DNA from: an uncultured Eubacteriales bacterium | GTDB taxonomy: Bacteria > Bacillota > Clostridia > Christensenellales > Aristaeellaceae | Direction: 5' to 3' | DNA length: 64,000 nt | NCBI GenBank assembly: GCA_900540045.1 | Contig: UQEF01000002.1 | Location: 1-64,000 of the forward strand | Shown here: piece by piece, positions 1 to 64,000 of the stretch | Position numbering within the stretch: the stretch's first letter is position 1 | Layout: every line of letters starts with the position of its first letter | Position numbers and translations under genes: made by a program | Notes under the pieces: model-generated | Seen by the model: only the letters and a program-made list of their open reading frames with translations | Database searches by the model: none | What the model was told of the DNA's origin: nothing

Positions 1-149
1 TTCCCGTACTCCAGTTCCTCAAGCTGCGCGCTTAGCAGGCGGACAGGCGCGTTCTGTGGTAGGGTGATTTCCGAATTCAGCGCAAAAACCAGTTGACCGT
101 GCCGCTCAAATACCTTATACTGGTCTTGCTTTTGATGGATTTTTTTCAC
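1..149 (-). CDS. Transposase N-terminus, IS1182-like (partial, cut by window edge)
   Basis: A GTG-started reading frame at 149 runs leftwards off the window, giving about 49 residues that begin VKKIHQKQDQYKVFERHG and continue with LPQNAPVRLLSAQLEELEY. The pattern 'polar start, LP/IPxDxPVRLLSxxLEELDY' resembles, from memory, the N-terminus of IS1182-family DDE transposases of Clostridia. No catalytic residues are in the window, so the family call rests on a short stretch. A strong stem-loop lies just upstream (166-213), as often found ahead of transposase genes. It could also be an unrelated short gene. Confidence 0.5.
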   Translation of the reverse strand, partial: MKKIHQKQDQYKVFERHGQLVFALNSEITLPQNAPVRLLSAQLEELEYG

Positions 150-165
150 ACATTTATCTTAAGCG

Positions 166-213
166 AAAAGACGAGGTTTGGATACCCTTTTGCGGTTCCT
201 TACCTCGTCTTTT
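166..213. terminator. Bidirectional terminator-like stem-loop
   Basis: A 12-bp perfect inverted repeat (AAAAGACGAGGT at 166-177, ACCTCGTCTTTT at 202-213) encloses a 24-nt loop and has A/T runs on both sides. It lies between the DMT permease stop and the transposase start. It can end permease transcription or shield the transposase from read-through. A second small hairpin (GTGTT/AACAC) lies at about 223-236. Confidence 0.6.
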
Positions 214-253
214 TTTGTTGGGGTGTTTTGCAACACGCCCTTTTTCTTTGCCT

Positions 254-1150
254 TCAGCTCTTGAGCTGAGCCAGCACGATGCCGCCCATCATCAGAACGC
301 AGCCAAGCGCTTCCCTCGCAGTCAGCATGTCGCCCAGCAGCACCCATCCGGCCAGCACCGCAAACACGCTTTCCAGCGACATGAGGAGCGATGCCACCGT
401 CGGGTCGGTATCCTTCTGCGCCACAATTTGAAGCGTATATCCCACCGCGCCGCTAAGCACGCCCGCGTAGAGCAGCGGCACAGCGCATTTGACAATGGTT
501 CCCGCATCGATGGGCTCCGTAAACACCGCCACGCCCATGCACAATACCGACGCCGTGGCAAATTGCAGGCAGCTCATTTTCACGCAGTCCGTCCGGCGGC
601 TGAAATGGTCCACCACCAGAATATGGCCGGAAAAGCAAAGCGCGCACAGAATCAAAAGCCCGTCCCCCGGGGCGATGGAAAAGTTCTCGCCGATGCACAA
701 CAGATACAGCCCGGCCACGCTCAGAAGGACGGCCAGCCATACCAGCCACGCAGGCCGTCTGCCCCACAGCATGCCCAGCAGGGGCACCAGCACGATGTAG
801 AGCGCCGTGATGAACCCCGCCTTGCCCGCGCCCGTGCCCATGGCGATGCCCATCTGCTGAAAGGCGCTGGCCAGCGCCAGCATGGCGCCGCAGCACACGC
901 CGCCGGTCAGCAGCGTTCTGCGCTGAGCGGGGGTCATCCCCCGCCAGGAGGTATCCTGCCCGGTTTTTCGGGCCTTTCGGTCCAGCGCGGCGATCACCGG
1001 CAGCATCGCCAACGCGGCCAGCGCCATGCGCAGGCCGTTAAACGTCAACGAACCCAGGCTGTCCGCCGCTACATCCTGGGCGACGAAGGCCGCGCCCCAG
1101 ATAAGCGCCGTAAGCGTTAGCAACAGGTTTGCCCGAACCGAACGTTTCAT
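254..1150 (-). CDS. DMT-superfamily (EamA) transporter
   Basis: A 298-residue integral membrane protein with about ten hydrophobic segments arranged as two EamA halves. It opens with LLLTLTALIWGAAFVAQDVA, the typical first helix, and the second half repeats the SLLMSLESVFAVLAGWVLLGD signature. The length is normal for the family, which exports or takes up metabolites such as amino acids or nucleosides; the substrate cannot be read from sequence. The ATG at 1150 is preceded by GGGAG, and a sigma-A type promoter lies at 1205-1233, so the gene is probably transcribed alone after the sugar ABC operon terminates. Confidence 0.9.
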   Translation of the reverse strand: MKRSVRANLLLTLTALIWGAAFVAQDVAADSLGSLTFNGLRMALAALAMLPVIAALDRKARKTGQDTSWRGMTPAQRRTLLTGGVCCGAMLALASAFQQMGIAMGTGAGKAGFITALYIVLVPLLGMLWGRRPAWLVWLAVLLSVAGLYLLCIGENFSIAPGDGLLILCALCFSGHILVVDHFSRRTDCVKMSCLQFATASVLCMGVAVFTEPIDAGTIVKCAVPLLYAGVLSGAVGYTLQIVAQKDTDPTVASLLMSLESVFAVLAGWVLLGDMLTAREALGCVLMMGGIVLAQLKS

Positions 1151-1204
1151 TTGCAGGTTCTTCTCCCTTGGTATGAAAATACGCCGCGCACTGCGGCAAG
1201 CATC

Positions 1205-1233
1205 ATCTTACAACAGGCCGGTGGGTTTGTCCA
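1205..1233 (-). promoter_or_regulatory. Sigma-A type promoter for the DMT transporter
   Basis: On the minus strand TGGACA (1228-1233) and TAAGAT (1205-1210) are separated by 17 nt, upstream of the ATG at 1150. Confidence 0.5.
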
Positions 1234-1253
1234 CCGCTTTTTGCTCATAGCCG

Positions 1254-1286
1254 TCAAAAGCCGCCCGCCTCTTTGGCGAACGGCTT
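1254..1286 (-). terminator. Rho-independent terminator of the sugar ABC operon
   Basis: The minus strand folds AAGCCGTTCGCC with GGCGGGCGGCTT (12 pairs, two of them G-U, loop of 5 nt) followed by TT. It lies about 20 nt after the stop codon of the second permease gene. Confidence 0.65.
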
Positions 1287-1306
1287 GAGGAGCGATGCTT
1301 TCACCT

Positions 1307-2119
1307 CTATTTAAGACCGGAACGAACCAGGCTGGATACAAAGACGCGTTGAAAGCAGCAGAACAGCACGTACAGAGGCAGCATTACGATCAACGTGGCA
1401 GCCGTCACCTTCGCCCACATGGGGCCAGACTCGCTGGCTTTCGCAAACAGTGAAAGGCCCACCGTCAACGGCCGTTTTTCCACGGAGTTAATCACGATCA
1501 TTGGCCATAAGAAATTGTTCCAGTGCGTACTGATGGAGCAGATGGCAAATGCCACATAGGTTGCCCGGGTGGAAGGAATATACACGTTCAGCAGCGTTTG
1601 AAAGATCCCTGCGCCGTCAATGCGGGCGGCATCGGCGATGGCCGAGGGAATGCTTTTGTATGCTCCCCGAAGCAGCAACAGGCCCATGGAGGAGGCAAAG
1701 AAGGGAATCATCACGCCCAGCAGCGTATCCAGCAGGCCCAGCTGGCGAAGCGTTGTGTAGTTGGGCAGAATCAGCACATCCGCCGGAATGATGATCTGCA
1801 CCATAATCAGCGCCATGGCCAGGCCTTTTCCGCGAAAATTGACGCACGCCAGGGCATAGGCCCCCATCGTTACCGTAATCAGCTGCACCGCCAGAATGCC
1901 GGCCACGATCAGGAAGGTGTTCAGTCCATACTGCAAAAACGGCGCAGAGTCAAATACAACTTGAAAGTTTTCCAGCGTCAGTGTGCTGGGCAGCTGCAAC
2001 AGCATGGATTCCTTGGACGGCTTCAACGCCGTAAGCACTGACCAGATCAACGGAATAGCCCACAGCAGGCTCGCCGCAAGCAGCACGGCGCGTGTTGCGA
2101 TACCCGGCTTTTGCTTCAT
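1307..2119 (-). CDS. Carbohydrate ABC transporter permease, MalG/UgpE type
   Basis: A 270-residue inner-membrane protein of the CUT1 family with six predicted helices. The EAA loop is visible as ADAARIDGAGIFQTLLNVYIPS, the site that docks the ATPase. The start at 2119 (MKQKPGIATR) has AGGAGG 8 nt upstream; longer in-frame versions would run back into the preceding gene. It follows its partner permease by 16 nt and is the last gene of an operon with a solute-binding protein and a sugar isomerase. No ATPase gene is nearby, so a shared MsmX-like ATPase is likely. Confidence 0.92.
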   Translation of the reverse strand: MKQKPGIATRAVLLAASLLWAIPLIWSVLTALKPSKESMLLQLPSTLTLENFQVVFDSAPFLQYGLNTFLIVAGILAVQLITVTMGAYALACVNFRGKGLAMALIMVQIIIPADVLILPNYTTLRQLGLLDTLLGVMIPFFASSMGLLLLRGAYKSIPSAIADAARIDGAGIFQTLLNVYIPSTRATYVAFAICSISTHWNNFLWPMIVINSVEKRPLTVGLSLFAKASESGPMWAKVTAATLIVMLPLYVLFCCFQRVFVSSLVRSGLK

Positions 2120-2135
2120 TGCTTTGCGCCTCCTG

Positions 2136-3038
2136 TCAGTTGTCATAGTGGGTGCGACGGTCCATACCGCCATACTGCACAAAGGATACCAGCAGCATAA
2201 AGACCAGCATGACCACCGTCATCACCGAAGCCTTGCCAATATCCCAGTAGGCGAAGGCCGTCTGATAGATGTGATACATCAGCACGTTGGTGCTGTTGTT
2301 GGGGCCGCCCTTGGTGGTCATGGTCACGATCAGGTCGACCATTTTAAAGGAGTTGGCCATCGTACACATAAGCACGAATACGGTGGTGGGCCTTACCAGC
2401 GGCAGGGTGATCTTGCGCAGCATCGTAAAGGGCGAAGCGCCGTCGATCAGCGCCGCCTCGTAATACTCCGGCGAAATATTCTGCAGGCCGGATGTGTAGA
2501 AAATCATGACAAAGCCTGCCTCTCGCCACAGATATACCACCATAATGGTATAAATGGCATACTGGGGATCGTTCAGAAAGTCCGGCGCCGTGACTCCCAT
2601 CATTTTGGCAACCTGGCTGATAAAGCCCACGGTCGGCGTAAGCAGATAAGTCCACACCGTGGCAAAGCCGATGGTGGGCGCGATGTTGGGATAGTAGATC
2701 AGCGCGCGGGCAAATCCCACGCCCCGCGCCTCCCGCTTGACCAGCATGGCCAGGAAAAAGCCGATCACCATGCTCAGCGGAATCACGAACAGGGCGAATT
2801 TGAACGTGTTTCCCAGAACGGTTATAAATACCTTGTCATTGAACACGTCCGTATAGTTTTTCAACCCGATAAACTGATAGGTCTGCTTGCCCAGGTTCAC
2901 CTTCTGGAAGCTGTTAATGATGGCTTTTACAATGGGATAAATGGTGAAGCATCCCAGAAAAAGCAGCGAAGGCAGCAAAAACGACCAGCCCAGCGCATCC
3001 CTGCGAAGCTGATTCCTGCGTTCGTTAGCCCGTTGCAT
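2136..3038 (-). CDS. Carbohydrate ABC transporter permease, MalF/UgpA type
   Basis: A 300-residue CUT1 permease. A hydrophobic N-terminal helix (LGWSFLLPSLLFLGCFTIYPI) precedes five more, and the EAA loop reads YYEAALIDGASPFTMLRKITLP. AAGGAG lies upstream of the ATG at 3038. It forms the translocation channel as a heterodimer with the product of the next gene and receives sugar from the binding protein encoded just upstream. Confidence 0.93.
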   Translation of the reverse strand: MQRANERRNQLRRDALGWSFLLPSLLFLGCFTIYPIVKAIINSFQKVNLGKQTYQFIGLKNYTDVFNDKVFITVLGNTFKFALFVIPLSMVIGFFLAMLVKREARGVGFARALIYYPNIAPTIGFATVWTYLLTPTVGFISQVAKMMGVTAPDFLNDPQYAIYTIMVVYLWREAGFVMIFYTSGLQNISPEYYEAALIDGASPFTMLRKITLPLVRPTTVFVLMCTMANSFKMVDLIVTMTTKGGPNNSTNVLMYHIYQTAFAYWDIGKASVMTVVMLVFMLLVSFVQYGGMDRRTHYDN

Positions 3039-3101
3039 CGGCTCACTCCTTCCTGTGGTCCATAAAGCGGGGCGCGTCCAACGCGCCCCGCCAAGGGCCG
3101 G

Positions 3102-4403
3102 TTACTGATAATCGGCCAGAACCTGATCGACCTCCGCCTGCGCCTGAGCCAGCGCCTCTTCCGGCGTCATGGTCAGGGTCATGGCAGCGTCAATCGCGTT
3201 TTTGAGAATATCCCAGCAGCGGGTATTGTCATAGAGCATGAGCTCGCTGCCCGCATACTGCAGCTGATCGCCCGCAGTGGCGGCCTGAGGCACGGCGGCG
3301 AAGTAATCCTTGAGCACGTCCAGCTCAAAGCAGCTCTTGCGCGTAGCCACATAACCGGTGTCGATGCTCCACTGAGCGGCGCGTTCCGGCTCGGTGATCC
3401 AGCGGATGAACTTCCAGGTGGCCGCCAGCTTTTCGTCGCTGATGCCATCGAAGATGTAGAAGTTCGCGCCGCCCGTGGCAGAGCCATAACGCTTGCCGGC
3501 CGGCAGGAAGCAGGTGCCAACCTCAAAATCAGTGTTCTTGAGCACATTGGTCAGGCTGCCGGAGGACATGTACAGCATGGCAGCGGTGCCGGCCATGAAG
3601 TTGGAGGTGGAGTCGGCCCACACGATCACGCCTTCGGGCATCGCCTGATATTTCTGGGACAGGTCCACCAGGAACTGCAGCGCCTCGGCGTTGCCTTCGG
3701 TATTGAACAGCGCGGTTTTTCCATCGCTGGTCATCAGGTTTTCGCCGTTTTCGCTGTTTTGCAGCGCGAAGGGGCTGAACATGAAAGGATCGTTGGTGGA
3801 AATCTGAACGCCCCACTGGGTTACGTTGCCGTTCTCGTCGCGCACGGTCAGCTTCTGCGCATACTCAGCCAGCTCCTCCCAGGTGGCAGGCGGCGTTTCG
3901 GGGTCCAGACCGGCCGCGCGGAAGGCGTCCTTGTTGTAATACATAATGATGGTGGAACGCTGGAAGGGGATGGAGTAGATATGGCCATCATAGTAGGAAT
4001 TCTGCAGGAAGGCGGGCCAGAAGTCATCAATGTACTCCTGTCCATCCTCGTCGGCAGCGATCAGATCATCCAGGGGAATGATGGCGTCCAGGGAGAGCAT
4101 GGAATACAGCTCCGAATTTCCCAGAATGGCAAAGTCAGGCGCATTGCCGCCCTGAATGGCCGCGATGGTCTTGGTGGTGGTTTCGGTGGAATTGCCGCAG
4201 AAAACCGGGTTAATGATGATATTGGGATTTTCCTTGGTAAATTCCGCCGCCAGGTTTTCGATCAGCAGCGCCAGGTCGCCGCCCACGCCAACGGGATAGT
4301 AGAACGTCAGCTCCACCGTTTCCTCCGCAAGCGACGTCGCGGGCAGAGCAGCCATGGAAACCAGCAAAGTCAGGCAAAGCAGCAGGGTCAAAAAGCGTTT
4401 CAT
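3102..4403 (-). CDS. Extracellular sugar-binding protein, family 1
   Basis: A 433-residue secreted protein with an N-terminal signal peptide (about 1-26, ending ATSLAEE; no lipobox Cys is visible, so anchoring is unclear). The mature part has family 1 solute-binding features: VELTFYYPVGVGGD at the start, the YYNKDAFRAAGLDPETPPATW hinge region, and the C-terminal SxxxGYVATRKS segment. A strong AAAGGAGGAG precedes the ATG. It delivers an oligosaccharide or sugar phosphate ester (specificity unknown) to the two permeases downstream. Confidence 0.92.
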   Translation of the reverse strand: MKRFLTLLLCLTLLVSMAALPATSLAEETVELTFYYPVGVGGDLALLIENLAAEFTKENPNIIINPVFCGNSTETTTKTIAAIQGGNAPDFAILGNSELYSMLSLDAIIPLDDLIAADEDGQEYIDDFWPAFLQNSYYDGHIYSIPFQRSTIIMYYNKDAFRAAGLDPETPPATWEELAEYAQKLTVRDENGNVTQWGVQISTNDPFMFSPFALQNSENGENLMTSDGKTALFNTEGNAEALQFLVDLSQKYQAMPEGVIVWADSTSNFMAGTAAMLYMSSGSLTNVLKNTDFEVGTCFLPAGKRYGSATGGANFYIFDGISDEKLAATWKFIRWITEPERAAQWSIDTGYVATRKSCFELDVLKDYFAAVPQAATAGDQLQYAGSELMLYDNTRCWDILKNAIDAAMTLTMTPEEALAQAQAEVDQVLADYQ

Positions 4404-4460
4404 TTGTTCTCCTCCTTTTATTGTTGTCTTTATTTCTCATCCTGGGGCCTAATGGCCCTT

Positions 4461-5258
4461 TCAGGCGAGCATCCCTTGAATGGTGCGCAGGTCCTCAATC
4501 ACATCGTCGCAGGTAATTCCGTGATTGTCTCCATATTCGAGCGTGATGTCGGCAGTGGGCGTATAGCGGCGGTACAGTCTCATCACTTCTGCGTAATCCA
4601 GCGTTCCATCTGTGATGCGGCAGTGAGTATCGTCCCTTCCATCGTTATTATGAAAGTGGAATCCTTCCACGCGCTTCCCCAGGGTTTTCAGCACGCGTTC
4701 CGTATCCCATCCCGCCACATGCAGGTGCCCCACGTCGATCAGACAGCCGGCTTGCGGAAAGCGTTCCAGCAGCTCCAGAAAAGCTTCCTCGTCAAAGAGG
4801 GATACGCCCGCTTTCTGGATATCCAGGTTTTCAATCAGCAGGCGAACGCCGTATTGGCCGGCCATGTCCAGCAATTCCCGGATGGAGTCCATACACATTT
4901 TCCGCGCTTGCGCCCGCTCATCCGCCTGAATCACCCTCTGATGGGTATGAAACACCATATGCGGACTGTGCAGCGTCCGGGCCATTTGAAACGCATAGCG
5001 GTACGCCGCCAGAAAATGCTCGTGCTCCTGCGACCCTCTGGGAGAAGCCGCCTCCACGCCGATAAAAGGGCCGTGCGTAGTGCGGGGCCTGTCCCCAAGC
5101 CACTGCGCCGCTTTTTCCATGTTTCTCAGATAGGCCGTATCGTGCGTGTGCAAAAACAGCTCCACGCCCGTGCCGGTTTCATCCGCCGCCCGCTTGAGGA
5201 ACGCCGGGTTATCCAGTCCCCTCTCCAGTCCTATCACAAGGTTGCTCGTATATATCAT
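4461..5258 (-). CDS. Sugar phosphate isomerase/epimerase (xylose isomerase-like TIM barrel)
   Basis: A 265-residue AP-endonuclease-2/xylose-isomerase-like barrel. Metal-ligand type motifs are present: LLIENLD with Glu, CLIDVGHLHVAG with Asp and His, GFHFHNNDG, and ITLEYG near the end. The ATG at 5258 was chosen because GGAG lies 8 nt upstream; the GTG at 5267 overlaps that site. The gene heads the sugar-uptake operon, 57 nt before the binding protein, and probably acts on the imported sugar in the cytoplasm. The exact substrate is unknown. Confidence 0.85.
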   Translation of the reverse strand: MIYTSNLVIGLERGLDNPAFLKRAADETGTGVELFLHTHDTAYLRNMEKAAQWLGDRPRTTHGPFIGVEAASPRGSQEHEHFLAAYRYAFQMARTLHSPHMVFHTHQRVIQADERAQARKMCMDSIRELLDMAGQYGVRLLIENLDIQKAGVSLFDEEAFLELLERFPQAGCLIDVGHLHVAGWDTERVLKTLGKRVEGFHFHNNDGRDDTHCRITDGTLDYAEVMRLYRRYTPTADITLEYGDNHGITCDDVIEDLRTIQGMLA

Positions 5259-5282
5259 TGCGTCCACTCCGTTTCTATCCGT

Positions 5283-5288
5283 ATTATA
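5283..5288 (-). promoter_or_regulatory. Possible -10 element for the sugar operon
   Basis: TATAAT on the minus strand 24 nt upstream of the isomerase start. No good -35 is visible 16-18 nt further upstream, which would fit an activator-dependent promoter served by the neighbouring AraC-type regulator; that is inference. Confidence 0.4.
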
Positions 5289-5425
5289 GCCATTGCCCTT
5301 CCTGAGGAAAATGCGTCTGCTTTTGAATCCTGTGCTTAGGAACGATTAAGTATTGTGGTTTCTTTCACTTTTTGTGTTTCCATGCTATTTTTCTTGGATT
5401 GGCAGAACTGGCAATGCCATGCCGG

Positions 5426-5454
5426 TTGACAAAACAGCCTGGGCGGAGTAATTT
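5426..5454 (+). promoter_or_regulatory. Sigma-A type promoter for the two-component operon
   Basis: TTGACA (5426-5431), 17 nt, then TAATTT (5449-5454), 56 nt before the sensor kinase ATG. Confidence 0.5.
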
Positions 5455-5510
5455 TAAAATCGTCGTTTCAGACGTCTTTTCTCTGGTGTGTATTAAGGGA
5501 GAATGGTGAC

Positions 5511-7304
5511 ATGCCGGAAAAATGGAAAATCAGGGTACACCCTCTTCGAAACAGCATCATAACGCAAAGCATGGTGTTCTTTATTATCATTTTTGCTTTG
5601 CCCATGGCACTTTTCTATCAGTTTCTGTCGCAGGCATCGTCCAGACAGGCCATTGCGGACGCCGGAGCGCAGTACAAGGTCGTTTTGCAAAATGTTTCCG
5701 ACACCATGGATGAAGTTTTTTACAGCATCAATATTTTGCAGACACAGCTTCGCGCGGATTCTGTCCTTTCCGGCTCCGCCTTTTCTTCTGAGCTTATCGG
5801 CGGCAAAGACAACTATACCGCTTATCAAATCATCCAGGCGATCAGCCGCACCCTTTACCAGGCCTATTTGAGCAGTTCCTATATTCATTCCATTGAACTG
5901 TATCATCCCTATGCGGACATCCTGTTTTCCAGCCAGCCCTATGCCACGCGCAAGATCGTCACACAGCCGTCTGAGGATGATATTTCATGGTTATCCGAGG
6001 CGGCTGAGGCAACCTCGCATACATGGCAGCCTGAAACAGATGAAAACGGCGCCATGTACCTGGTCAGCTATTTCTGCCCCTATTTTTCGAACGACCCCTC
6101 GGCCAAACTCTTCTGCCGCATCACACTGTCCTCCGACATCCTGTCAAAGCGCTTCCGGGCCCTGGCGCCGGATAAGACGGTGGGCCTGTTTGTCAAAAGC
6201 GATGCTTATGTGCTGGCGGTGCCGGGCGTGGAGGGCGCGCAGGGCATTGATGCTCTGGCAGAACTGCCTCCGGGATCTTGGCGCGTTCTGTCAAATGGAA
6301 GCGATGAGTATCTGGCCGTCGCCTTTCAATCCTCTTACACCACGCTGTGCTATTTTCTCTCCGCGCCGCTGTCTTCTCTGAGCTCCTCCACGGGCATCAT
6401 CCAGCGATATTCCTATTATTACTTTTTCTGTTTGCTATTGATTTTTGTTGCGGTTCTGGTATTTTTGCTGCACCGCATCCTTCGTCCCATTCACGTATTG
6501 TGCGGTACCATCCAAACCGCGGAAAGCGGCGATCTTTCCGTACGTGTTCCGGTGTCCCGCCCCGACGAATTCGGCATGATTGGCAATCAGTTCAACGTTC
6601 TTCTGGAGAGCATTGAACAGCTCATTCACGAAAACTATGAAACCCGCGTCCTCAAAAACGAATTTGAGCTCAAATACATTCAAAATCAGCTCAACGAGCA
6701 TTTTCTCTTCAACACGCTCGATAGCATTCACTGGATCGCCAACAGCCATCACGTGCCGCAGATTTCTGAGATCATCTTCAATCTTTCGCGCCTTTTCCGT
6801 CTCACCCTGAACGAAGGGCGCGATACCCTCGCCGTTTCCCAGGCGGCCGAAATTCTCAAGGCCTATATCATGCTCATCAACGTGCGCATGGATGGCGCCA
6901 TTCTTTCGGAAATCGAGGTCGATCCGAAAATCAAGGATTGCCGCACCTACAAATATTTCTTTCAGCCGATTGTGGAAAACGCCTATCAGCACGGCTTGCG
7001 TCCCCAGCTGGGCGGGCGGCTGAAAATCGCCTTCCGGGAGGAACCTGCCGGTTGGTTATGCTATACCGTCACGGACAACGGCGTGGGTATGTCTCCCGAA
7101 AAGCTGGCGGTTCTAATGGAGGATATCAAAAATCCCGACGATCCTGCCCGTGACTCCGGACGCAACTTTGCCATCAAAAACATTGTGCGCCAGCTCCGGC
7201 TGTATTATCGTGACGAATACCGCTTTTCCATCACCAGCAGTACCGGCCAGGGCACAACCGTGCGTTTGGCTTTCCCCCTGAAAGCGGAGGATGCACATGA
7301 ATAA
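5511..7304 (+). CDS. Sensor histidine kinase, YesM/LytS type
   Basis: A 597-residue membrane sensor. TM1 is at about 18-38, followed by a ~260-residue extracytoplasmic sensing region, TM2 at about 303-325, HAMP to about 378, the His_kinase domain with phosphoacceptor His397 in NEHFLFNTLDSIHW (family consensus NPHFLFNTL, so Pro is Glu here), and a HATPase domain with VENAYQHG (N box) and VTDNGVGM. The ATG at 5511 follows GGGAGAATGGTGAC. It is cotranscribed with the response regulator and faces away from the sugar ABC operon, the usual arrangement for carbohydrate-sensing YesMN pairs. Confidence 0.93.
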   Translation: MPEKWKIRVHPLRNSIITQSMVFFIIIFALPMALFYQFLSQASSRQAIADAGAQYKVVLQNVSDTMDEVFYSINILQTQLRADSVLSGSAFSSELIGGKDNYTAYQIIQAISRTLYQAYLSSSYIHSIELYHPYADILFSSQPYATRKIVTQPSEDDISWLSEAAEATSHTWQPETDENGAMYLVSYFCPYFSNDPSAKLFCRITLSSDILSKRFRALAPDKTVGLFVKSDAYVLAVPGVEGAQGIDALAELPPGSWRVLSNGSDEYLAVAFQSSYTTLCYFLSAPLSSLSSSTGIIQRYSYYYFFCLLLIFVAVLVFLLHRILRPIHVLCGTIQTAESGDLSVRVPVSRPDEFGMIGNQFNVLLESIEQLIHENYETRVLKNEFELKYIQNQLNEHFLFNTLDSIHWIANSHHVPQISEIIFNLSRLFRLTLNEGRDTLAVSQAAEILKAYIMLINVRMDGAILSEIEVDPKIKDCRTYKYFFQPIVENAYQHGLRPQLGGRLKIAFREEPAGWLCYTVTDNGVGMSPEKLAVLMEDIKNPDDPARDSGRNFAIKNIVRQLRLYYRDEYRFSITSSTGQGTTVRLAFPLKAEDAHE

Positions 7305-8742
7305 ATATCGGGTTTTGATCATCGACGACGAGCGGCTGATCCGCGAAGGTTTGAAAAGCTACATTGACTGGAGCGCATTGAACGCCGAGGTCGTAGCCAT
7401 ATGCGCAGACGGCCGCGAGGGTGTGCAGGCCATTGAGACGCGCCATCCGCACATTGTCCTCACCGACGTATCCATGCCCAACATGGACGGCATTGCCTTG
7501 CTCAAATACGTGCGCGAAAAGCATATCGCCTGCGAATTCATCCTGATCAGTTCCTATTCCGAATTTCGCTATGCACAGGAGGCCCTGAAGCTGGGCGCAT
7601 TCGACTATATCCTCAAGCCCATTGAACCAGACGCACTCTATGCCTGTGTCAAGCGATGCGTGGAAAAGGTGGAAAAAACACTCGCTCCCTCCTCTGCCAT
7701 GCCTCTTTCGCCGGAAATTATGACGGAATGGCTGCGCAATGTGCTGGTCGCGGTTCCGGCTGCAGAGTCTGCCCTACAGCGCATGCTGGGCATGGCAGGC
7801 CTGGATACCGACGCCCTGGCCCTGCTGGTAGCCGTGGATCCAGCGCAAGTTTTGCTGCCGAATGACGGTCTTCCCTTCGCGACTGCGCTTTCCGCACACA
7901 TTACGGTATTCCTCTGTCGCGACGACGCCTCCGCCCGGGCCACGGCACAGCTTTGCAAGACGGAGCATTTCCGCATTCTCCCTCTGTCCGGCGACATTTA
8001 CCTGCGCTTCAACGCCGCACTTTATGAACTTTGGGAAGCTCAACACACCCTTTCACCCGTCGCGGGAGAAGGTCTGCCGCCTCCATCCGTGGTAAACGCC
8101 CTGGATATTCAGGGCATGCAACGCCACCTGCACAGCGCCCTGCGCGCGATTTGCGGCCGTCCGGAACAAACGCCGCTCACCGTCCGCAGCCGCCTGAACG
8201 AATATTTTCGCGCCTTCTACCATCAATTGGAGGAACGCTTCCATTCTCCCCTGCCCAATGCGCCCTCTGTGGAAAAGTGCCTGGAAGAGCTGCTGTGGTG
8301 TAATAACCTTTATGATCTGATGCAGACGCTGGAGGCACAGGCCGTCAACCTCTATACCTTGCTGTCCGCTCAACCCGCCTACACCGCCTACGTTCGCAAA
8401 GCCATTCGAATCATTCACGAAGAATACGGTACCCCGCTTTCTCTCAGCGGGGTTGCCGCGAGGCTGAATGTCAGTCCCTCCTACTTCAGCACCCTGTTCA
8501 AGGCCAACACGGGATATGCCTTTTCCGATTATCTGTTTCGCTATCGCATGAGCATCGCCCGCGATCTGCTGCATGCCGGGGAATACAAGGTTTACGAGAT
8601 CAGCGCAATGGTAGGATATCCTGATGTGGTTCAGTTTTCCAAACGCTTCAAGCAGTTCTTCACGCTTTCACCCCGCGAGATGATGAATCATCCGGAGAAT
8701 GACCCTGACCCTGCTCCACATGGCCAAGAAAACAAACATTGA
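7297..8742 (+). CDS. Response regulator with AraC-type DNA-binding domain, YesN type
   Basis: A 481-residue regulator. The receiver domain has Asp10/Asp11, phosphoacceptor Asp57 in VLTDVSMPNMDG, and Lys107 in ILKPIEPD. A middle region of about 240 residues has no clear fold, and a C-terminal AraC helix-turn-helix pair is at about 375-475 (SLSGVAARLNVSPSYFSTLF and YEISAMVGYPDVVQFSKRF). The start at 7297 is preferred over 7291 because GGAGG at 7286-7290 is 6 nt before it. It overlaps the kinase gene by 8 nt. It likely activates the divergent sugar operon. Confidence 0.93.
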   Translation: MNKYRVLIIDDERLIREGLKSYIDWSALNAEVVAICADGREGVQAIETRHPHIVLTDVSMPNMDGIALLKYVREKHIACEFILISSYSEFRYAQEALKLGAFDYILKPIEPDALYACVKRCVEKVEKTLAPSSAMPLSPEIMTEWLRNVLVAVPAAESALQRMLGMAGLDTDALALLVAVDPAQVLLPNDGLPFATALSAHITVFLCRDDASARATAQLCKTEHFRILPLSGDIYLRFNAALYELWEAQHTLSPVAGEGLPPPSVVNALDIQGMQRHLHSALRAICGRPEQTPLTVRSRLNEYFRAFYHQLEERFHSPLPNAPSVEKCLEELLWCNNLYDLMQTLEAQAVNLYTLLSAQPAYTAYVRKAIRIIHEEYGTPLSLSGVAARLNVSPSYFSTLFKANTGYAFSDYLFRYRMSIARDLLHAGEYKVYEISAMVGYPDVVQFSKRFKQFFTLSPREMMNHPENDPDPAPHGQENKH

Positions 8743-8768
8743 CGAATCCCTTGCCGCCTCGTTATAAT
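8739..8768 (+). promoter_or_regulatory. Sigma-A type promoter for the VanW/SH3 gene
   Basis: TTGACG (8739-8744) and TATAAT (8763-8768) with an 18-nt spacer. The -35 box overlaps the TGA stop codon of the response regulator. Confidence 0.7.
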
Positions 8769-8830
8769 ATAACGTGGGCGGTTTCCATTTCCGCCAAACC
8801 CAACCAAGAGTAAAGGAGCCTTTGGTTTAA

Positions 8831-10144
8831 ATGAAGCGTTTTTTTCGCCCGCTTGTTTTGCTGCTGCTGGCCGGGATAGTGGCGCTCTCCCCACTGTGCG
8901 GCCTTGCGCAGGAGGTCGCCGCGGAGGATGAGGCCCCCATCACCCACACCGCCATCGCCAGCGTTGCCCTGAAGGTGCGCCGCTCGCCCAGCAAGGATGC
9001 CTCCGCCGGCGACAGCATTCCCCGCGACTCCTTTGTTTATATCCTCGAACTGGGCGAGGAATGGTGCAAGGTCCGCACCACCCGCATGGAAGGCTATGTG
9101 CTGACTCAGTATCTGGACGACATCACCCTTTATGATCTTGAGGCTGCCGAGGCCAACGGCACAGCGGACCTTGAGATTGATGTGGCCGAGCCTATCAACG
9201 CGCCCAACTTCACCACCAGCCCCGAAAACTTTCATGAGGGCTACTATGCCTATGCGGTCAAGAACGCCGTCATCTATCTGGAGCCCAACGAGCTCAGCCG
9301 CAAGATCGGCAGCGTGCCCATCTATGATCAGGTGATCGTCAGCGAGGTCAGCGGCGAATGGTGCCTGGCGCGCTATGAAGACACCTGCGGTTTTATCCGC
9401 ACCTCCTCGCTGTTCAAGTGGGACCGTATCGACCCCTACGTGGGTGAGATTCCCGGACTGGACATCATGCCTTACCTGGCCTTTGTCAATCATACCACCA
9501 CCATCTACAGCATGGAGGATGACTCCGTGCTCAAAACCATCAATCCCGGCGCGGCCATCGCGGTTTTCGAGCTGGACGAGGAGGGCCGCTATCCTCTGCC
9601 CTATTGGCGTACCACCGGCTATATCAAGGAGGAGGATGTCGCCTGGCTTGTGCCGGTCAAGGATTGGGAAACCGCCGAAAGCGGCGATCTGATCAGCACC
9701 ATGAGCACCTATTATGCCGTGGGCATTTACTCCGCGCAATATCAGGGCCGCAACTGGAATATCCGCCTTTCCTCCAGCATGATCACCGGCACCATTCTCC
9801 AGCCCGGCGAAGAATATAACCAGCATCAGACCATCGGTCCCTTCTCGCAGTCCACGGGATATCACAAGGCGCCCATCATGAAGAAGGATGCCCTGTGGGG
9901 CTATGGCGGCGGCACCTGCCAGGTCAATACCACCTTTTACATCGCTACCATCCAGCTTCCCATTTTGGTAACCCATCGCAGGGTGCATGCCGATGTAGGC
10001 ATCTATTATGCCAAGAAAGGCTTTGATGCAGCGGTGGGCGGCGGAAGCATCAACCTCATCATGACCAATACCATGCCCTATGCCATCCGCTACCAGATGT
10101 TCGTATCCGACGGCGTCGTCACCTGCTGCATCTACAAAGCATAA
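8831..10144 (+). CDS. Secreted SH3-domain protein with C-terminal VanW domain
   Basis: A 437-residue exported protein with a signal peptide at about 1-27 (cleavage after CGLAQ). Bacterial SH3-like segments occur near residues 40-100 (ALKVRRSPSKDASAGD, EEWCKVRT) and 135-195 (GEWCLARYEDTCGFIRTSSLF), with another SH3-like stretch before residue 280. The last 150 residues are VanW-like: GEEYNQHQTIGPFSQS, GYGGGTCQVNTTFY and HRRVHADVGIYY. VanW proteins associate with the cell envelope but have no settled biochemical role. AAGGAG precedes the ATG, and a strong terminator follows. Confidence 0.85.
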   Translation: MKRFFRPLVLLLLAGIVALSPLCGLAQEVAAEDEAPITHTAIASVALKVRRSPSKDASAGDSIPRDSFVYILELGEEWCKVRTTRMEGYVLTQYLDDITLYDLEAAEANGTADLEIDVAEPINAPNFTTSPENFHEGYYAYAVKNAVIYLEPNELSRKIGSVPIYDQVIVSEVSGEWCLARYEDTCGFIRTSSLFKWDRIDPYVGEIPGLDIMPYLAFVNHTTTIYSMEDDSVLKTINPGAAIAVFELDEEGRYPLPYWRTTGYIKEEDVAWLVPVKDWETAESGDLISTMSTYYAVGIYSAQYQGRNWNIRLSSSMITGTILQPGEEYNQHQTIGPFSQSTGYHKAPIMKKDALWGYGGGTCQVNTTFYIATIQLPILVTHRRVHADVGIYYAKKGFDAAVGGGSINLIMTNTMPYAIRYQMFVSDGVVTCCIYKA

Positions 10145-10149
10145 ACAAC

Positions 10150-10191
10150 AAAAACCTCCGCTTGTTCCGAACGGAAGAAGCGGGGGTTTTT
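10150..10191 (+). terminator. Rho-independent terminator after the VanW gene
   Basis: AAAAACCTCCGCTT pairs with AAGCGGGGGTTTTT (one mismatch), with a small inner TTCCG/CGGAA hairpin in the loop, ending in a T run. Confidence 0.8.
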
Positions 10192-10449
10192 CAGTTTGGC
10201 CAAAAAGCGCACCTCTGGCGATCTTTTCCGCCAGGGCCCATTTCCCCTCCTTCTTAGGCGCGGCCGGGGAAACGTGCAGGGAGGCCTTGCGGCTCAAGGC
10301 CTCCAAATCAACCGCACCGGTCGGCGAGGCCCGCTGGAGCCCCGCCCCTGGCCGAGCGCGGGATTTCTTCTCCAAATCGAAGATTTGCCGGAGGCGCCGG
10401 GCATTGGGAATGGAGCTCGGAGGGCTCAGGCCCTCCGAGGCACGGTTTT
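10192..10449. other. GC-rich intergenic region with three hairpins
   Basis: No convincing gene lies here. Three stem-loops are spaced along it: GGAGGCCTTG/CAAGGCCTCC (10280-10304), CAAATC/GATTTG (around 10374-10390), and CTCGGAGGGC/GCCCTCCGAG (around 10410-10440). The last is followed on the plus strand by a T run, so it could act as a plus-strand terminator facing uvrC. The layout resembles an intergenic palindromic repeat element. Confidence 0.5.
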
Positions 10450-12333
10450 TTATTCCTGCGGCCGGGAGGAGGGTTTGCCGCGCTGCGCCGCATAGTCGTA
10501 AATACGCTGCGCCAGTCCGGTACTGATGCCCTCCACCTGGCACAGTTCCTCCTGCGTGGCCTCAAAGATGGCCTTTACGCTCCGGAAGTGCCGTATCAGC
10601 GCCGCCTGCTTCTTGGGGCCTACACCGGGTATGGCGGAAAGCTCGCTCCTGAGGCCCTCCTTGCCGCGCAGCGCGCGGTGATGCGTAATGCCAAAGCGGT
10701 GCGCTTCATCGCGCACATACTGCACCAGGTGAAGCGCGTTGGAACGCCGGTCCAGCACGATAGGGTCCTCCCGTCCCGGCAGATAGATCTCCTCAAACCG
10801 CTTTGCCAGGCCGAACATGGGCACGCTCGCTCCCGCCTCCTGCATGGCGCGGTGCGCAAAGAGCAATTGTTCCGGGCCGCCGTCGATCAGAATCACGTCC
10901 GGCAGCTTGGAAAAGCTGCCCGCATCTGGGTCCAGGCCCGCCTGCTCGCGCTCGTGGCGCTCCTTCAGCCCATGGGTGAAGCGGCGGGTGATCACCTCGG
11001 CCATGGAGGCGAAGTCGTTGGCGCCTTCGACGGTTTTGATTCGGTAGATGCGGTATGCCTTTTTATCAGGCAGTCCGTCCTGAAAGACCACCATGCTGGC
11101 CACGCTCAAAATACCCTGCGTGTTGGAGATATCGTACCCCTCAATGCGCCGGGGCAGTACGGGCAGATGCAGCGCCTCCTTGAGCTCCAGCATGGCCTGC
11201 CGGGTGCGCATGTCCTTGACCTCCGCGCTCTGCCGGTGCTTGGAAAGCGCGTCCTCGGCGTTTTTCAGGGCCAGGCGCACCAGATCCGCCTTGTCGCCCC
11301 GCTGGGGCACAGCCAGCGTCACCGCCCCGCCCCGCCGCTCCCGCAGCCAGCGCTCCAATTCGTCCAGCGGTTCAGGCAGCGCCTGCGCCAGCACGTTGCG
11401 CGGGATCAGATGTCCGTCGTCATAATACTGGGTCAGGAAGCCGGCAAGCACCTCCTCCGGCGCTTCCGCGCCACAGTGCTCCATCAGGAAGGCCCGTCCG
11501 CCCTCAATGCGCCCCGCACGGATATGCGTCAGCTGCACCATGGCGTCCTGGTCATCCTGAGCCACGGCCAGCACATCCTGCTCCACATCGCGCGTCTGAA
11601 TGGCGTGCTGTTCCTCCATCAGCTGGCGGATATCCGCGATCTTGTCCCGCAGCACCGCCGCCTGCTCGTACTCCATGCGGGCGCTGGCGACGTTCATCTC
11701 ACGGGTGAGCTCGGCGAGCAGTTCCCGGCTGTCGCCGTTCAAAAAGTCGATGACGCGCGCCAGGATGGCGCGGTACGCCTCCTCGCTCACCCCGCCCGCG
11801 CAGGGCGCCAGGCATTGCCCAATCTGATGGTGCACGCAGGGACGCCGGGGCGATTTGACGGGAAAGCGGAGATTGCAGGTGCGCAGCGGGAAAAACCGCC
11901 GCACTTCATCCATCACCTGCCGGACCGCGGTGGCTCCGATGTAGGGGCCGAAGTACTTCACGCCCGCCCGCTGGTCATCCATGTTGCGGGCCAGGGTCAG
12001 GCGGGGGAAGGGCTCGCTGAGGTCGATGCGCAGATAGGGGTAGTGCTTGTCATCCTTGAGAAGGATGTTATAGAAGGGGCGATGCTTCTTGATGAGGTTG
12101 CATTCCAGCGTGAGCGCCTCAAAATTGGTCTGGCAGAGCATGAGGTCAAAATCATCCACGCGGCTGACCATGGCGGCCACCTTCGGCGTATGCGAGCCGT
12201 GGAAATACTGCCGCACCCGGTTTTTCAGATTGACCGCCTTGCCGACGTAAATGATCTCGCCCCGGCTTTTCATGATATAGCAGCCGGGGCTTTCGGGAAG
12301 CATTTTGATTTTATAGGCCAATGTGGGATTCAT
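10450..12333 (-). CDS. uvrC: Excinuclease ABC subunit C
   Basis: A 627-residue UvrC. The N-terminal GIY-YIG nuclease domain (SPGCYIMKSRGEIIYVGKA, residues about 12-32) makes the 3' incision. The UVR motif that contacts UvrB lies near 195-235 (AVLRDKIADIRQLMEEQ). The RNase H-like 5' nuclease domain (EGYDISNTQG, DVILIDGGPEQL) follows, and the C-terminal helix-hairpin-helix pair (LSAIPGVGPKKQAALI) ends the protein. The ATG at 12333 has AGGAAG 7 nt upstream. It starts 14 nt after the preceding membrane-protein gene and may share its transcript. Confidence 0.97.
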   Translation of the reverse strand: MNPTLAYKIKMLPESPGCYIMKSRGEIIYVGKAVNLKNRVRQYFHGSHTPKVAAMVSRVDDFDLMLCQTNFEALTLECNLIKKHRPFYNILLKDDKHYPYLRIDLSEPFPRLTLARNMDDQRAGVKYFGPYIGATAVRQVMDEVRRFFPLRTCNLRFPVKSPRRPCVHHQIGQCLAPCAGGVSEEAYRAILARVIDFLNGDSRELLAELTREMNVASARMEYEQAAVLRDKIADIRQLMEEQHAIQTRDVEQDVLAVAQDDQDAMVQLTHIRAGRIEGGRAFLMEHCGAEAPEEVLAGFLTQYYDDGHLIPRNVLAQALPEPLDELERWLRERRGGAVTLAVPQRGDKADLVRLALKNAEDALSKHRQSAEVKDMRTRQAMLELKEALHLPVLPRRIEGYDISNTQGILSVASMVVFQDGLPDKKAYRIYRIKTVEGANDFASMAEVITRRFTHGLKERHEREQAGLDPDAGSFSKLPDVILIDGGPEQLLFAHRAMQEAGASVPMFGLAKRFEEIYLPGREDPIVLDRRSNALHLVQYVRDEAHRFGITHHRALRGKEGLRSELSAIPGVGPKKQAALIRHFRSVKAIFEATQEELCQVEGISTGLAQRIYDYAAQRGKPSSRPQE

Positions 12334-12347
12334 GCCGACGCTTCCTT

Positions 12348-13577
12348 TCAAGACCGTTCAGCACACTCGGTCGATAACTGCTCACCATCGGGAGCGGGCC
12401 GTTTGAAAAGCATGCTGGCTGCGCCCGTCAGGCTGCCGATAAGCAGCGCGCACGCGCCGCAGGACCACGCCATCACCTCGCGCAGAAACCGCAGGCGCAG
12501 CAGTTCCGGCGTGCGGTATTCCACCACGGTCGCAGAGGTCTGCCACACGTTCCAGAAGGCGGTCTGGATATCCTTGGGTTCCACCAGCACCGCGGGCACC
12601 CATTCCGGGAAGGTATACACCGGCTCCACCAGACGGGTAAACAGCCAGGCCAGCGCCGCCGCGCAGGCAACGTACCCCAGCGCAAGCAGCAGCAGCCGTC
12701 CTGCCGCAAATCCCACCAGACGCGCGGCATACTGCGTTTGCAGGCGGTCGTGATAGGCGGCGGCAAAGCGCGCGCTCCGGCGGTTCATCCACCTCACACC
12801 CCACAGCGCCAGCGCCATGCCGAGCAGCGTAAAGAGCATGCGCATGGGCATGGCAGCGTTCATGCGCTCCTTAATCAGGCTGATGGTGGTGCCATCGCCC
12901 AGCTTCTGTGCCGCGGTCTGGAAGGCGGACCATCCGCCCGCACTCTGCACGGGCCGCGCCTCATACACCAGCGCGGTCAGCGATACATTGGTCTCCTCCA
13001 GCGAGCGCAGCGGCACGTAAAGGCTGTAATCCATCTGATCGCCCACGCGCTTGCCCGCCTTGATTACCCCTACGATGCGGTAGCGCTGGCCCGCAACCTC
13101 GATTTCCTCACCCAGCGGCTCGGCATACTGAAACAGCGCCACAGCCAGCTGCTCATCCACCAGGGCCACGCGCTCGCCATAGATGCATTCGTCGGGGTAG
13201 AGCAGCCGGCCATTGAGCAGCACCGGGGAGTTGAGATAAAACCAGCTCTCTTCCACCCCCACCAGGCGAGCGCTTGCGCTCTTGCCCCCGTCAGGGATGG
13301 ATATGGCCGCCGGCTGGGCCAGGGCATAGAGCGTGGCATCCTCGCAGGCGCCCTCCAGTTCGGTTTCCAGCTCGCGGGTTTTCAAGCGCGCCTCACGCAG
13401 ACCTCCGTTGGTCTCCTGTGCGCCTTCCTCCGCCGCCACGGGCTGGGGTGCGGCATAGACATGCTGGAACGTGCCCGGCACCGCCTGGATCTTGATCCAG
13501 GCAAAGGCCAGGACCGCCAGCGCGATGCCCAGCAGCACAAGCGTTCCCTTGCGGCGTTTGCAAAAAGCTTTCAGCAT
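12348..13577 (-). CDS. MacB/FtsX-like membrane protein without ATPase partner
   Basis: A 409-residue protein with an N-terminal helix (about 11-29), a ~220-residue extracytoplasmic domain, and three further helices near 248-266, 287-315 and 367-392. This is the topology of MacB/FtsX-family ABC subunits. The extracellular part has MacB core-like phrases: VGVEESWFYLNSPVLLNGR, GERVALVDEQLA and VAGQRYRIVGVIKAGKRV. The adjacent upstream gene encodes a HlyD-like adaptor, as in MacAB systems, but no ATP-binding subunit gene is nearby. It could transmit envelope signals or use an ATPase encoded elsewhere. Confidence 0.7.
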   Translation of the reverse strand: MLKAFCKRRKGTLVLLGIALAVLAFAWIKIQAVPGTFQHVYAAPQPVAAEEGAQETNGGLREARLKTRELETELEGACEDATLYALAQPAAISIPDGGKSASARLVGVEESWFYLNSPVLLNGRLLYPDECIYGERVALVDEQLAVALFQYAEPLGEEIEVAGQRYRIVGVIKAGKRVGDQMDYSLYVPLRSLEETNVSLTALVYEARPVQSAGGWSAFQTAAQKLGDGTTISLIKERMNAAMPMRMLFTLLGMALALWGVRWMNRRSARFAAAYHDRLQTQYAARLVGFAAGRLLLLALGYVACAAALAWLFTRLVEPVYTFPEWVPAVLVEPKDIQTAFWNVWQTSATVVEYRTPELLRLRFLREVMAWSCGACALLIGSLTGAASMLFKRPAPDGEQLSTECAERS

Positions 13578-13580
13578 GGC

Positions 13581-14942
13581 TTACTCCACATACTCCATCA
13601 CCGGCTTCCCGTCCTCCACGGTACGGTCGGCCCGGTCGATGATGCTCTGATAGCTCAGGTCCTCCTGCACGCTGACCGCCGTATCGCTGCGGTCGATCAC
13701 GGTGACGCTCGTCTTTTTGGCCTTCAGCCCGCCGGAGTTGAGGAACCCGCCGTATACGCGCTCCGCCACAAAGACATATTCTCCCTCGCCCTCGCTTCTA
13801 AGAGCGGAAGCGGGGATAATCGTGGCATTTTTTCGTGCGCGGAACACGATGCTCACTTGCAGGCTCCCATCCTGCAAGAGCTTTTGCATGCCGCCCGCCG
13901 CACGCAGGAAATCCTCCGTAAGCTCGATTTCCGCGTATTTGCGCCCGTCGGTGTCATCCACCACGGCGGTGACTTCGCTGCGGAAGGTGTCATAATCGCC
14001 CGCCATCTCCACGCGCGCCCCCTCGGACACATCCTTTTTCAGATCGGTCACGTCGGCGCGCAGCACCGGAACGTCCTCTTTTTTGGCGATGGTATAGGCG
14101 GACTTCTGCCCGTCATAGCTGTCACCGGCTTTGAGATCCAGTGCCACGATATACCCTTCGCTGGTCGCCGTCACCGTGCCCAAAGCCTGCTTGGCCTCCA
14201 GGAGCTTGACCATCTGGTCGCTGAGATCCTGCATTTCCTCCAGCAGCTTGTTGCGGTCGTTGATGTACTTGAAAACCTCGTCGCTGACCTTGATTTTCTT
14301 GTTTTCGTAGCTGGCGTAGAAATCGTCGCGCGCGGTCTGGAATGCCTCTCGGGCCGCGGAGGCGGCGCGGATGAGCGCCATGGTGTCGCTCGAAGCGCCT
14401 GCCTGCTTAGCCTTGGCTTCCCAGAGGGTCTGATCAAAGGTCAGGTCTATCCCCTCGGCGGCCGCAGCCAGACGCGCCTTGCTCTCGGCCTCATTGAGCG
14501 CATCCTGCTTTTCAATCATCAGGTCGTAGAGGTCGTTTTGCATGCTCTGCTTGGAGTTTTTGCGGTTCTTGATATCCAGGTCGATCAGCTCCTGCGACTT
14601 TTCGTTATACTTGGTCAGCAGGTCCTCTTCCTTGGTCTGGTAATCGTTGATGGTGGCGGTGAAGATGGTATCGCCTTCCTTGACCAACAGGCCGGGCTTG
14701 ACATATACCTTATCCACCGTGATGGGATAATCCTTGGCCTTGTTGAGGGTGATTTCCGTTTCCACCGGGAAATAAGGCTTGGCCTCCACGGAGATCTTCT
14801 GCTCGATACGTCCCGTGGTGGCCTGCACCAGCTTGACCTTGGGTGTGGTGATGGTCTGGATGGTGCGCGAGAAATACATGCATGCCGCTACAATCACGCC
14901 CAGCCACACCAGCGCCTTGAGCGCGCGCTTTTTCTTGCTCAT
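13581..14942 (-). CDS. HlyD/MacA-like periplasmic adaptor protein
   Basis: A 453-residue membrane-anchored adaptor. It has one N-terminal helix (about 8-24), a first lipoyl-like half (VDKVYVKPGLLVKEGDTIFTA), a long charged, coiled-coil-rich segment of about 130 residues, the second lipoyl half (GYIVALDLKAGDSYDGQK), and a beta-barrel/membrane-proximal region (EGARVEMAGDYDTFRSEV). It ends 3 nt before the MacB-like gene and follows the permease gene by 18 nt, so the three are probably cotranscribed. Its role in a Gram-positive-type envelope is likely to bridge the transporter to the cell wall. Confidence 0.8.
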   Translation of the reverse strand: MSKKKRALKALVWLGVIVAACMYFSRTIQTITTPKVKLVQATTGRIEQKISVEAKPYFPVETEITLNKAKDYPITVDKVYVKPGLLVKEGDTIFTATINDYQTKEEDLLTKYNEKSQELIDLDIKNRKNSKQSMQNDLYDLMIEKQDALNEAESKARLAAAAEGIDLTFDQTLWEAKAKQAGASSDTMALIRAASAAREAFQTARDDFYASYENKKIKVSDEVFKYINDRNKLLEEMQDLSDQMVKLLEAKQALGTVTATSEGYIVALDLKAGDSYDGQKSAYTIAKKEDVPVLRADVTDLKKDVSEGARVEMAGDYDTFRSEVTAVVDDTDGRKYAEIELTEDFLRAAGGMQKLLQDGSLQVSIVFRARKNATIIPASALRSEGEGEYVFVAERVYGGFLNSGGLKAKKTSVTVIDRSDTAVSVQEDLSYQSIIDRADRTVEDGKPVMEYVE

Positions 14943-14960
14943 GAGTTCAGCCTCCCCCTT

Positions 14961-15881
14961 TTATTTCAGCTCGCTTAGCTGCACGCCCAGGAGGATATCG
15001 TCCTGGAAATAGATATAGATCAGCAGCATGGGCAGAAGGTACAGCGCCGCGCCCGCAAACGCTACGCCGGTAGAATCGGTGTTGATCTGGTTGAACATGA
15101 CCGACAGCGGCTGCATGCTCTGATTGGTCAGGTAAATGAGCGGCTGCTCAACCATGTTCCAGCTGTCGGCAAAGCTCAGCGCCGCCGCCGCACACAGGAT
15201 GGGGCGGCATACCGGCAGCATCACATGCACAAAGCAGCGCAGCGTGCCCGCGCCGTCCATCTGGCCGGCTTCGATGATTTCGCCGGGGATGCCGATCATG
15301 AACTGGCGCACCAAAAACAGATAAAAGGGTGAAAAGATCATGGGCAAAATCACCGCCCAAATCGTATCCAGCAGCCCCAGGGCCCGAAGGGTCATCACGC
15401 TGGGCGCCATGGTCACCTGGAAGGGCAGCACCATCAGCACCAGTACCAGAAAGAACAGCGCGTCGCGCCCGCGGAACTGGAAGCGGCTGAGGGCATAGGC
15501 CGTGAGTGGAATCACGAATGCCTGCCCCACCAGAATGGCTCCGGCATACAGCACGCTGTTGCAGAACAATTGCAGATACTGCGGCTCTTCAATCAAAATG
15601 GTGTAGTACTGCCTCAGGCTGACCTGAGCGGGCGAAAAGAGGATGTCCATCCACCGGCTCTGGTCATAGCTGCCGCGCTGGGCCAGATAGGACGATATCT
15701 CACTCTTGGGAAAAAAGGAGTATAAAAACGTGAATACGATGGGAATGAGCATGATGACCGCGATCAGCGTCAAAATCAGGCAGCTTACGGGCCTGGCCCT
15801 GCGCACGCGCCGCATCAGCCTGCGCGCGCTTCGCCTGCGCCGCTTCCCTGCCGCGGCGATGGATACGTGGCTCTGCGCCAT
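14961..15881 (-). CDS. Carbohydrate ABC transporter permease, MalG/LplC type
   Basis: A 306-residue CUT1 permease with a highly basic N-terminus (KRRRRSARRLMRRVRRARP) ahead of the first helix. The EAA loop reads IIEAGQMDGAGTLRCFVHVMLP. The ATG at 15881 (MAQSHVSIAAAG) has AAGGAG upstream and starts 17 nt after the partner permease; in-frame codons further upstream lie within that partner gene and are not the start. It ends QDDILLGVQLSELK, a common ending in this family. It pairs with the 15899-16750 product and the two large binding proteins upstream. Confidence 0.92.
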   Translation of the reverse strand: MAQSHVSIAAAGKRRRRSARRLMRRVRRARPVSCLILTLIAVIMLIPIVFTFLYSFFPKSEISSYLAQRGSYDQSRWMDILFSPAQVSLRQYYTILIEEPQYLQLFCNSVLYAGAILVGQAFVIPLTAYALSRFQFRGRDALFFLVLVLMVLPFQVTMAPSVMTLRALGLLDTIWAVILPMIFSPFYLFLVRQFMIGIPGEIIEAGQMDGAGTLRCFVHVMLPVCRPILCAAAALSFADSWNMVEQPLIYLTNQSMQPLSVMFNQINTDSTGVAFAGAALYLLPMLLIYIYFQDDILLGVQLSELK

Positions 15882-15898
15882 GGAACACGCTCCTTTCT

Positions 15899-16750
15899 TC
15901 AGGCGGTTTCGCCCTGCCGCACGCTCTTGGTGCGGTAGAGCAGCAAGAACAGGGCGATCACGATCACCGCAAAGGAGTAGGCCGCGGTGGTCACATCCTG
16001 ATAATCCAGCTTGGCAAACTTGTTGTTCATGTAGTGCTGGAGGGTGTAGATGCTCTCGTCGGGATAGGCGCCGCCGATGAAGTACACTTCCTTGAAAATC
16101 TTGAAGGCGTTGACCACGGCCAGCACAAACACCAGAAACGCGGTGGGCAGGATCTGGGGCAGCGTGATCGACCACTCGCGCCGGAACCAGCCGGCGCCCT
16201 CCAGGCTGGCGTATTCATACAGGGACTCCGGCACGGCCTGCAGCGCGGCGGTGAAAATAACCACGCTGAACCCAAGGTTTTTCCAGATATAGAGCAGCAC
16301 GATGGGCACACGCAGGGCTGCGCCTTCCAGCCAGAAGACACGGTCAAAGCCCATCGCCGTCACCAGACGGTTGATCGGCCCGCCGTAGTCAAAGAGAATG
16401 AGCCAGATGATCAGCATGGCAGCCGAGGGCATCAGATAGGGCATGAGCAGGGCGTTGCGGTAGAAGGTGCTGCCTGCGATGGGCTTGCGCAGCATGCCCG
16501 CCAGCAGAAAGGAAAGCACGAAAATCACCGGAGCGCACAAAAGCGACAGCTCGATGGTGTTTTTCAGACCCAGCTGAAACACCTCATTCTGCCACACGCG
16601 CAGATAGTTGTCAAAGCCTACGAAGCGGTTGTCGATGGTGCCGTCGGTCAGGCTGAACCATATGCCCCATACAAAAGGCACCAGGTAAAAGGCCAGCAGG
16701 CCTACAAGACCCGGCAGCAGATAGAGCCAGACGGATTTTTTACGAAACAT
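15899..16750 (-). CDS. Carbohydrate ABC transporter permease, MalF/LplB type
   Basis: A 283-residue CUT1 permease with six helices, starting MFRKKSVWLYLLPGLVGLLA. The EAA loop is LYEYASLEGAGWFRREWSITLP. The ATG at 16750 was chosen because AAGGAG lies about 6 nt upstream; the in-frame ATG at 16771 has no such site. It follows the large solute-binding gene after a 109-nt gap containing a GC-rich stem-loop. Confidence 0.92.
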   Translation of the reverse strand: MFRKKSVWLYLLPGLVGLLAFYLVPFVWGIWFSLTDGTIDNRFVGFDNYLRVWQNEVFQLGLKNTIELSLLCAPVIFVLSFLLAGMLRKPIAGSTFYRNALLMPYLMPSAAMLIIWLILFDYGGPINRLVTAMGFDRVFWLEGAALRVPIVLLYIWKNLGFSVVIFTAALQAVPESLYEYASLEGAGWFRREWSITLPQILPTAFLVFVLAVVNAFKIFKEVYFIGGAYPDESIYTLQHYMNNKFAKLDYQDVTTAAYSFAVIVIALFLLLYRTKSVRQGETA

Positions 16751-16803
16751 GCATAGCTCCTTTGGCGGCATTTTTCACGGCGATGGCAGGAATGCGCAGC
16801 CGC

Positions 16804-16835
16804 GCCGGCGGACCCGCCAAGGGGGGCCCGCCGGC
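16804..16835 (-). other. Intra-operon GC-rich stem-loop between binding protein and permease genes
   Basis: GCCGGCGG (16804-16811) pairs with CCGCCGGC (16828-16835). No T run follows on the minus strand. Such hairpins often stabilise the upstream transcript so that binding protein is made in excess over permease. Confidence 0.45.
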
Positions 16836-16859
16836 GGCGGGAGAAGGCGCGCTTTCGCG

Positions 16860-19157
16860 TTATTGGTCTTCCAGCTGCATCAACCTGACGCGCTGGTCCA
16901 GTTCGCGCACGAGGGAATCCAGGTTTACCGCACCCTCGATGTACTGCATCAGCAGCTTGTTGATCTCGCTGGTGGCAGAGGTGTCGGCATTGAGGAACAC
17001 GTTCTGCCGGATGACATAGATCAGGGGCGCCACGTTCTCACGGTAATCGGCAATCTGCTCCGCCGTCACGGAATAGCGGTAGTTTTCCCAATCCGCGATG
17101 CTTTCCTCCTGCCACTGAATCTGCTGCTCGATCTCGGCGCGGTTCTCTTCTGAGGCGTTCTCCAGGCTCTCCTGCATTTGGGCCAGGGACTCCTGCATGT
17201 CCTCAAGGTTGGATTGATAATAATCGTTTTCTACCGGGTCGTTATGATCGGGGAACAGGACGATGTTCGCGCTGGTCTTATCCAGATTATCCAGATATTC
17301 GCTCACATAGAGCAGCGCCTGATCCATGCGCTTGGTGCGGGGGTTGATGGTCATGACGTTCAGGTTCATGCCGATGAACGGCTCTCCCCCCTCCTCCAGC
17401 GACAGGTAGAGCGGCTGGAAGCGTTCGTCCTGATAGCCGAGGTAGCCCACGCTCATGGACGTGCTGAACAGCGCATTCGGGGTCCAGTAGGTGTCTTCGT
17501 CCTGATCCTGCACGCTGAGGATTTCCTCAAAGTCGATGGCGGAAAAGCCTTCCATCAGCCTGCGGAACACCGGCGTGTCAAAGACGAGCTCGCCGCCCTG
17601 CTTCTGCATGTAGGCAATGTAATCGTTGAGCAGCAGGGAATAGAGCAGCTGGCTGGAATAGCTGCCCAGGTCGAAGAGGGAAATTTCGGGATGGTCCTCG
17701 CCGTAGTCCCACACCCAGTTGGCAGCAAAATCATACAGTTCGGGCAGCGACGTGGGCAGGTCATCCTCGGTCAGCCCCAGGCTTTCCCACAGCTCCATGT
17801 TGACGCCATAGCACGTTCCGCTCATGCCTACGGGCACGCCGTAGAGCTTGCCGTCTACCATGAGGGGCTCCACCACTTCGGGATACATGGCGGATACCTT
17901 CTCCATGATGTCCGCACTCTGACTGAGATCCGCGCAGTAGCCCTTTTCAATGAGGCGTTCCACAGGCATATAGGACAGGCCCATCAGCAACACGTCATAC
18001 GCGCCCGTATCCGCCACCATGGCCTGGGTGAGGGTTTCGATATCGCTGGTATAGTCGCCGCTCACGTCCACGGCAATTTCGGGGTGGTTGCTCACAAACT
18101 TGTTATGCGCTTCGCTCCCGAATTCGCCGAAGATGGTCAGCGCGCCGTTTTCAATTCCCTCCGGGTCCAGCTTGAACACCTGAATCCCGTTATAGTTGTT
18201 GATCAAAACATAGTATCCATCCGCATAGAGGACCTGCCCCCCGTTTGAAACCATGCCGCCGCCGGTATAGGCGCTCAGGCGTTTTTCACCCGTAGCCAGG
18301 TCGATGCCCGCGATGCGGGAGCCGTCCATATAGTACAGCGTGCCGTTTCCCACGCAAATACCGCTGGTGGAATAGCCGCCCATCGTGTTATCCGTCGGCA
18401 GGGCCGCCAGAGAGGCGACAGCGTCCTTTTCGGGATCGAAGAGGCCGTATTGTGCCGCCTGGGTCAAGTCCGCCTGGGTGGTAGCGGAATAGAGGGCCGA
18501 AATATCATACACCAGCGCCATGAGGGTACCATCGCCCACGGGCGCGAGGCTCAGGAGGTTTTCGCAGGCAAAGTCCTGCTTTTCACCTGTTTTCAGGCTC
18601 ATGCGGCCGGCCACGGCGTATGGCGTGCCCATGTACACCATGCCGGTGTAATACAGCCAGTCTCCCTCGCAGAAGAAGCTGCTCAGCTCCACCGTGGAGG
18701 AATACTCCTCGCCTTCCTCCTTGCGAATCAGGCCGGAGGTATCCACCGTAAGGCCCTCCACTTTGGCGGGAGCGAAAGCGCCGGTATCGTCCAGCAGCGT
18801 CCACACCTCGCCGGAGGGGGTGCACAGGCCGCAGACGCGGCCGTTCCACACGAACAGACGGTCCATGCGGATCTGGCCTTCCTCGGTTTCCGGAACATCG
18901 GTATAGTACTGGGTGTTAAAGACCTGACCCAGCACGACCGGCTCGTTTTTGTCCACGGGGCGGGTGGCGACCGCGCCGCTTTGGTAGAGCAGGTACAGGG
19001 TGCTCCCCACGTTGGTGGCAGCGGTGACGGCGTCATCATCGTCCACGGCGATGGATACGCCGCCAACGGCTCTCACAGCCATGCCCGCCGCCCATCCGGG
19101 CAAGGAGCATAAAAGCAGCGTCAGCGCCAGAAGCAGGGAAAGGGCTTTCCGAGTCAT
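16860..19157 (-). CDS. Large extracellular solute-binding protein with propeller-like N-terminal half
   Basis: A 765-residue exported protein, about 300 residues longer than usual binding proteins. After a signal peptide (about 1-24), residues ~30-330 hold blade-like repeats of the type LYYMDGSRIAGIDLATGEK and YYVLINNYNGIQVFKLDPEG. A family 1 solute-binding domain follows (SNHPEIAVDVSGDYTSDIETL, MVDGKLYGVPVGMSGTCYGV), with a Gln/Glu-rich coiled-coil stretch near 655-705. The C-terminus (LDQRVRLMQLEDQ) matches its upstream paralogue. The start is 1 nt past the paralogue's stop. It probably binds a glycan for the permeases downstream. Confidence 0.82.
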   Translation of the reverse strand: MTRKALSLLLALTLLLCSLPGWAAGMAVRAVGGVSIAVDDDDAVTAATNVGSTLYLLYQSGAVATRPVDKNEPVVLGQVFNTQYYTDVPETEEGQIRMDRLFVWNGRVCGLCTPSGEVWTLLDDTGAFAPAKVEGLTVDTSGLIRKEEGEEYSSTVELSSFFCEGDWLYYTGMVYMGTPYAVAGRMSLKTGEKQDFACENLLSLAPVGDGTLMALVYDISALYSATTQADLTQAAQYGLFDPEKDAVASLAALPTDNTMGGYSTSGICVGNGTLYYMDGSRIAGIDLATGEKRLSAYTGGGMVSNGGQVLYADGYYVLINNYNGIQVFKLDPEGIENGALTIFGEFGSEAHNKFVSNHPEIAVDVSGDYTSDIETLTQAMVADTGAYDVLLMGLSYMPVERLIEKGYCADLSQSADIMEKVSAMYPEVVEPLMVDGKLYGVPVGMSGTCYGVNMELWESLGLTEDDLPTSLPELYDFAANWVWDYGEDHPEISLFDLGSYSSQLLYSLLLNDYIAYMQKQGGELVFDTPVFRRLMEGFSAIDFEEILSVQDQDEDTYWTPNALFSTSMSVGYLGYQDERFQPLYLSLEEGGEPFIGMNLNVMTINPRTKRMDQALLYVSEYLDNLDKTSANIVLFPDHNDPVENDYYQSNLEDMQESLAQMQESLENASEENRAEIEQQIQWQEESIADWENYRYSVTAEQIADYRENVAPLIYVIRQNVFLNADTSATSEINKLLMQYIEGAVNLDSLVRELDQRVRLMQLEDQ

Positions 19158-19158
19158 G

Positions 19159-21474
19159 TTACATATCCTCCAGCATCATCATTCTCACCCGCTGATTCAT
19201 TTCGCGGATGTAGGTATCCAGATCAATCGCATGGTCCAGGTACTGGCTGGTGAGCGTATCCAGCTCGTTGCTTGATTCGGGGTTGGTCAGCGGCGTCTGA
19301 GGCGTCACGTACAGATAGGGCGCCACCTGCTCGCGGTAGGCCTGAATCATTTCTTCCGTCACGCTCATGCGCTGGTTTTCCAGCTCGTCCAGGTAGCCCT
19401 GAATCTGCTCCCGGGTTTCGCGCAGGGAAGCCTTCTCGCTCTCATCCGCCTTTTCGATGCGGCTGTCCACATCGCGCAGGCTTTCTTCGTAGCTCTGCTT
19501 CTGGACCTCGTAATAGCTGTTGGGCACGGGGTCGTTCTGGTCGGGGAAGAACATGATATTTTCCGTTTCGGCATCGTAATGCCCGGCGTAGGCGGTGAGA
19601 TAGGCGGCTGCCTGGTCCATGCGCGTGCTGCGGGGATTGACGATCATCACGGTCATGATCACAGGGAGGACGGGTTCCGTCTCGCTATCCAGGCGCAGGA
19701 TCAGGGGCTGGTTGGAACGGCCGTACCCGCTTTGGTCCATCGCGCGGGGCGAGGCCTCGGAATAGCGGGTAAACAACTGCTGCTTTTCGTAGAACTCGTT
19801 GGCGTCGTTGCCTTCCCAGATCTTGTCGCCCTTGACCTCATAGGGGTCCAGCTCGGTAAAGTCGATGGCCTCCAGCGCCTGCATGAGCTTTCGGAACAGC
19901 GGGGTGTCAAAGCTGACGCTGCCCGTATCCCGCAGCTGCGCCGCCACATACTGGTCGCGGATCATCTGGAACAGGGACCTGCGCATATTGAGGTCCATCA
20001 GGGCCACGTCGGCGTTTTCCTCGCCATAATCATAGTAGTAATTCGCTGCGAAATCCAGGAACTCCAGCCAGGTGGCGGGAAGGTCGCTTTCCGTCAATCC
20101 CAGCTTTTCCATCGCTTCGGCATTGACGCCCAGCGTATTGGTACTGAGCGCGACAGGCAGGGCATAGAGCTTGCCGTCGCGCATGACGGACTGGGTAAAA
20201 CGCGGGTCCATACGTCCGGCCACCGCCATCAGTTCCGGATATCCGCTCAAATCCGCGGCATAGCCTTTGTCAATCAGACGCTCCACAGGGTTGTAGGACG
20301 TGGTCAGGCACAGCACATCCATGCTGCCGGTACCGCTGACCATGGCGGTGGTGAGCTCTTCCATGGTCTGCGGATATTCGCTGGCGAGCGTCACGTTCAA
20401 TTCGGGATGCTCGGCCACCACGGCCATATGTTTCGTGGTGCCGCCTTCGTTGGCCACGGTCAGCGCGCCCGCCGCCATCTCCGGCGCATCCAGGCGCCGC
20501 ACATATGTCCCGTCGCCATTGGCATAGACGATCATGCCGCCGGAAATCGCCGCAAAGGTCGTGTCCGACCCGGACCAGGCGTTCACCGGCAGATAGGCGC
20601 TGACGCGGGACTCGCCCGTAGCCAGGGGCACGGCATAGATCGTCGCGTCGCCGCAGTAATAAGCGGTATCGCTTTCCCGGTCGTAGGTCAGATTGTTCAG
20701 ATAGCTGCCATTCAGGGTGGCCACGAGGGTCGTTCCGCCCGTGGCTGGATCATAGACGGCTATCTGCGTCATGGGCGCTTCCATGTCTTCCGGGCCCGGC
20801 ACAGGCTGTACCAGCGCCAGATACTTTCCATCCTTGTAGGCGCACAGCGCACGCAGTGTGCTGTCCACCCCCTGCTGTGCGATCAGCTTACCGGTATCCA
20901 GCGCGTAGCGCTCTACAAGCAGGCTGCTTTCTCCCTGGCCATAGTTCTCAGCCAGGCGCACCACTTCGCCGTCCTGCATGAACATGGAATTGACATAGCT
21001 GCCGTAATAAATGCCGTCTTCGGACGGCTCTTCCTCCACGGCCTCCAGCGTGCACAGGGGCTGAACTGCCGCGCTGCCCGCGCCGTCCACCAGCCGCATC
21101 ACCTGACGGCTGCTCTCGTCGAAGCCGTAGAGGCATTCGCCGTCGGCCAGCAGGCGGGTGACTACAGGCGTGGTGGCATCCGTGCTTTCATTCCGATAGC
21201 TGCGCAGCCCTTCCAGCACGGTTTCCGGCTCGTTCATTCCGGCGCTCCAGCGTTCCAGCCAGACCTGCCCATCGTTCGAGCCGCTATACAGGTTGCTCAC
21301 AAGCAGGTACAGGTTTGCGCCCACAACCTGTCCGGACCGGACCGTCCATGCATCGGCATCGGTATAATCGGTCATGACATGCAGGTTGATATCTACGGCC
21401 TCGGCCAACGCCGCTGAAAAGAGCAGGCACAGGCACAGCGCGGTGCACATCAGATGTTTCCACAGGTGCTTCAT
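19159..21474 (-). CDS. Large extracellular solute-binding protein with propeller-like N-terminal half, paralogue
   Basis: A 771-residue paralogue of the next gene with the same plan. The signal peptide ends SAALAEA. Blade-like repeats run to about residue 340 (TAYYCGDATIYAVPLATGESRV, IVYANGDGTYVRRLDAPEM), followed by a solute-binding domain (VAEHPELNVTLASEYPQTMEEL, MRDGKLYALPVALSTNTLGV). A charged coiled-coil segment (about 655-710) and the ending REMNQRVRMMMLEDM complete it. GGGGGA precedes the ATG. TTGACA occurs on the minus strand at 21606-21611, but the matching -10 is poor. Tandem duplication followed by divergence is the simplest origin. Confidence 0.82.
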   Translation of the reverse strand: MKHLWKHLMCTALCLCLLFSAALAEAVDINLHVMTDYTDADAWTVRSGQVVGANLYLLVSNLYSGSNDGQVWLERWSAGMNEPETVLEGLRSYRNESTDATTPVVTRLLADGECLYGFDESSRQVMRLVDGAGSAAVQPLCTLEAVEEEPSEDGIYYGSYVNSMFMQDGEVVRLAENYGQGESSLLVERYALDTGKLIAQQGVDSTLRALCAYKDGKYLALVQPVPGPEDMEAPMTQIAVYDPATGGTTLVATLNGSYLNNLTYDRESDTAYYCGDATIYAVPLATGESRVSAYLPVNAWSGSDTTFAAISGGMIVYANGDGTYVRRLDAPEMAAGALTVANEGGTTKHMAVVAEHPELNVTLASEYPQTMEELTTAMVSGTGSMDVLCLTTSYNPVERLIDKGYAADLSGYPELMAVAGRMDPRFTQSVMRDGKLYALPVALSTNTLGVNAEAMEKLGLTESDLPATWLEFLDFAANYYYDYGEENADVALMDLNMRRSLFQMIRDQYVAAQLRDTGSVSFDTPLFRKLMQALEAIDFTELDPYEVKGDKIWEGNDANEFYEKQQLFTRYSEASPRAMDQSGYGRSNQPLILRLDSETEPVLPVIMTVMIVNPRSTRMDQAAAYLTAYAGHYDAETENIMFFPDQNDPVPNSYYEVQKQSYEESLRDVDSRIEKADESEKASLRETREQIQGYLDELENQRMSVTEEMIQAYREQVAPYLYVTPQTPLTNPESSNELDTLTSQYLDHAIDLDTYIREMNQRVRMMMLEDM

Positions 21475-21641
21475 GGTATTTCCCCCTTTTTTCCGGCAAT
21501 ATGGACAAAATCACCGGCGCTTTTCCTTCCCGCAGACTGTTTTATGTGTGAGAGGATATACGCCCATTGCATAGGACGAATGACACTGCGGAATTGTTCC
21601 ATGTTTGTCAAATTTAACACGGAACGGATGTGCATGCCGGA

Positions 21642-23651
21642 TCAGGGCTGGTAATAGTTTGCCATATGCTTGACTCTGCCGTTGCCGTCCAGGTCATATT
21701 CCAGCACCCAGACCTTGCTGGTGGAAATCTGGCAGCTGTAGCGCACGGTGCGGGTGCCGTCGTCGTTGACCAGCACCTGCCCCACGTTGGGATATTCGTA
21801 ATACAGGCCGCGCGTACCGTTGGGGGCCTCCACCTGTCCAAAGTCCTTGTAAACGGAGACGATCTCGCTTTCCGTGCTGCCAAAGCCCACCCCGCGCGGC
21901 GGCGTGCCGATTTCGCTGTTCATGTCCACGCGCACCAGCTGCCAGGCGCTGTTTTCCAGGATAAACACGGCATAGCCCCAATTGTACTGCAAATGCCGCG
22001 CCGAGTTGGTCAGGTTCAGATAGGTGGTTTCCAGCTCCTGGGACGGGTTGCCGAAGGCGGCCTTGAACTCATCAATGGAGGTTTTATTCAGCGTAAAGCT
22101 GCCAAAGGTGTCGCTTTCCCCGTACATGTCCAGCGGGTAGGGGGAGACGTTGAACTTATAACCCACCTCCAGCGTGGGACTCATCTTCCCGTACTGGTTG
22201 ACGCATACGGCTTTGAGCGTCACGCGGCCGGAGGGCAGCTTGATGGGGGTGCCGTCATAGACCGGGCTTTCCTCTGTGGGGGTGGAGCCATCGATGGTGT
22301 AGTAATACACATAATGGCTTTCGATCTCCGCCTGCTCGGCCTTGGTCAGCCCCGCCTTCTGGGTTTCGCTCAGGTTTCCGGGACGGAGGCTGACCTCGCG
22401 CAGGGTTTTGTAGGTATTGGGCGCCAGATTGCATTTAGGCGCGGGCGGCGTGGGATAATAGAAGGTGTAGGACACGCTGATCGGATCGCTGACCAGATCT
22501 CCGCTGACCGCCACTGCGCGCAGCGTGATTGCGCCCTCTTTGGGAATGATGCTGCCATTCTCGCAGAGAATGCCGTCCTCCGGCAGCACCGCGTCGTCGT
22601 CCACGGTATAGTACACATCGTAGCCCTGAGGCGAGGTGAGGGAGATGTCCTGCTCCATGGCGCTGATCTCGTAGCGCCCGGCTGTGAGGCTCACCTCCGG
22701 CATGGCGGGAAGGAAGTCCTCCCGTTGCTGGCGGAAGTTTTCACGGTCGGTGTTTTCGTAGGCCAGGAGCATCATGTCCGCCGCTTCCGGGCCGCGGTCC
22801 TGCTCCAGATACATGCTGATGAGCGCCGTGTAGGCCTCGCTGCGGAAGGGGCTGACCTCCTGCGCGAGCCTTAGATACACCGCCTCGGCCTGATCGTCCT
22901 GCGCGTCCAGCTCATAGGCGTTGGCCAGCAGCAGCAGGCCGTCGTAGTTCTCCGGATCAATCACGTCGCTGATGCGCAGGCAGACGATCGCCATCTGCAC
23001 GTCGCCCACGTCCAGGTAATCCTGACCGGCCATGCGGTAGGCCTGCGCGGGTACGCCGCTCCACTGATCGATCAGCTCCTGACGCTCCTCCTGTACCAGG
23101 GGGTCGTCCGTGTTCTGTGCAAGGGCGAACATGCCCTCGGTAGCGGCCATGGCGTTGCGGCGCGCGGTGGCTCGCTGGCCGCTGTCGCTGCGGCTCATGT
23201 AGAGCATATAGCCTGCGCCCGCCAATACAGCCACCAGCGTGAGCGCCACGCCGATCAGCATCCAGTTGATATTGTGCCTGCGAACCGGATGCACCCGGCC
23301 ATGGCCTGTTTTCAGCGCAGGCGCGCGCCCGCGCGCGTTGACCGGCACTCCGCGCCGCGTATCGGGGCGGCTGCTGCCGCGCTCGGTCTGAAAGGTCGCG
23401 GCCGGCTTGCGGCGAGGGACGTGCCTCACCTCCTCCACAGGCAGGGCGGACAGGTCGTAGTCGCCGTATTCTTTGGAGCGGTTGGCCCCGGATGGCAGCG
23501 TGGGCGCCGTAGCGCTGACCCTGCCCTGACGGATGGCGCGCACCCCCGTATCCTGAAGGGCGGAACCGCCATAGCGGCCAAGATAGGTGCCGCAGTTTTC
23601 GCAGGTAAGCGACCCGTCGGGCATGGAATGTCCGCAGCGTTCACAGATCAT
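21642..23651 (-). CDS. Membrane-anchored zinc-ribbon/TPR-like protein with chitobiase-type C-terminal domains
   Basis: A 669-residue protein. An N-terminal zinc ribbon (CERCGHSMPDGSLTCENCG) is cytoplasmic, a basic Pro-rich linker leads to one helix near 130-152 (MLIGVALTLVAVLAGAGYMLY), and the rest should be outside. Residues ~160-300 look like TPR helices (YRMAGQDYLDVGDVQMAIVC). Two domains of the beta-hexosaminidase/chitobiase C-terminal type follow (YYTVDDDAVLPEDG; YYYTIDGSTPTEESPVYDG). The last ~130 residues are unassigned. A cell-wall or glycan sensing role is plausible, but no enzyme motif is seen. Confidence 0.7.
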   Translation of the reverse strand: MICERCGHSMPDGSLTCENCGTYLGRYGGSALQDTGVRAIRQGRVSATAPTLPSGANRSKEYGDYDLSALPVEEVRHVPRRKPAATFQTERGSSRPDTRRGVPVNARGRAPALKTGHGRVHPVRRHNINWMLIGVALTLVAVLAGAGYMLYMSRSDSGQRATARRNAMAATEGMFALAQNTDDPLVQEERQELIDQWSGVPAQAYRMAGQDYLDVGDVQMAIVCLRISDVIDPENYDGLLLLANAYELDAQDDQAEAVYLRLAQEVSPFRSEAYTALISMYLEQDRGPEAADMMLLAYENTDRENFRQQREDFLPAMPEVSLTAGRYEISAMEQDISLTSPQGYDVYYTVDDDAVLPEDGILCENGSIIPKEGAITLRAVAVSGDLVSDPISVSYTFYYPTPPAPKCNLAPNTYKTLREVSLRPGNLSETQKAGLTKAEQAEIESHYVYYYTIDGSTPTEESPVYDGTPIKLPSGRVTLKAVCVNQYGKMSPTLEVGYKFNVSPYPLDMYGESDTFGSFTLNKTSIDEFKAAFGNPSQELETTYLNLTNSARHLQYNWGYAVFILENSAWQLVRVDMNSEIGTPPRGVGFGSTESEIVSVYKDFGQVEAPNGTRGLYYEYPNVGQVLVNDDGTRTVRYSCQISTSKVWVLEYDLDGNGRVKHMANYYQP

Positions 23652-23681
23652 GAGACATGCCTCCTTTCGGCGGCGGGACGC

Positions 23682-24353
23682 TTACACGCCCGCGCGGTTG
23701 TTGACCGGGCGGTCGTTGATAAACAACTCAAAATGCTGGCCCAGAAACTTTGCCGCCTGCTCGCACATCAGGATGCGGGGCAGGTAGATGCTCAGATACT
23801 CCAGCACGCTGGAGGACTCGTCCATCTTGAGCTCCTGGCGGATGATTTTATGCTTGCGGTCCACGATGACGCTGTTTTCCTGAATGGCAAAGTTGACGCG
23901 GTCATGGATATCGCCCACATCCGGGCGGCCGTTGCGCACGCGGCTCTTGTGCGCGTCCGATTTATCGGCGATGGCCAGGGCGGCGGATACCGCGCTGGAC
24001 ACCGTGCCGCTCTGCTCCTCATGGTTGCCCACGGCGGTGATGATAATCATCACGTCTTCGATATCCATGCCGATTTCCCGCAGCAGGGGAAAGAGCAAAA
24101 TAGCGCCGTTTGGGCCGTGATCGTGGCGGTTGACGCTGTTGCCCACGTCGTGTACCCAGCCGGCGATGGCGGCCAGTTCCACCTCGCGCTCGCTGTATCC
24201 CAGGCTTTTCAAAATGCCGCTGGCCGTGCGGCTCACATAGCCCAGGTGCCGGGGGCCGTGATCGGTATAGCCAAGCGCTTCCAGATAACGGTTGCCCGCC
24301 CGGACCAGCGCCTTGATGCTTTCGTTCTGCTTGATTTCCTGAAGGGTAATCAT
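23682..24353 (-). CDS. HD-domain phosphohydrolase
   Basis: A 223-residue HD protein. The metal-binding pattern is complete: DHGPRH, the His-Asp pair in GWVHDVGN, a further His in NHEE, and Asp in ADKSDAH. Such proteins hydrolyse nucleotides or cyclic dinucleotides; the substrate cannot be told. AAAGGAGG lies 6 nt before the ATG at 24353. It sits between the HEAT-like gene and the zinc-ribbon gene in one co-directional run. Confidence 0.85.
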   Translation of the reverse strand: MITLQEIKQNESIKALVRAGNRYLEALGYTDHGPRHLGYVSRTASGILKSLGYSEREVELAAIAGWVHDVGNSVNRHDHGPNGAILLFPLLREIGMDIEDVMIIITAVGNHEEQSGTVSSAVSAALAIADKSDAHKSRVRNGRPDVGDIHDRVNFAIQENSVIVDRKHKIIRQELKMDESSSVLEYLSIYLPRILMCEQAAKFLGQHFELFINDRPVNNRAGV

Positions 24354-24385
24354 GTATGCCTCCTTTGCAAAGCCGTCTTTGCCGG

Positions 24386-25216
24386 TCAGTTCTGCGCCCT
24401 TTGCAGCCTTTTGAAGGCCTGATAGGTAGGATCGTGCGTCCAGTCGCGCACGGGAGCCTCGCTGCCCAGCCGTTCAATGGCGCTTCGGATTTCGATAAAG
24501 TCGGTGTAGGTCACATCGTCGCCCTCGGCTACGTCCAGCAGGGCTTCCAACGCGTGATCGTCATCCAGCTTGGCCAGGTAGCCAGCGTAGAGGGCGCGCT
24601 TGTCCTTGGTGGTTTTGAACTGCTCCAGCGCAAAGCGGAACACATCCTCGTCGCCGGGATAATCGGCCAGCACGTCCAATAGCGCTTCCTTGCCCTCCTC
24701 GCCGGCGGCCAGAAAGGCCACCTTCGCCGGGCCGCGCACGCCCTCGCCCATCTGTCGCAGGCTTTCCAGGGCGTTGTCGAGGATATCCTCCTCATCGTCG
24801 CGCTCCACCTGCCAGCGAATAAAATCCACCATGGGCAGCGTGCTGTCGATCTGCCTCAGCAGCTCGATGGCGTCCATGCGCGCCTCGCAGGGGGCGCTTT
24901 TATCCTTGGCCAGCGCCATCAGTGCCGCCTCGTCTCCCAGCTCCGCCAGCCGATCCAGCAGCGGATCAGGCACAGGAACCCCTTCACTGATGTATCCGCA
25001 GAGCAATGCGCACAGCTGCGCGCTGTCGGAAAAGCGGTCGAAGTATTCCCCAGGCGTGCAGCCTTCCAGCCAGTCGGCAGGGGTGTTCAGCCAGCTCAGG
25101 TACACATCGGGCACCTCGTCCTCCATATCCTCCGGACGGCGGAAGCGGTGGCGGTTTTCCTCAATCCACTTGTTCAAAACCTCGGTAAACCGGGCGTCAA
25201 AATCAATGATGTTCAT
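24386..25216 (-). CDS. HEAT-repeat-like hypothetical protein
   Basis: A 276-residue, strongly acidic, all-helical protein. Repeating helical pairs (EALLDVLADYPGDEDVFRFAL, ALEALLDVAEGDDV, EARMDAIELLRQIDSTLP) suggest HEAT-like repeats, a scaffold for protein contacts. No catalytic motif is visible. AAGGAGG lies 9 nt upstream of the ATG, and the start overlaps the end of the TPR-protein gene by 14 nt, so the two are translationally coupled and may work together. Confidence 0.7.
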   Translation of the reverse strand: MNIIDFDARFTEVLNKWIEENRHRFRRPEDMEDEVPDVYLSWLNTPADWLEGCTPGEYFDRFSDSAQLCALLCGYISEGVPVPDPLLDRLAELGDEAALMALAKDKSAPCEARMDAIELLRQIDSTLPMVDFIRWQVERDDEEDILDNALESLRQMGEGVRGPAKVAFLAAGEEGKEALLDVLADYPGDEDVFRFALEQFKTTKDKRALYAGYLAKLDDDHALEALLDVAEGDDVTYTDFIEIRSAIERLGSEAPVRDWTHDPTYQAFKRLQRAQN

Positions 25217-26912
25217 GCGTATTATCCTCCTTGAGGCCGCGCAGCATATGCAGGGCGCTTTTCAGAGCGTGTGCATCCTGCGCATTGAGGCGCATCGTAT
25301 CGATGCGCTGGGGTGGCAGTCCTCTTTCGCAGCGGTAGCGAATGCTCAGCGCCAGCGGCCACACCTTGCGGCGGTCCGCGATCAGGCGAAAACGCTCGCT
25401 TTCACTCATCCGCCTGACCCGTGCCAGCGCCCACGGCATAAAGCTGCCGTCCTGCGCAAGCGCAGCGGCGCGATTGAGGCATCGGGTAATCATGCGCTGA
25501 TAGAAGCTGGCCGTCTGAGGCGGGGGCTGAGTGGGGTCCACATAGCCCAGTCGCCCATCCTGCCACACGGCATAGGGCGCGGGCGCACCCATGGAGACGA
25601 GCATCGCCATCGCTACCCGCTTGGTGAGCGACCCGCGTGGGTCGGCCAGCAGCACCTGTCGGAGCAGGCGCTGCGCATCCTCCGGCGGCATGGCCGCGCA
25701 CACGGAGGGAAGCAGCTTTGCCGGCCAGTCCGTAGGCAGGGCCAGCATATAAAGGAAACGCGCCCGCAGCTTCGCATCCGTGGCCATGGCGGCGGCCAGC
25801 GCTCCGGGGCCTTCCCGCACGGCCTGAGTCACCGGCTTGAGACACCGGTTCAGCTCCTCTTCGTTCAGCGAACCATAATAGGATACGCTCGCCGCCTCGG
25901 CCCGAACCTGATCGGGGGTCAGCGCGCGGGTTTCCATATCCATCACGCGGTTGAACAGCACCTCGCCGGGCACGTCATCCGGGTCCAGTTCACGGCACAG
26001 GTGAATGAAGCGACTCGCCTCCTCCAGCCTGCCCAGCTTGAGCAGACACACCGCCAGGTCATACAGAACGGGATAGCGGCCTGAGCACCGCTTCAGACTG
26101 CGCGATAGCATGGCGTACGCGGCCTCATGCGCTCCCAGCTGCTCGGAGGCCAGGCACACCAGCAGCTCATCCGCCGGTGTCGAGGCGCAGACCGCCGCGC
26201 GGGTCAAGGCGGAAGCCGCTTCCCCCGCTCTGCCCAGCCTTCCCAGAAGGCACGCCGCCGAGGCGGACAGCTGCGCGTCATACGGACGCAGACGAAGGGC
26301 GCGGCGCACATACCGGAGGGCCTCCTGCGGCCTGCCGGCCCGCTCATGCCACAGGGCGGCCAGTTCGTCCCGGCGGGCATAGGGCGCCTGAAAGGGGGCC
26401 CGCCTTGCGCGCTGGAGGGCGCGGGATGCGCCGTCCATATCGCCGCGCGCCATGCGCGACAAAATCATATGCATCAGCCCGTTCAGCCGGGCGCGCCGCT
26501 TGACGGGAGGCTCCCAATAGGCCTCTTCCATTTCGTACACGTCGCCATCCCATGGCGCGGGCACGGTCTGTCCGTCATCCGGCGCATTGAAATAGAGCGA
26601 GAAGGCATCAAGCCCCTCCTGACGGTGCCCCAGGGCGATCATATTCTGGCCGATCAGCCCGTAGAGCGCCACACGCGAAGGATCATACGCCAAAGCCGCA
26701 AACGCCTCGCGGTTGCTGGCCTCGTAGCAGTGCAGCTGCCTGAGGGTGAGCGCGTAGCTGGCCGGGCCGGCCGCGTAGCCGGGGTCGGTACGGGCGGCAT
26801 GGCGCTCCAGCACCGCCGCGCGGCGCAGATCTCCCGCCTGCTTGCATTTTTCCGCCCGCCGCAGCCAGTAGGGCGCCGGGCGCTGAAAGGTATCCATGTG
26901 GATGCTGGTCAT
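25203..26912 (-). CDS. TPR-repeat protein
   Basis: A 569-residue, Arg- and Ala-rich protein made of tetratricopeptide-like helices, for example LRRAEKCKQAGDLRRAAVLE, ALRYVRRALRLRPYDAQLSA and LYDLAVCLLKLGRLEEASRF. No signal peptide or helix long enough for the membrane is seen, so it is cytoplasmic. It overlaps the HEAT-like gene by 14 nt. The function is unknown; a scaffold role with the neighbouring protein is the most that can be inferred. Confidence 0.7.
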   Translation of the reverse strand: MTSIHMDTFQRPAPYWLRRAEKCKQAGDLRRAAVLERHAARTDPGYAAGPASYALTLRQLHCYEASNREAFAALAYDPSRVALYGLIGQNMIALGHRQEGLDAFSLYFNAPDDGQTVPAPWDGDVYEMEEAYWEPPVKRRARLNGLMHMILSRMARGDMDGASRALQRARRAPFQAPYARRDELAALWHERAGRPQEALRYVRRALRLRPYDAQLSASAACLLGRLGRAGEAASALTRAAVCASTPADELLVCLASEQLGAHEAAYAMLSRSLKRCSGRYPVLYDLAVCLLKLGRLEEASRFIHLCRELDPDDVPGEVLFNRVMDMETRALTPDQVRAEAASVSYYGSLNEEELNRCLKPVTQAVREGPGALAAAMATDAKLRARFLYMLALPTDWPAKLLPSVCAAMPPEDAQRLLRQVLLADPRGSLTKRVAMAMLVSMGAPAPYAVWQDGRLGYVDPTQPPPQTASFYQRMITRCLNRAAALAQDGSFMPWALARVRRMSESERFRLIADRRKVWPLALSIRYRCERGLPPQRIDTMRLNAQDAHALKSALHMLRGLKEDNTHEHH

Positions 26913-26955
26913 TGCTTCCTCTCCGCCCCGCCTTTGCGCGGAGCAAGCCGAATGC

Positions 26956-27840
26956 TCATGCCTGCGCCTGATTGAGCAGGCGCAACAGGTCCTGCTGGGT
27001 GAATCGCTCGGTCTTTTTGCAGAAATGACAGGTCAGCTCCGCGCCGTCCTGCTCATCCTGAATCATGCGGCCCAGCTCCTCGCGGCCCATGGCGATGAGC
27101 GCCTTTTCCATACGCGCCCGCGAGCAGTTGCACCGGTAGCACATTGGCGTCCGGGCAAGCACCACGGGCCGGAGGCCCTCAAACCACTTCTCCATGAGCG
27201 CCTCCATGGGCTCGTGGCACAGTTCGCGGCTGACATCAGCCATCATCGGGCTGCGCAGCTCGAGCTGGCTGATAATATCGTCCGTACAGCCCGGCAGGGG
27301 CTGCAGCAGCACCCCGCCCGCCGACAGCACCACCTCGCCGCTGACCAGCACGCCCAGGCTCTGGAGCGTGGGCGTCTGCTCGCTGACGACATAGTAGTTG
27401 GCAAAATCTTCGGCAATCTCGCCGGATACCAGGGGTACCTGCCCTACATAGGGGCTTTTCATGCCCATGTCGCGCACTACGCTCATGCGCCCCTCACACC
27501 CCACGGCGCGTCCCACATCCAGTTTTCCATTGGGTTTGAGCGGCATTTCCAGGCCCGGCACATCCACGCAGCCTCGCACGCTGTCGTGATCCGCGACGCA
27601 GACGATGCGGCCCAACGGGCCTCCGCCGTCGATGGTCACGGTCACGCTGGCCTGGTCCGCCTTGAGCATCGCGCCCATCATGGCGGTGCCCATCAGCGTA
27701 CGGCCCAGGGCTGCCGTGGCCACCGGGCTGGTCAGATGGATGGCCGCTGCCTCGGCCACGGTATGGGTGGCGGTGAGGAGCAGGCCCCTGACCATACCAT
27801 CCATCAGGGTAATATGCAGCAGTTGGTCCTTTTGTTCCAT
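26956..27840 (-). CDS. hslO: Hsp33 redox-regulated chaperone
   Basis: A 294-residue Hsp33. The N-terminal substrate-binding core has the family pattern (VTIDGGGPLGRIVCVAD, GCVDVP). The C-terminal redox switch carries the four zinc-binding cysteines as CNC in CYRCNCSRARME and CHFC about 30 residues later. On oxidation the cysteines form disulfides and the protein becomes a holdase. Length and spacing are normal. It lies 26 nt after the methyltransferase gene. Confidence 0.96.
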   Translation of the reverse strand: MEQKDQLLHITLMDGMVRGLLLTATHTVAEAAAIHLTSPVATAALGRTLMGTAMMGAMLKADQASVTVTIDGGGPLGRIVCVADHDSVRGCVDVPGLEMPLKPNGKLDVGRAVGCEGRMSVVRDMGMKSPYVGQVPLVSGEIAEDFANYYVVSEQTPTLQSLGVLVSGEVVLSAGGVLLQPLPGCTDDIISQLELRSPMMADVSRELCHEPMEALMEKWFEGLRPVVLARTPMCYRCNCSRARMEKALIAMGREELGRMIQDEQDGAELTCHFCKKTERFTQQDLLRLLNQAQA

Positions 27841-27866
27841 ATGCGTTTCCTTCTTCCGTTTGTCCG

Positions 27867-28664
27867 TTATGCCTGCGGCACCTCGGTCATGCGTTCGCCC
27901 ACAGTGGGGGGCGCTTCTTCGGTCAGCGGCTTGCGCGCCGCCAGAAACCAGCGCACGGCGTGAGGTTCCGGCGGAGAGAGCTTTTTATCGCCATAGAGCC
28001 GAATATCGGTAAAGCCCACGGCCTCCATCAGCTCGGTCAGCAGCTGTGCGCTGTGCGCATATTGCCGCTGCTGCTCGCCGATGCGCAGGTAGGTTTCGTC
28101 CTTCTGCCTCACGAAGATGGCTAGGTTCAAATCCACATATCCCTGTGCACGGTTGTACCGGTTCTGCCACAGGTAGGCGATCTCCGGAGTTTCATCTCCG
28201 ATGAAGTGATTGCCCAGCACATGCTCCAGCTTATAGGGCGTGCTCAGGTCCACAAACAGCGCACCGCCCTCGCGCACGCTCAGAAACGCCGCACGGAAGA
28301 AATCCGTCAGCTCGCTGGCGTCCTTGAGGTAGTTCAGGCCGTCATTGGTGCATAGTACGGCGTCCATGCACCGGTGCAGATGCAGCCGGCGCATGTCCTG
28401 CCTGACGAAAGGAATCATCGCGCCGGTGCGGCGCGCCTTCTGTGATGCCTCGAACAGCATGTCGGGCGAGAGATCCACACCGGTCATCTGATAGCCCATC
28501 TTGCTCAGCGCAATGGTGATGCTGCCCGTACCGCACGCGCATTCGCATACCTTTCCGCGGGGAACGCCATAGCGCTCCATCAGCTCGTGATAGAACCGCG
28601 CCCAGGCCAGGTAATCCACGTCGGCCATGAGCCTGTCATATACGGATGCAAATGCGGTGTACAT
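27867..28664 (-). CDS. Class I SAM-dependent methyltransferase
   Basis: A 265-residue cytoplasmic enzyme. The AdoMet site is visible as VCECACGTGSITIALSKMGYQMTG (motif I), GVDLSPDM (motif II) and DAVLCTNDGLNYL (post-II). It starts MYTAFASVYDRLMADVDY, typical of the YqeM/UbiE-like small-molecule methyltransferases. AAGGAG lies 12 nt upstream of the ATG. The substrate is unknown. Confidence 0.9.
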   Translation of the reverse strand: MYTAFASVYDRLMADVDYLAWARFYHELMERYGVPRGKVCECACGTGSITIALSKMGYQMTGVDLSPDMLFEASQKARRTGAMIPFVRQDMRRLHLHRCMDAVLCTNDGLNYLKDASELTDFFRAAFLSVREGGALFVDLSTPYKLEHVLGNHFIGDETPEIAYLWQNRYNRAQGYVDLNLAIFVRQKDETYLRIGEQQRQYAHSAQLLTELMEAVGFTDIRLYGDKKLSPPEPHAVRWFLAARKPLTEEAPPTVGERMTEVPQA

Positions 28665-28682
28665 GCGTGTGTATCGCTCCTT

Positions 28683-28889
28683 CTAAGGCTTTCGTCTGTG
28701 GCTTTGACCGATGAGCCCGCCGATGCGGCCCGTTTCCTTGGCGCTCAGTCCCGCCCAGCCTACCTGGCGCACGCGGTCCAACAGGCCCAGTTCCCGCGCC
28801 AGCTCGTACTTCATGCGCTCCTCGCGGGTCAGCCTTGTCAGCGCGTCGCGCCGGATGGCGCCGGTCAACAGCTCGTCCTTTTTGCCCAT
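28683..28889 (-). CDS. Small acid-soluble spore protein, alpha/beta type
   Basis: A 68-residue basic protein starting at the ATG at 28889 with GGGAGG upstream. The body LTREERMKYELARELGLLD followed by VGWAGLSAKETGRIGG matches the two DNA-binding helices and the conserved Gly-rich turn of alpha/beta SASPs. These coat and protect spore DNA and are cut by the Gpr protease on germination (the REERMKYE region is the likely site). It marks the organism as endospore-forming. It lies just downstream of a YesL-like gene. Confidence 0.85.
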   Translation of the reverse strand: MGKKDELLTGAIRRDALTRLTREERMKYELARELGLLDRVRQVGWAGLSAKETGRIGGLIGQSHRRKP

Positions 28890-28935
28890 GTCTTTCCCTC
28901 CCTTGCGTGGGTAGGTTGTGACAAAGGCGTGTTCC

Positions 28936-29925
28936 TCATTCGCCGGCTTCTCCGCCGTCGTCCTCTTCATCCTCGTCGTCCTGGGCGTTGTAGAGGCCGC
29001 GGCCCACCTGGACGCCTTCGATGTTGGGGTTGATATAGCGGTCAAACACCGCGTTGGAATAACTGGCCCCCACAAAGCGGCTCAGGCCGAAGCCGATGAC
29101 GATGTAATAGACCGCAAGCCCCATCAGGGCATATTGCATATAGGGCGTGAAGAGCGCAACCAGCGCCGCGATCACCCACGGCAAAAGGGAAAGCAGCTTC
29201 AGCCCCACGGTCATGGGCAGGCGGCCGATGGTCATGATCAGGCTGTTGCGCAGGACATTGCGGTAGTTCAGCTTATACGTTACAATCTGCGGATAGACAT
29301 ACATCAGCGAGCACAGCCACAGGACTCCGACCATGATGCAGATCACCTGCGGGATCATAAACAGCAGGTTGGTGTTGGCCATTTCACCATAGAAGGTAAC
29401 GCACACGTACATCAAAAGCGGCACCATACCGGTGATGAACCCCGTCAGCAGGCCATATTTCCAGTTGCCTTTGACCGTGTCGATGAAATCCGACCAGATA
29501 AACGCATGCTCGTCGCGCGCCCAGTTGCGCGTGACATAGGCCACGCCCGTCGTAAACGGCCCCGTCAGCGCCAGGCAGGGCACCAGCAGCAGCAGCGTTT
29601 GCATGATAATGGTGCTCATGCCCTGGGTGTAGCTCTGCGTCATCTCTGCAAGGGCCTCGGCCGTGATCTCGCCGGCCTCCAGCTGCATTTGCGCGTCTGC
29701 CACGTTGGCCAGCCCCGCGTACCACAAAAGCAGCCCCCGGCCGATGACGAAGATGGCCGGAAGCCACGCCACCGCGTACATCAAATTGAGGCGGATGAGG
29801 CCGGACAGGCGCACGCGCAGCATTTCCCAAAACAGCTGCCACCGCGTCTGGGGAAGATCCTCTTTGGTATAATCGCCCTTGCCGCTTTTGCCGTAGTAAT
29901 AGCGGTTCATCATTTTTCCAAACAT
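28936..29925 (-). CDS. YesL-like (DUF624) membrane protein
   Basis: A 329-residue protein with about six hydrophobic segments. It begins MFGKMMNRYYYGKSGKGDYTKED, followed by an amphipathic region and MYAVAWLPAIFVIGRGLLLW. The TRNWARDEHAFIWSDFIDTVKGNWKY loop is characteristic of DUF624/YesL. It ends in an acidic tail (DDEDEEDDGGEAGE). The ATG at 29925 has GGAGGA upstream and a good promoter; in-frame codons further up lie within that promoter. YesL members often accompany CUT1 sugar transport; the function is unknown. Confidence 0.82.
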   Translation of the reverse strand: MFGKMMNRYYYGKSGKGDYTKEDLPQTRWQLFWEMLRVRLSGLIRLNLMYAVAWLPAIFVIGRGLLLWYAGLANVADAQMQLEAGEITAEALAEMTQSYTQGMSTIIMQTLLLLVPCLALTGPFTTGVAYVTRNWARDEHAFIWSDFIDTVKGNWKYGLLTGFITGMVPLLMYVCVTFYGEMANTNLLFMIPQVICIMVGVLWLCSLMYVYPQIVTYKLNYRNVLRNSLIMTIGRLPMTVGLKLLSLLPWVIAALVALFTPYMQYALMGLAVYYIVIGFGLSRFVGASYSNAVFDRYINPNIEGVQVGRGLYNAQDDEDEEDDGGEAGE

Positions 29926-29961
29926 GTCGCTTCCTCCGTCAAGCATAAGGATACAGCATGC

Positions 29962-29990
29962 ATTATAGCACACGCAGTTGAGCGCGTCAA
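29962..29990 (-). promoter_or_regulatory. Sigma-A type promoter for the YesL-like gene
   Basis: Minus strand TTGACG (29985-29990), 17 nt, TATAAT (29962-29967), 37 nt before the ATG at 29925. Confidence 0.75.
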
Positions 29991-30047
29991 AACAGGCGCG
30001 TCCCCCAGGGGAGCTCATCCGCAAAGTTTACAGCTTCTTCATAAAGC

Positions 30048-30092
30048 AAAAGGACCGCCGCACCCGCACCGGCTGGCGCGGGGCGGCGGTCC
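30048..30092 (-). terminator. Rho-independent terminator of the peptidoglycan-binding lipoprotein gene
   Basis: GGACCGCCGC pairs with GCGGCGGTCC (30052-30061 with 30083-30092), followed on the minus strand by TTTTGCTTT, 12 nt after the stop codon. Confidence 0.75.
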
Positions 30093-30104
30093 GTCCACAC
30101 AGGG

Positions 30105-31829
30105 TTAGATGCTGCAGGGCACCGCATTGCTGGAAAACAGCTTTTGCTGCGTCTGCTGCCCGGCCACGCCATCAATGGACAGGCCGTTGAGCTCCTGGAA
30201 TACCATCACCGCATTTTGCGTCACGGTGTCATAGGTGCCGGAAATGTCGCCGTCGTAGTACTTCAGTTCGTACAGGGCATATTGCAGACGTTTGACCGCG
30301 CTGCCGGTGGAACCCACATCCAGCTTGGAATAGCTGCCGCTTTCCGACGTGCCGCCATAGAGCAGGCGCTGAGTGGTGGGGCCGGCCATGCCGGTCACCC
30401 GCAGGCCTGCCGCGCGCTGGTATGCCTCCACGGCCGCCTCCGTTCCGCTGCCATAGCTGCCGTCCACGCTGCCGCTGTAGTAGCCCGTCGCCTGCAACGC
30501 GCTCTGCAGCGCCGTTACATTGGAGGAGCTGGAGCCCGTGGTGATGGTGGTGTAGCCGTTGGACGACGCAGTCTTTCCGTAGTTGTCGGGGCTGGAGCTG
30601 CTGCCGGAGGACGAGCCGCCGGAGGAGCCTCCGTTCAAAGCGACATAGATGGCGTTGAGCGTGGCCTTGCCCGCAATGCCGTCGGCCTTGAGGCCGCTGG
30701 ATTGCTGAAAGGCCGTGACCGCGGCGGTGGTTCCGCTGCCATAGTCTCCATCGACGCTGCCGGTATAATATCCCAGCGTCTTCAGGTTCTGCTGCAGGGA
30801 CCGGACCGCGCTGCCGGTATTGCCTTCCCTGAGCGATCCAAGGTGGCCGACCACGCTGGAAGCCTTTCTCGCCGACTCGGAATACAGCTTGGTCAGCGTC
30901 GTGGGTCCGGCGATGCCGTCGGCATAGATGGAGTTGCGCTCCTGGAAAGCAATGACCGCGGCCTGCGTGGTTTCGGCGAACTCGCCGTCAGCGGTTCCGC
31001 TGAGATAGCCCAGCACGATCAGGCGGTTCTGCAAAATCTTGACCTGGCTTCCCGAAGAGCCCAGCTGCAGATAGATATCCGTCTTGCCGTTGGTATAGGA
31101 CGAACTGGTAGAGCTGCTGCTGGAAGAGCTGCTCGAACTGCTGGAAGAGCTGGAGGAGCTGGAGGAGCTGGAAGAGGTGGTGGTCTTTTTCTTGGCGCTG
31201 CTGGAATAGAGCTTCTCAATGGTACGGGTACCGGCCTTGCCGTCCACGGAGAGGCCGTTGGCAGCCTGGAAATCGCGCACTGCCTGCTCGGTGGCGGCGC
31301 CGAAGTCGCCATCCGCGCTTCCGGTCAGATACCCCAGGTCCTTCAGCCGCTGCTGGAGGCGCTTGACGTTGCTGCCGGTAGAGCCCATCTTGAGCGTGCT
31401 GCTGCCGGAGGAGGTGCTGGAGGGCGTGGCCGTGGCGCTGGGCGCATTGGTAGGCGCCGTCGTGGGAGGCAGCGTGGCCGTACCGATCTGCGGAGCGCTG
31501 GTCGCGCCACTGATGGGCGCACTGGTGGGACTGACATTGCTGGGCGGGTTGGTCGCCGTGTCATTGCCAAAATCCCATGCGCTCCAGTCCACCTCGTTGC
31601 TGGTGGGCGCGGGCGTAGGCGTGGGCGTCACACTGGGCGTAGGCGTCACGACGGTATCGAAAGTCTGCCCGCCGTCGCCCACGGTCAGCCCGTTGTTGCT
31701 GTCCACAACGCGGTCGGGTTCCATATAGCAGGCGCTCAGAACCACACAGGCGGCAAGCAGCAGCGCCGCAACAGCCGCCCGCTTCAGCCGCGCATGGCGG
31801 CTCCTGTCCGTGGCATGGGGATGCTTCAC
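30105..31829 (-). CDS. Lipoprotein with five peptidoglycan-binding repeats
   Basis: A 574-residue envelope protein. A lipobox (VVLSAC) near residue 33 follows a hydrophobic stretch. A Thr/Pro/Ser-rich linker leads to five PG_binding_1 repeats of about 65 residues, each with 'G-S-x-G-S-x-V-K-x-L-Q-x-x-L' then 'G-Y-x-x-G-x-x-D-G-x-(F/Y)-G' and 'AVxxFQxxxGLxxDGxAGxxT'. A run of more than 20 Ser separates repeats 1 and 2. No hydrolase domain is fused. The GTG at 31829 was chosen for GGAG 8 nt upstream; the GTG at 31838 overlaps that site. Confidence 0.88.
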   Translation of the reverse strand: MKHPHATDRSRHARLKRAAVAALLLAACVVLSACYMEPDRVVDSNNGLTVGDGGQTFDTVVTPTPSVTPTPTPAPTSNEVDWSAWDFGNDTATNPPSNVSPTSAPISGATSAPQIGTATLPPTTAPTNAPSATATPSSTSSGSSTLKMGSTGSNVKRLQQRLKDLGYLTGSADGDFGAATEQAVRDFQAANGLSVDGKAGTRTIEKLYSSSAKKKTTTSSSSSSSSSSSSSSSSSSSSSSTSSSYTNGKTDIYLQLGSSGSQVKILQNRLIVLGYLSGTADGEFAETTQAAVIAFQERNSIYADGIAGPTTLTKLYSESARKASSVVGHLGSLREGNTGSAVRSLQQNLKTLGYYTGSVDGDYGSGTTAAVTAFQQSSGLKADGIAGKATLNAIYVALNGGSSGGSSSGSSSSPDNYGKTASSNGYTTITTGSSSSNVTALQSALQATGYYSGSVDGSYGSGTEAAVEAYQRAAGLRVTGMAGPTTQRLLYGGTSESGSYSKLDVGSTGSAVKRLQYALYELKYYDGDISGTYDTVTQNAVMVFQELNGLSIDGVAGQQTQQKLFSSNAVPCSI

Positions 31830-31922
31830 AATCAACACTCCGTTTCCTCAAGGAAGTCGAAAAGGAAATGTTACAAACCTCTTACACCTGTACAAAAGGC
31901 GGACGCCCTTTGCATCAAGCAT

Positions 31923-31951
31923 ATTGTACAGGGAAAATACGGGAAAATCAA
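31923..31951 (-). promoter_or_regulatory. Sigma-A type promoter for the peptidoglycan-binding lipoprotein
   Basis: Minus strand TTGATT (31946-31951), 17 nt, TACAAT (31923-31928). Confidence 0.65.
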
Positions 31952-31989
31952 CCCCGAATATTTCACGCTGCATAGAATTAACGATTCAT

Positions 31990-34900
31990 TCATGCCTTTC
32001 GTTCCCTCGAATTTGAAATAATTTTGTCATATTTCAGCGGCCCTTCGTCATATTTGACGAACGCTTCTCCCAGCCGCAGGGAATAAAGCGCCCATTCTTT
32101 CACCGGCCAGGGGGTCCCTGCCAGCAGCGCCTGCCGGTAGTAGGAAATCTGCCTGCCATAGCGCTGCCACAGCTCGTCCGCAGCGGCCACGCGGTCCGTT
32201 TTGAAATCCACCAGCACCCATGCGCCATCTTCCAGAAAACACAGGTCGATCACTCCCTGAAGCAGCGTGGGAAACGGCTCCTCCACATGCAGGTTGAAGC
32301 TCCACTCCCGGCGCACCATGGAAGCCGCGAGCATCCGCTGACCCAGGGGACCGGTCAGAAAGCGCGCAGCCATCCGCACATCCGCCAGTTCGGCCTCCGC
32401 GGGGGTCATCACACGTTTTTCCACCAGCCGGGCCAATTCGCTTTTAATATGGAAGAAAATCGTTTTTTCGTTCCCCTTCGCCGCCCGCGCGCCCTCCAAA
32501 TCCATCAGTCCCAGCAGCCGGTGCGTCTGTACGCCCCGCAGCAGTCCTTCTTCCTCGCGGGGAGGCTCCAGAAAGGCCGGCATGGCCGGCAGCGAAGCCA
32601 GCAGCCGGGGACGCGGCCCCTCGTAGGGAAGGCGCTTGAGCTGTTCCTCCTCCTCTTCGGCGGCTTCGGGCAAGGTCTGCGCACCGTCCAGCGCGCGGCA
32701 CAACGCGGTAACGCCCAGCTTGAGGGGACGGGGTGCCGTCCGCTTCTCATCCTCCGCCCTGGCGGCCACGGGCCAGTCCATCCCGGAGATCTGCGGAGCG
32801 GGGAGGTTTTCGCCGCCACTCTGCCCCTGTACCTCCGGTAGCGGAAAGGGCAGTGGGGCGCTCTGGCGGGCCAAATGTCTTGTGATGACTGGCTCCATGT
32901 GGAAAACGATGCGCCAGGGGGCACTTTTCTGTGGAAAACTTGTGGATATTGTGGGGAACTCCGGATTGATCCCTGTTTCCCTCATATCGAATGTGGAAAG
33001 CTGTCCTTCCCGTTCCACGGTCACACTGTCGCAGGGCTGCGCCGATTGCAGCAGCCAGTCCAGCATGCTGTGCGCCTCCCGGACGCCATAGACCCCTCCG
33101 GATCGTCCCGTCCGGGCAGCATCCGGGTTCTTCATGCTGCCCACCAGCACCAGGCGCACCTTGGGCCGTGTCATGGCCACATAGAGCACACGAGCCCGCT
33201 CGGCCCGCTCGGCGCTACGCTCCTTCAGCGCAATCGCGCCCTGCAGGAGCGTCGTGCGGCGGGTGCGCGCCCGCTCATTGACATACCCCAGGCCGAAGCC
33301 AATTTCGCCATGCAGGCTAAGGGTGCGCGTCTGTGTGCGCCGCAGCAGAGGACCTCCCAGCCCCATTACATACACCGTGGGAAATTCCAGTCCCTTGGAT
33401 TTGTGGATGGTCATCACACGCACCACATCCTCCCAGGGATTCATCACGGCGGGGCTCTGTTCCCCCCCGCCGCCGCCATCTGCCCGCACGGCTTCCACAA
33501 ATCCATGCAGGCCGTCCGTGTGGCTCTGCTCATAAGCGTCGGCCCGGTGACAGAGCATGCGCAGATTTGCCTGCCGCAACTTTCCGCCAGGCTGTGCGCC
33601 GTAATGTGCATAAAGTCCGCTGCGCTTGAGAAAACTCCACAGGTATTCGGCCAGCGACATGCTGCGCGCATAAAACCGCTCGGCCTCCAGCGCGTCCAGC
33701 ACGGCGCGGCAACGCCCGTCAAGGGGCGCGCCGGCCTCGTGAGCCGCCGCCTGCAGCGCGCTGAGGAAGCTGGCCTCCCGCTGGGGACGCAGCAGCCGGA
33801 TGGCTGCCAGCTCTCGCTCCGAAAGCTCAAAGAGCGGGCTGCGCAGCTCGCTGAGCAGCGCCACATCATTAGCCAGGTTATCCAGCAGTGTCAGGTGCTG
33901 AAGCACCTGATCCACCTCGTCGGACGTCATGGGGTCGCCGCCGCCTTCGCAGTACACGGGAATGCCCATACGGCCGAGCACCAGCTCCACCTTGTCGGCT
34001 ACGTTCTTGCCCACGGGCAGGAGAATGGCGATGTCACGATAGTGGAGAGGCGCGCCGGGGCGTCCCTGAGCGTCGGGGACCGGCTCGCCCACCGTTGCGA
34101 GGATGTCGCGCGCGATGAGTTCCGCCTCGGCCAGGACCATATCCTGCGGCCTCCGCCCCTGGGCGTTGAGCACGTGCAGTTCGGTTGCCGGGTCTCCCTC
34201 GGAGGGTACGCCGGGATACAGCCTTGCGTCGGCATCATAGTCAATTTCCGTGACACGGCGGTCCATCACGTGCGAGAACACGCGGTTCACCGCATCCAGC
34301 ACCCCGGTCCGGCTGCGGAAATTCAGGTTCAGCACCACCCGGCGGCATGGCGCGTCCTCCCGGGGAGAAAAGCGTTGCAGTTTACCCAGGAACAGGCCCG
34401 GCTCTGCCAGGCGGAACCGGTAAATGCTCTGCTTTACATCGCCCACATAAAAATAGGTCTGGCCCTCGCCGCGCTTGAGGGCGTTGAGGATGGCCTCCTG
34501 CAGAGCGCTCACATCCTGATATTCGTCCACGAACACCGCATCGAACCGCCGCGCCTGCTGGCCGCGCAGGTCCGGATCGCGCAGCACGGCCAACGTCATA
34601 TGTTCAAGATCGCCGAAATCGATGCATGCCTCGCTGAGCTTTCGCGCCTGAAAGCGGTTGTGAAAGCGGCGCACCGCTTTGGCCAGCCCACGCGTGGCCG
34701 GCCTCATGGCCTGCATATCCGCCACGCCCTGTTCAAAATCCGCGGGCAACAGCTTTTTGAGGTCATCCGCCAGATCCTTGATCCGGTTGCGCAGGTCCTT
34801 AAAGTCTCCCGCCAGGCGTTCCTCGTCTCCGGTCGCGGGCTTGATGCGCCCCAGGGTGGCAAACTTCAGGGTTCCCAGCGCCCCGCACAGGGCACTCATC

Positions 34901-35670
34901 CCTTTATCACAGGCCGTTCGCAGCCCATCGAGGCTTCCCCTGTCGCTTTGCAGGGTCCGCACATAGGGCGGGGGAAACGCCGGATTTGCACGCATCGCGT
35001 CCGCCTGCCGCCAGAGGGCGTCCATTCCTTCCAGAATCAGCGCAGCTTCCCGGCAGAACGCCTGGGCCAGCGGCTCACTGTCCATGGAGTCGGCATTCCA
35101 CTCCTTGGCTGCGCTCTCCTCCAGCCAGGTCATCGGGTCGGGGCGTGACATCAGAAACCGGTAAAGTGTCTCCATCATGAGCGTGATCTCGCGCTCGCTG
35201 AATTTGTGCGTCAGCGCTGCGAGCTCTTCGTCCTCATGGGCTGCCTCGTACAGCCAATCCAGCGTTTCTTCCATTGCATCATGCCAGTAGCCGGCGCGGG
35301 TACGCTCATCCGCCAGCATGAATTGCGGGTCTACGCCGCAGCGCTGGAAGTTCTGCCGCACCACCTGCTGGCAATAACTATGAATTGTGGAGATTTGCGC
35401 GGTGCTGACCAGGTCAGCCTGGCGGACCAGGCGCGAATCGCCCGCGGCGGCCTCATTGAGGCGTGCTTCCAGGCGTTCGCGCATTTCGCCCGCGGCGGCG
35501 CGCGTAAAGGTGACGATCAGCATCCGGTCGATGCTGGCGCCGCGCTCCACAATCAGGCGCACGATGCGCTCCACCAGCACCGCCGTTTTTCCACTGCCCG
35601 CCGCAGCCGATACCAGCAGTTCGCGGTTGCCGGCCTGGATGGCGGCTTCCTGCGCAGGGGTAAAGCGCAT
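31990..35670 (-). CDS. addA: ATP-dependent helicase/nuclease subunit A
   Basis: A 1226-residue AddA. The UvrD-type helicase has Walker A AAAGSGKTAVLVERIV (about 24-39), Walker B-type FVDEYQDVSALQEA and motif VI VAMTRPKVRLVLV. The C-terminal RecB-type nuclease shows GVIDLCFLEDGAWVLVDFKTD with the catalytic Asp and Lys. Between them a poorly conserved linker (about residues 880-1000) carries DnaA-box-like DNA motifs. The ATG at 35670 has AAGGAG 8 nt upstream. The partner AddB, normally encoded next to AddA, is not found on either side. Confidence 0.96.
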   Translation of the reverse strand: MRFTPAQEAAIQAGNRELLVSAAAGSGKTAVLVERIVRLIVERGASIDRMLIVTFTRAAAGEMRERLEARLNEAAAGDSRLVRQADLVSTAQISTIHSYCQQVVRQNFQRCGVDPQFMLADERTRAGYWHDAMEETLDWLYEAAHEDEELAALTHKFSEREITLMMETLYRFLMSRPDPMTWLEESAAKEWNADSMDSEPLAQAFCREAALILEGMDALWRQADAMRANPAFPPPYVRTLQSDRGSLDGLRTACDKGMSALCGALGTLKFATLGRIKPATGDEERLAGDFKDLRNRIKDLADDLKKLLPADFEQGVADMQAMRPATRGLAKAVRRFHNRFQARKLSEACIDFGDLEHMTLAVLRDPDLRGQQARRFDAVFVDEYQDVSALQEAILNALKRGEGQTYFYVGDVKQSIYRFRLAEPGLFLGKLQRFSPREDAPCRRVVLNLNFRSRTGVLDAVNRVFSHVMDRRVTEIDYDADARLYPGVPSEGDPATELHVLNAQGRRPQDMVLAEAELIARDILATVGEPVPDAQGRPGAPLHYRDIAILLPVGKNVADKVELVLGRMGIPVYCEGGGDPMTSDEVDQVLQHLTLLDNLANDVALLSELRSPLFELSERELAAIRLLRPQREASFLSALQAAAHEAGAPLDGRCRAVLDALEAERFYARSMSLAEYLWSFLKRSGLYAHYGAQPGGKLRQANLRMLCHRADAYEQSHTDGLHGFVEAVRADGGGGGEQSPAVMNPWEDVVRVMTIHKSKGLEFPTVYVMGLGGPLLRRTQTRTLSLHGEIGFGLGYVNERARTRRTTLLQGAIALKERSAERAERARVLYVAMTRPKVRLVLVGSMKNPDAARTGRSGGVYGVREAHSMLDWLLQSAQPCDSVTVEREGQLSTFDMRETGINPEFPTISTSFPQKSAPWRIVFHMEPVITRHLARQSAPLPFPLPEVQGQSGGENLPAPQISGMDWPVAARAEDEKRTAPRPLKLGVTALCRALDGAQTLPEAAEEEEEQLKRLPYEGPRPRLLASLPAMPAFLEPPREEEGLLRGVQTHRLLGLMDLEGARAAKGNEKTIFFHIKSELARLVEKRVMTPAEAELADVRMAARFLTGPLGQRMLAASMVRREWSFNLHVEEPFPTLLQGVIDLCFLEDGAWVLVDFKTDRVAAADELWQRYGRQISYYRQALLAGTPWPVKEWALYSLRLGEAFVKYDEGPLKYDKIISNSRERKA
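32898..33000 (-). other. Cluster of five DnaA-box-like motifs inside addA
   Basis: Five same-orientation 9-mers on the minus strand resemble the DnaA box TTATCCACA: TTTTCCACA (32898-32906, 32930-32938), ATATCCACA (32941-32949), TTCCCCACA (32950-32958) and CTTTCCACA (32992-33000). TTTTCCACA is also the best box in the nearby oriC. They lie in the linker-coding part of addA, so protein constraint is low. DnaA binding is inferred. Confidence 0.45.
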
Positions 35671-35705
35671 GTGCATCGCTCCTTTCCGAGATGAGGATAT
35701 GCGCT

Positions 35706-35734
35706 ATTGTACCGTAAGCGCGGGCCGAATGCAA
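35706..35734 (-). promoter_or_regulatory. Sigma-A type promoter for addA
   Basis: Minus strand TTGCAT (35729-35734), 17 nt, TACAAT (35706-35711), 36 nt before the ATG. The -35 box is 1 nt from a parS-like site. Confidence 0.65.
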
Positions 35735-35735
35735 A

Positions 35736-35751
35736 TGTTTCACGTGAAACC
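35736..35751. other. parS-like ParB-binding site (15 of 16)
   Basis: TGTTTCACGTGAAACC differs from the ParB/Spo0J consensus TGTTTCACGTGAAACA only at the last base. It lies between the divergent addA and glycogen phosphorylase promoters, about 23 kb left of the predicted oriC. Confidence 0.75.
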
Positions 35752-35798
35752 CTGCTGCCTTCCGATGGCGGGATTTGTCGGGTTTTGGGAGAAATCAT

Positions 35799-35828
35799 TT
35801 GCCCTTGCGCCCGTCTTCATGGTATAAT
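35799..35828 (+). promoter_or_regulatory. Sigma-A type promoter for glycogen phosphorylase
   Basis: TTGCCC (35799-35804), 18 nt, TATAAT (35823-35828), 45 nt before the ATG. Confidence 0.6.
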
Positions 35829-35873
35829 ACCGCTGTTATCCTCAAATACTTCCAACCATCAAGGAGGATTCAT

Positions 35874-38330
35874 ATGCCCACTACCGCATTCGATGTGGAA
35901 TCCATCAAGCAGAGCATTGTAGGCAAGCTGCAGCGCTATAATGGCGTTACCGTGCAGGAAGCCACCCCGCAGCAGCTCTACAAGGCGGTCGCCTCTACCG
36001 TACGCGACCAGATCATGCAAAAGTGGATGGTTTCCCGCCGCCTGCGTGATGCCAAGCGCAAGCGCCTGTATTATTTGTCGGTTGAGTTTTTAACCGGCCG
36101 TTCCCTCAATTGCAACCTGATCAACCTTTGCTCGCAGGAAAACTACGCTAAGGCGCTTAGCGAGCTGGGCATTGACCTGCAGACCATCCTGCCGGAGGAG
36201 CCCGAACCCGCGCTGGGCAACGGCGGTCTGGGCCGCCTGGCCGCCTGCTTTCTGGATAGCCTGTCCAGCCTGAACATTCCGGCCATGGGCTGCACCATCC
36301 GCTATGAGTATGGTCTGTTCCGCCAGAAGCTGGTGGAGGGCCAGCAGGTGGAACTGCCGGATAACTGGCTGCAAAACGGCAACGTCTGGGAAGTCGCCCG
36401 TACCGAAGACACCTGCACCGTGGAGTTTAACGGCCATGTGGAGGAGGGCGAGGAAAACGGCCGCCAGGTCTTTAAGCTCGTGGACACCTACCAGATCGAC
36501 GCCGTGCCGTATGATATGCCCGTGGTGGGCTATAACAACGATTGCGTCAACACGCTGCGCACCTGGTCGGCCCGCAGCCGTGCCAATCTGGACCTGACGC
36601 ATTTCGGAGAGGGTGAATACCTCAAGGCCATGGAGGAAATGCAGATGGCCGAGGTGATCTCCAAGGTGCTCTATCCCGAAGATAAGCACTACGAGGGCAA
36701 GATGCTGCGCCTCAAGCAGCACTACTTCTTCACCAGCGCCACCCTGCAATATGCGATCAAGAATTTCAAAAAGCACTTTGGCAACAACTTTGATCTGCTG
36801 CCGGACAAGTGCGTTTTCCACATTAACGACACGCATCCGGGCCTGGCGATTCCCGAGCTGATCCGCCTGCTGGTCGATCAGGAGGGTCTTTCCTGGGAGA
36901 TGGCGCAGCGCATCACCTACCGCTGCATGGCCTATACCAACCATACCGTCATGGCCGAAGCGCTGGAGCGCTGGCCCGTCGATATGATGAAGCAGACGCT
37001 TCCCCGCATCTACATGATCCTGGAGGAGCTGAACCGCCGCCTGTGCGCCGAGCTGTTCAAAAGCTATCCCGATCAGTGGGAGCGCATTGGCCACATGGCT
37101 ATCATCGCCTACGGGCAAGTCCACATGGCCAACCTGTGCGTGGCCATGTCCTCTAGCGTCAACGGCGTGAGCCAGCTGCATGGAAAGATCCTGCAGGACA
37201 GTCTGTTCCACGATTACTGGCTGCTCAACAAGGGCAAATTCAGCGCCATCACCAACGGCATCACCCACCGGCGCTGGCTGGTGGAGGCCAATCCCGCGCT
37301 GACCTCGCTGCTCAAGGAGGCCATTGGCCCCGGCTTCGTGGCCGACGCCTCAAAGCTGTCGGACCTGATCCCTTATGCGGATGATCCCGCCTTCCGCGAC
37401 AAGTTCGCCGCCGTGAAACAGCACAACAAGAAGCGCCTGCAAAAGCTGGTCAAGGACCGGCAGAACATCGACATCGATACCAGCTTTGTCTTTGACACCC
37501 AGGCCAAGCGCCTGCACGAATACAAGCGCCAGATGCTCAATGCCCTGCACATCCAGGTGCTTTACAACCGCATCGTGGACGATCCCAACTTCACCATGCC
37601 GCCGCGCCTCTTCCTCTTCGGCGCCAAGGCCGCTCCGGGTTATATGCGCGCAAAACAGACCATCCGCTACATCAACGCCCTGGCGGATCTGATCGACAAG
37701 CATCCGCGCGCCCGGCAGATGATCAAGATCGTCTATATCGAAAACTACGACGTTTCCACCGCGGAAATTCTGATTCCCGCCAGCGAAATCAGTCAGCAGC
37801 TTTCTACCGCGGGCAAGGAGGCCAGCGGCACGGGCAACATGAAGTTCATGATGAACGGCGCCGTGACACTGGGCACCATGGACGGCGCAAATGTGGAAAT
37901 CTATGAGCAGGTGGGCATCGACAACATCTACATCTTCGGCATGCGCGCCGATACTGTGGAGGGCATGTACCGTGAGCGCACCTACAACCCCATGAACATT
38001 TTTGAAACCAACCACGAAATCCGCAAGGCCATGAGCCAGTGGCTGGACGGAACGCTCTTCCCCAATGAACCTCTGGCCATGCAGGATCTGTACCATACGC
38101 TGCTGGTGGGTGATTACGGCGGTATGCCGGACAGCTATTTTGTGCTCAAGGACTTTGGCAGCTACTCCATGGCCAACCGCCGCATGATGGAGGACTACCA
38201 GAACCGCGACAAATGGCTGCGCATGGCCGTCATCAACACGGCCAAGTCCGGCTTCTTCAGTTCGGACCGCACCATTCGCCAGTATAACGACACCATCTGG
38301 CACATTCAGGACAGCGTTCCCACCCCGTAA
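35874..38330 (+). CDS. glgP: Glycogen/starch/alpha-glucan phosphorylase
   Basis: An 818-residue phosphorylase of normal family length. It releases glucose-1-phosphate from alpha-1,4-glucans using pyridoxal phosphate. The cofactor lysine is Lys657 in EASGTGNMKFMMNG; NGGLGRLAACFLDSL near residue 110 and YNYYNYD-type sugar contacts (EYKRQMLN, RLHEYKRQ) are also present. AAGGAGG at 35861-35867 sets the ATG at 35874, and a TATAAT promoter lies upstream. No other glycogen genes are adjacent. The gene runs against the general minus-strand direction of this arm. Confidence 0.97.
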   Translation: MPTTAFDVESIKQSIVGKLQRYNGVTVQEATPQQLYKAVASTVRDQIMQKWMVSRRLRDAKRKRLYYLSVEFLTGRSLNCNLINLCSQENYAKALSELGIDLQTILPEEPEPALGNGGLGRLAACFLDSLSSLNIPAMGCTIRYEYGLFRQKLVEGQQVELPDNWLQNGNVWEVARTEDTCTVEFNGHVEEGEENGRQVFKLVDTYQIDAVPYDMPVVGYNNDCVNTLRTWSARSRANLDLTHFGEGEYLKAMEEMQMAEVISKVLYPEDKHYEGKMLRLKQHYFFTSATLQYAIKNFKKHFGNNFDLLPDKCVFHINDTHPGLAIPELIRLLVDQEGLSWEMAQRITYRCMAYTNHTVMAEALERWPVDMMKQTLPRIYMILEELNRRLCAELFKSYPDQWERIGHMAIIAYGQVHMANLCVAMSSSVNGVSQLHGKILQDSLFHDYWLLNKGKFSAITNGITHRRWLVEANPALTSLLKEAIGPGFVADASKLSDLIPYADDPAFRDKFAAVKQHNKKRLQKLVKDRQNIDIDTSFVFDTQAKRLHEYKRQMLNALHIQVLYNRIVDDPNFTMPPRLFLFGAKAAPGYMRAKQTIRYINALADLIDKHPRARQMIKIVYIENYDVSTAEILIPASEISQQLSTAGKEASGTGNMKFMMNGAVTLGTMDGANVEIYEQVGIDNIYIFGMRADTVEGMYRERTYNPMNIFETNHEIRKAMSQWLDGTLFPNEPLAMQDLYHTLLVGDYGGMPDSYFVLKDFGSYSMANRRMMEDYQNRDKWLRMAVINTAKSGFFSSDRTIRQYNDTIWHIQDSVPTP

Positions 38331-38344
38331 GAAACCCCCGGTTC

Positions 38345-38380
38345 AAAGCGCCATGCGCCCGTGCGCATGGCGCTTTTGCT
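38345..38380 (+). terminator. Rho-independent terminator of glgP
   Basis: A 12-13 bp stem (AAGCGCCATGCGC with GCGCATGGCGCTT) and small loop are followed by TTTTGCTT, 14 nt after the stop codon. Confidence 0.85.
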
Positions 38381-38443
38381 TCCATATCTTTGAGAAATAA
38401 TTTTGGGAGTATTCCACAAAGATTGCGGTAGTATAAAGAGCTG

Positions 38444-38472
38444 TTGACTTATATTACGTACTATGCTATACT
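38444..38472 (+). promoter_or_regulatory. Sigma-A type promoter for the MBL-fold hydrolase
   Basis: TTGACT (38444-38449), 17 nt, TATACT (38467-38472). The start codon is at 38638, so the leader is about 158 nt. Within it, AAAGCC/GGGCTTT (38502-38524) can form a small hairpin. Confidence 0.7.
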
Positions 38473-38637
38473 TACAAAGTCATTTTTCGGTGCCTATGCC
38501 GAAAGCCTGATTATTTGGGCTTTTGCCTGTATGACGCTGCCTTTGAATGAGTCATCATTTTGTAATATATCGTTCCCGATACGGCTGGGGAACCGTGTAT
38601 GTTGCACTACGATCATTTACGGGAGGCGTCTTTTTCT

Positions 38638-39507
38638 ATGGACAGGCAACTCAAAATCATCTACCACTATCACAGCGGCTTTTCGGTCCAGGTGGGCGGA
38701 ACATTGCTGATCTTCGACTACTGGGAGGGCGAAGGACGGTCTCTGCCGCAGGTCGGCCGGATTACGCCGTCGTTCCTCAAGGCGTTTGAAAAGATTTACG
38801 TCTTTATCAGCCACGCCCATCCCGACCACCTCGATCCCATCGTGTACACGTGGGAATCCGAAGGCCTGCCAATCACCTACATCGTATCCAGCGACATGCC
38901 CGTGGGCACCCGGGGCAAGCGGCTGGCGCCGCTGCAGGAAAAGGAGCTCTCGCCTGACATAACCGTCAAGGCGTTTCAAAGCACCGACCTGGGCGTGGCC
39001 TTCCTGGTGCGGGCCTATGGCATGAACATTTTCCATGCGGGCGATCTCAACCTGTGGCACTGGCGGCAGGAAAGCACGCTGCGGGAGATTGAAGCGGCCG
39101 AAAACGCCTTCTACGAGGCGATTGAGCCCATCAAGGGCGAGCGCATCGACGTGTGCATGTTCCCGGTAGACCCCCGGCAGGGACTGATGTATGACGCAGG
39201 GGCGAACCATTTCATCCTGACGATGAAACCGCGCGTGTTCATCCCCATGCACTGGCAGGAGCGCCCGGAAGTCGCCATCGACTTTGCCCGGCGTGCCCGG
39301 ACCCCCAATACCGAGGTGCTGGCGCTGACCAAGCCGGGCGTCGTGGCCAACCTGACCTTTCACGACCAGTTGCTGGACATCCACATCATTGAACCCCCAA
39401 AGGACTTCGGCGAGCTGCCGATCGCTCCCGCCCGGCGTGTGGAACCGCAGATGCCTGCGGGCGACGATCCCTTCGCCGATACCGACCTTCCCGTAGACAT
39501 TGAATAG
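38638..39507 (+). CDS. MBL-fold metallo-hydrolase
   Basis: A 289-residue metallo-beta-lactamase-fold protein. The metal site shows as FISHAHPDHLDP (HxHxDH), with a later GD in FHAGDLNLWHW and a C-terminal His in PMHWQERPE, as in the UlaG-like group. The ATG at 38638 has GGGAGG upstream; the earlier in-frame ATG at 38599 has no ribosome site. It lies 18 nt before a VOC protein, with which it is probably cotranscribed. The substrate is unknown. Confidence 0.88.
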   Translation: MDRQLKIIYHYHSGFSVQVGGTLLIFDYWEGEGRSLPQVGRITPSFLKAFEKIYVFISHAHPDHLDPIVYTWESEGLPITYIVSSDMPVGTRGKRLAPLQEKELSPDITVKAFQSTDLGVAFLVRAYGMNIFHAGDLNLWHWRQESTLREIEAAENAFYEAIEPIKGERIDVCMFPVDPRQGLMYDAGANHFILTMKPRVFIPMHWQERPEVAIDFARRARTPNTEVLALTKPGVVANLTFHDQLLDIHIIEPPKDFGELPIAPARRVEPQMPAGDDPFADTDLPVDIE

Positions 39508-39525
39508 CAAAGGAGAGAAACGCCC

Positions 39526-39888
39526 ATGTTCACCATGATCCATGAGAACTACAACGTCCGCGATCTGGACCGCTCCCTGGCCTTCTACCGCGAGGCGCTG
39601 GGCCTGCACGAGGTGCGCCGCAACGAAAAGCCGGAATTCACCATCGTCTTTATGGCGGATGACACCGAAACCTTCGAGCTGGAACTGACCTGGCTCAAGG
39701 ATCGCACGACCCCCTACAATCTGGGCGATGAAGAGTTCCACCTGGCCTTCCGCACCGATGACATGGAGGCAGCGCACGCCCTGCATGAAAAGATGGGCTG
39801 CATCTGCTACGAGAATCCCGCCATGGGGATTTACTTCATCAAGGACCCGGACGGATACTGGCTGGAAATCGTTCCGGTGGGCAAATAA
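39526..39888 (+). CDS. VOC/glyoxalase I-family protein
   Basis: A 120-residue single-module VOC protein. Candidate metal ligands are His6 (TMIHENYNVRDLDRS), Glu in FELELTWL, His in EEFHLAFR and Glu in YWLEIVPVG, matching the H-E-H-E pattern of lactoylglutathione lyase. Glyoxalase activity is possible, but many VOC proteins have other substrates. AAAGGAG precedes the ATG, and a strong inverted repeat follows the gene. Confidence 0.88.
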   Translation: MFTMIHENYNVRDLDRSLAFYREALGLHEVRRNEKPEFTIVFMADDTETFELELTWLKDRTTPYNLGDEEFHLAFRTDDMEAAHALHEKMGCICYENPAMGIYFIKDPDGYWLEIVPVGK

Positions 39889-39904
39889 GCAGAACAAACA
39901 GAGT

Positions 39905-39941
39905 GGGAGCCGTTCAACTGCTTGAACGGCTCCCCTTGTTA
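39905..39941 (+). terminator. Terminator after the VOC gene
   Basis: GGGAGCCGTTCAA (39905-39917) and TTGAACGGCTCCC (39922-39934) form a 13-bp perfect stem with a 4-nt loop, followed by a weak T-rich tail. Confidence 0.75.
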
Positions 39942-40061
39942 TTGCCTTAAAACTTCTTTGAGGAGGCCATTGGAAAATCCAGATCGCGGGCCTGTACGGT
40001 GGATTCAAACCCTGCGCCTGACTCTGCCGTGCCAGGGTCTTTCTGTTTCTTTGCCCTCGAT

Positions 40062-41027
40062 TTACTCCGCATGGCGCGCGGCATTCCACCGGCGGCAGAC
40101 CGGCCAGGCGAACGCCGCGCCAGCCACAATATACACGATCATGACCGCCACCCGCTGCAGAAGCGACACGGCCACGCCGTTCTGAAACAGCGCGCCCGTC
40201 AGACTGGTGGCCGCGCCCATGACCGCTTCCTTGATGCCGATGTTGCCCGGAACGATGGATACCACGGTAGCAATCCAGCTTACGCTGTTATAAAACAGCG
40301 CCTGATATACCGTGACCGGCATCCCGATGGCCCCGAAGCAGGCCATGTACAGGGAGAGCTGAACGGCATTGTTCACGACCAGGCAGGCCAGCAGCCGCCA
40401 CAGCAGCCACCGGTTTTTCAGGAGGGCGTTGAAGCCCCGCACCACATCGCCCAGCAGCTTCACCCTGTCCAGCACGCGCGCGCCGCGGCCCTGCACCAGC
40501 AGTGAAAAGGCGATGAATCCGGCCACCGCCAGCGTGCCCACGGCCCACAGCAGCCATAGAACGCCGGACCACGTTCCGTCCAGCACCCCCGTCAGAAGCA
40601 GCGAAACAAACATCTGCGCCAGCGCAAACACCACGCCGAAGACGATGTTCCCCGCCGCCATGCTCACGCTTTTCACATATGCCAGCCCCTTGGTGCGCTT
40701 GTAGTAGGCCGCGCTGAACACCAGATCCGCGCGCATGGGCAGCACATAGGCCATGGCATTGGCCACGAAGGTGACCCCCATCCAGTCCACTGCATCCAGT
40801 GGGATGTGATAGGTGGAGAGAATCAGACGGTGATAGACGCAGTTCATCACGCAGCCGCCCAGCGCCAGCGCCAGCATCAGCGTCACATCTCCCGCGCTGA
40901 GCGCCAGCAGGCGCGCCATATCCGCACGGTTTTCGTATACATACCAGGCAAGCAGCGAAACCAGCACCACAAACAGCGCCGTGGACAGCGCACGCTTCCA
41001 GTCCATTCCACGCTTTGGCTGCGTCAC
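40062..41027 (-). CDS. Flippase-like membrane protein (LPG synthase transmembrane-domain family)
   Basis: A 321-residue protein with about eight helices of the UPF0104/LPG_synthase_TM family. Typical motifs are VYHRLILSTYHIPLDAVDW, NAMAYVLPMRADLVFSAAYYKR and SIVPGNIGIKEAVMGA. The GTG at 41027 has GGAGGG 7 nt upstream and starts 3 nt from the stop of the GtrA gene, so coupling is likely. Related proteins move or modify lipids such as lysyl-phosphatidylglycerol or polyprenyl-linked sugars; no lysyltransferase domain is attached. Confidence 0.85.
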   Translation of the reverse strand: MTQPKRGMDWKRALSTALFVVLVSLLAWYVYENRADMARLLALSAGDVTLMLALALGGCVMNCVYHRLILSTYHIPLDAVDWMGVTFVANAMAYVLPMRADLVFSAAYYKRTKGLAYVKSVSMAAGNIVFGVVFALAQMFVSLLLTGVLDGTWSGVLWLLWAVGTLAVAGFIAFSLLVQGRGARVLDRVKLLGDVVRGFNALLKNRWLLWRLLACLVVNNAVQLSLYMACFGAIGMPVTVYQALFYNSVSWIATVVSIVPGNIGIKEAVMGAATSLTGALFQNGVAVSLLQRVAVMIVYIVAGAAFAWPVCRRWNAARHAE

Positions 41028-41030
41028 GGG

Positions 41031-41477
41031 TCATCCCTCCGCTTTTTCATTGGCGCGGCGCGCTACGTCGTTGGTATCGATGCGGTTGCGATAGACCACG
41101 AAGCGCTGATAGAGAAATTCCGTGACAAAATTGACGGCCATGGTGATCGCCAGCACCAGAAAGTCATTCCAGCCGGCAGTGGTCAGGACGTGGCCCCCCC
41201 AGGTGGAAACCGGCGTAAAAACGGCGTAAAACAGCGCCACCAGCAGCATGCTGCGCCCCACCGACGCGTCGCTTCGGAAGGTATAGCGGCGGTTGAAGGT
41301 GAAGTTCCACAGCACGCTCAGCACCAGCGCGGTCAGATAGCTGGGCCAGTACGGCAGATGGAACACCGTTTCCATCAAGGTGAAGGCGGCGACCTGGATC
41401 AGTCCCGCACTGATGGAAAACAGCGTAAACTTGACCACCTGCCACACGCTGGTCACGTCCTTATGTTCCTGCGACAT
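41031..41477 (-). CDS. GtrA-family membrane protein
   Basis: A 148-residue protein with four helices. WQVVKFTLFSISAGLIQVAAF opens it, and the family signature NFTFNRRYTFRS lies mid-chain. It ends with FVTEFLYQRFVVYRN. GtrA proteins are thought to help flip polyprenyl-linked sugars used to glycosylate cell-surface polymers. GAGAGG precedes the ATG. It lies between metH and the flippase-like gene. Confidence 0.9.
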   Translation of the reverse strand: MSQEHKDVTSVWQVVKFTLFSISAGLIQVAAFTLMETVFHLPYWPSYLTALVLSVLWNFTFNRRYTFRSDASVGRSMLLVALFYAVFTPVSTWGGHVLTTAGWNDFLVLAITMAVNFVTEFLYQRFVVYRNRIDTNDVARRANEKAEG

Positions 41478-41513
41478 GTTGTACCTCTCCTCTCCGTCTC
41501 TGCTGTTTGTTCT

Positions 41514-43931
41514 TCAGCCCAACACCCGCTGCGCCACGCGCACGGTCGCCATGGCATCGGGCGCATAATGGTCCGCGCCAATCTGATCGGCATATGCCTG
41601 GGTGAGCACGGCTCCGCCCACCACCACCGTCACGCCCGGCGCCTCTTTTTTCAGCAGAGCGATGGTTTCACGCATGGCGGGCACCGTGGTGGTCATCAGG
41701 GCGCTCAGACCTACCAGCCGCGCGCCGGTATCCCGCACGGCCTCCAGTACGCGCGCGGGCGGCACATCCTTGCCCAGATCAGTCACGGCAAAGCCGTAAT
41801 TAAGCAGGAGCACCTTGACGATGTTCTTGCCAATATCGTGTACATCGCCCTGAACGGTAGCCAGCACCACGCGGCCGGCTCCCTCGCTCGCCTGCGCCGG
41901 CAGGCGAGCGCGAATGGGCTCGAAAGCGGCCTGCGCTGCACCCGCGCTCTGCAGAAGCTGGGGCAAAAACAGTTCCCCGCGCTCATAGCGTACGCCCACC
42001 TCCGTAAGGGCGGGCATCACGCTTCCTTCAATCAGGGAGAGCGGCTCGCTCCCGCCGTCCAGCAGGGCCTGCGCAGCCAGCTTTGCGTCGCCTGCCAGCC
42101 CGTCGCGAATGGCGCGGTATAGCGCGTCGCCGCCTGCGGGCTCCGCCTTTCCGGCAGGGGCGGACACGCGGGCCGGAGCGGCGGACGCAGGCGCCGGCGC
42201 CGGCAGCCGCTGCATCGCCTGAAGATATTCCTCCAATCCCCTGCTGCATCCGATCAGAGCACGGCTCGCCCAAAACGCCCCGCTTACCGCGGAATCGAGC
42301 GGGTTGAGAATGGCCGCATCCAGCCCGGCCTCCAAAGCCATGGACAGGAACGCAGCCGTCAGCGCCGGGCGGTTGGGCAGGCCGAAGGACACATTGCTGA
42401 CTCCGAGCACGGTCCTGTATCCCCGCCGGTGCAGTTCCCGGAGCGTCTGCAGCGTCAGCGAGGGGCCGGACGTATCGGTAGCGACGGTGAGGGTGAGCGC
42501 ATCAAAAAGGAGATCGGTCGAACGGATGCCATAGCGTGCGGCCTCCCGCACAATCCGCTGGGCAATGTCCACCCGGCCCTCGACCGTATCGGGGATGCCT
42601 TTCTCGTCCAGTGTAAGGGCCACCAGCGCCCCGCCGTATTCACGCACCAGCGGAAAGACGGCGTCCATCACCGCCTGCTTTCCGGAGACGCTATTGACCA
42701 GCGGACGGCCGATATAGACCCGCATAGCCGCCTCCAGCGCCCTAGGGTCGGCGGTATCCAGCTGCAGCGGAACGTCGCAGACGCTCTGCACGGCCTGTAC
42801 CACGCGCGTCAAACATGCGGGCTCATCGATTTCCGGCAGTCCCACATTCACATCCAGCGCGTGCGCCCCGGCTTCCGTCTGAGCGATAGCCTCGCGCATC
42901 ACGGCATCCATGTCGCCCTCGCGCAGCGCCTGCTTCAGGCGCTTTTTGCCGGTGGGATTGAGGCGTTCGCCGATGATGATCGGCCCATCGTCCAGAGAGA
43001 GGGACGTTGTACGCCCGGAGATCATACAGCGCGGTAATGTTTCACGTGAAACAAGCGGACAATCGCGCGTAGCGCTCACCAGCCGGGCGATATGCTCCGG
43101 CGTGGTACCGCAGCAGCCGCCCAGCGCCCAGGCGCCCAGCCGGACCATCGGCAGCATATCGCGCGCAAAGTCCTCCGGCGAGGTGGGAAACACCGTCTTT
43201 CCGTCAATTACCACAGGCAGGCTGGCATTGGGCTGTACAAAGAATGGAAGCGCGGTGCAGGCGGCCAGGGTGCGCACGTTGTCCATCAGCGCCGACGGCT
43301 CGTGTCCGCAGTTGAGGCCTATCGCCGTTACGCCCATCCCCTCCAGCATGGCCACCGTTCCGGGGATGTCGGCTCCGGTAAGCAGCCGGCCCCGCTCGTC
43401 AAAGGTGAGGCTGACAAACAGCGGCAGCTGTCTGCCCGCCGCTTTGAGCGCCTGCTTTGCGCCCAACACGCAGGCTTTTACCTCTGCCAGATCCGTCATG
43501 GTTTCGATCAAAAGCAGATCCGGCCCTTCTTCGATGGCAGCGGCAAAGCCGTCCTGAAACAGCCGGATGGCATTCTCGAAGAGCAAATCCCCATACGGAG
43601 CCAGAAGGCGTCCGGACGGCCCCATATCCGCGGCGACATAACCGCGCCCGGCACGCGAGACGGCCTCTCTGGCGATACGCACACCCGCGCGCATGCAGGA
43701 AGCCGCATCCGCACCCAGATGAGCGGCGGTTGCGCCAAAGGTGTTGGTGGTCACGATATCGCAGCCGGCCTCCAGGTAGCGCCGGTGGACATCCAGAATG
43801 CGGTCCGGATGGGACAGGTTCCACGTTTCGGGCCGCTCTCCGCCGGACAAACCCATGCCCTGCAACAGCGTACCCATGCCGCCGTCGAAGTACAGCAGCC
43901 GTTTGCCGAGCTCCTTGTCAATTTCGTTCAT
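41514..43931 (-). CDS. metH: Cobalamin-dependent methionine synthase, without activation domain
   Basis: An 805-residue MetH. The homocysteine domain (1 to about 290) has the zinc cysteines in GLNCGHEP and GGCCGTTPEH. The pterin domain (about 310-555) has GERLNPTGKK and DVNVGLPEID. The cobalamin cap and B12-binding domains follow, with the cobalt-ligand His in VQGDVHDIGKNIV. It stops after the B12 domain; the reactivation domain is a separate gene overlapping by 4 nt. A perfect parS site lies inside the gene, coding for VSRET. Confidence 0.95.
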   Translation of the reverse strand: MNEIDKELGKRLLYFDGGMGTLLQGMGLSGGERPETWNLSHPDRILDVHRRYLEAGCDIVTTNTFGATAAHLGADAASCMRAGVRIAREAVSRAGRGYVAADMGPSGRLLAPYGDLLFENAIRLFQDGFAAAIEEGPDLLLIETMTDLAEVKACVLGAKQALKAAGRQLPLFVSLTFDERGRLLTGADIPGTVAMLEGMGVTAIGLNCGHEPSALMDNVRTLAACTALPFFVQPNASLPVVIDGKTVFPTSPEDFARDMLPMVRLGAWALGGCCGTTPEHIARLVSATRDCPLVSRETLPRCMISGRTTSLSLDDGPIIIGERLNPTGKKRLKQALREGDMDAVMREAIAQTEAGAHALDVNVGLPEIDEPACLTRVVQAVQSVCDVPLQLDTADPRALEAAMRVYIGRPLVNSVSGKQAVMDAVFPLVREYGGALVALTLDEKGIPDTVEGRVDIAQRIVREAARYGIRSTDLLFDALTLTVATDTSGPSLTLQTLRELHRRGYRTVLGVSNVSFGLPNRPALTAAFLSMALEAGLDAAILNPLDSAVSGAFWASRALIGCSRGLEEYLQAMQRLPAPAPASAAPARVSAPAGKAEPAGGDALYRAIRDGLAGDAKLAAQALLDGGSEPLSLIEGSVMPALTEVGVRYERGELFLPQLLQSAGAAQAAFEPIRARLPAQASEGAGRVVLATVQGDVHDIGKNIVKVLLLNYGFAVTDLGKDVPPARVLEAVRDTGARLVGLSALMTTTVPAMRETIALLKKEAPGVTVVVGGAVLTQAYADQIGADHYAPDAMATVRVAQRVLG
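43038..43053. other. parS ParB-binding site (16 of 16)
   Basis: TGTTTCACGTGAAACA is a perfect match to the ParB/Spo0J site. It is within metH, about 15 kb left of the predicted oriC. Confidence 0.9.
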
Positions 43932-44521
43932 GGTCTTTCCTCCGCAAAACGCAGCGCAATCAGCGCCGTCACGCTTTTTTCGGGAAGCATCAATCCCCCT
44001 GCCGTCAGACTGATGCCGATGCGGCGCGCCTCCAGCCAGGAAAGCAGCGCCCCCTGGCAGCTCAGCGGCGCATCGCCATAGCCGGGGCTGAATCGCGGCG
44101 ACAGGGTCAGTCCTTCCCGCATCAAATCCACCGCCTGCTCCCTGAGCAACCCGTCGATAACCTCATCCACCAGTGCGGACGCGCAGGCACCCACCGCCGC
44201 GCCCAGCGCGGAGTCCGTCAGCATCAGGCGGCGCACCAGAGTGTCCAGCGGCGCGCCCAAGGTGACCGCCAGCGCCAGTCCCTCACGTGCGCCCGCAAAC
44301 AGGCGGCACAGATCCCGTGAAGGGATGGTCAGCGCATCCCCGATGAACAGCACGCCCTCCCGGGCCCGCATGGGTGCACGGCGAATCAGGCTTCGGGGCC
44401 GTGCCGCCTCCCTTGCCATGGGATAGGCCTCCTCCAGCACCGCCAGCGCACGTCCGGCCGGCGCGCCCCGGATGCCGAGATAACGCGCCGCATCGCGCAG
44501 AATGCGCGCCTTAGCATCCAT
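43928..44521 (-). CDS. Methionine synthase activation-domain protein
   Basis: A 197-residue protein matching the C-terminal reactivation domain of MetH. It has RFSPGYGDAPLSCQGALLSWL and the AdoMet-domain ending ISLTAGGLMLPEKSVTALI. It would bind AdoMet to re-methylate oxidised cobalamin on MetH. The ATG at 44521 overlaps metF by 11 nt, and the stop overlaps the metH start by 4 nt, so all three are coupled. A TTG at 44548 is a possible longer start, but no ribosome site supports it. Confidence 0.88.
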   Translation of the reverse strand: MDAKARILRDAARYLGIRGAPAGRALAVLEEAYPMAREAARPRSLIRRAPMRAREGVLFIGDALTIPSRDLCRLFAGAREGLALAVTLGAPLDTLVRRLMLTDSALGAAVGACASALVDEVIDGLLREQAVDLMREGLTLSPRFSPGYGDAPLSCQGALLSWLEARRIGISLTAGGLMLPEKSVTALIALRFAEERP

Positions 44522-45389
44522 GGCGCAGAATAGGGCCCAGGTTGGCAAAGATCGCTGCCGCCACCCTCGGCCGGTTCATGGTGTAGAGATGAATCCGGTT
44601 GACGCCGTTGGCCACCATATCGATAATCTGGTCGGTGGCATAGGCGATTCCAGCCTTTTCCATGCTGGACGGGTCGTCGGCGAAACGGTCCAGAATGGCC
44701 AGAAAACGCTGGGGCAGCGTCGCGTTGCTCAATTTGACAATGCGGCGAATCTGCCGCGCATTGACCACGGGCATGATGCCCGCCGTGACGGGAATGTGGA
44801 TTCCCCTGGCCAGTGCACGATACAGAAAGCGGTACAGGATATCGTTGTCAAACACCATCTGGGTAGTAAGAAAGTCCGCTCCAGCATCCTGCTTGCGGCG
44901 CAGATAGTCCAGATCGGTATCCCGGTCGGGAGATTCCGGGTGTCCCTCCGGATAGCACGCCGCACCTACGCAAAACGCGCCGCGGCTGCGGATGGCGGCA
45001 ATCAGCTCGGCTGCATAGCGAAAGTGTTCCTCGCCGGGAAAGCTCATGCCTTCGGGCAGGTCGCCCCGAAGGGCCAGAACACTTCGGATGCCCGCCTGCG
45101 CAAGGCCGTCCAGCACTGCGTCAATCTGATCCCTCGTGTCGCCCACACAGGTCAGGTGGGACAGCGCCGTAACCCCATGCTCCTGCACATAGGCGCTGAT
45201 CTCGCGGGTAAACTGGGGCGTGCTGCCGGATGCGCCGCAGGTAACGCTGACATAGGCGGGCGACAGCGCGCAGATATCCCTCACCGCGGCCTTGGCCTCC
45301 TCGACCTTGTCAAACACCTTGGGCGGAAACACCTCGCAGCTCAAATGTACGCCGGGCTGGTCAAACAGCTCCCGAATGGTCAATCTCAA
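44511..45389 (-). CDS. metF: Methylenetetrahydrofolate reductase
   Basis: A 292-residue flavoenzyme that makes 5-methyl-THF for MetH. It has the N-terminal VHLSCEVFPPK motif, the SVTCGASGS substrate loop, SHLTCVGDTRDQID, LRGDLPEG and the TTQMVFD flavin region. GGGGGAGG lies upstream of two possible TTG starts at 45389 and 45383; the second has the better 8-nt spacing, the first is kept as the longer form. The gene is 18 nt after a membrane-protein gene. Confidence 0.95.
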   Translation of the reverse strand: MRLTIRELFDQPGVHLSCEVFPPKVFDKVEEAKAAVRDICALSPAYVSVTCGASGSTPQFTREISAYVQEHGVTALSHLTCVGDTRDQIDAVLDGLAQAGIRSVLALRGDLPEGMSFPGEEHFRYAAELIAAIRSRGAFCVGAACYPEGHPESPDRDTDLDYLRRKQDAGADFLTTQMVFDNDILYRFLYRALARGIHIPVTAGIMPVVNARQIRRIVKLSNATLPQRFLAILDRFADDPSSMEKAGIAYATDQIIDMVANGVNRIHLYTMNRPRVAAAIFANLGPILRHGC

Positions 45390-45407
45390 CGCCTCCCCCT
45401 CACGAAA

Positions 45408-47129
45408 TCAATAGAACTGGAAGAAATAAACGCCGCCCATCTCGCTGTAGATCATATAATCACAAGCGGGATCAACCTTTTCTCTCAGGTAATCAATCAC
45501 CAGCGCGGGCGGCGGGTCCACCACGCCCGAGGCGATGCACACGTCGTAGCGCAAGAGGTTCGCGGGATCAAAATGGAGCAGGTCGATGTCAAAGGCCGCA
45601 AACTGCTCGACGGTCGCGGGAGACCGCAGGGGCCATCCGCCCCAGCACACCACATTATGCGGAATGCCCTGGCTTACATCCGGGAAAAGCCGCGTATCGA
45701 CCGCCAGCGTCATATCATAAATGAAAAGCATGTCAGGATTTGCCAGCGCGTATTCATCCAAAGCGGCGGCCGGATCCCCGATGGCTTCCCACGCCTCAAT
45801 ATCGGGCAGCAAATGCGGTATGACCTCTGCGAGCATCAGCCCAGAGACGCACAGCGCCCCACAGCAGAGCCCCACCGTTGCGGCCACACGGACGAAGCGG
45901 AGTCGAACCGCCGGAATGCAGGAGGGCAACAGGCCCGCCACCAGCGCCATGAATGGCAGAAACACCAGCCACAGCACCCGTGTGGGCATGCGGCCCTGAA
46001 TCGCCAGGTAAAGAATCAGCGCCACCTCAAGCAAAGCGCCCAGCAGCAAAGGGACGAGGAGCGCGGCGCGGCGCTCCTTTTGAACGGCGGCGCCCACCAG
46101 GCACAGCGCCCAGAGAACAGCTGTCAATCCCAGCGCCCACAGGAAGGCGGTGCTTCCATGAACGGCCGTATTCAGCGTCTCCGCGATGCTCTGCCGGTTT
46201 GCAGCCGCCCCATCCGTCGCCTCAAGCGCTGCCAGCAACGCCTCGATGGATTCAGTGCTTATATCGGAATCCAGAAAAAAGAAACTGCGCGCGCGTTCGA
46301 TGGTGGAGGCGGTCCATCCGGCTGCCTCATAGCATTCCGGGGGAATCTGCGACAGATCATAGTAATCCACCAGCCGGGTGCGTGCGTCCTGCCAGGCCAG
46401 ATACTCGTCCTGGCCGCTGCTTTTGACCTCGATGGCCCGCCAGCCCAACAGACCCGCGATGACGAGGACACAGGCCCCCGAAGCGAGCAGCAGCGCCTTT
46501 CTGCGCTCCCTGCGGCCTTCCTGCGCCTGCAACAGCCACACCGCCAAAAGCGCGACCGCCAGAAATGCCAGCACGGGCCACAGCGCCTCATTGCGCAGGG
46601 CATAGGCAAATGCCGTGGGCGGCAGCGCACCCATCACCCCCAGCGCCGTCTGGCGGAAACGGCCCTTTTCGGCATCAATGGAAAGCACCTGGGCCACCGC
46701 AGCGGCGCCCAGCAGACCTGCCGTGAGGGTAAAGGTGATCTGCGTGCAAAGCTCCAGAAAAACCGCCGCCAGCGCAAGCGCGCCTACCGTCCCCATCCAC
46801 AACGGTTTGTCCCGATTGACAAAGCACTGCATCACACTTTTGAAAATCATCCAGCACGACAGGCATAACAGCGCAATCTGCACGATGGAAAACCACGCCA
46901 CCGTCGGAAATGCCTTGGCCAGCCAATAGATGGGCCAGGCCAGCAAACCGTGGATAAAGATCTGGAAATGAGCGGGTTCGCCCGTTTCATAGCCCATGAA
47001 GGAGCGCAGAATGCTGATATCGTCGTTCTGGCTGTAACGCCAGTCCAGGAAAAAGGCGATGAAAAGAAACAGACCGGCCGTAATGGCCAGGGAAATCAGC
47101 CAGGCCAGCCGTCGATTGCGGACGCGCAT
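45408..47129 (-). CDS. Polytopic membrane protein, GT-C glycosyltransferase-like
   Basis: A 573-residue protein with about eleven to twelve helices. The first loop after TM1 contains DWRYSQNDDISILRSFMG, with an acidic pair placed as in GT-C lipid-sugar glycosyltransferases. A large C-terminal loop (about 420-573) faces outward. The family is not certain: no full match to a known motif is seen. Genes around it encode GT2, GtrA and sugar-modifying proteins, so a role in surface glycan assembly is plausible. GGAGGG precedes the ATG. Confidence 0.65.
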   Translation of the reverse strand: MRVRNRRLAWLISLAITAGLFLFIAFFLDWRYSQNDDISILRSFMGYETGEPAHFQIFIHGLLAWPIYWLAKAFPTVAWFSIVQIALLCLSCWMIFKSVMQCFVNRDKPLWMGTVGALALAAVFLELCTQITFTLTAGLLGAAAVAQVLSIDAEKGRFRQTALGVMGALPPTAFAYALRNEALWPVLAFLAVALLAVWLLQAQEGRRERRKALLLASGACVLVIAGLLGWRAIEVKSSGQDEYLAWQDARTRLVDYYDLSQIPPECYEAAGWTASTIERARSFFFLDSDISTESIEALLAALEATDGAAANRQSIAETLNTAVHGSTAFLWALGLTAVLWALCLVGAAVQKERRAALLVPLLLGALLEVALILYLAIQGRMPTRVLWLVFLPFMALVAGLLPSCIPAVRLRFVRVAATVGLCCGALCVSGLMLAEVIPHLLPDIEAWEAIGDPAAALDEYALANPDMLFIYDMTLAVDTRLFPDVSQGIPHNVVCWGGWPLRSPATVEQFAAFDIDLLHFDPANLLRYDVCIASGVVDPPPALVIDYLREKVDPACDYMIYSEMGGVYFFQFY

Positions 47130-47463
47130 CTTACAATCCCTCCTGATTCATCTGTTGGGGAAGATAAAGCCGAAAAAAAGGAGCCAAAGCCGTTTTCTCC
47201 GCATGCGGACCCTTCAATGAATCTGGGAGGCGGGTCCACCGTCGTGGCGGCGTACAGGCGCGGAGAGGTGCCGGCGCAAACAAAGCGCCCGGCCGGAGCG
47301 GGCTTTACGCCCCGGCAAAGCGCTGCATGATCGGTTTTTGGCGCGCAGGAAAGACCGGGCAGCAAAACGCCCGCCCCCTTCCGATAAACCACCCTGCTTC
47401 CGGCACGGTCAAGGCAAGCCGATGAAGCGCCCGGCCGACAGAGGGCTCCCGTGCGGCGCGCGG
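47130..47463. other. GC-rich intergenic region with hairpins, no gene seen
   Basis: No convincing coding frame or promoter is found in these 334 nt. On the minus strand GGACCC/GGGTCC (47207-47212 with 47232-47237) is followed by a T run (47173-47180), a possible terminator of the GT2 gene. A palindrome CCGCATGCGG and GC-rich imperfect repeats (around 47280-47325) resemble an intergenic repeat element. Confidence 0.45.
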
Positions 47464-48420
47464 TCATACGCGTCCCTCCTGTTCGCCATCATCCTTCTGG
47501 CCGTCGGCAATCTCCACCAGATACGGAGGACGGCGGCGAGAAGCATCAAAGGTGCGCCAAAGATAGGCGCCCAAAAGCCCCAGCGTCATCATAACCACGC
47601 CGAAGCTGAGCAGCTGGAAGATGAACATCATGGTCCAGCCCGTCACATCAATGTGGCCCGTCAGCTTGGACACCAGTGCATCAATGGCCCAAATGACCGA
47701 TCCGACCACAGACAAAAACCCAAGGCCGGTTACAATCGTAATGGGCAGGGTGGAGAAGCTGAAGAGCGTATCCGCCACCAGCCGAATTTTCTTTTTAAGC
47801 GTCCAGCGGCTTTTTCCGATCTTCCGCTCGCGGCGGATATAGGTCACCACGCCCGTTTTGAAGCCGCTCCAGAGAATCTGGCCGGTCAGTGCGCTATTGG
47901 GCTCGTCCATGCGCTTGAGCACTTCGATGACCCGGCGGTCCAGCAAAAAGACGTCAAACCCCTTCTTTGGCATGCCGGGAAGGGCAAATTTGCGGGTCAT
48001 GGCATAGTACAGGTCCGCAAAGAACTCCTGAGAACGGCTTTCCTCCCGCCCCTCGCGCACAGCCAGCACCACGTTATTGCCGCTTTGCCAGCTGCGGTAC
48101 ATGTCCAGCAGCATCTCGCTGGGTTCCTGCAGATCCGCGGCCTTGACCACGGCGCAGTCGCCCGTTGCGTTGACCAGGCCGCACAGGGTGGCCGCATCGC
48201 TGCCAAAATTGCGGGAAAGGTGGAAGATGCGGATGCGGGCGTCCTTCCTGGCCAACTCCCGCATCACCTGATAGCTGTTGTCTCCGCTGCCGTCGTCGAC
48301 AAAAATCACCTCTATGTCGAAATCCGCCGCGTCCAGCACCTTTGCCTTGAGGTCCTCATACAGCGGAGGCAGGTTTTCAGCGTTGTAATACACAGGCACC
48401 ACGATGCTCATCTTAGGCAC
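47464..48420 (-). CDS. Family 2 glycosyltransferase with two C-terminal helices (GtrB/DPM type)
   Basis: A 318-residue membrane-linked glycosyltransferase. The GT-A fold shows VVPVYYNAENLPPLYE, IEVIFVDDGSGDNSY and the catalytic-site region AVVKAADLQEPSE; two helices lie near 228-250 and 262-285. It likely transfers a sugar from a nucleotide donor to polyprenyl phosphate. The GTG at 48420 has GGGAGG 9 nt upstream and overlaps the ketoisomerase gene by 8 nt, showing coupling with sugar synthesis. Confidence 0.9.
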   Translation of the reverse strand: MPKMSIVVPVYYNAENLPPLYEDLKAKVLDAADFDIEVIFVDDGSGDNSYQVMRELARKDARIRIFHLSRNFGSDAATLCGLVNATGDCAVVKAADLQEPSEMLLDMYRSWQSGNNVVLAVREGREESRSQEFFADLYYAMTRKFALPGMPKKGFDVFLLDRRVIEVLKRMDEPNSALTGQILWSGFKTGVVTYIRRERKIGKSRWTLKKKIRLVADTLFSFSTLPITIVTGLGFLSVVGSVIWAIDALVSKLTGHIDVTGWTMMFIFQLLSFGVVMMTLGLLGAYLWRTFDASRRRPPYLVEIADGQKDDGEQEGRV

Positions 48421-48829
48421 GGCCGTTTACCTCCCGCACGAACGCGTCGTAATCACGGATGTATTCCGCCGCGTCATAGGGCTCGTTGGACAGCACCAGC
48501 AATACCGAATCGGGCGAAAAATCGTACATGTCCTTCCAGACCATTCTGGGCAGATAGAGTCCCGTATGCGGCCGGTTGATGGAAAAGACCGCCTCGTTGC
48601 CCGCGCCGTCACGCACGCGCACCTTGCTCTGCCCCGCTACGTTGATGAGCACAAATTCGCTCCTTCGATTGGCATGGCAGCCGCGGACCACGTCGGCGTC
48701 GCTACCGTAGATGTAAAACACGCGCTTGATCTCAAAGGGAATATCCTTCATGCCCTCGACCACCACCAGGTGGCCGCGCTCATCGCCATGCTGGGCAAAT
48801 TCCAGCATACGGACCGAATCGGTGCGCAT
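48413..48829 (-). CDS. WxcM/FdtA-like dTDP-4-keto-6-deoxyhexose 3,4-ketoisomerase
   Basis: A 138-residue single cupin. It shows DERGHLVVVEGMKDIPFEIKR, VVRGCHANRRSEFVLINVAG and PRMVWKDMYDFSPDSVLLVL, the pattern of FdtA/QdtA sugar ketoisomerases. It would convert dTDP-4-keto-6-deoxyglucose to the 3-keto form, the substrate for the DegT aminotransferase encoded upstream. Whether the product is the gluco or galacto epimer cannot be read from sequence. Confidence 0.88.
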   Translation of the reverse strand: MRTDSVRMLEFAQHGDERGHLVVVEGMKDIPFEIKRVFYIYGSDADVVRGCHANRRSEFVLINVAGQSKVRVRDGAGNEAVFSINRPHTGLYLPRMVWKDMYDFSPDSVLLVLSNEPYDAAEYIRDYDAFVREVNGRA

Positions 48830-48832
48830 GGT

Positions 48833-49837
48833 TCATTCCTCCCGGTACACTTTGGTATAGATGCGGTTGAGCGAATGGAGGGCGCCATATCCCTCCTTGT
48901 TTTGAATCAGGCCGGTATTGAGCACACGGCCCCGGTCGTGCGTACTGGTGCCGAAGGAGACGCATCTGGCTCCCAGGTTCAGCCCTGCGCGCACTACGCT
49001 GTCATACAGGTAGGTGGAGGGGACGCAGCCTTTAAGCGGTGCGGTGGCCAGGTACTGTGTATGCAGAACGCGCGCCTGACAGAACCAGAACAGGCACGCG
49101 CCCGCCACCATTTCACCCTCCGGCGTGAACACGCCCAGAAAACGCGCCTCATCGCACAGCCGCACGTCATGGAAATCCACCAGCTCATTGAGCGTATGCA
49201 CGGGTGCGGCGTCAAATTTTCGAAGGTTCTGGCACAGCAGGTTGTAAAAGACCGATAGCTCATCGTGCGTATGTAGGGGACGGTCGATCAGGCCGGCCTT
49301 GACGCATTTTTTCAGGTCGTAGCGCTTGTTGAAGCTGTAAGCGGCCACCAGCTCCTCATGGGAGCGGCCTTCCACGGGAACATAGGCCGCGATTTCCAGT
49401 TCGTCGGTATAGCCTGCATGATAAAGCGCGTATTGCAGCACATCGGTGGGATGCGTGCTGAACAGGTCGCTGGTGAGCTTGAGCTCCGCCGCTGTAAAAC
49501 CCTGTCCGAGCCAGTACGCGTCCAGTTGCTCCATCAGCGCTACCAGCCGCGGCGCGCGCAGCAGCGTAGGCGCGATCACCAGCCCGCCGAAGGTGCTGCC
49601 GGGGTGGGAGCGCAGCATGGCGCTTCCCCCCACCATCTGCGCGGCGGCGGGGCATACGGCTACCAGCTCCTGCCCGTCCAGCACCATCAGGGACGCGTCC
49701 TCAAACCGTCCCCTGGGATGATAATTCAAAAACCGGCGCGTCTGTAAAAAGGTGCCGTTCATGGACCCTTTCATCACGAAGCGGTCCCATCGTTCTTCCC
49801 ACGAAGGATCGTAGGGCAAGAGGTGAAATGTCTCCAT
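48833..49837 (-). CDS. GNAT/FemAB-like acyltransferase
   Basis: A 334-residue protein with a double-GNAT pattern: FHLLPYDPSWEERWDRFV at the start, GGLVIAPTLL mid-chain, and VAGACLFWFCQARVLHTQYLA in the second half. It lies between the ketoisomerase and aminotransferase genes, where Fdt/Qdt pathways usually encode a hexapeptide N-acetyltransferase. It is therefore a candidate for acylating the 3-amino sugar. AAGGAG precedes the ATG at 49837. A role in peptidoglycan cross-bridges is an alternative. Confidence 0.75.
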   Translation of the reverse strand: METFHLLPYDPSWEERWDRFVMKGSMNGTFLQTRRFLNYHPRGRFEDASLMVLDGQELVAVCPAAAQMVGGSAMLRSHPGSTFGGLVIAPTLLRAPRLVALMEQLDAYWLGQGFTAAELKLTSDLFSTHPTDVLQYALYHAGYTDELEIAAYVPVEGRSHEELVAAYSFNKRYDLKKCVKAGLIDRPLHTHDELSVFYNLLCQNLRKFDAAPVHTLNELVDFHDVRLCDEARFLGVFTPEGEMVAGACLFWFCQARVLHTQYLATAPLKGCVPSTYLYDSVVRAGLNLGARCVSFGTSTHDRGRVLNTGLIQNKEGYGALHSLNRIYTKVYREE

Positions 49838-49846
49838 GGCTCTCCT

Positions 49847-50956
49847 TTATGGACGGAAACGGTTGATGGTATCGATCACGAAGGCCTGCTCGTCCTCGCG
49901 CAGGCCGTTGAACATGGGCAGGCTGAGCACCTCACGGGCATTTTTCTCCGTGATGGGGAAATCTCCCTCGTGATAACCCAGATACAGGTAGGCTTCGCTC
50001 AGATGCGGCGGAATAGGATAATGAATTTCGCTGCCGATGCCGTTTTCCGCAAGCCACGCCTTGAGCGCGTCGCGATGCGGGCTGTGGATGACGAACTGGT
50101 GCCATGTGCTTGTCACGCCCGGGCGCACCTTGGGCAAAGTGAGAAAAGCGGTATCGAGCCCCTCCTGATAGCGCCGCGCAATCTCACGGCGCTCCTGATT
50201 CAGCTCCTCCAGAAATCCCAGCTTGACATGCAATAGCCCGGCCTGAATCTCGTCCAGGCGGCTGTTGGCGCCCACAACTTCATTGTGATACTTGACGCGG
50301 CTGCCGTAGTTGCGCAGCGCGCGGCACCGACCTGCGAGTTCCTCGTCGTCGGTCACGATGCATCCCCCGTCACCGAAAGCGCCCAGACCCTTGGTGGGAT
50401 AGAAGCTGAAGCAGCCGATATCGCCAAACGTGCCGGATTGTTTCCCGTGAAACAGTGTGCCGTGGCTTTGTGCACAGTCCTCCACCAGCCGAAGCCCGTA
50501 TTTACGGACGATCTGGCAGATTGCATCCATATCGCAGGTCTGGCCAAAGAGGTGAACAGCCAGAATGGCCTTTGTTGCGGGGGTGACAGCGGCCTCGATG
50601 CGGCCGGCGTCGATGTTGTCATATTCATCCGGCTCGACGAACACAGGCGAGGCGCCGTTGATGGTGATGCCCATCACGCAGGCGATGTATGCGTTCGCGC
50701 AGACGATGACCTCATCCCCCGGCCCGATACCCAGCAGCCGAAAAGCCATCCACAGCGAATCCAGTCCGCTGGCAAGCCCCACGCAGCAACGCGCTCCCAG
50801 ATAGGCGGCAAACGCCTGCTCAAAGGCGGATACCTCCTTGCCAAGGATGTACCAGCCGCTGCGAAGCACCTCCAGCGCCTTTTGCTCGTAAGCATCGGCG
50901 TGCAGCTCAAAGGGCCGCTTGAGGTCGTTTGCGGGAATGGTAACTGCCTGCGTCAT
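49847..50956 (-). CDS. DegT/DnrJ/EryC1/StrS sugar aminotransferase
   Basis: A 369-residue PLP enzyme. The cofactor Lys189 lies in SFYPTKGLGAFGDGG, and GLASGLDSLWMAFR and VHLFGQTCDMDAI are typical of the family. It would transaminate the 3-keto sugar made by the adjacent ketoisomerase, giving a dTDP-3-amino-3,6-dideoxyhexose (FdtB/QdtB-like). GGGGAG lies 8 nt before the ATG. A parS-like site lies inside the gene. It is the first gene of the glycan operon, with its own promoter. Confidence 0.93.
   Translation of the reverse strand: MTQAVTIPANDLKRPFELHADAYEQKALEVLRSGWYILGKEVSAFEQAFAAYLGARCCVGLASGLDSLWMAFRLLGIGPGDEVIVCANAYIACVMGITINGASPVFVEPDEYDNIDAGRIEAAVTPATKAILAVHLFGQTCDMDAICQIVRKYGLRLVEDCAQSHGTLFHGKQSGTFGDIGCFSFYPTKGLGAFGDGGCIVTDDEELAGRCRALRNYGSRVKYHNEVVGANSRLDEIQAGLLHVKLGFLEELNQERREIARRYQEGLDTAFLTLPKVRPGVTSTWHQFVIHSPHRDALKAWLAENGIGSEIHYPIPPHLSEAYLYLGYHEGDFPITEKNAREVLSLPMFNGLREDEQAFVIDTINRFRP
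50439..50454. other. parS-like site (15 of 16)
   Basis: TGTTTCCCGTGAAACA differs from the parS consensus at one central base. It lies within the aminotransferase gene, about 8 kb left of the predicted oriC. Confidence 0.6.
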
Positions 50957-50991
50957 AAAGCACGCTCCCCATCGACATCAAATTCCCTTTC

Positions 50992-51019
50992 ATTATAATG
51001 GTTCCACGGGGATTGTCAA
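50992..51019 (-). promoter_or_regulatory. Sigma-A type promoter for the aminotransferase operon
   Basis: Minus strand TTGACA (51014-51019), 16 nt, TATAAT (50992-50997). Its -35 box overlaps that of the divergent promoter. Confidence 0.7.
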
Positions 51020-51041
51020 CAAGGGCCCTTTGCGGTACAAT
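51013..51041 (+). promoter_or_regulatory. Sigma-A type promoter for the divergent GtrA gene
   Basis: TTGTCA (51013-51018), 17 nt, TACAAT (51036-51041), 39 nt before the ATG. Confidence 0.6.
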
Positions 51042-51080
51042 GGCACAAGCATGCCCGCCCGGCGGGAGAGGGAGGCCCCC

Positions 51081-51521
51081 ATGGAACGTCTTTTCGCCCT
51101 TTGGAACCAGGCGATGCAAAAGCCATGGATCGCCAAATGCTGGCAATTTATCAAATTCGGCATCGTAGGCGTGTCCAACACGCTGATCTCGCTGGCGGTC
51201 TATCAGCTCGCACTAAACGCGCTGGGGCTGCACTATCTGGCCGCCAACGCGCTGGGACTGGTCATCAGCGTGGTCAACGCCTACTACTGGAACAACCGCT
51301 GCGTGTTCGGCGGCGGTCAAAAACGGCCGTTTTTGAAACATGTGGCGCTGTATTTCAAATCGCTGACAGCCTACGGGGGTACCTTCGTGCTGGACTCCCT
51401 GCTGCTGGTTTTCTGGGTGGAGGCGATTGGCATCCCGGAGGTGCTTGCGCCTGTGCTCAACCTGTGCATCACCATTCCGCTGAATTTTTTTATTAACAAA
51501 TACTGGACCTTCCGTCGTTAG
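51081..51521 (+). CDS. GtrA-family membrane protein
   Basis: A 146-residue, four-helix protein. CWQFIKFGIVGVSNTLISLAVYQ opens the membrane part, NAYYWNNRCVF is the family signature, and the C-terminus NFFINKYWTFRR is conserved. GGAGG lies 5 nt before the ATG at 51081; longer in-frame versions would start inside the divergent promoter. It is the second GtrA in the window and probably works with one of the GT2 enzymes in polyprenyl-sugar transfer. Confidence 0.92.
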   Translation: MERLFALWNQAMQKPWIAKCWQFIKFGIVGVSNTLISLAVYQLALNALGLHYLAANALGLVISVVNAYYWNNRCVFGGGQKRPFLKHVALYFKSLTAYGGTFVLDSLLLVFWVEAIGIPEVLAPVLNLCITIPLNFFINKYWTFRR

Positions 51522-51529
51522 CAAAGCGC

Positions 51530-51571
51530 AAAAAAAGCCCCCAGCGAAGGATTTCTCTTCGCTGGGGGCTT
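51530..51571. terminator. Bidirectional terminator between gtrA-like gene and clpB
   Basis: AAGCCCCCAGCGAAG pairs with CTTCGCTGGGGGCTT around a 7-nt loop. The minus-strand transcript (clpB) ends in a strong T run; the plus-strand one has a weaker tail. Confidence 0.85.
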
Positions 51572-51574
51572 GCC

Positions 51575-54196
51575 TTACGGCTGCATGGCCATGTTTTCCG
51601 CCGAGACTGTAAGCTCGCCGTTTGCGTCCACGTCCACCCGGACGGTCTGCCCGGGCAGCACGTCGCCGGCGACGATCTTACGGGCCAGCATGGTTTCCAG
51701 ATGGCTCTGCATATAGCGCTTGAGCGGACGCGCACCATAGACCGGATCGAACCCCGCCTCCGCGATGGCGTTCACCGCCGCGTCGGAAAGCACCAGATCG
51801 ATGTTCTTCTCATGCAGACGGCTGGCCAGATGACCCGCCAGCAGACAAACGATCTGAGCGATCTCGTCCTTTTCCAGGGGCTTATAGAACACGATGTCGT
51901 CGATACGGTTGAGGAACTCCGGACGGAACTGGGTACGAAGCAGCTGCATCACGCTGTCACGCGCGCTCTGGGTAATCTGCCCGTTTTCGATACCATCCAG
52001 CAGATACTGGCTGCCGAGGTTGGAGGTCATGATGATGATGGTGTTCTTGAAATCCACCGTGCGGCCCTGGCTGTCGGTGATGCGGCCGTCATCCAGCACC
52101 TGAAGCAGAATATTGAACACATCGGGATGCGCCTTTTCCACCTCGTCCAGAAGCACGACGCAATAGGGTTTGCGCCGCACGGCCTCGGTGAGCTGGCCGC
52201 CTTCCTCATAACCCACGTATCCCGGAGGTGCGCCGACCAGACGGCTGACGGAGAATTTCTCCATGTACTCGCTCATATCGATACGCACCATGTTCTTCTC
52301 ATCGTCGAACAGGCTTTGGGCCAGCGCCTTGGCCAGCTCCGTCTTGCCTACGCCTGTCGGGCCCAGGAACAGGAAGGAGCCAATGGGGCGGTTTTCATCC
52401 GATATACCGGCACGGCTGCGCAGGATGGCTTCGGAAACCTTCTGTACGGCCTCGTCCTGTCCGATCACGCGGCGGTGCAGCTCCTGAGGAAGCTGGAGCA
52501 GCTTCTCGCGCTCGCCTTCCTTGAGCTTGGTCACGGGAATGCCGGTCCAGCGGCTGACGATACGGGCGATCTCGTCATCGGTCACTTTGTCGCGCAGCAG
52601 GCTTTCGTCCCCCCGCTCGTGCTCGGCGATCTCCTCCTCCTTGGCCAGCTCGCTCTTGAGGCTGGGCAGCTTGCCATATTTCAGCTCGGCCGCTTTGCCC
52701 AGATCATAGGCGTGCTCGGCCTTCTGGATGTCGGCGTTCACCTGCTCGATCTGCTCGCGCAGCTTCTGCACCTTCTGGATAGCGGTCTTTTCGTTCTCCC
52801 AACGGGCCTTCATGGCATTGAAAGTTTCACGCTGCTGGGCAAGTTCTTTTTCCAGGATTTCCAGACGGCGGTGGCTGGCCTCGTCCTCTTCCTTTTTGAG
52901 TGCGGCCTGCTCAATTTCCAGCTGCATGATCCGGCGCCTGACCTCGTCCAGCTCGGCAGGCATCGAGTCAATCTCCGTGCGGATCATGGCACAGGCCTCA
53001 TCCACCAGGTCGATGGCCTTATCGGGCAGGAAACGGTCGGTGATATAACGGTTGGACAGCGTAGCCGCGGCGATCAGCGCGCCGTCGGTGATCTTCACGC
53101 CGTGGAACACTTCATAACGTTCCTTGAGGCCACGCAGGATGGAGATGGTATCGGCCACAGTGGGTTCGGTCACCAGCACGGGCTGGAAACGACGCTCCAA
53201 AGCGGCGTCCTTTTCGATGTATTTGCGGTATTCGTCCAGCGTCGTCGCACCGATGAGGTGAAGCTCACCGCGCGCCAGCATGGGCTTGAGCAGGTTGCCC
53301 GCGTCCATGGAGCCTTCGGTCTTGCCAGCGCCCACAATGGTATGAAGCTCGTCGATGAAGAGCAGAATCTTACCTTCGCTCTTTTTGATCTCGGCCAGCA
53401 CCGCCTTGAGACGCTCTTCAAATTCGCCACGGTACTTCGCGCCAGCGATCAGGCTGCCCATATCCAGGCAGAATACCGTGCGGTCTTTCAGGGAATCAGG
53501 CACGTCGCCGCGCACAATGCGCTGGGCCAGTCCCTCGGCAATGGCCGTTTTGCCCACGCCGGGCTCACCGATCAGCACCGGGTTATTCTTGGTCTTACGG
53601 GTAAGAATGCGGATAACGCTGCGAATTTCGTTGTCACGGCCAATTACGGGGTCCAGCTTCTGATTGCGGGCTTCCGCAGTCAGATCCTGGCCATACTTGG
53701 CCAGCGCGTCATAGGTTTCCTCCGGGTTCTCACTGCTGACGCGCGCATTGCCGCGCACGCTCTGCAAAGCAGGCAAAAAGCTCTTTTCGTCGATCGCATA
53801 CCCACGCCACAGGTCAGCCATGGCGCGCGTAGGCTTCTCCAACAGACCCAGAAAAAGGTGCTCAACGCTCAGATATTCATCCTTCATTCGCTGCGCAAGG
53901 TCACGCGCCGCGACCAGCGCCTTTTCCACATCATTGGAAATATAGATTTTATCGGGTTCCCGTCCGCCGCCCGTCACCTTGGGCAGGCGAGCGATCATCG
54001 TCTCCAGGCGGGAAGCAATCTCCTGCGGCCGCTTGCCCATCTTGGTCAAAAGCTGAGGGATCAGCCCCTGCGCGTCCGAAAGAAGCGCGTAAGCCAGATG
54101 CTCCTGGGTGACCTCCTGGTTCTGGTATTCAATGGTTAACTGCTGCGCGGCGGCCAGCGCCTCGCGGCTTTTCTCCGTAAACTGTTGATTGGTCAT
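51575..54196 (-). CDS. clpB: ATP-dependent disaggregase ClpB
   Basis: An 873-residue AAA+ disaggregase. The N domain ([20 protein letters not shown]), NBD1 Walker [10 protein letters not shown], the ClpB-specific middle coiled coil (about 405-530), and NBD2 Walker [10 protein letters not shown] with the sensor/arginine-finger region [10 protein letters not shown] are all present. It extracts proteins from aggregates with DnaK. A CtsR-type operator overlaps the promoter region, so heat-shock control by CtsR is likely. AGGAGG lies 7 nt before the ATG. Confidence 0.97.
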
Positions 54197-54253
54197 ATCA
54201 AATGCCTCCTTTTTTCAGGGGGATAAAAAGTGGATTTTTGAAGATCAAGGATT

Positions 54254-54270
54254 ATTGACTATCTTTGACC
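54254..54270 (-). promoter_or_regulatory. CtsR-type heat-shock operator for clpB
   Basis: Minus strand GGTCAAAGATAGTCAAT matches the CtsR heptad repeat (RGTCAAA-NAN-RGTCAAA) except for the last base. It starts about 9 nt downstream of the clpB -10 box, the usual repressor position. Confidence 0.75.
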
Positions 54271-54279
54271 TTCTTTTGT

Positions 54280-54307
54280 AGTATAGCACGCTTTTGGCGC
54301 TTGTCAA
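54280..54307 (-). promoter_or_regulatory. Sigma-A type promoter for clpB
   Basis: Minus strand TTGACA (54302-54307), 16 nt, TATACT (54280-54285). Confidence 0.75.
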
Positions 54308-54378
54308 TAGGGTAAACAAAAAAAGATGGACGCATGCAAAAAAAATCGCGGCGCTGAAAGCACCGCATATCCACAGGA

Positions 54379-55323
54379 TTACGTTGATTGGTCCTTGCCC
54401 ACGACCTCCCGTGCGATATAAATAGGCCGTTTTTTGGTTTCCAGATAGGTTTTGCTCAAATACTGGCCCAGAATGCCCACGCAGAACAGCTGAATGCCTC
54501 CCAGCAGCAAAATGATGCAGATGGTAGCCGGAAAACCCGCCACGGGATCGCCCCAGATAAGGGTTTTGAAGAAAAAGAATAAAATCAGGATAAAGGCGAC
54601 CACGCAGAACAGCACGCCCACCACCGAGGCGATGGCCAGCGGGAAGGTGGAAAAGCCGATGATGCCGTCGATGGAATACAAAAGCAGTTTCCAGAAGGAC
54701 CATTTCGTCTCGCCCGCCACGCGGGCGACATTTTCATATTCCAGCCATTTGGTGCGGTAGCCCACCCAGCTGAAAATGCCCTTTGAAAAGCGGCTAACCT
54801 CCCGAAGGCTCAGAATGCTTTCGACCATCTGACGGGTCATCATCCGAAAGTCGCGGGCGCCGTCCACGATTTCCGTCTTGGAAATGCGGTTGATCAGCCG
54901 GTAGAACATCCTGGCAAAGAAGCTGCGCACCTTCGGCTCCCCCGCGCGGGTCACGCGGCGGGTGGCCACGCAGTCATATCCCTCCTGACGGATGCCCTGC
55001 AGCATCTGCGGAAGAAGCGAGGGAGGGTCCTGCAAATCCACGTCCATGATGACCACATACTCTCCCACCGATGCCTCCATACCCGCATACATGGCGCTCT
55101 CCTTGCCGAAGTTGCGCGAAAAGGAAATATATTTCACCCGCGGATCCTGCTCGCGCAGGCGCTTGAGCTCATCCAGCGTTCCGTCGGTGCTGCCGTCGTC
55201 CACGAACCAGAATTCAAACGCCACATCCATCCCAACCGTTTCCTTCAAAACTGCGCTGTAAAACAGAGGGATGGCTTCCTGCTCGTTCAGGCACGGCACC
55301 ACGATGCTCAAGGTTTCCATCAT
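54379..55323 (-). CDS. Family 2 glycosyltransferase with two C-terminal helices (GtrB type)
   Basis: A 314-residue enzyme. The GT-A part has IVVPCLNEQEAIPLFY, FWFVDDGSTDGTLDE and YVVIMDVDLQDPPSLL; two helices lie near 230-255 and 262-290. The DPM/GtrB layout predicts sugar transfer to polyprenyl phosphate at the membrane. The gene follows the small secreted-protein gene by 11 nt and probably shares its promoter. A GtrA-like gene lies 3 kb away on the other strand. Confidence 0.92.
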   Translation of the reverse strand: MMETLSIVVPCLNEQEAIPLFYSAVLKETVGMDVAFEFWFVDDGSTDGTLDELKRLREQDPRVKYISFSRNFGKESAMYAGMEASVGEYVVIMDVDLQDPPSLLPQMLQGIRQEGYDCVATRRVTRAGEPKVRSFFARMFYRLINRISKTEIVDGARDFRMMTRQMVESILSLREVSRFSKGIFSWVGYRTKWLEYENVARVAGETKWSFWKLLLYSIDGIIGFSTFPLAIASVVGVLFCVVAFILILFFFFKTLIWGDPVAGFPATICIILLLGGIQLFCVGILGQYLSKTYLETKKRPIYIAREVVGKDQST

Positions 55324-55334
55324 CCCGGCTCCCT

Positions 55335-55967
55335 TCAGTCTTCCTGCGTATTCTCGTTAGGCGGAAAAGACAGGCTGGCAACAAACGCTTCAAGGTCAGC
55401 CCGGTCGCTCGCCAGCTCTGCCGCCGCCTGCTCGTCATAGAGATAAGCGGTATCTGCCGGAAGGAGCGTCCATACCTCGATCAGATCCGGACCATTGTAA
55501 AACGCGGCGCATTGCGCTTCCAAAAGCGTCATATTCTCCTCCCCCACGGCGATATCCGTCCGGATGGTGAGGGCATCATATCCGAAAGCCGTATCCACAT
55601 CCGCGCAGGAAGCGCTGCCGTTGATATAGCTCACATCCTGCGCAATGCGTCCGGCGGCCTCCGGCCACAGCGCCAGCAACTCCTCCGCAGCGCCCGGTCC
55701 CGCGCCCGTCGTACAGCTGATACTGGCCAAAGCGCGGCCATAACGCATGCGCGCAATATATACGTCGCTCTGGCCATTGCTATCCAGCATCAGCGCATAC
55801 ATTTTCTCCAGCCCCTGGGGCACCTGAAAGCCGGTTGCCTCCGTAATATAAAGGAATTCCGATCCCTCCGGCATCTGGCAGGTGGCGAAGGTCTCCTCCT
55901 GCGCAAAGGCGGGAAATGCTGCCAGCAAGGCGCACAGCACGAGCAAAACCGCTTTCGACAAGCGCAT
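55335..55967 (-). CDS. Secreted hypothetical protein
   Basis: A 210-residue exported protein with a signal peptide at about 1-22 (MRLSKAVLLVLCALLAAFPA, then FAQEE). The mature part is acidic and has two Cys pairs far apart; no known domain is recognised. The ATG at 55967 has AGGAGG 7 nt upstream, and a good promoter lies further up. It precedes a GT2 gene, so an envelope role is possible but unsupported. Confidence 0.75.
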   Translation of the reverse strand: MRLSKAVLLVLCALLAAFPAFAQEETFATCQMPEGSEFLYITEATGFQVPQGLEKMYALMLDSNGQSDVYIARMRYGRALASISCTTGAGPGAAEELLALWPEAAGRIAQDVSYINGSASCADVDTAFGYDALTIRTDIAVGEENMTLLEAQCAAFYNGPDLIEVWTLLPADTAYLYDEQAAAELASDRADLEAFVASLSFPPNENTQED

Positions 55968-55992
55968 GCTTCGGCCTCCTCTCTTTTGAACC

Positions 55993-56021
55993 ATTGTAAC
56001 ATGCCGGGCCTCTTTTCGCAA
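55993..56021 (-). promoter_or_regulatory. Sigma-A type promoter for the secreted protein and GT2
   Basis: Minus strand TTGCGA (56016-56021), 17 nt, TACAAT (55993-55998). Confidence 0.6.
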
Positions 56022-56027
56022 TCCGCC

Positions 56028-56056
56028 TTGTCAGCGGGGCAGGCTTTTGGTATACT
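56028..56056 (+). promoter_or_regulatory. Sigma-A type promoter for the metallophosphoesterase
   Basis: TTGTCA (56028-56033), 17 nt, TATACT (56051-56056), back-to-back with the minus-strand promoter. Confidence 0.65.
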
Positions 56057-56086
56057 GCGCACAGAACCTTCAAGGAGGCATGCCCC

Positions 56087-56833
56087 ATGCGAATTGCCCT
56101 GGTCGCGGACCTGCACGGAAACCGTCCTGCCACTTTGGCCCTGGAGCGGGACCTTGCCCGGATGCAACCCGACCGGGTGCTGTGTCTGGGCGATATTGTA
56201 GGAAAAGGTCCCAGCAACGATTTTACCTTTGACTGGGCCATGCAGCACTGCGAAATTGTGCTGGGCGGCAACTGGGATTTCGGCGTCGGCAAAAAACAGT
56301 TTTCACCTGACCAATATTATTGGAATCAGCTGGGGACCTCTCGCATGGAGCGGCTGTGCCGGCTTCCTTTGGAGTATGAGCTGGTCTTGAGCGGCCGGCG
56401 CATCCGTCTGTTTCATGGCCGTCCCCTGATGGAAAAGCTGATTCCCGTACAGGACGACATCAGTTTGATCGAGCCGTTCTTTCTGGACGGCCAGGGGGGA
56501 CGCTACGATGTCGTGGGCTATGCCGACGCACATCGTCAGGGCCTGCGGACCGTTACGCCCGGCGTGTTTTTCAACACCGGCAGCGTGGGCAATGCCATGG
56601 GCGTGCCCAAATGCTGCTATGCGCTGCTGGAAGGAGAGGAAGGTACACAGTCGGCCTCCTTTGAAATCCGCTTTCGCCAGCTGGACTACGACCGGGAACA
56701 GGCCGTGCGCGACGCGCTGGCCGCGCCGCAGATTCCGCTCATCAGCGCCTATATTCATGAACTGAAAACCGGGATCTATTCCCGGCATCCCGTTGCCGGC
56801 AACGCGCCATCCGCTCCCAATCCGGCCAAATGA
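56087..56833 (+). CDS. YfcE-like metallophosphoesterase
   Basis: A 248-residue calcineurin-like phosphoesterase. Metal-site motifs are ALVADLHGN, VLCLGDIVGKG, GGNWD (the family's GNHD with Trp), LFHGRP and YADAHRQ, then NTGSVGNAMG. It likely hydrolyses phosphodiesters or phosphoproteins; the substrate is unknown. AAGGAGG lies upstream of the ATG. A weak terminator separates it from whiA. Confidence 0.88.
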   Translation: MRIALVADLHGNRPATLALERDLARMQPDRVLCLGDIVGKGPSNDFTFDWAMQHCEIVLGGNWDFGVGKKQFSPDQYYWNQLGTSRMERLCRLPLEYELVLSGRRIRLFHGRPLMEKLIPVQDDISLIEPFFLDGQGGRYDVVGYADAHRQGLRTVTPGVFFNTGSVGNAMGVPKCCYALLEGEEGTQSASFEIRFRQLDYDREQAVRDALAAPQIPLISAYIHELKTGIYSRHPVAGNAPSAPNPAK

Positions 56834-56848
56834 AAAAAAACATCCGGC

Positions 56849-56886
56849 GCCTGATGAGAAAATTTACAGGATGACAGGCTTTTTTT
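56849..56886 (+). terminator. Weak terminator-like stem with T run
   Basis: GCCTG and CAGGC enclose a 21-nt loop and are followed by seven T. The stem is short, so some read-through into whiA is likely. Confidence 0.4.
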
Positions 56887-56907
56887 GCTTTGCAAGTCCT
56901 CAAATCA

Positions 56908-56936
56908 TTGACGGAAAGCCATATGGCAGGTACAAT
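56908..56936 (+). promoter_or_regulatory. Sigma-A type promoter for whiA-crh
   Basis: TTGACG (56908-56913), 17 nt, TACAAT (56931-56936). Confidence 0.7.
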
Positions 56937-56998
56937 AGGCATAGGCAAAAGCCGGTGCGTTTCCATAAGCAAAGAGCCGCCGTGGCAAGGAGGGCGAC

Positions 56999-57964
56999 AT
57001 GTCGTTTTCGTCCGACGTAAAAAAGGAGCTTTCAAACGTAAAGCCCGAAAAAAGCTGCTGCGCCCGAAGCGAGCTGGGCGGCCTGTACGCATCCATGGCC
57101 AGCCTGAATCTGCTGGGACGCGGACAGGTAAACGTGCAGTTTTCCTCCGAAAGCCTGACGGTATGCCGCAGAGCTTACACGCTGCTTTCGCAGGCTCTAC
57201 ACATCGCCGCGCAGATTCATTATGTTTCCAGCGCGCGCTTCGGCGGCAAGCGCAAATGCGTGCTCACGCTGGGCCCCATTCAATCCCCCGTGCTGCTGTG
57301 TGCCCTGGGCATGATGGAAAAAAACGAAGACGGCACCTATTCTCTCAAAGCAACCACGCCCAGGTTGCCTCTCACCCGCGGCTGTTGCATGCGCGCGTTT
57401 TTGCGCGGCATGCTTCTGGGCGGAGGCACCATGACCAATCCGGAACAGGGCTATCATCTGGAAATTGCCTTCCGGGATGAAGAATCGCGCGTGATGCTGG
57501 CCAAATGCATGCAGCGTCTGGGTCTGCCCATTCGCATCAGCGCGCGCCGTGAGCATTCTTATCTGTATCTGAAGCAGTCCGACCAGATCGTTACCCTGCT
57601 CACAGCCCTGGGCGCGCATACCAGCGTAATGCATATCGAGGACCTGCGCATACGGCGGCAGGTGCTGGAAACGGTTAATCGCGCAATGAATTGTGACAGC
57701 GCGAATCTTCAAAAGCAGATGGACGCTAGCCGCCAGCAGCTTGAAGTCATTCGGCAGCTGATCCAAGAGGACCGGCTTTCCGCCCTTCCGCCCTCTCTGC
57801 AACAGATCGCTCTGGCGCGGCTCAACGCGCCGGATGCCACGCTGGAACAGCTGGGTCAATCGCTGGACCCGCCCCTTGGAAAAAGCGGCGTTAACCATCG
57901 GATCAGGCGGCTGATGTCTTACTTTGACGATACTCATCTTTCAGGAGGGATCCCCCATGATTAA
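56999..57964 (+). CDS. whiA: DNA-binding protein WhiA
   Basis: A 321-residue WhiA. The N-terminal half is the LAGLIDADG-type fold (FSSDVKKELSNVKPEKSCC, RAFLRGMLLGGGTMTNPEQ, YHLEIAF), and the C-terminal helix-turn-helix reads LNAPDATLEQLGQSLDPPLG with KSGVNHRIRRL. WhiA influences cell division and chromosome segregation in Bacillus and sporulation in Streptomyces. AAGGAGG precedes the ATG. It overlaps the Crh-like gene by 8 nt. Confidence 0.96.
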   Translation: MSFSSDVKKELSNVKPEKSCCARSELGGLYASMASLNLLGRGQVNVQFSSESLTVCRRAYTLLSQALHIAAQIHYVSSARFGGKRKCVLTLGPIQSPVLLCALGMMEKNEDGTYSLKATTPRLPLTRGCCMRAFLRGMLLGGGTMTNPEQGYHLEIAFRDEESRVMLAKCMQRLGLPIRISARREHSYLYLKQSDQIVTLLTALGAHTSVMHIEDLRIRRQVLETVNRAMNCDSANLQKQMDASRQQLEVIRQLIQEDRLSALPPSLQQIALARLNAPDATLEQLGQSLDPPLGKSGVNHRIRRLMSYFDDTHLSGGIPHD

Positions 57965-58208
57965 AACCCAGGTCGATCTGCGCAATCATAATATTATCGG
58001 CCGAGAACGCGCAGCGCTGATTGCCAGTACTTCTTCTCGTTTTCAGTCCACCCTTACCCTGGAGCGCGACGGCATCGTGCTCAACCTCAAAAGCATGATC
58101 GGACTTTTATCCCAGACCATTCCCAAGGACGGGCAGATTTGGGTCGTGGCGGACGGTGTGGATGAAAAGGACGCTACCGAAGCCGTAATGAAGGTTCTGC
58201 AGCTCTGA
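57957..58208 (+). CDS. crh: Crh-like HPr-family protein lacking the active-site histidine
   Basis: An 83-residue HPr-fold protein. Where HPr has GLHARP around His15, this has IIGRER, with Gly at position 15, so PTS phosphotransfer is not possible. Ser46, the HPrK target, is kept in LNLKSMIG. That combination, and the position after whiA, matches Bacillus Crh, a partner of CcpA in catabolite control. GGAGGG lies upstream of the ATG at 57957, which overlaps whiA. No hprK is in the window. Confidence 0.85.
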   Translation: MIKTQVDLRNHNIIGRERAALIASTSSRFQSTLTLERDGIVLNLKSMIGLLSQTIPKDGQIWVVADGVDEKDATEAVMKVLQL

Positions 58209-58601
58209 CAGGTTGAAAACCCATGGGAAGGCTGTGGAAGATTCTCTTTTTTTCTTGCACAATCTCAATTTGCTTTTCCTTACCGGGTTTTCCACACCCT
58301 GTGGAAAGCATGGAAAAACGCGTTTTGAAACGCCTTTTGTCGAAAGGTTTTGCCCCTTGTGGGCAGGAAACACGGCTTTCAAGAGCGAAATGGTATCTTC
58401 ATCCTCTGTCCATTTTGGACAAGGGCAAAAAAACAGTGGAAAGTTTCCGGAAAAGCAGTCTCTTTTCCATGGGTTTTCCAAAGGTTTTTTTGGTATGCTG
58501 CAAGCATGTAAAACCTTTTTCCACGGTTTCCACATCCCCTACTACTACTACTGAAATAAATATGCAACTACAACAACAATGGTTGTCGGAGGTCTCCAAA
58601 A
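58209..58601 (+). other. oriC: Chromosomal replication origin (oriC) with DnaA-box-like motifs and DnaA-trios
   Basis: No gene lies in these 393 nt before dnaN. DnaA-box-like 9-mers: TGTGGAAGA (58233-58241), TTTTCCACA (58288-58296), TGTGGAAAG (58300-58308, facing the previous one), TTTTCCACG (58517-58525) and GTTTCCACA (58526-58534). The last is followed by a GC-rich TCCCC spacer and four TAC triplets (58540-58551), then AT-rich DNA. This box-spacer-trio-AT order is that of the Bacillus subtilis unwinding element. None is the exact TTATCCACA. dnaA is not in or beside this gap. Confidence 0.85.
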
Positions 58602-59717
58602 ATGAAGTTTGAATGTTCCGCACAAGAACTGCTCGCCGGCCTGATCAATGCCACGCGCGCGCTGAGCCCGCGTCCCGCCATGCAAATTCTTGAGGGCGTT
58701 TTGCTCAGCGCCCAGGAGGATGAAGTGGAGTTGATGTGTTCAGACGGGTCTCTGAGCATCAAAAGCCGGGTGAAAGCCAGCGTATCTGATCCCGGACAAG
58801 TGGTATTGCCCGGCCGTCTGCTCACCGAAATCGTGCGCAAGCTGCCGGAAGGAACGGTTCATTTTTCCATGAATGACCGGATGGTGGTTACCATCCGCTG
58901 CTGTCAGAGCCGCTCTACCATCACGGGAATGTCGCCTGCGGATTTTCCGCAGATGAAAGACCTGACCAATACGCACGCGCTGCATTTTCCCCAGAAGCGC
59001 CTTCGCGATATGATTTCGAAGGTTACGTTTGCCATTGCCCTTCAGGAAAGCCGCCAGGCGCTCACCGGCTGTCTGATGGAGGTGACAAGCGACGAGCTGC
59101 GCCTGGTGGGTCTGGACGGGTTCAGGCTTGCGCTTCAGCGCATGCACGATCAATTTGTTCTTCCCGACGGGGTGGACAAAGTGACGGCGATCATTCCCGG
59201 CCGTGTCATGAATGAAATTGCCCATATCATGGAAGACGACGACGGCATGGCCACCTTCCATCTGGACAGCACCCATCTGATGGCCGTGATGGGCGATACC
59301 ACGCTGGTCACCAGTCTGCTGGCCGGGGAATACATCAACTACCGTCAGATTTTGCCCACGTCCTGGCTTACGCGCGTGACCGTGAAACGGCGCGAGCTGC
59401 AGGACGCCATTGAACGTGCCAGCCTGATGGCCAAGGAAGGAAAAAACAATCTCATTCGCATGAAGGCGACGCAGGATAATCTGAAAATCACCTCCATGAG
59501 CGAGCTGGGTGACGTGCTGGAGGATCTGGATGCTCATTTGGAGGGAGAGGACATCGAAATTGCCTTCAACGCCCGCTACATCAGCGACGTGATCAAAAAT
59601 GTGGATGAGGAATGCTGTACCCTGTGCATGAATACCAATGTCAGCCCCTGCGTGATTTCTCCTCTGGAGGGAGACAGCTATCTTTATCTGGTGCTGCCGG
59701 TTCGTGTGTACAATTGA
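58602..59717 (+). CDS. dnaN: DNA polymerase III beta sliding clamp
   Basis: A 371-residue sliding clamp with three repeated domains, beginning MKFECSAQELLAGLINATRA. It contains GFRLALQRM in the middle domain and ends SPLEGDSYLYLVLPVRVYN. It tethers DNA polymerase III to DNA. GGAGG lies 9 nt before the ATG. It directly follows the oriC-like region, the usual place for dnaN, although dnaA is not next to it. Confidence 0.97.
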   Translation: MKFECSAQELLAGLINATRALSPRPAMQILEGVLLSAQEDEVELMCSDGSLSIKSRVKASVSDPGQVVLPGRLLTEIVRKLPEGTVHFSMNDRMVVTIRCCQSRSTITGMSPADFPQMKDLTNTHALHFPQKRLRDMISKVTFAIALQESRQALTGCLMEVTSDELRLVGLDGFRLALQRMHDQFVLPDGVDKVTAIIPGRVMNEIAHIMEDDDGMATFHLDSTHLMAVMGDTTLVTSLLAGEYINYRQILPTSWLTRVTVKRRELQDAIERASLMAKEGKNNLIRMKATQDNLKITSMSELGDVLEDLDAHLEGEDIEIAFNARYISDVIKNVDEECCTLCMNTNVSPCVISPLEGDSYLYLVLPVRVYN

Positions 59718-59754
59718 CAGGGTCCATCAAATATATACATCATATGGTATTTGT

Positions 59755-59786
59755 CCCCGGAGGCCATGCGGCCTCCGGGGATTTTT
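59755..59786 (+). terminator. Rho-independent terminator of dnaN
   Basis: CCCCGGAGGCC and GGCCTCCGGGG form an 11-bp stem with an ATGC loop, followed by ATTTTT. Confidence 0.9.
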
Positions 59787-59858
59787 GCTTTATCCGGCGA
59801 TGAAGCGATCCTCCGCATAGCCACAGGACATGACGCATACAATAATCCGCGAAACCCT

Positions 59859-59887
59859 TTGACATCGCCAGGGAAGTGCGATACAAT
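59859..59887 (+). promoter_or_regulatory. Sigma-A type promoter for murB-rapZ
   Basis: TTGACA (59859-59864), 17 nt, TACAAT (59882-59887). Confidence 0.75.
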
Positions 59888-59920
59888 TTTTCCATCAAGA
59901 CAGAAGGGGAGGTTGGTTGA

Positions 59921-60886
59921 ATGGACGCGTCCTCGCGCGAAAAGCTATTGGAAGCACTGAAGCATTCGATACCCAAAAAGCAGATTTTTGAAAACGCGCC
60001 CATGAGCCGCTATACCACCCTTAGACTGGGAGGACCTGCGGATGTACTGGTGCAGATTGCTTCCGTTGAGCAGCTTTCCTCTGCATATGCAGCCGCCAGA
60101 GATGCCGGTACGGAGGTACGCGTCCTTGGGAATGGCAGCAATCTGCTCATAAGGGATGGCGGTGTAAGGGGTTTGGTTCTCCAGCTGGGAGAGCTCTTTA
60201 GCGAGGTTTCCGACCCCGTTCCCCTGCCCGACGGGCGCGTGGCACTTACGGCACAGGGAGGCGCCACGCTGCAAAAGCTATGCAATGCAGCAGCGGACTA
60301 TGCTCTCAGCGGTTTGGAATTTGCCAGCGGCATTCCCGGCACGGTGGGCGGCGCAGCCTATATGAACGCCGGCGCCTATGGCGGCGAGATGAAGGACGTT
60401 ATCACCCATGTGACCGCTTGCCTTCCGGATGGACGCACCGTCGCCTATTCCAACGAGGAGATGGATTTCGGCTACCGCAAAAGCAAAATCAATCAGCAGC
60501 CTGAGCCCATTGCCATCACATCCGTCACCGTCGCGCTGACGCCCGCGGATGAGGAAACCGTGCGCGCCACGATGCGGGAATTTTCCGCCAGAAGGCGTGA
60601 AAAACAGCCTTTGACGCTGCCCAGCTGCGGCAGCACCTTCAAACGGCCCGAGGGACGGTTTGCCGGAACACTGATTGAGGAATGCGGCCTGAAGGGTTGT
60701 CGCGTGGGCGGGTGCAGCGTATCGACCCTGCATGCGGGATTCTTGGTTAATGATCAGCAGGGAAGCGCCTGCGACTATCTTTCTCTGATCGCCCAGGTGC
60801 AAAAGACCGTGTATGAAAAAACCGGCGTCCGTCTGGAGCCGGAGGTACGCATCTGGGGCGAGGACGTCTGCGCGAAAGAAATATAG
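59921..60886 (+). CDS. murB: UDP-N-acetylenolpyruvoylglucosamine reductase
   Basis: A 321-residue flavoenzyme that reduces UDP-GlcNAc-enolpyruvate to UDP-MurNAc. The FAD-binding domain has GGPADVLVQIAS, LGNGSNLLIRDGGVRG and GIPGTVGGAAYMNAGAYG; the substrate domain has SCGSTFKRPEG and the C-terminal LEPEVRIWGED with the catalytic Glu. The layout fits type II MurB. GGGGAGG precedes the ATG. rapZ starts 22 nt after its stop, so they are cotranscribed. Confidence 0.97.
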   Translation: MDASSREKLLEALKHSIPKKQIFENAPMSRYTTLRLGGPADVLVQIASVEQLSSAYAAARDAGTEVRVLGNGSNLLIRDGGVRGLVLQLGELFSEVSDPVPLPDGRVALTAQGGATLQKLCNAAADYALSGLEFASGIPGTVGGAAYMNAGAYGGEMKDVITHVTACLPDGRTVAYSNEEMDFGYRKSKINQQPEPIAITSVTVALTPADEETVRATMREFSARRREKQPLTLPSCGSTFKRPEGRFAGTLIEECGLKGCRVGGCSVSTLHAGFLVNDQQGSACDYLSLIAQVQKTVYEKTGVRLEPEVRIWGEDVCAKEI

Positions 60887-60908
60887 ATACGAAAGTGAGG
60901 AATCGGGT

Positions 60909-61820
60909 GTGCATTTTCTGATTCTGACAGGAATGAGCGGCGCGGGCAAAACCGTGGCGATTCGCTATCTGGAGGACCTTGGGGCCCTGTGCGTGGACAA
61001 TCTGCCTCCCATGATGCTGGTGCCTTTTATGGAGGCATGCCAAAACGCCCGGCTTCATAACCCCATGATTGCCATAGCCGCAGATGTGCGCAGCGGCGAG
61101 TTTTTCGACGCCAAGGCGGTTACCAAGATGATCGATGAAGCCCGGCTGGTGGGCTTTCACATCGATACGCTGTTTATCGAAGCCAGCGATGAGGTGCTGG
61201 TCAACCGCTACAAGGAAACGCGCCGGGATCACCCCCTCAGCGGCGAAGGGCTGACGTTGCACGAAGCCATCCGTGAGGAGCGCAACCGCCTCATGCCCCT
61301 GCGTGAGACGGCCAATCACCTGATCGATACCTCCAACCTGCGTCCGCGCGCGCTGCAAAAAATGCTCAAGGAGATCGTCCTCAACGCCGGGTCCGAGCCT
61401 CCGCTGCGCGTGGAGGTGCTTAGCTTTGGCTTCAAGCGCGGCATTCCGCGCGAGGGCGATCTGGTCTTTGACGTGCGCTTTTTGCCCAACCCGTTCTATA
61501 TTCCGGAGCTGGGGTCCCATACGGGGCTGGATCAGGATGTGAAGGATTTTGTGCTGGAACATCCCGTCACCAAGGAGTTTCTGGTCAAATGCATGGACAT
61601 GCTCCAGTTTTTGCTGCCCCATTACATCACGGAGGGCAAGCACCGGCTGGTGATCGCCATCGGATGCACAGGAGGGGCACACCGCAGTGTGGCTATTGCG
61701 GAGTACATCAGTGCCAGGCTGGAGGAACTGGGGTATCATACCACGGTCAACCATCGCGATATCGCACTGGAACAGGCGCACTGGGAAACCAAAAGTGAAT
61801 ATCAAAAAGGAGAGCCATGA
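60909..61820 (+). CDS. rapZ: RapZ/YvcJ nucleotide-binding protein
   Basis: A 303-residue P-loop protein. Walker A GMSGAGKT is at residues 8-15, VDNLPPMML and LFIEASDEVLV follow, and the C-terminal domain has DVRFLPNPFYIPELGSHTGLD and IGCTGGAHRSVAIAEYI. RapZ binds UDP-GlcNAc/GlcN6P and regulates amino-sugar supply in E. coli; YvcJ has GTPase activity in Bacillus. The GTG at 60909 has GAGGA 7 nt upstream. Its last codons lie in the terminator stem-loop. Confidence 0.95.
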   Translation: MHFLILTGMSGAGKTVAIRYLEDLGALCVDNLPPMMLVPFMEACQNARLHNPMIAIAADVRSGEFFDAKAVTKMIDEARLVGFHIDTLFIEASDEVLVNRYKETRRDHPLSGEGLTLHEAIREERNRLMPLRETANHLIDTSNLRPRALQKMLKEIVLNAGSEPPLRVEVLSFGFKRGIPREGDLVFDVRFLPNPFYIPELGSHTGLDQDVKDFVLEHPVTKEFLVKCMDMLQFLLPHYITEGKHRLVIAIGCTGGAHRSVAIAEYISARLEELGYHTTVNHRDIALEQAHWETKSEYQKGEP

Positions 61821-61833
61821 TGCTCTCCTTTTT
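61804..61833. terminator. Bidirectional terminator at the end of rapZ
   Basis: AAAAAGGAGAGC (61804-61815) and GCTCTCCTTTTT (61822-61833) enclose a 6-nt loop that contains the start of the rapZ stop codon. It has A/T runs on both sides. Confidence 0.85.
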
Positions 61834-61913
61834 GGCAGGATAGCCGCTTTCTGCACCTGTATGCCTGACTGCGCACACGCAGATCCTTGGAAGACTTGCC
61901 TGCGGAAACTGGC

Positions 61914-61950
61914 GTCTTGTTTCGCAAGACGGACGGTTTTAACACCGTCC
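61914..61950 (-). other. Two tandem hairpins around the MATE gene stop
   Basis: GTCTTG/CAAGAC (61914-61930) and GGACGG/CCGTCC (61931-61950) are adjacent. The MATE stop codon lies in the loop of the second. No T run follows, so they may protect the transcript end rather than terminate. Confidence 0.4.
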
Positions 61951-63255
61951 CTTTGCCACGGAACGCCGGTAGAACAATACCATCAGTATGCTGCAAACCA
62001 CCCAGCCCATTGGATAGGCCAGCGTAACGCCTAGAAACGAGTTGCCCAGCTGCCGGTTGATGAAGAGATAAACCTGACGGAACAGCACAAAGGAAAACAG
62101 CATCACGTACATGGGCGTCTTGGCATCCCCTGCCCCTCGCAGTGCGCCGGCATAGATCTGGTTGAAGCAGCAGGCAAGATAAAACGGCGAAATAATGCTG
62201 ATAAAACGCACGCCATGGGACAGCACCTCCTCATCCGCGGTAAAGAGGCGGTTGAGCGGTCTTGCGCCCAAAATAATGCCTACGCACAGGATTGCGGTTA
62301 TGGAAAGGGTCATCCACAGGGCCTGACGCACGCCCTTGCGCGCGCGGTCCATGTGGCCCGCGCCATAGTTTTGACCCACAAAGGTGGTCAGCGCCAAGGC
62401 TACCGACTGCATCGGAATGAGCACAAACACATCCAGCTTGTTATAACTGGACCAGCCCGCCATGCAGGCCGAGCCAAAAAAGTTGATGTAGCCCTGCACA
62501 AACACGTTGGAAAACGATGTGATGGCCTGCTGCACGCCGCTGGGCAGCCCGATGGCCAGAATACGCCGGATCATGCCGCGGCTCAGGCGCAGATCGTGCC
62601 ATCGGATGCCGTAGGGCGTGTGATCGTGCGTAAGGACAAAAAGCACCAGCAGCGCTGAAAGAAACTGCGCCAGGATGGTGGCGTAGGCTACACCGTCCAC
62701 GCCCATGTGGAACACAATCACAAACAGCAGATCAAAGATCGTGTTGATGACAGCGGAAAACAGAAGAAAGTACAGCGGTCTCTTGGAATCGCCCACGGCG
62801 CGCAGAATGCCTGAGCCCATGTTATACACAAACAGCCCGCTGATTCCCGCAAAATAAATGGTCAGGTAGGTGCGCGCCTCTCCCATGACATCCGGCGGGG
62901 TGGACATCATGGCCAGCATGGACTCTACAATCAGGATGCCAATCACCGTGCAGATCAGAGACATGATAAAGGTGGCCGCAATGGTGGTGTGCACCGCGTC
63001 ATGCAGGGAGCGGTGGTCATGCGCGCCGTAGCACTGGGAAATGATCACGCTGGCGCCGGTGGAGAGGCCCGCCGAAAGACCCACCAGCATATTGATGATG
63101 CTGGAGGTGCTGCCTACCGCGGCCAGCGCCTGCGTGCTGACAAATTGACCCACGACGATGGTATCCACCGTATTATAGAGCTGCTGGAACAGCAGCCCGA
63201 TGGCCATGGGAACAGAGAAACTCATCAGTTGACGCCAGATCGAGCCCTGCGTCAT
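61939..63255 (-). CDS. MATE-family multidrug/metabolite exporter
   Basis: A 438-residue, twelve-helix exporter of normal length. The opening MTQGSIWRQLMSFSVPMAIG with LFQQLYNTVDTIVVGQFVS is the MATE signature, and the second half repeats it (GLPSGVQQAITSFSNVFVQ). It uses an ion gradient to export cations or drugs; the substrate is unknown. The ATG at 63255 is where homology begins. The in-frame ATG at 63336 falls inside the -10 box, so it cannot be the start; no clear ribosome site is seen. Confidence 0.88.
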   Translation of the reverse strand: MTQGSIWRQLMSFSVPMAIGLLFQQLYNTVDTIVVGQFVSTQALAAVGSTSSIINMLVGLSAGLSTGASVIISQCYGAHDHRSLHDAVHTTIAATFIMSLICTVIGILIVESMLAMMSTPPDVMGEARTYLTIYFAGISGLFVYNMGSGILRAVGDSKRPLYFLLFSAVINTIFDLLFVIVFHMGVDGVAYATILAQFLSALLVLFVLTHDHTPYGIRWHDLRLSRGMIRRILAIGLPSGVQQAITSFSNVFVQGYINFFGSACMAGWSSYNKLDVFVLIPMQSVALALTTFVGQNYGAGHMDRARKGVRQALWMTLSITAILCVGIILGARPLNRLFTADEEVLSHGVRFISIISPFYLACCFNQIYAGALRGAGDAKTPMYVMLFSFVLFRQVYLFINRQLGNSFLGVTLAYPMGWVVCSILMVLFYRRSVAKGRC

Positions 63256-63331
63256 GTCGGCGTCGCGCCGATGAAAAGCCCTGGCCGTACCAAGCCCTCC
63301 CTTGTTCAATTCTTGTAATTCGACGCTTTTT

Positions 63332-63360
63332 AGCATATCACAACCGATGGCGCAGGTCAA
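63332..63360 (-). promoter_or_regulatory. Sigma-A type promoter for the MATE exporter
   Basis: Minus strand TTGACC (63355-63360), 17 nt, TATGCT (63332-63337). The leader to the ATG at 63255 is about 70 nt. Confidence 0.6.
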
Positions 63361-63388
63361 ACCTGTGTATGAAACAAGCAATTTCCCA

Positions 63389-63417
63389 TTGCCTTTTGAT
63401 TGCAAACGCGTTACAAT
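63389..63417 (+). promoter_or_regulatory. Sigma-A type promoter for frr
   Basis: TTGCCT (63389-63394), 17 nt, TACAAT (63412-63417). Confidence 0.6.
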
Positions 63418-63462
63418 ATCTTTATCAGCGTTATGACTCTTAACTGCAAGGAGGAACCCCTC

Positions 63463-64000
63463 ATGTATCGACAGGTCATCGAAAAAGCCGCCGAAAAAAT
63501 GAAAAAGACGACTTCCGTTTATCAGGAGGATCTTCGGTCCATCCGCGCCGGCCGCGCCAATCCGCAGTTTTTGGAGCGCGTAACGGTGGATTATTACGGC
63601 GTGCAGACGCCCCTCACCCAGATGGGCAACATCACTTCGCCCGAACCGCGCATGCTGGTCATCAACGTGTGGGATCAAAAGGCAATCCCGATGGTGGAAA
63701 AGGCCATTTTGAAAAGCGATCTGGGCCTCAACCCCACCAACGACGGCAAGATCATCCGTCTGGTGGTGCCGGAGCTCAACGAGGAGCGCCGCAAGGAACT
63801 GACCAAACTGGTGCGCAAGGGTGCGGAGGAATCCAAAGTGGCCATTCGCTCCATCCGCCGCGACGCCATGGAGCAGTTCAAAAAGCTGGAAAAGGACGGC
63901 CTGATTACCGAGGATGACCGCGCCAAGGCGGAAAAAAAGATGCAGGAAGCCACCGATGCCGCCATCAAGGGCATTGACGAGCTGTCCGCCAAAAAGGAAA
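63463..64000 (+). CDS. frr: Ribosome recycling factor (3' end cut by window)
   Basis: 179 codons of a ribosome recycling factor, which frees ribosomes from mRNA after termination, together with EF-G. It shows LRSIRAGRANPQFLERVTVDYYG, PLTQMGNITSPEPRMLVI, LGLNPTNDGKIIRL and VRKGAEESKVAIRSIRRDA, all conserved. AAGGAGG lies upstream of the ATG. The family is about 185 residues, so only about six residues are missing. In other bacteria pyrH usually lies upstream; here the neighbour is MATE. Confidence 0.97.
   Translation, partial: MYRQVIEKAAEKMKKTTSVYQEDLRSIRAGRANPQFLERVTVDYYGVQTPLTQMGNITSPEPRMLVINVWDQKAIPMVEKAILKSDLGLNPTNDGKIIRLVVPELNEERRKELTKLVRKGAEESKVAIRSIRRDAMEQFKKLEKDGLITEDDRAKAEKKMQEATDAAIKGIDELSAKKE

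Follow-up and report, generated by a model that had tools for sequence, protein, structure and literature searches.

A predicted replication origin beside dnaN and away from dnaA in a clade of uncultured Clostridia

In published work, dnaA-oriC-dnaN is the arrangement described for Bacillus subtilis and for the clostridia compared in PMC7561715. The B. subtilis incC/BUS region consists of tandem DnaA boxes, a short C-rich spacer, 3'-GAT-5' DnaA-trios and AT-rich DNA, placed before dnaN (PMC6669920, PMC8287927), and 3'-GAT-5' is the commonest trio published (PMC8287927). This region lies between dnaA and dnaN, with a second essential half of the origin boxes before dnaA. The two genes form one operon autoregulated by DnaA; adding some 9 kb between the origin halves is reported to have had no significant consequence, and the distance that is permitted was called an open question (PMC4207641). 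In Clostridioides difficile, oriC2 carries the trio string CACCTACTACTATTACTACTATGA upstream of dnaN (PMC7561715). In cyanobacteria, dnaA and dnaN are encoded separately and oriC adjoins dnaN (PMC4674748, PMC7198777), with dnaN found on one side of oriC in 55 of 68 species (PMC4674748).

Here, we describe a predicted origin in a window of 64,000 nucleotides (the whole stretch of DNA analysed) from an uncultured member of the Clostridia. The gap ahead of its dnaN has the elements of B. subtilis incC in the same order, and its trio string, CACATCCCCTACTACTACTACTGA, is close to that of C. difficile. Unlike B. subtilis, the relatives of this organism carry dnaA, together with its boxes, far from the gap. 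With cyanobacteria the locus shares an oriC that adjoins dnaN, the separate encoding of dnaA and dnaN, and the box TTTTCCACA (PMC4674748, PMC7198777). The likeness is one of arrangement, however, as cyanobacteria belong to another phylum, and here sister species keep dnaA-gap-dnaN while a box cluster stays at dnaA and the trios at dnaN. A dnaN-side origin is known from cyanobacteria; what looks new is the lasting separation, throughout a clostridial clade, of the two parts of a Bacillus-type origin. Among the titles and abstract openings listed in searches of the open-access literature, we found no report of a separation of dnaA from the dnaN-side origin in Clostridia.

The gap ahead of dnaN

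The genes around the gap all lie on the + strand, in the order metallophosphoesterase, whiA, hpr, gap, dnaN, murB and rapZ (Table 1). The gap measures 393 bp and is bounded on the left by a gene that the initial annotation had called Crh-like; its match to PF00381 agrees with this, and by eye the lack of the usual HPr histidine motif fits Crh. The DnaA-box-like motifs that had been claimed for the gap stand out clearly against the rest of the window: 6 of the window's 55 boxes with at most one mismatch to TTWTCCACA fall within these 393 bp, compared to 0.34 expected, and the eight densest 393-bp intervals, counted in 50-bp steps with boxes of up to two mismatches, all overlap the gap. Scans of the gap for promoters and terminators gave nothing decisive.

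Away from the predicted origin, the window holds a second, smaller group of DnaA-box-like motifs, four in 500 bp at about 32898-33400, which is possibly a titration site or a product of chance. On the other side of dnaN, a strong terminator-like hairpin is followed by a promoter-like site ahead of murB (59753-59887). The presence of murB-rapZ 3' of dnaN (59921-61820) was seen in only L001 and L002 among the 80 related loci, several of which end soon after dnaN. In three loci, L118, L119 and L120, murB-rapZ and dnaA are divergently oriented.

Table 1. Features at and around the predicted origin (positions within the 64-kb window)
Feature	Position	Strand	Remarks
Predicted oriC (dnaN-side origin half)	58209..58601	.	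box density, sole BUS of the window, skew minimum at 58124, conservation
whiA	56999..57964	+	PF02650, PF14527, PF10298
Crh/HPr-like gene, adjoining the predicted origin on the left	57957..58208	+	PF00381
dnaN	58602..59717	+	PF00712, PF02767, PF02768
murB, directly 3' of dnaN	59921..60886	+	
rapZ	60909..61820	+	PF22740, PF03668
DnaA box TCTTCCACA	58233..58241	-	1 mismatch
DnaA box TTTTCCACA	58288..58296	+	perfect match to TTWTCCACA
DnaA box CTTTCCACA	58300..58308	-	1 mismatch
DnaA-box-like motif TTTTCCAAA	58474..58482	+	1 mismatch
Tandem pair, first box TTTTCCACG	58517..58525	+	similar in relatives
Tandem pair, second box GTTTCCACA	58526..58534	+	similar in relatives
C-rich spacer TCCC	58535..58538	.	
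DnaA-trios	58539..58553	-	top strand CTA x4 + CTG, giving 3'-GAT-5' x4 + GAC below
AT-rich unwinding DNA	58554..58569	.	81% AT
Second triplet array, degenerate, CAACTACAACAACAA	58565..58579	+	CTA array in some relatives

The right-hand part of the gap contains a complete unwinding module, in which TTTTCCACG (58517) and GTTTCCACA (58526) are followed by TCCC, the triplet string CTACTACTACTACTG (58539-58553) and AT-rich DNA. We searched for such modules with the published rule of PMC8287927, narrowed here to CTA trios, which asks for a box with at most 2 mismatches to TTATCCACA, a spacer of 0-16 bp and at least three CTA (the strict rule). Each of the tandem boxes has 2 mismatches to TTATCCACA, the second lies 4 bp and the first 13 bp from the trios, and the trios are supplied by CTA x4 + CTG. 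The module at 58517-58553 is the only place in the 64-kb window that satisfies the rule, and no match arose in 2000 Markov-1 resamples of the gap or in 10 resamples of the window. The proposal that the gap follows the order of the B. subtilis unwinding element is thereby borne out, as is the GC-rich spacer, found as the C-rich TCCC. The triplet array of the initial annotation is present as well, but its reading as four TAC triplets gives way to CTA x4 + CTG. Of the 50-mers in the window, 99.8% are more stable than that at 58540-58589, but the least stable one between 56 and 61 kb, by a slight margin, starts elsewhere, at 59705, and runs over the end of dnaN.

Conservation of the module and GC skew

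For comparison, 80 of 147 dnaN loci were kept, with dnaN 44-98% identical, and the 110 bp before dnaN were compared in all of them. By the strict rule, the module is present in 36 of the 80 loci. When the trios were extended to at least four of CTA, CTG, CGA or TTA (the extended rule), it was found upstream of dnaN in 51 of 80 loci, compared to 1 of 4066 control pieces. A looser rule, with three in a row of CTA, CTG, TTA, CTC or CTT, matched 50 of 80 dnaN loci and also 20 of 4066 control pieces, and we therefore quote the four-trio rule. Many of the 29 loci missed by the extended rule show box pairs and CTACGAC-type arrays by eye.

DnaA boxes are similarly widespread, with a mean of 5.5 in the 400 bp before dnaN (80 loci, one with none) compared to 0.39 in 2987 control pieces. 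A further group of boxes lies 171-400 bp upstream of dnaN (mean 2.69 over the 80 loci), and the 13 loci of the whiA-hpr type have gaps of 383-1585 bp with 6-9 boxes each. The idea that boxes were gained beside the trios after the genes had separated found no support, as the 170 bp before dnaN hold 2.66 boxes in the 80 split loci and 2.11 in 9 sister loci in which dnaA and dnaN are adjacent (p=0.14). Over 400 bp the figures are 5.5 and 2.4 (p=2.5e-5, with kinship ignored), a difference that comes from the 171-400 bp part, which in most sisters is partly dnaA coding sequence.

Starting near the left edge, the cumulative GC skew of the window declines until 58124, where it has its minimum, and the last 6 kb bring a slight rise; on this side the window extends no more than 5.4 kb past the dnaN start. 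A minimum near 58.5 kb had been named at the outset as support for an origin here, and the relatives largely agree: among nine dnaN-bearing sequences picked for long flanks (the window and relatives), the minimum lies at most 3 kb from dnaN in seven. In G012 it falls at 79852 (dnaN to 79832), in G016 at 94506 (dnaN 93803-94909), in G022 at 100878 (dnaN 99594-100697), in G031 at 11244 (dnaN from 14187) and in G005 at 28493 (dnaN to 28475; 60 of 86.6 kb examined). The two sequences that do not fit are G018, with a broad low and a minimum about 19 kb from dnaN, and G009, in which the global minimum at 154 kb is about 124 kb from dnaN (30 kb), where there is a local low only.

The 3.97-Mb contig of G055, a near-complete chromosome, was sampled as its first 200 kb and twenty 20-kb pieces, 19 of them at 200-kb steps from 300 kb and one from the last 20 kb. 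Samples between 60 kb and 2.1 Mb have positive skew, whereas those from 2.3 Mb up to the contig end, like the first 60 kb, have negative skew; within the first 200 kb the minimum is at 63307. The switch thus coincides with dnaN (63594-64688) and is about 46 kb from dnaA, which is located at 16.0 kb.

The place and history of dnaA

In tblastn searches, no dnaA was found in the 64-kb window with the DnaA of a relative as the query, or in any of the 80 dnaN loci with G001 DnaA; 72 of these loci include at least 2.5 kb upstream of dnaN. The DnaA profile TIGR00362, run on the genomes of 34 relatives drawn from those behind the 80 loci, detected a full DnaA above cut-off in all 34, and in each case dnaA and dnaN are apart. 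In 32 genomes the genes are on different contigs, which alone is no proof of separation, and in two they share a contig at distances of about 101 kb (G009) and 37 kb (G031). The 548-kb contig of G026 that carries dnaA lacks dnaN, and even its nearer end is 150 kb from dnaA. The genome search that the initial annotation had called for places dnaA away from dnaN in all the relatives searched, and together with the skew this supports its claim that the origin has kept dnaN and been separated from dnaA; the window's own dnaA presumably lies elsewhere too. Neither in the window nor in the 80 dnaN loci does dnaA stand between two box regions as in the two-part B. subtilis origin. What we found is the layout of cyanobacterial type, with oriC beside dnaN and dnaA elsewhere, in a locus that resembles the cyanobacterial one without being its relative.

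We give almost no credence to the explanation that the separation is an artefact of metagenome assembly or binning. Most relatives are fragmented metagenome-assembled genomes and 32 of the 34 comparisons run across contigs, as such an artefact would have it, but all 34 genomes agree, the 72 dnaN loci with long upstream flanks lack dnaA, and the split sequences form one supported clade (see below). Moreover, G009, G031 and G055 carry both genes on one contig and yet apart, which already contradicts this explanation.

DnaA boxes are also found upstream of dnaA. At least three lie within 600 bp in 27 of the 34 relatives, at least one in 31, and none in three. Many are perfect, and in the closest split relatives they are placed near -114, -99 and -64. 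The mean per 300 bp upstream of dnaA is 3.4 in 41 split sequences and 4.5 in 17 of the adjacent type, compared to 0.23 in 1694 background pieces. In G073 (G073:C188:10960-11466), dnaA is immediately preceded by two consecutive partial matches, both to the first part of DnaA (model positions 1-74), which are perhaps small DnaA-domain-I proteins.

These boxes raise the question of whether the gap is merely a DnaA-regulated dnaN promoter, with the true origin elsewhere, for example at the cluster before dnaA. The dnaA-side boxes, often perfect where the pair that abuts the trios on the dnaN side has mismatches, would suit this view, as would the global skew minimum of G009, which at about 22 kb from dnaA is nearer to it than to dnaN. 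However, the extended rule found no module within 2 kb of dnaA in any of the 34 dnaA loci, as far as the contigs reach, although a rule that catches just 51 of 80 dnaN loci makes this silence no proof of absence. The skew likewise does not turn at dnaA: in 200-kb stretches of G013 and G026 that carry dnaA only, the minima are 99 and 89 kb away from it, and in G055 and G031 dnaA is 46 and 41 kb off the minimum. We rejected an origin at dnaA on the skew and the missing module, with G009 as the exception, and regard the promoter explanation as very improbable. A better box cluster beside dnaA, which had been named as a finding that would speak against the dnaN-side origin, exists as far as boxes go, but it comes with neither a detected module nor, in the two long stretches, a turn of the skew.

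To follow the history of the separation, we built a DnaA tree of 76 rows, comprising 30 plus 26 from genome searches and 20 picked by hand, of which ten were adjacent and ten were apart on one contig, the latter saying nothing on frequency. With the root at the midpoint, 41 split rows and 6 undecidable rows of the family form one clade (support 99/96), which stands next to 9 adjacent-type rows (99/96) from species with an ordinary dnaA-gap-dnaN arrangement. Given this neighbourhood, one old separation in the clade would be the simplest account and fits the sequences. The other hand-picked non-adjacent rows are found elsewhere in the tree: 9 belong to a deeper group, with L309 placed outside it. 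The window was placed by dnaN alone, which is 98% identical to that of G001.

In the 60 genomes of the family of G001, sorted by hand, dnaA and dnaN are adjacent in 19, apart on one contig in one and on different contigs in 30, and 10 have one or both genes missing above the cut-off. In 81 genomes of the order, again sorted by hand, the genes are adjacent in 42, one of which has a DnaA fragment; they share a contig but are apart or rearranged in 11 and are on different contigs in 25 (two with a broken dnaN), and 3 genomes are without one of the genes. Here too, a place on different contigs is in itself no proof of separation. The 9 sisters show boxes, dnaA, a gap of 173-481 bp and dnaN in that order. 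Three or more boxes precede dnaA in seven of them, with none in L188 and none in the 101 bp available of L191, and trio-like strings were seen by eye in eight of the nine gaps, the exception being L186 (130 bp looked at). In L303-L308, which belong to a different group of the order, no more than a few kb separate dnaA from dnaN, but the genes are inverted, reordered or interrupted, an origin-region rearrangement distinct from the one described here. In the adjacent-type L290 and L291, only about 53 bp without boxes separate dnaA and dnaN, and the unwinding site is therefore probably elsewhere.

Predicted working of the separated origin

The module, its conservation, the switch of the skew at dnaN, the distance between dnaA and dnaN in the relatives and the grouping into a single clade are all read directly from sequence. 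On these grounds we are confident that the gap is a chromosomal origin run by DnaA from a distant gene, following one old separation of dnaA and dnaN. The ancestor would have had the usual two-part origin, with boxes before dnaA, then dnaA, then the gap and dnaN, and a single old rearrangement would have parted dnaA and its upstream boxes from the gap and dnaN; either side could have moved. In the present-day locus, DnaA from the distant gene would bind both the cluster of boxes and the tandem pair at 58517-58534, load along the 3'-GAT-5' triplets of the lower strand and open the AT-rich DNA as in B. subtilis incC, after which a DnaD/DnaB-domain protein and a loader of the DnaC/DnaI type would place the helicases. 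DnaA binding, melting and helicase loading are inferred from the DNA, as is autoregulation of dnaA, which the dnaA-side cluster probably now serves.

How far the two halves have become independent is a further matter. We consider it unlikely that they still cooperate over tens to hundreds of kb, with the dnaA-side cluster a part of initiation and not just of promoter control. The spacing of the dnaA-side boxes is kept in the closest split relatives and both B. subtilis origin halves are essential in vivo (PMC6669920), which favours such cooperation, but autoregulation alone could explain the conserved cluster, and the box group 171-400 bp upstream of dnaN may give self-sufficiency. It is possible, if somewhat short of probable, that throughout the clade the two parts of a Bacillus-type origin have come to lie about 37 kb to 150 kb or more from each other, the dnaN half being a self-sufficient one-part origin with these extra boxes and the dnaA half a remote DnaA control site. 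If so, the functions of origin and remote control site would have been separated naturally. The clade represents a natural, long-term version of the experiment that parted the B. subtilis origin halves. The clade also parts dnaA from dnaN, genes of a single operon in B. subtilis (PMC4207641). For uncultured Clostridia, it warns that predicting oriC from the position of dnaA is unsafe.

Candidate components for the later steps are encoded in the relatives. DnaD/DnaB-domain proteins (PF07261) were detected in 16 of 16 genomes tested, and in G001 one of them adjoins a weak match to a DnaA-like ATPase, as would suit a helicase loader. For DnaD, binding to TnnT motifs on the opposite strand is described (PMC10201434), and such motifs are supplied here by CTACTACTA. 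Finally, in some relatives (L009, L013 and L077) a second CTA array lies 3' of the AT-rich stretch, at the place where the window has the degenerate array of Table 1. As a general feature this array was rejected, since the strict rule finds it in 12 of 80 loci; where present, it may be another single-strand site for DnaD or DnaA.
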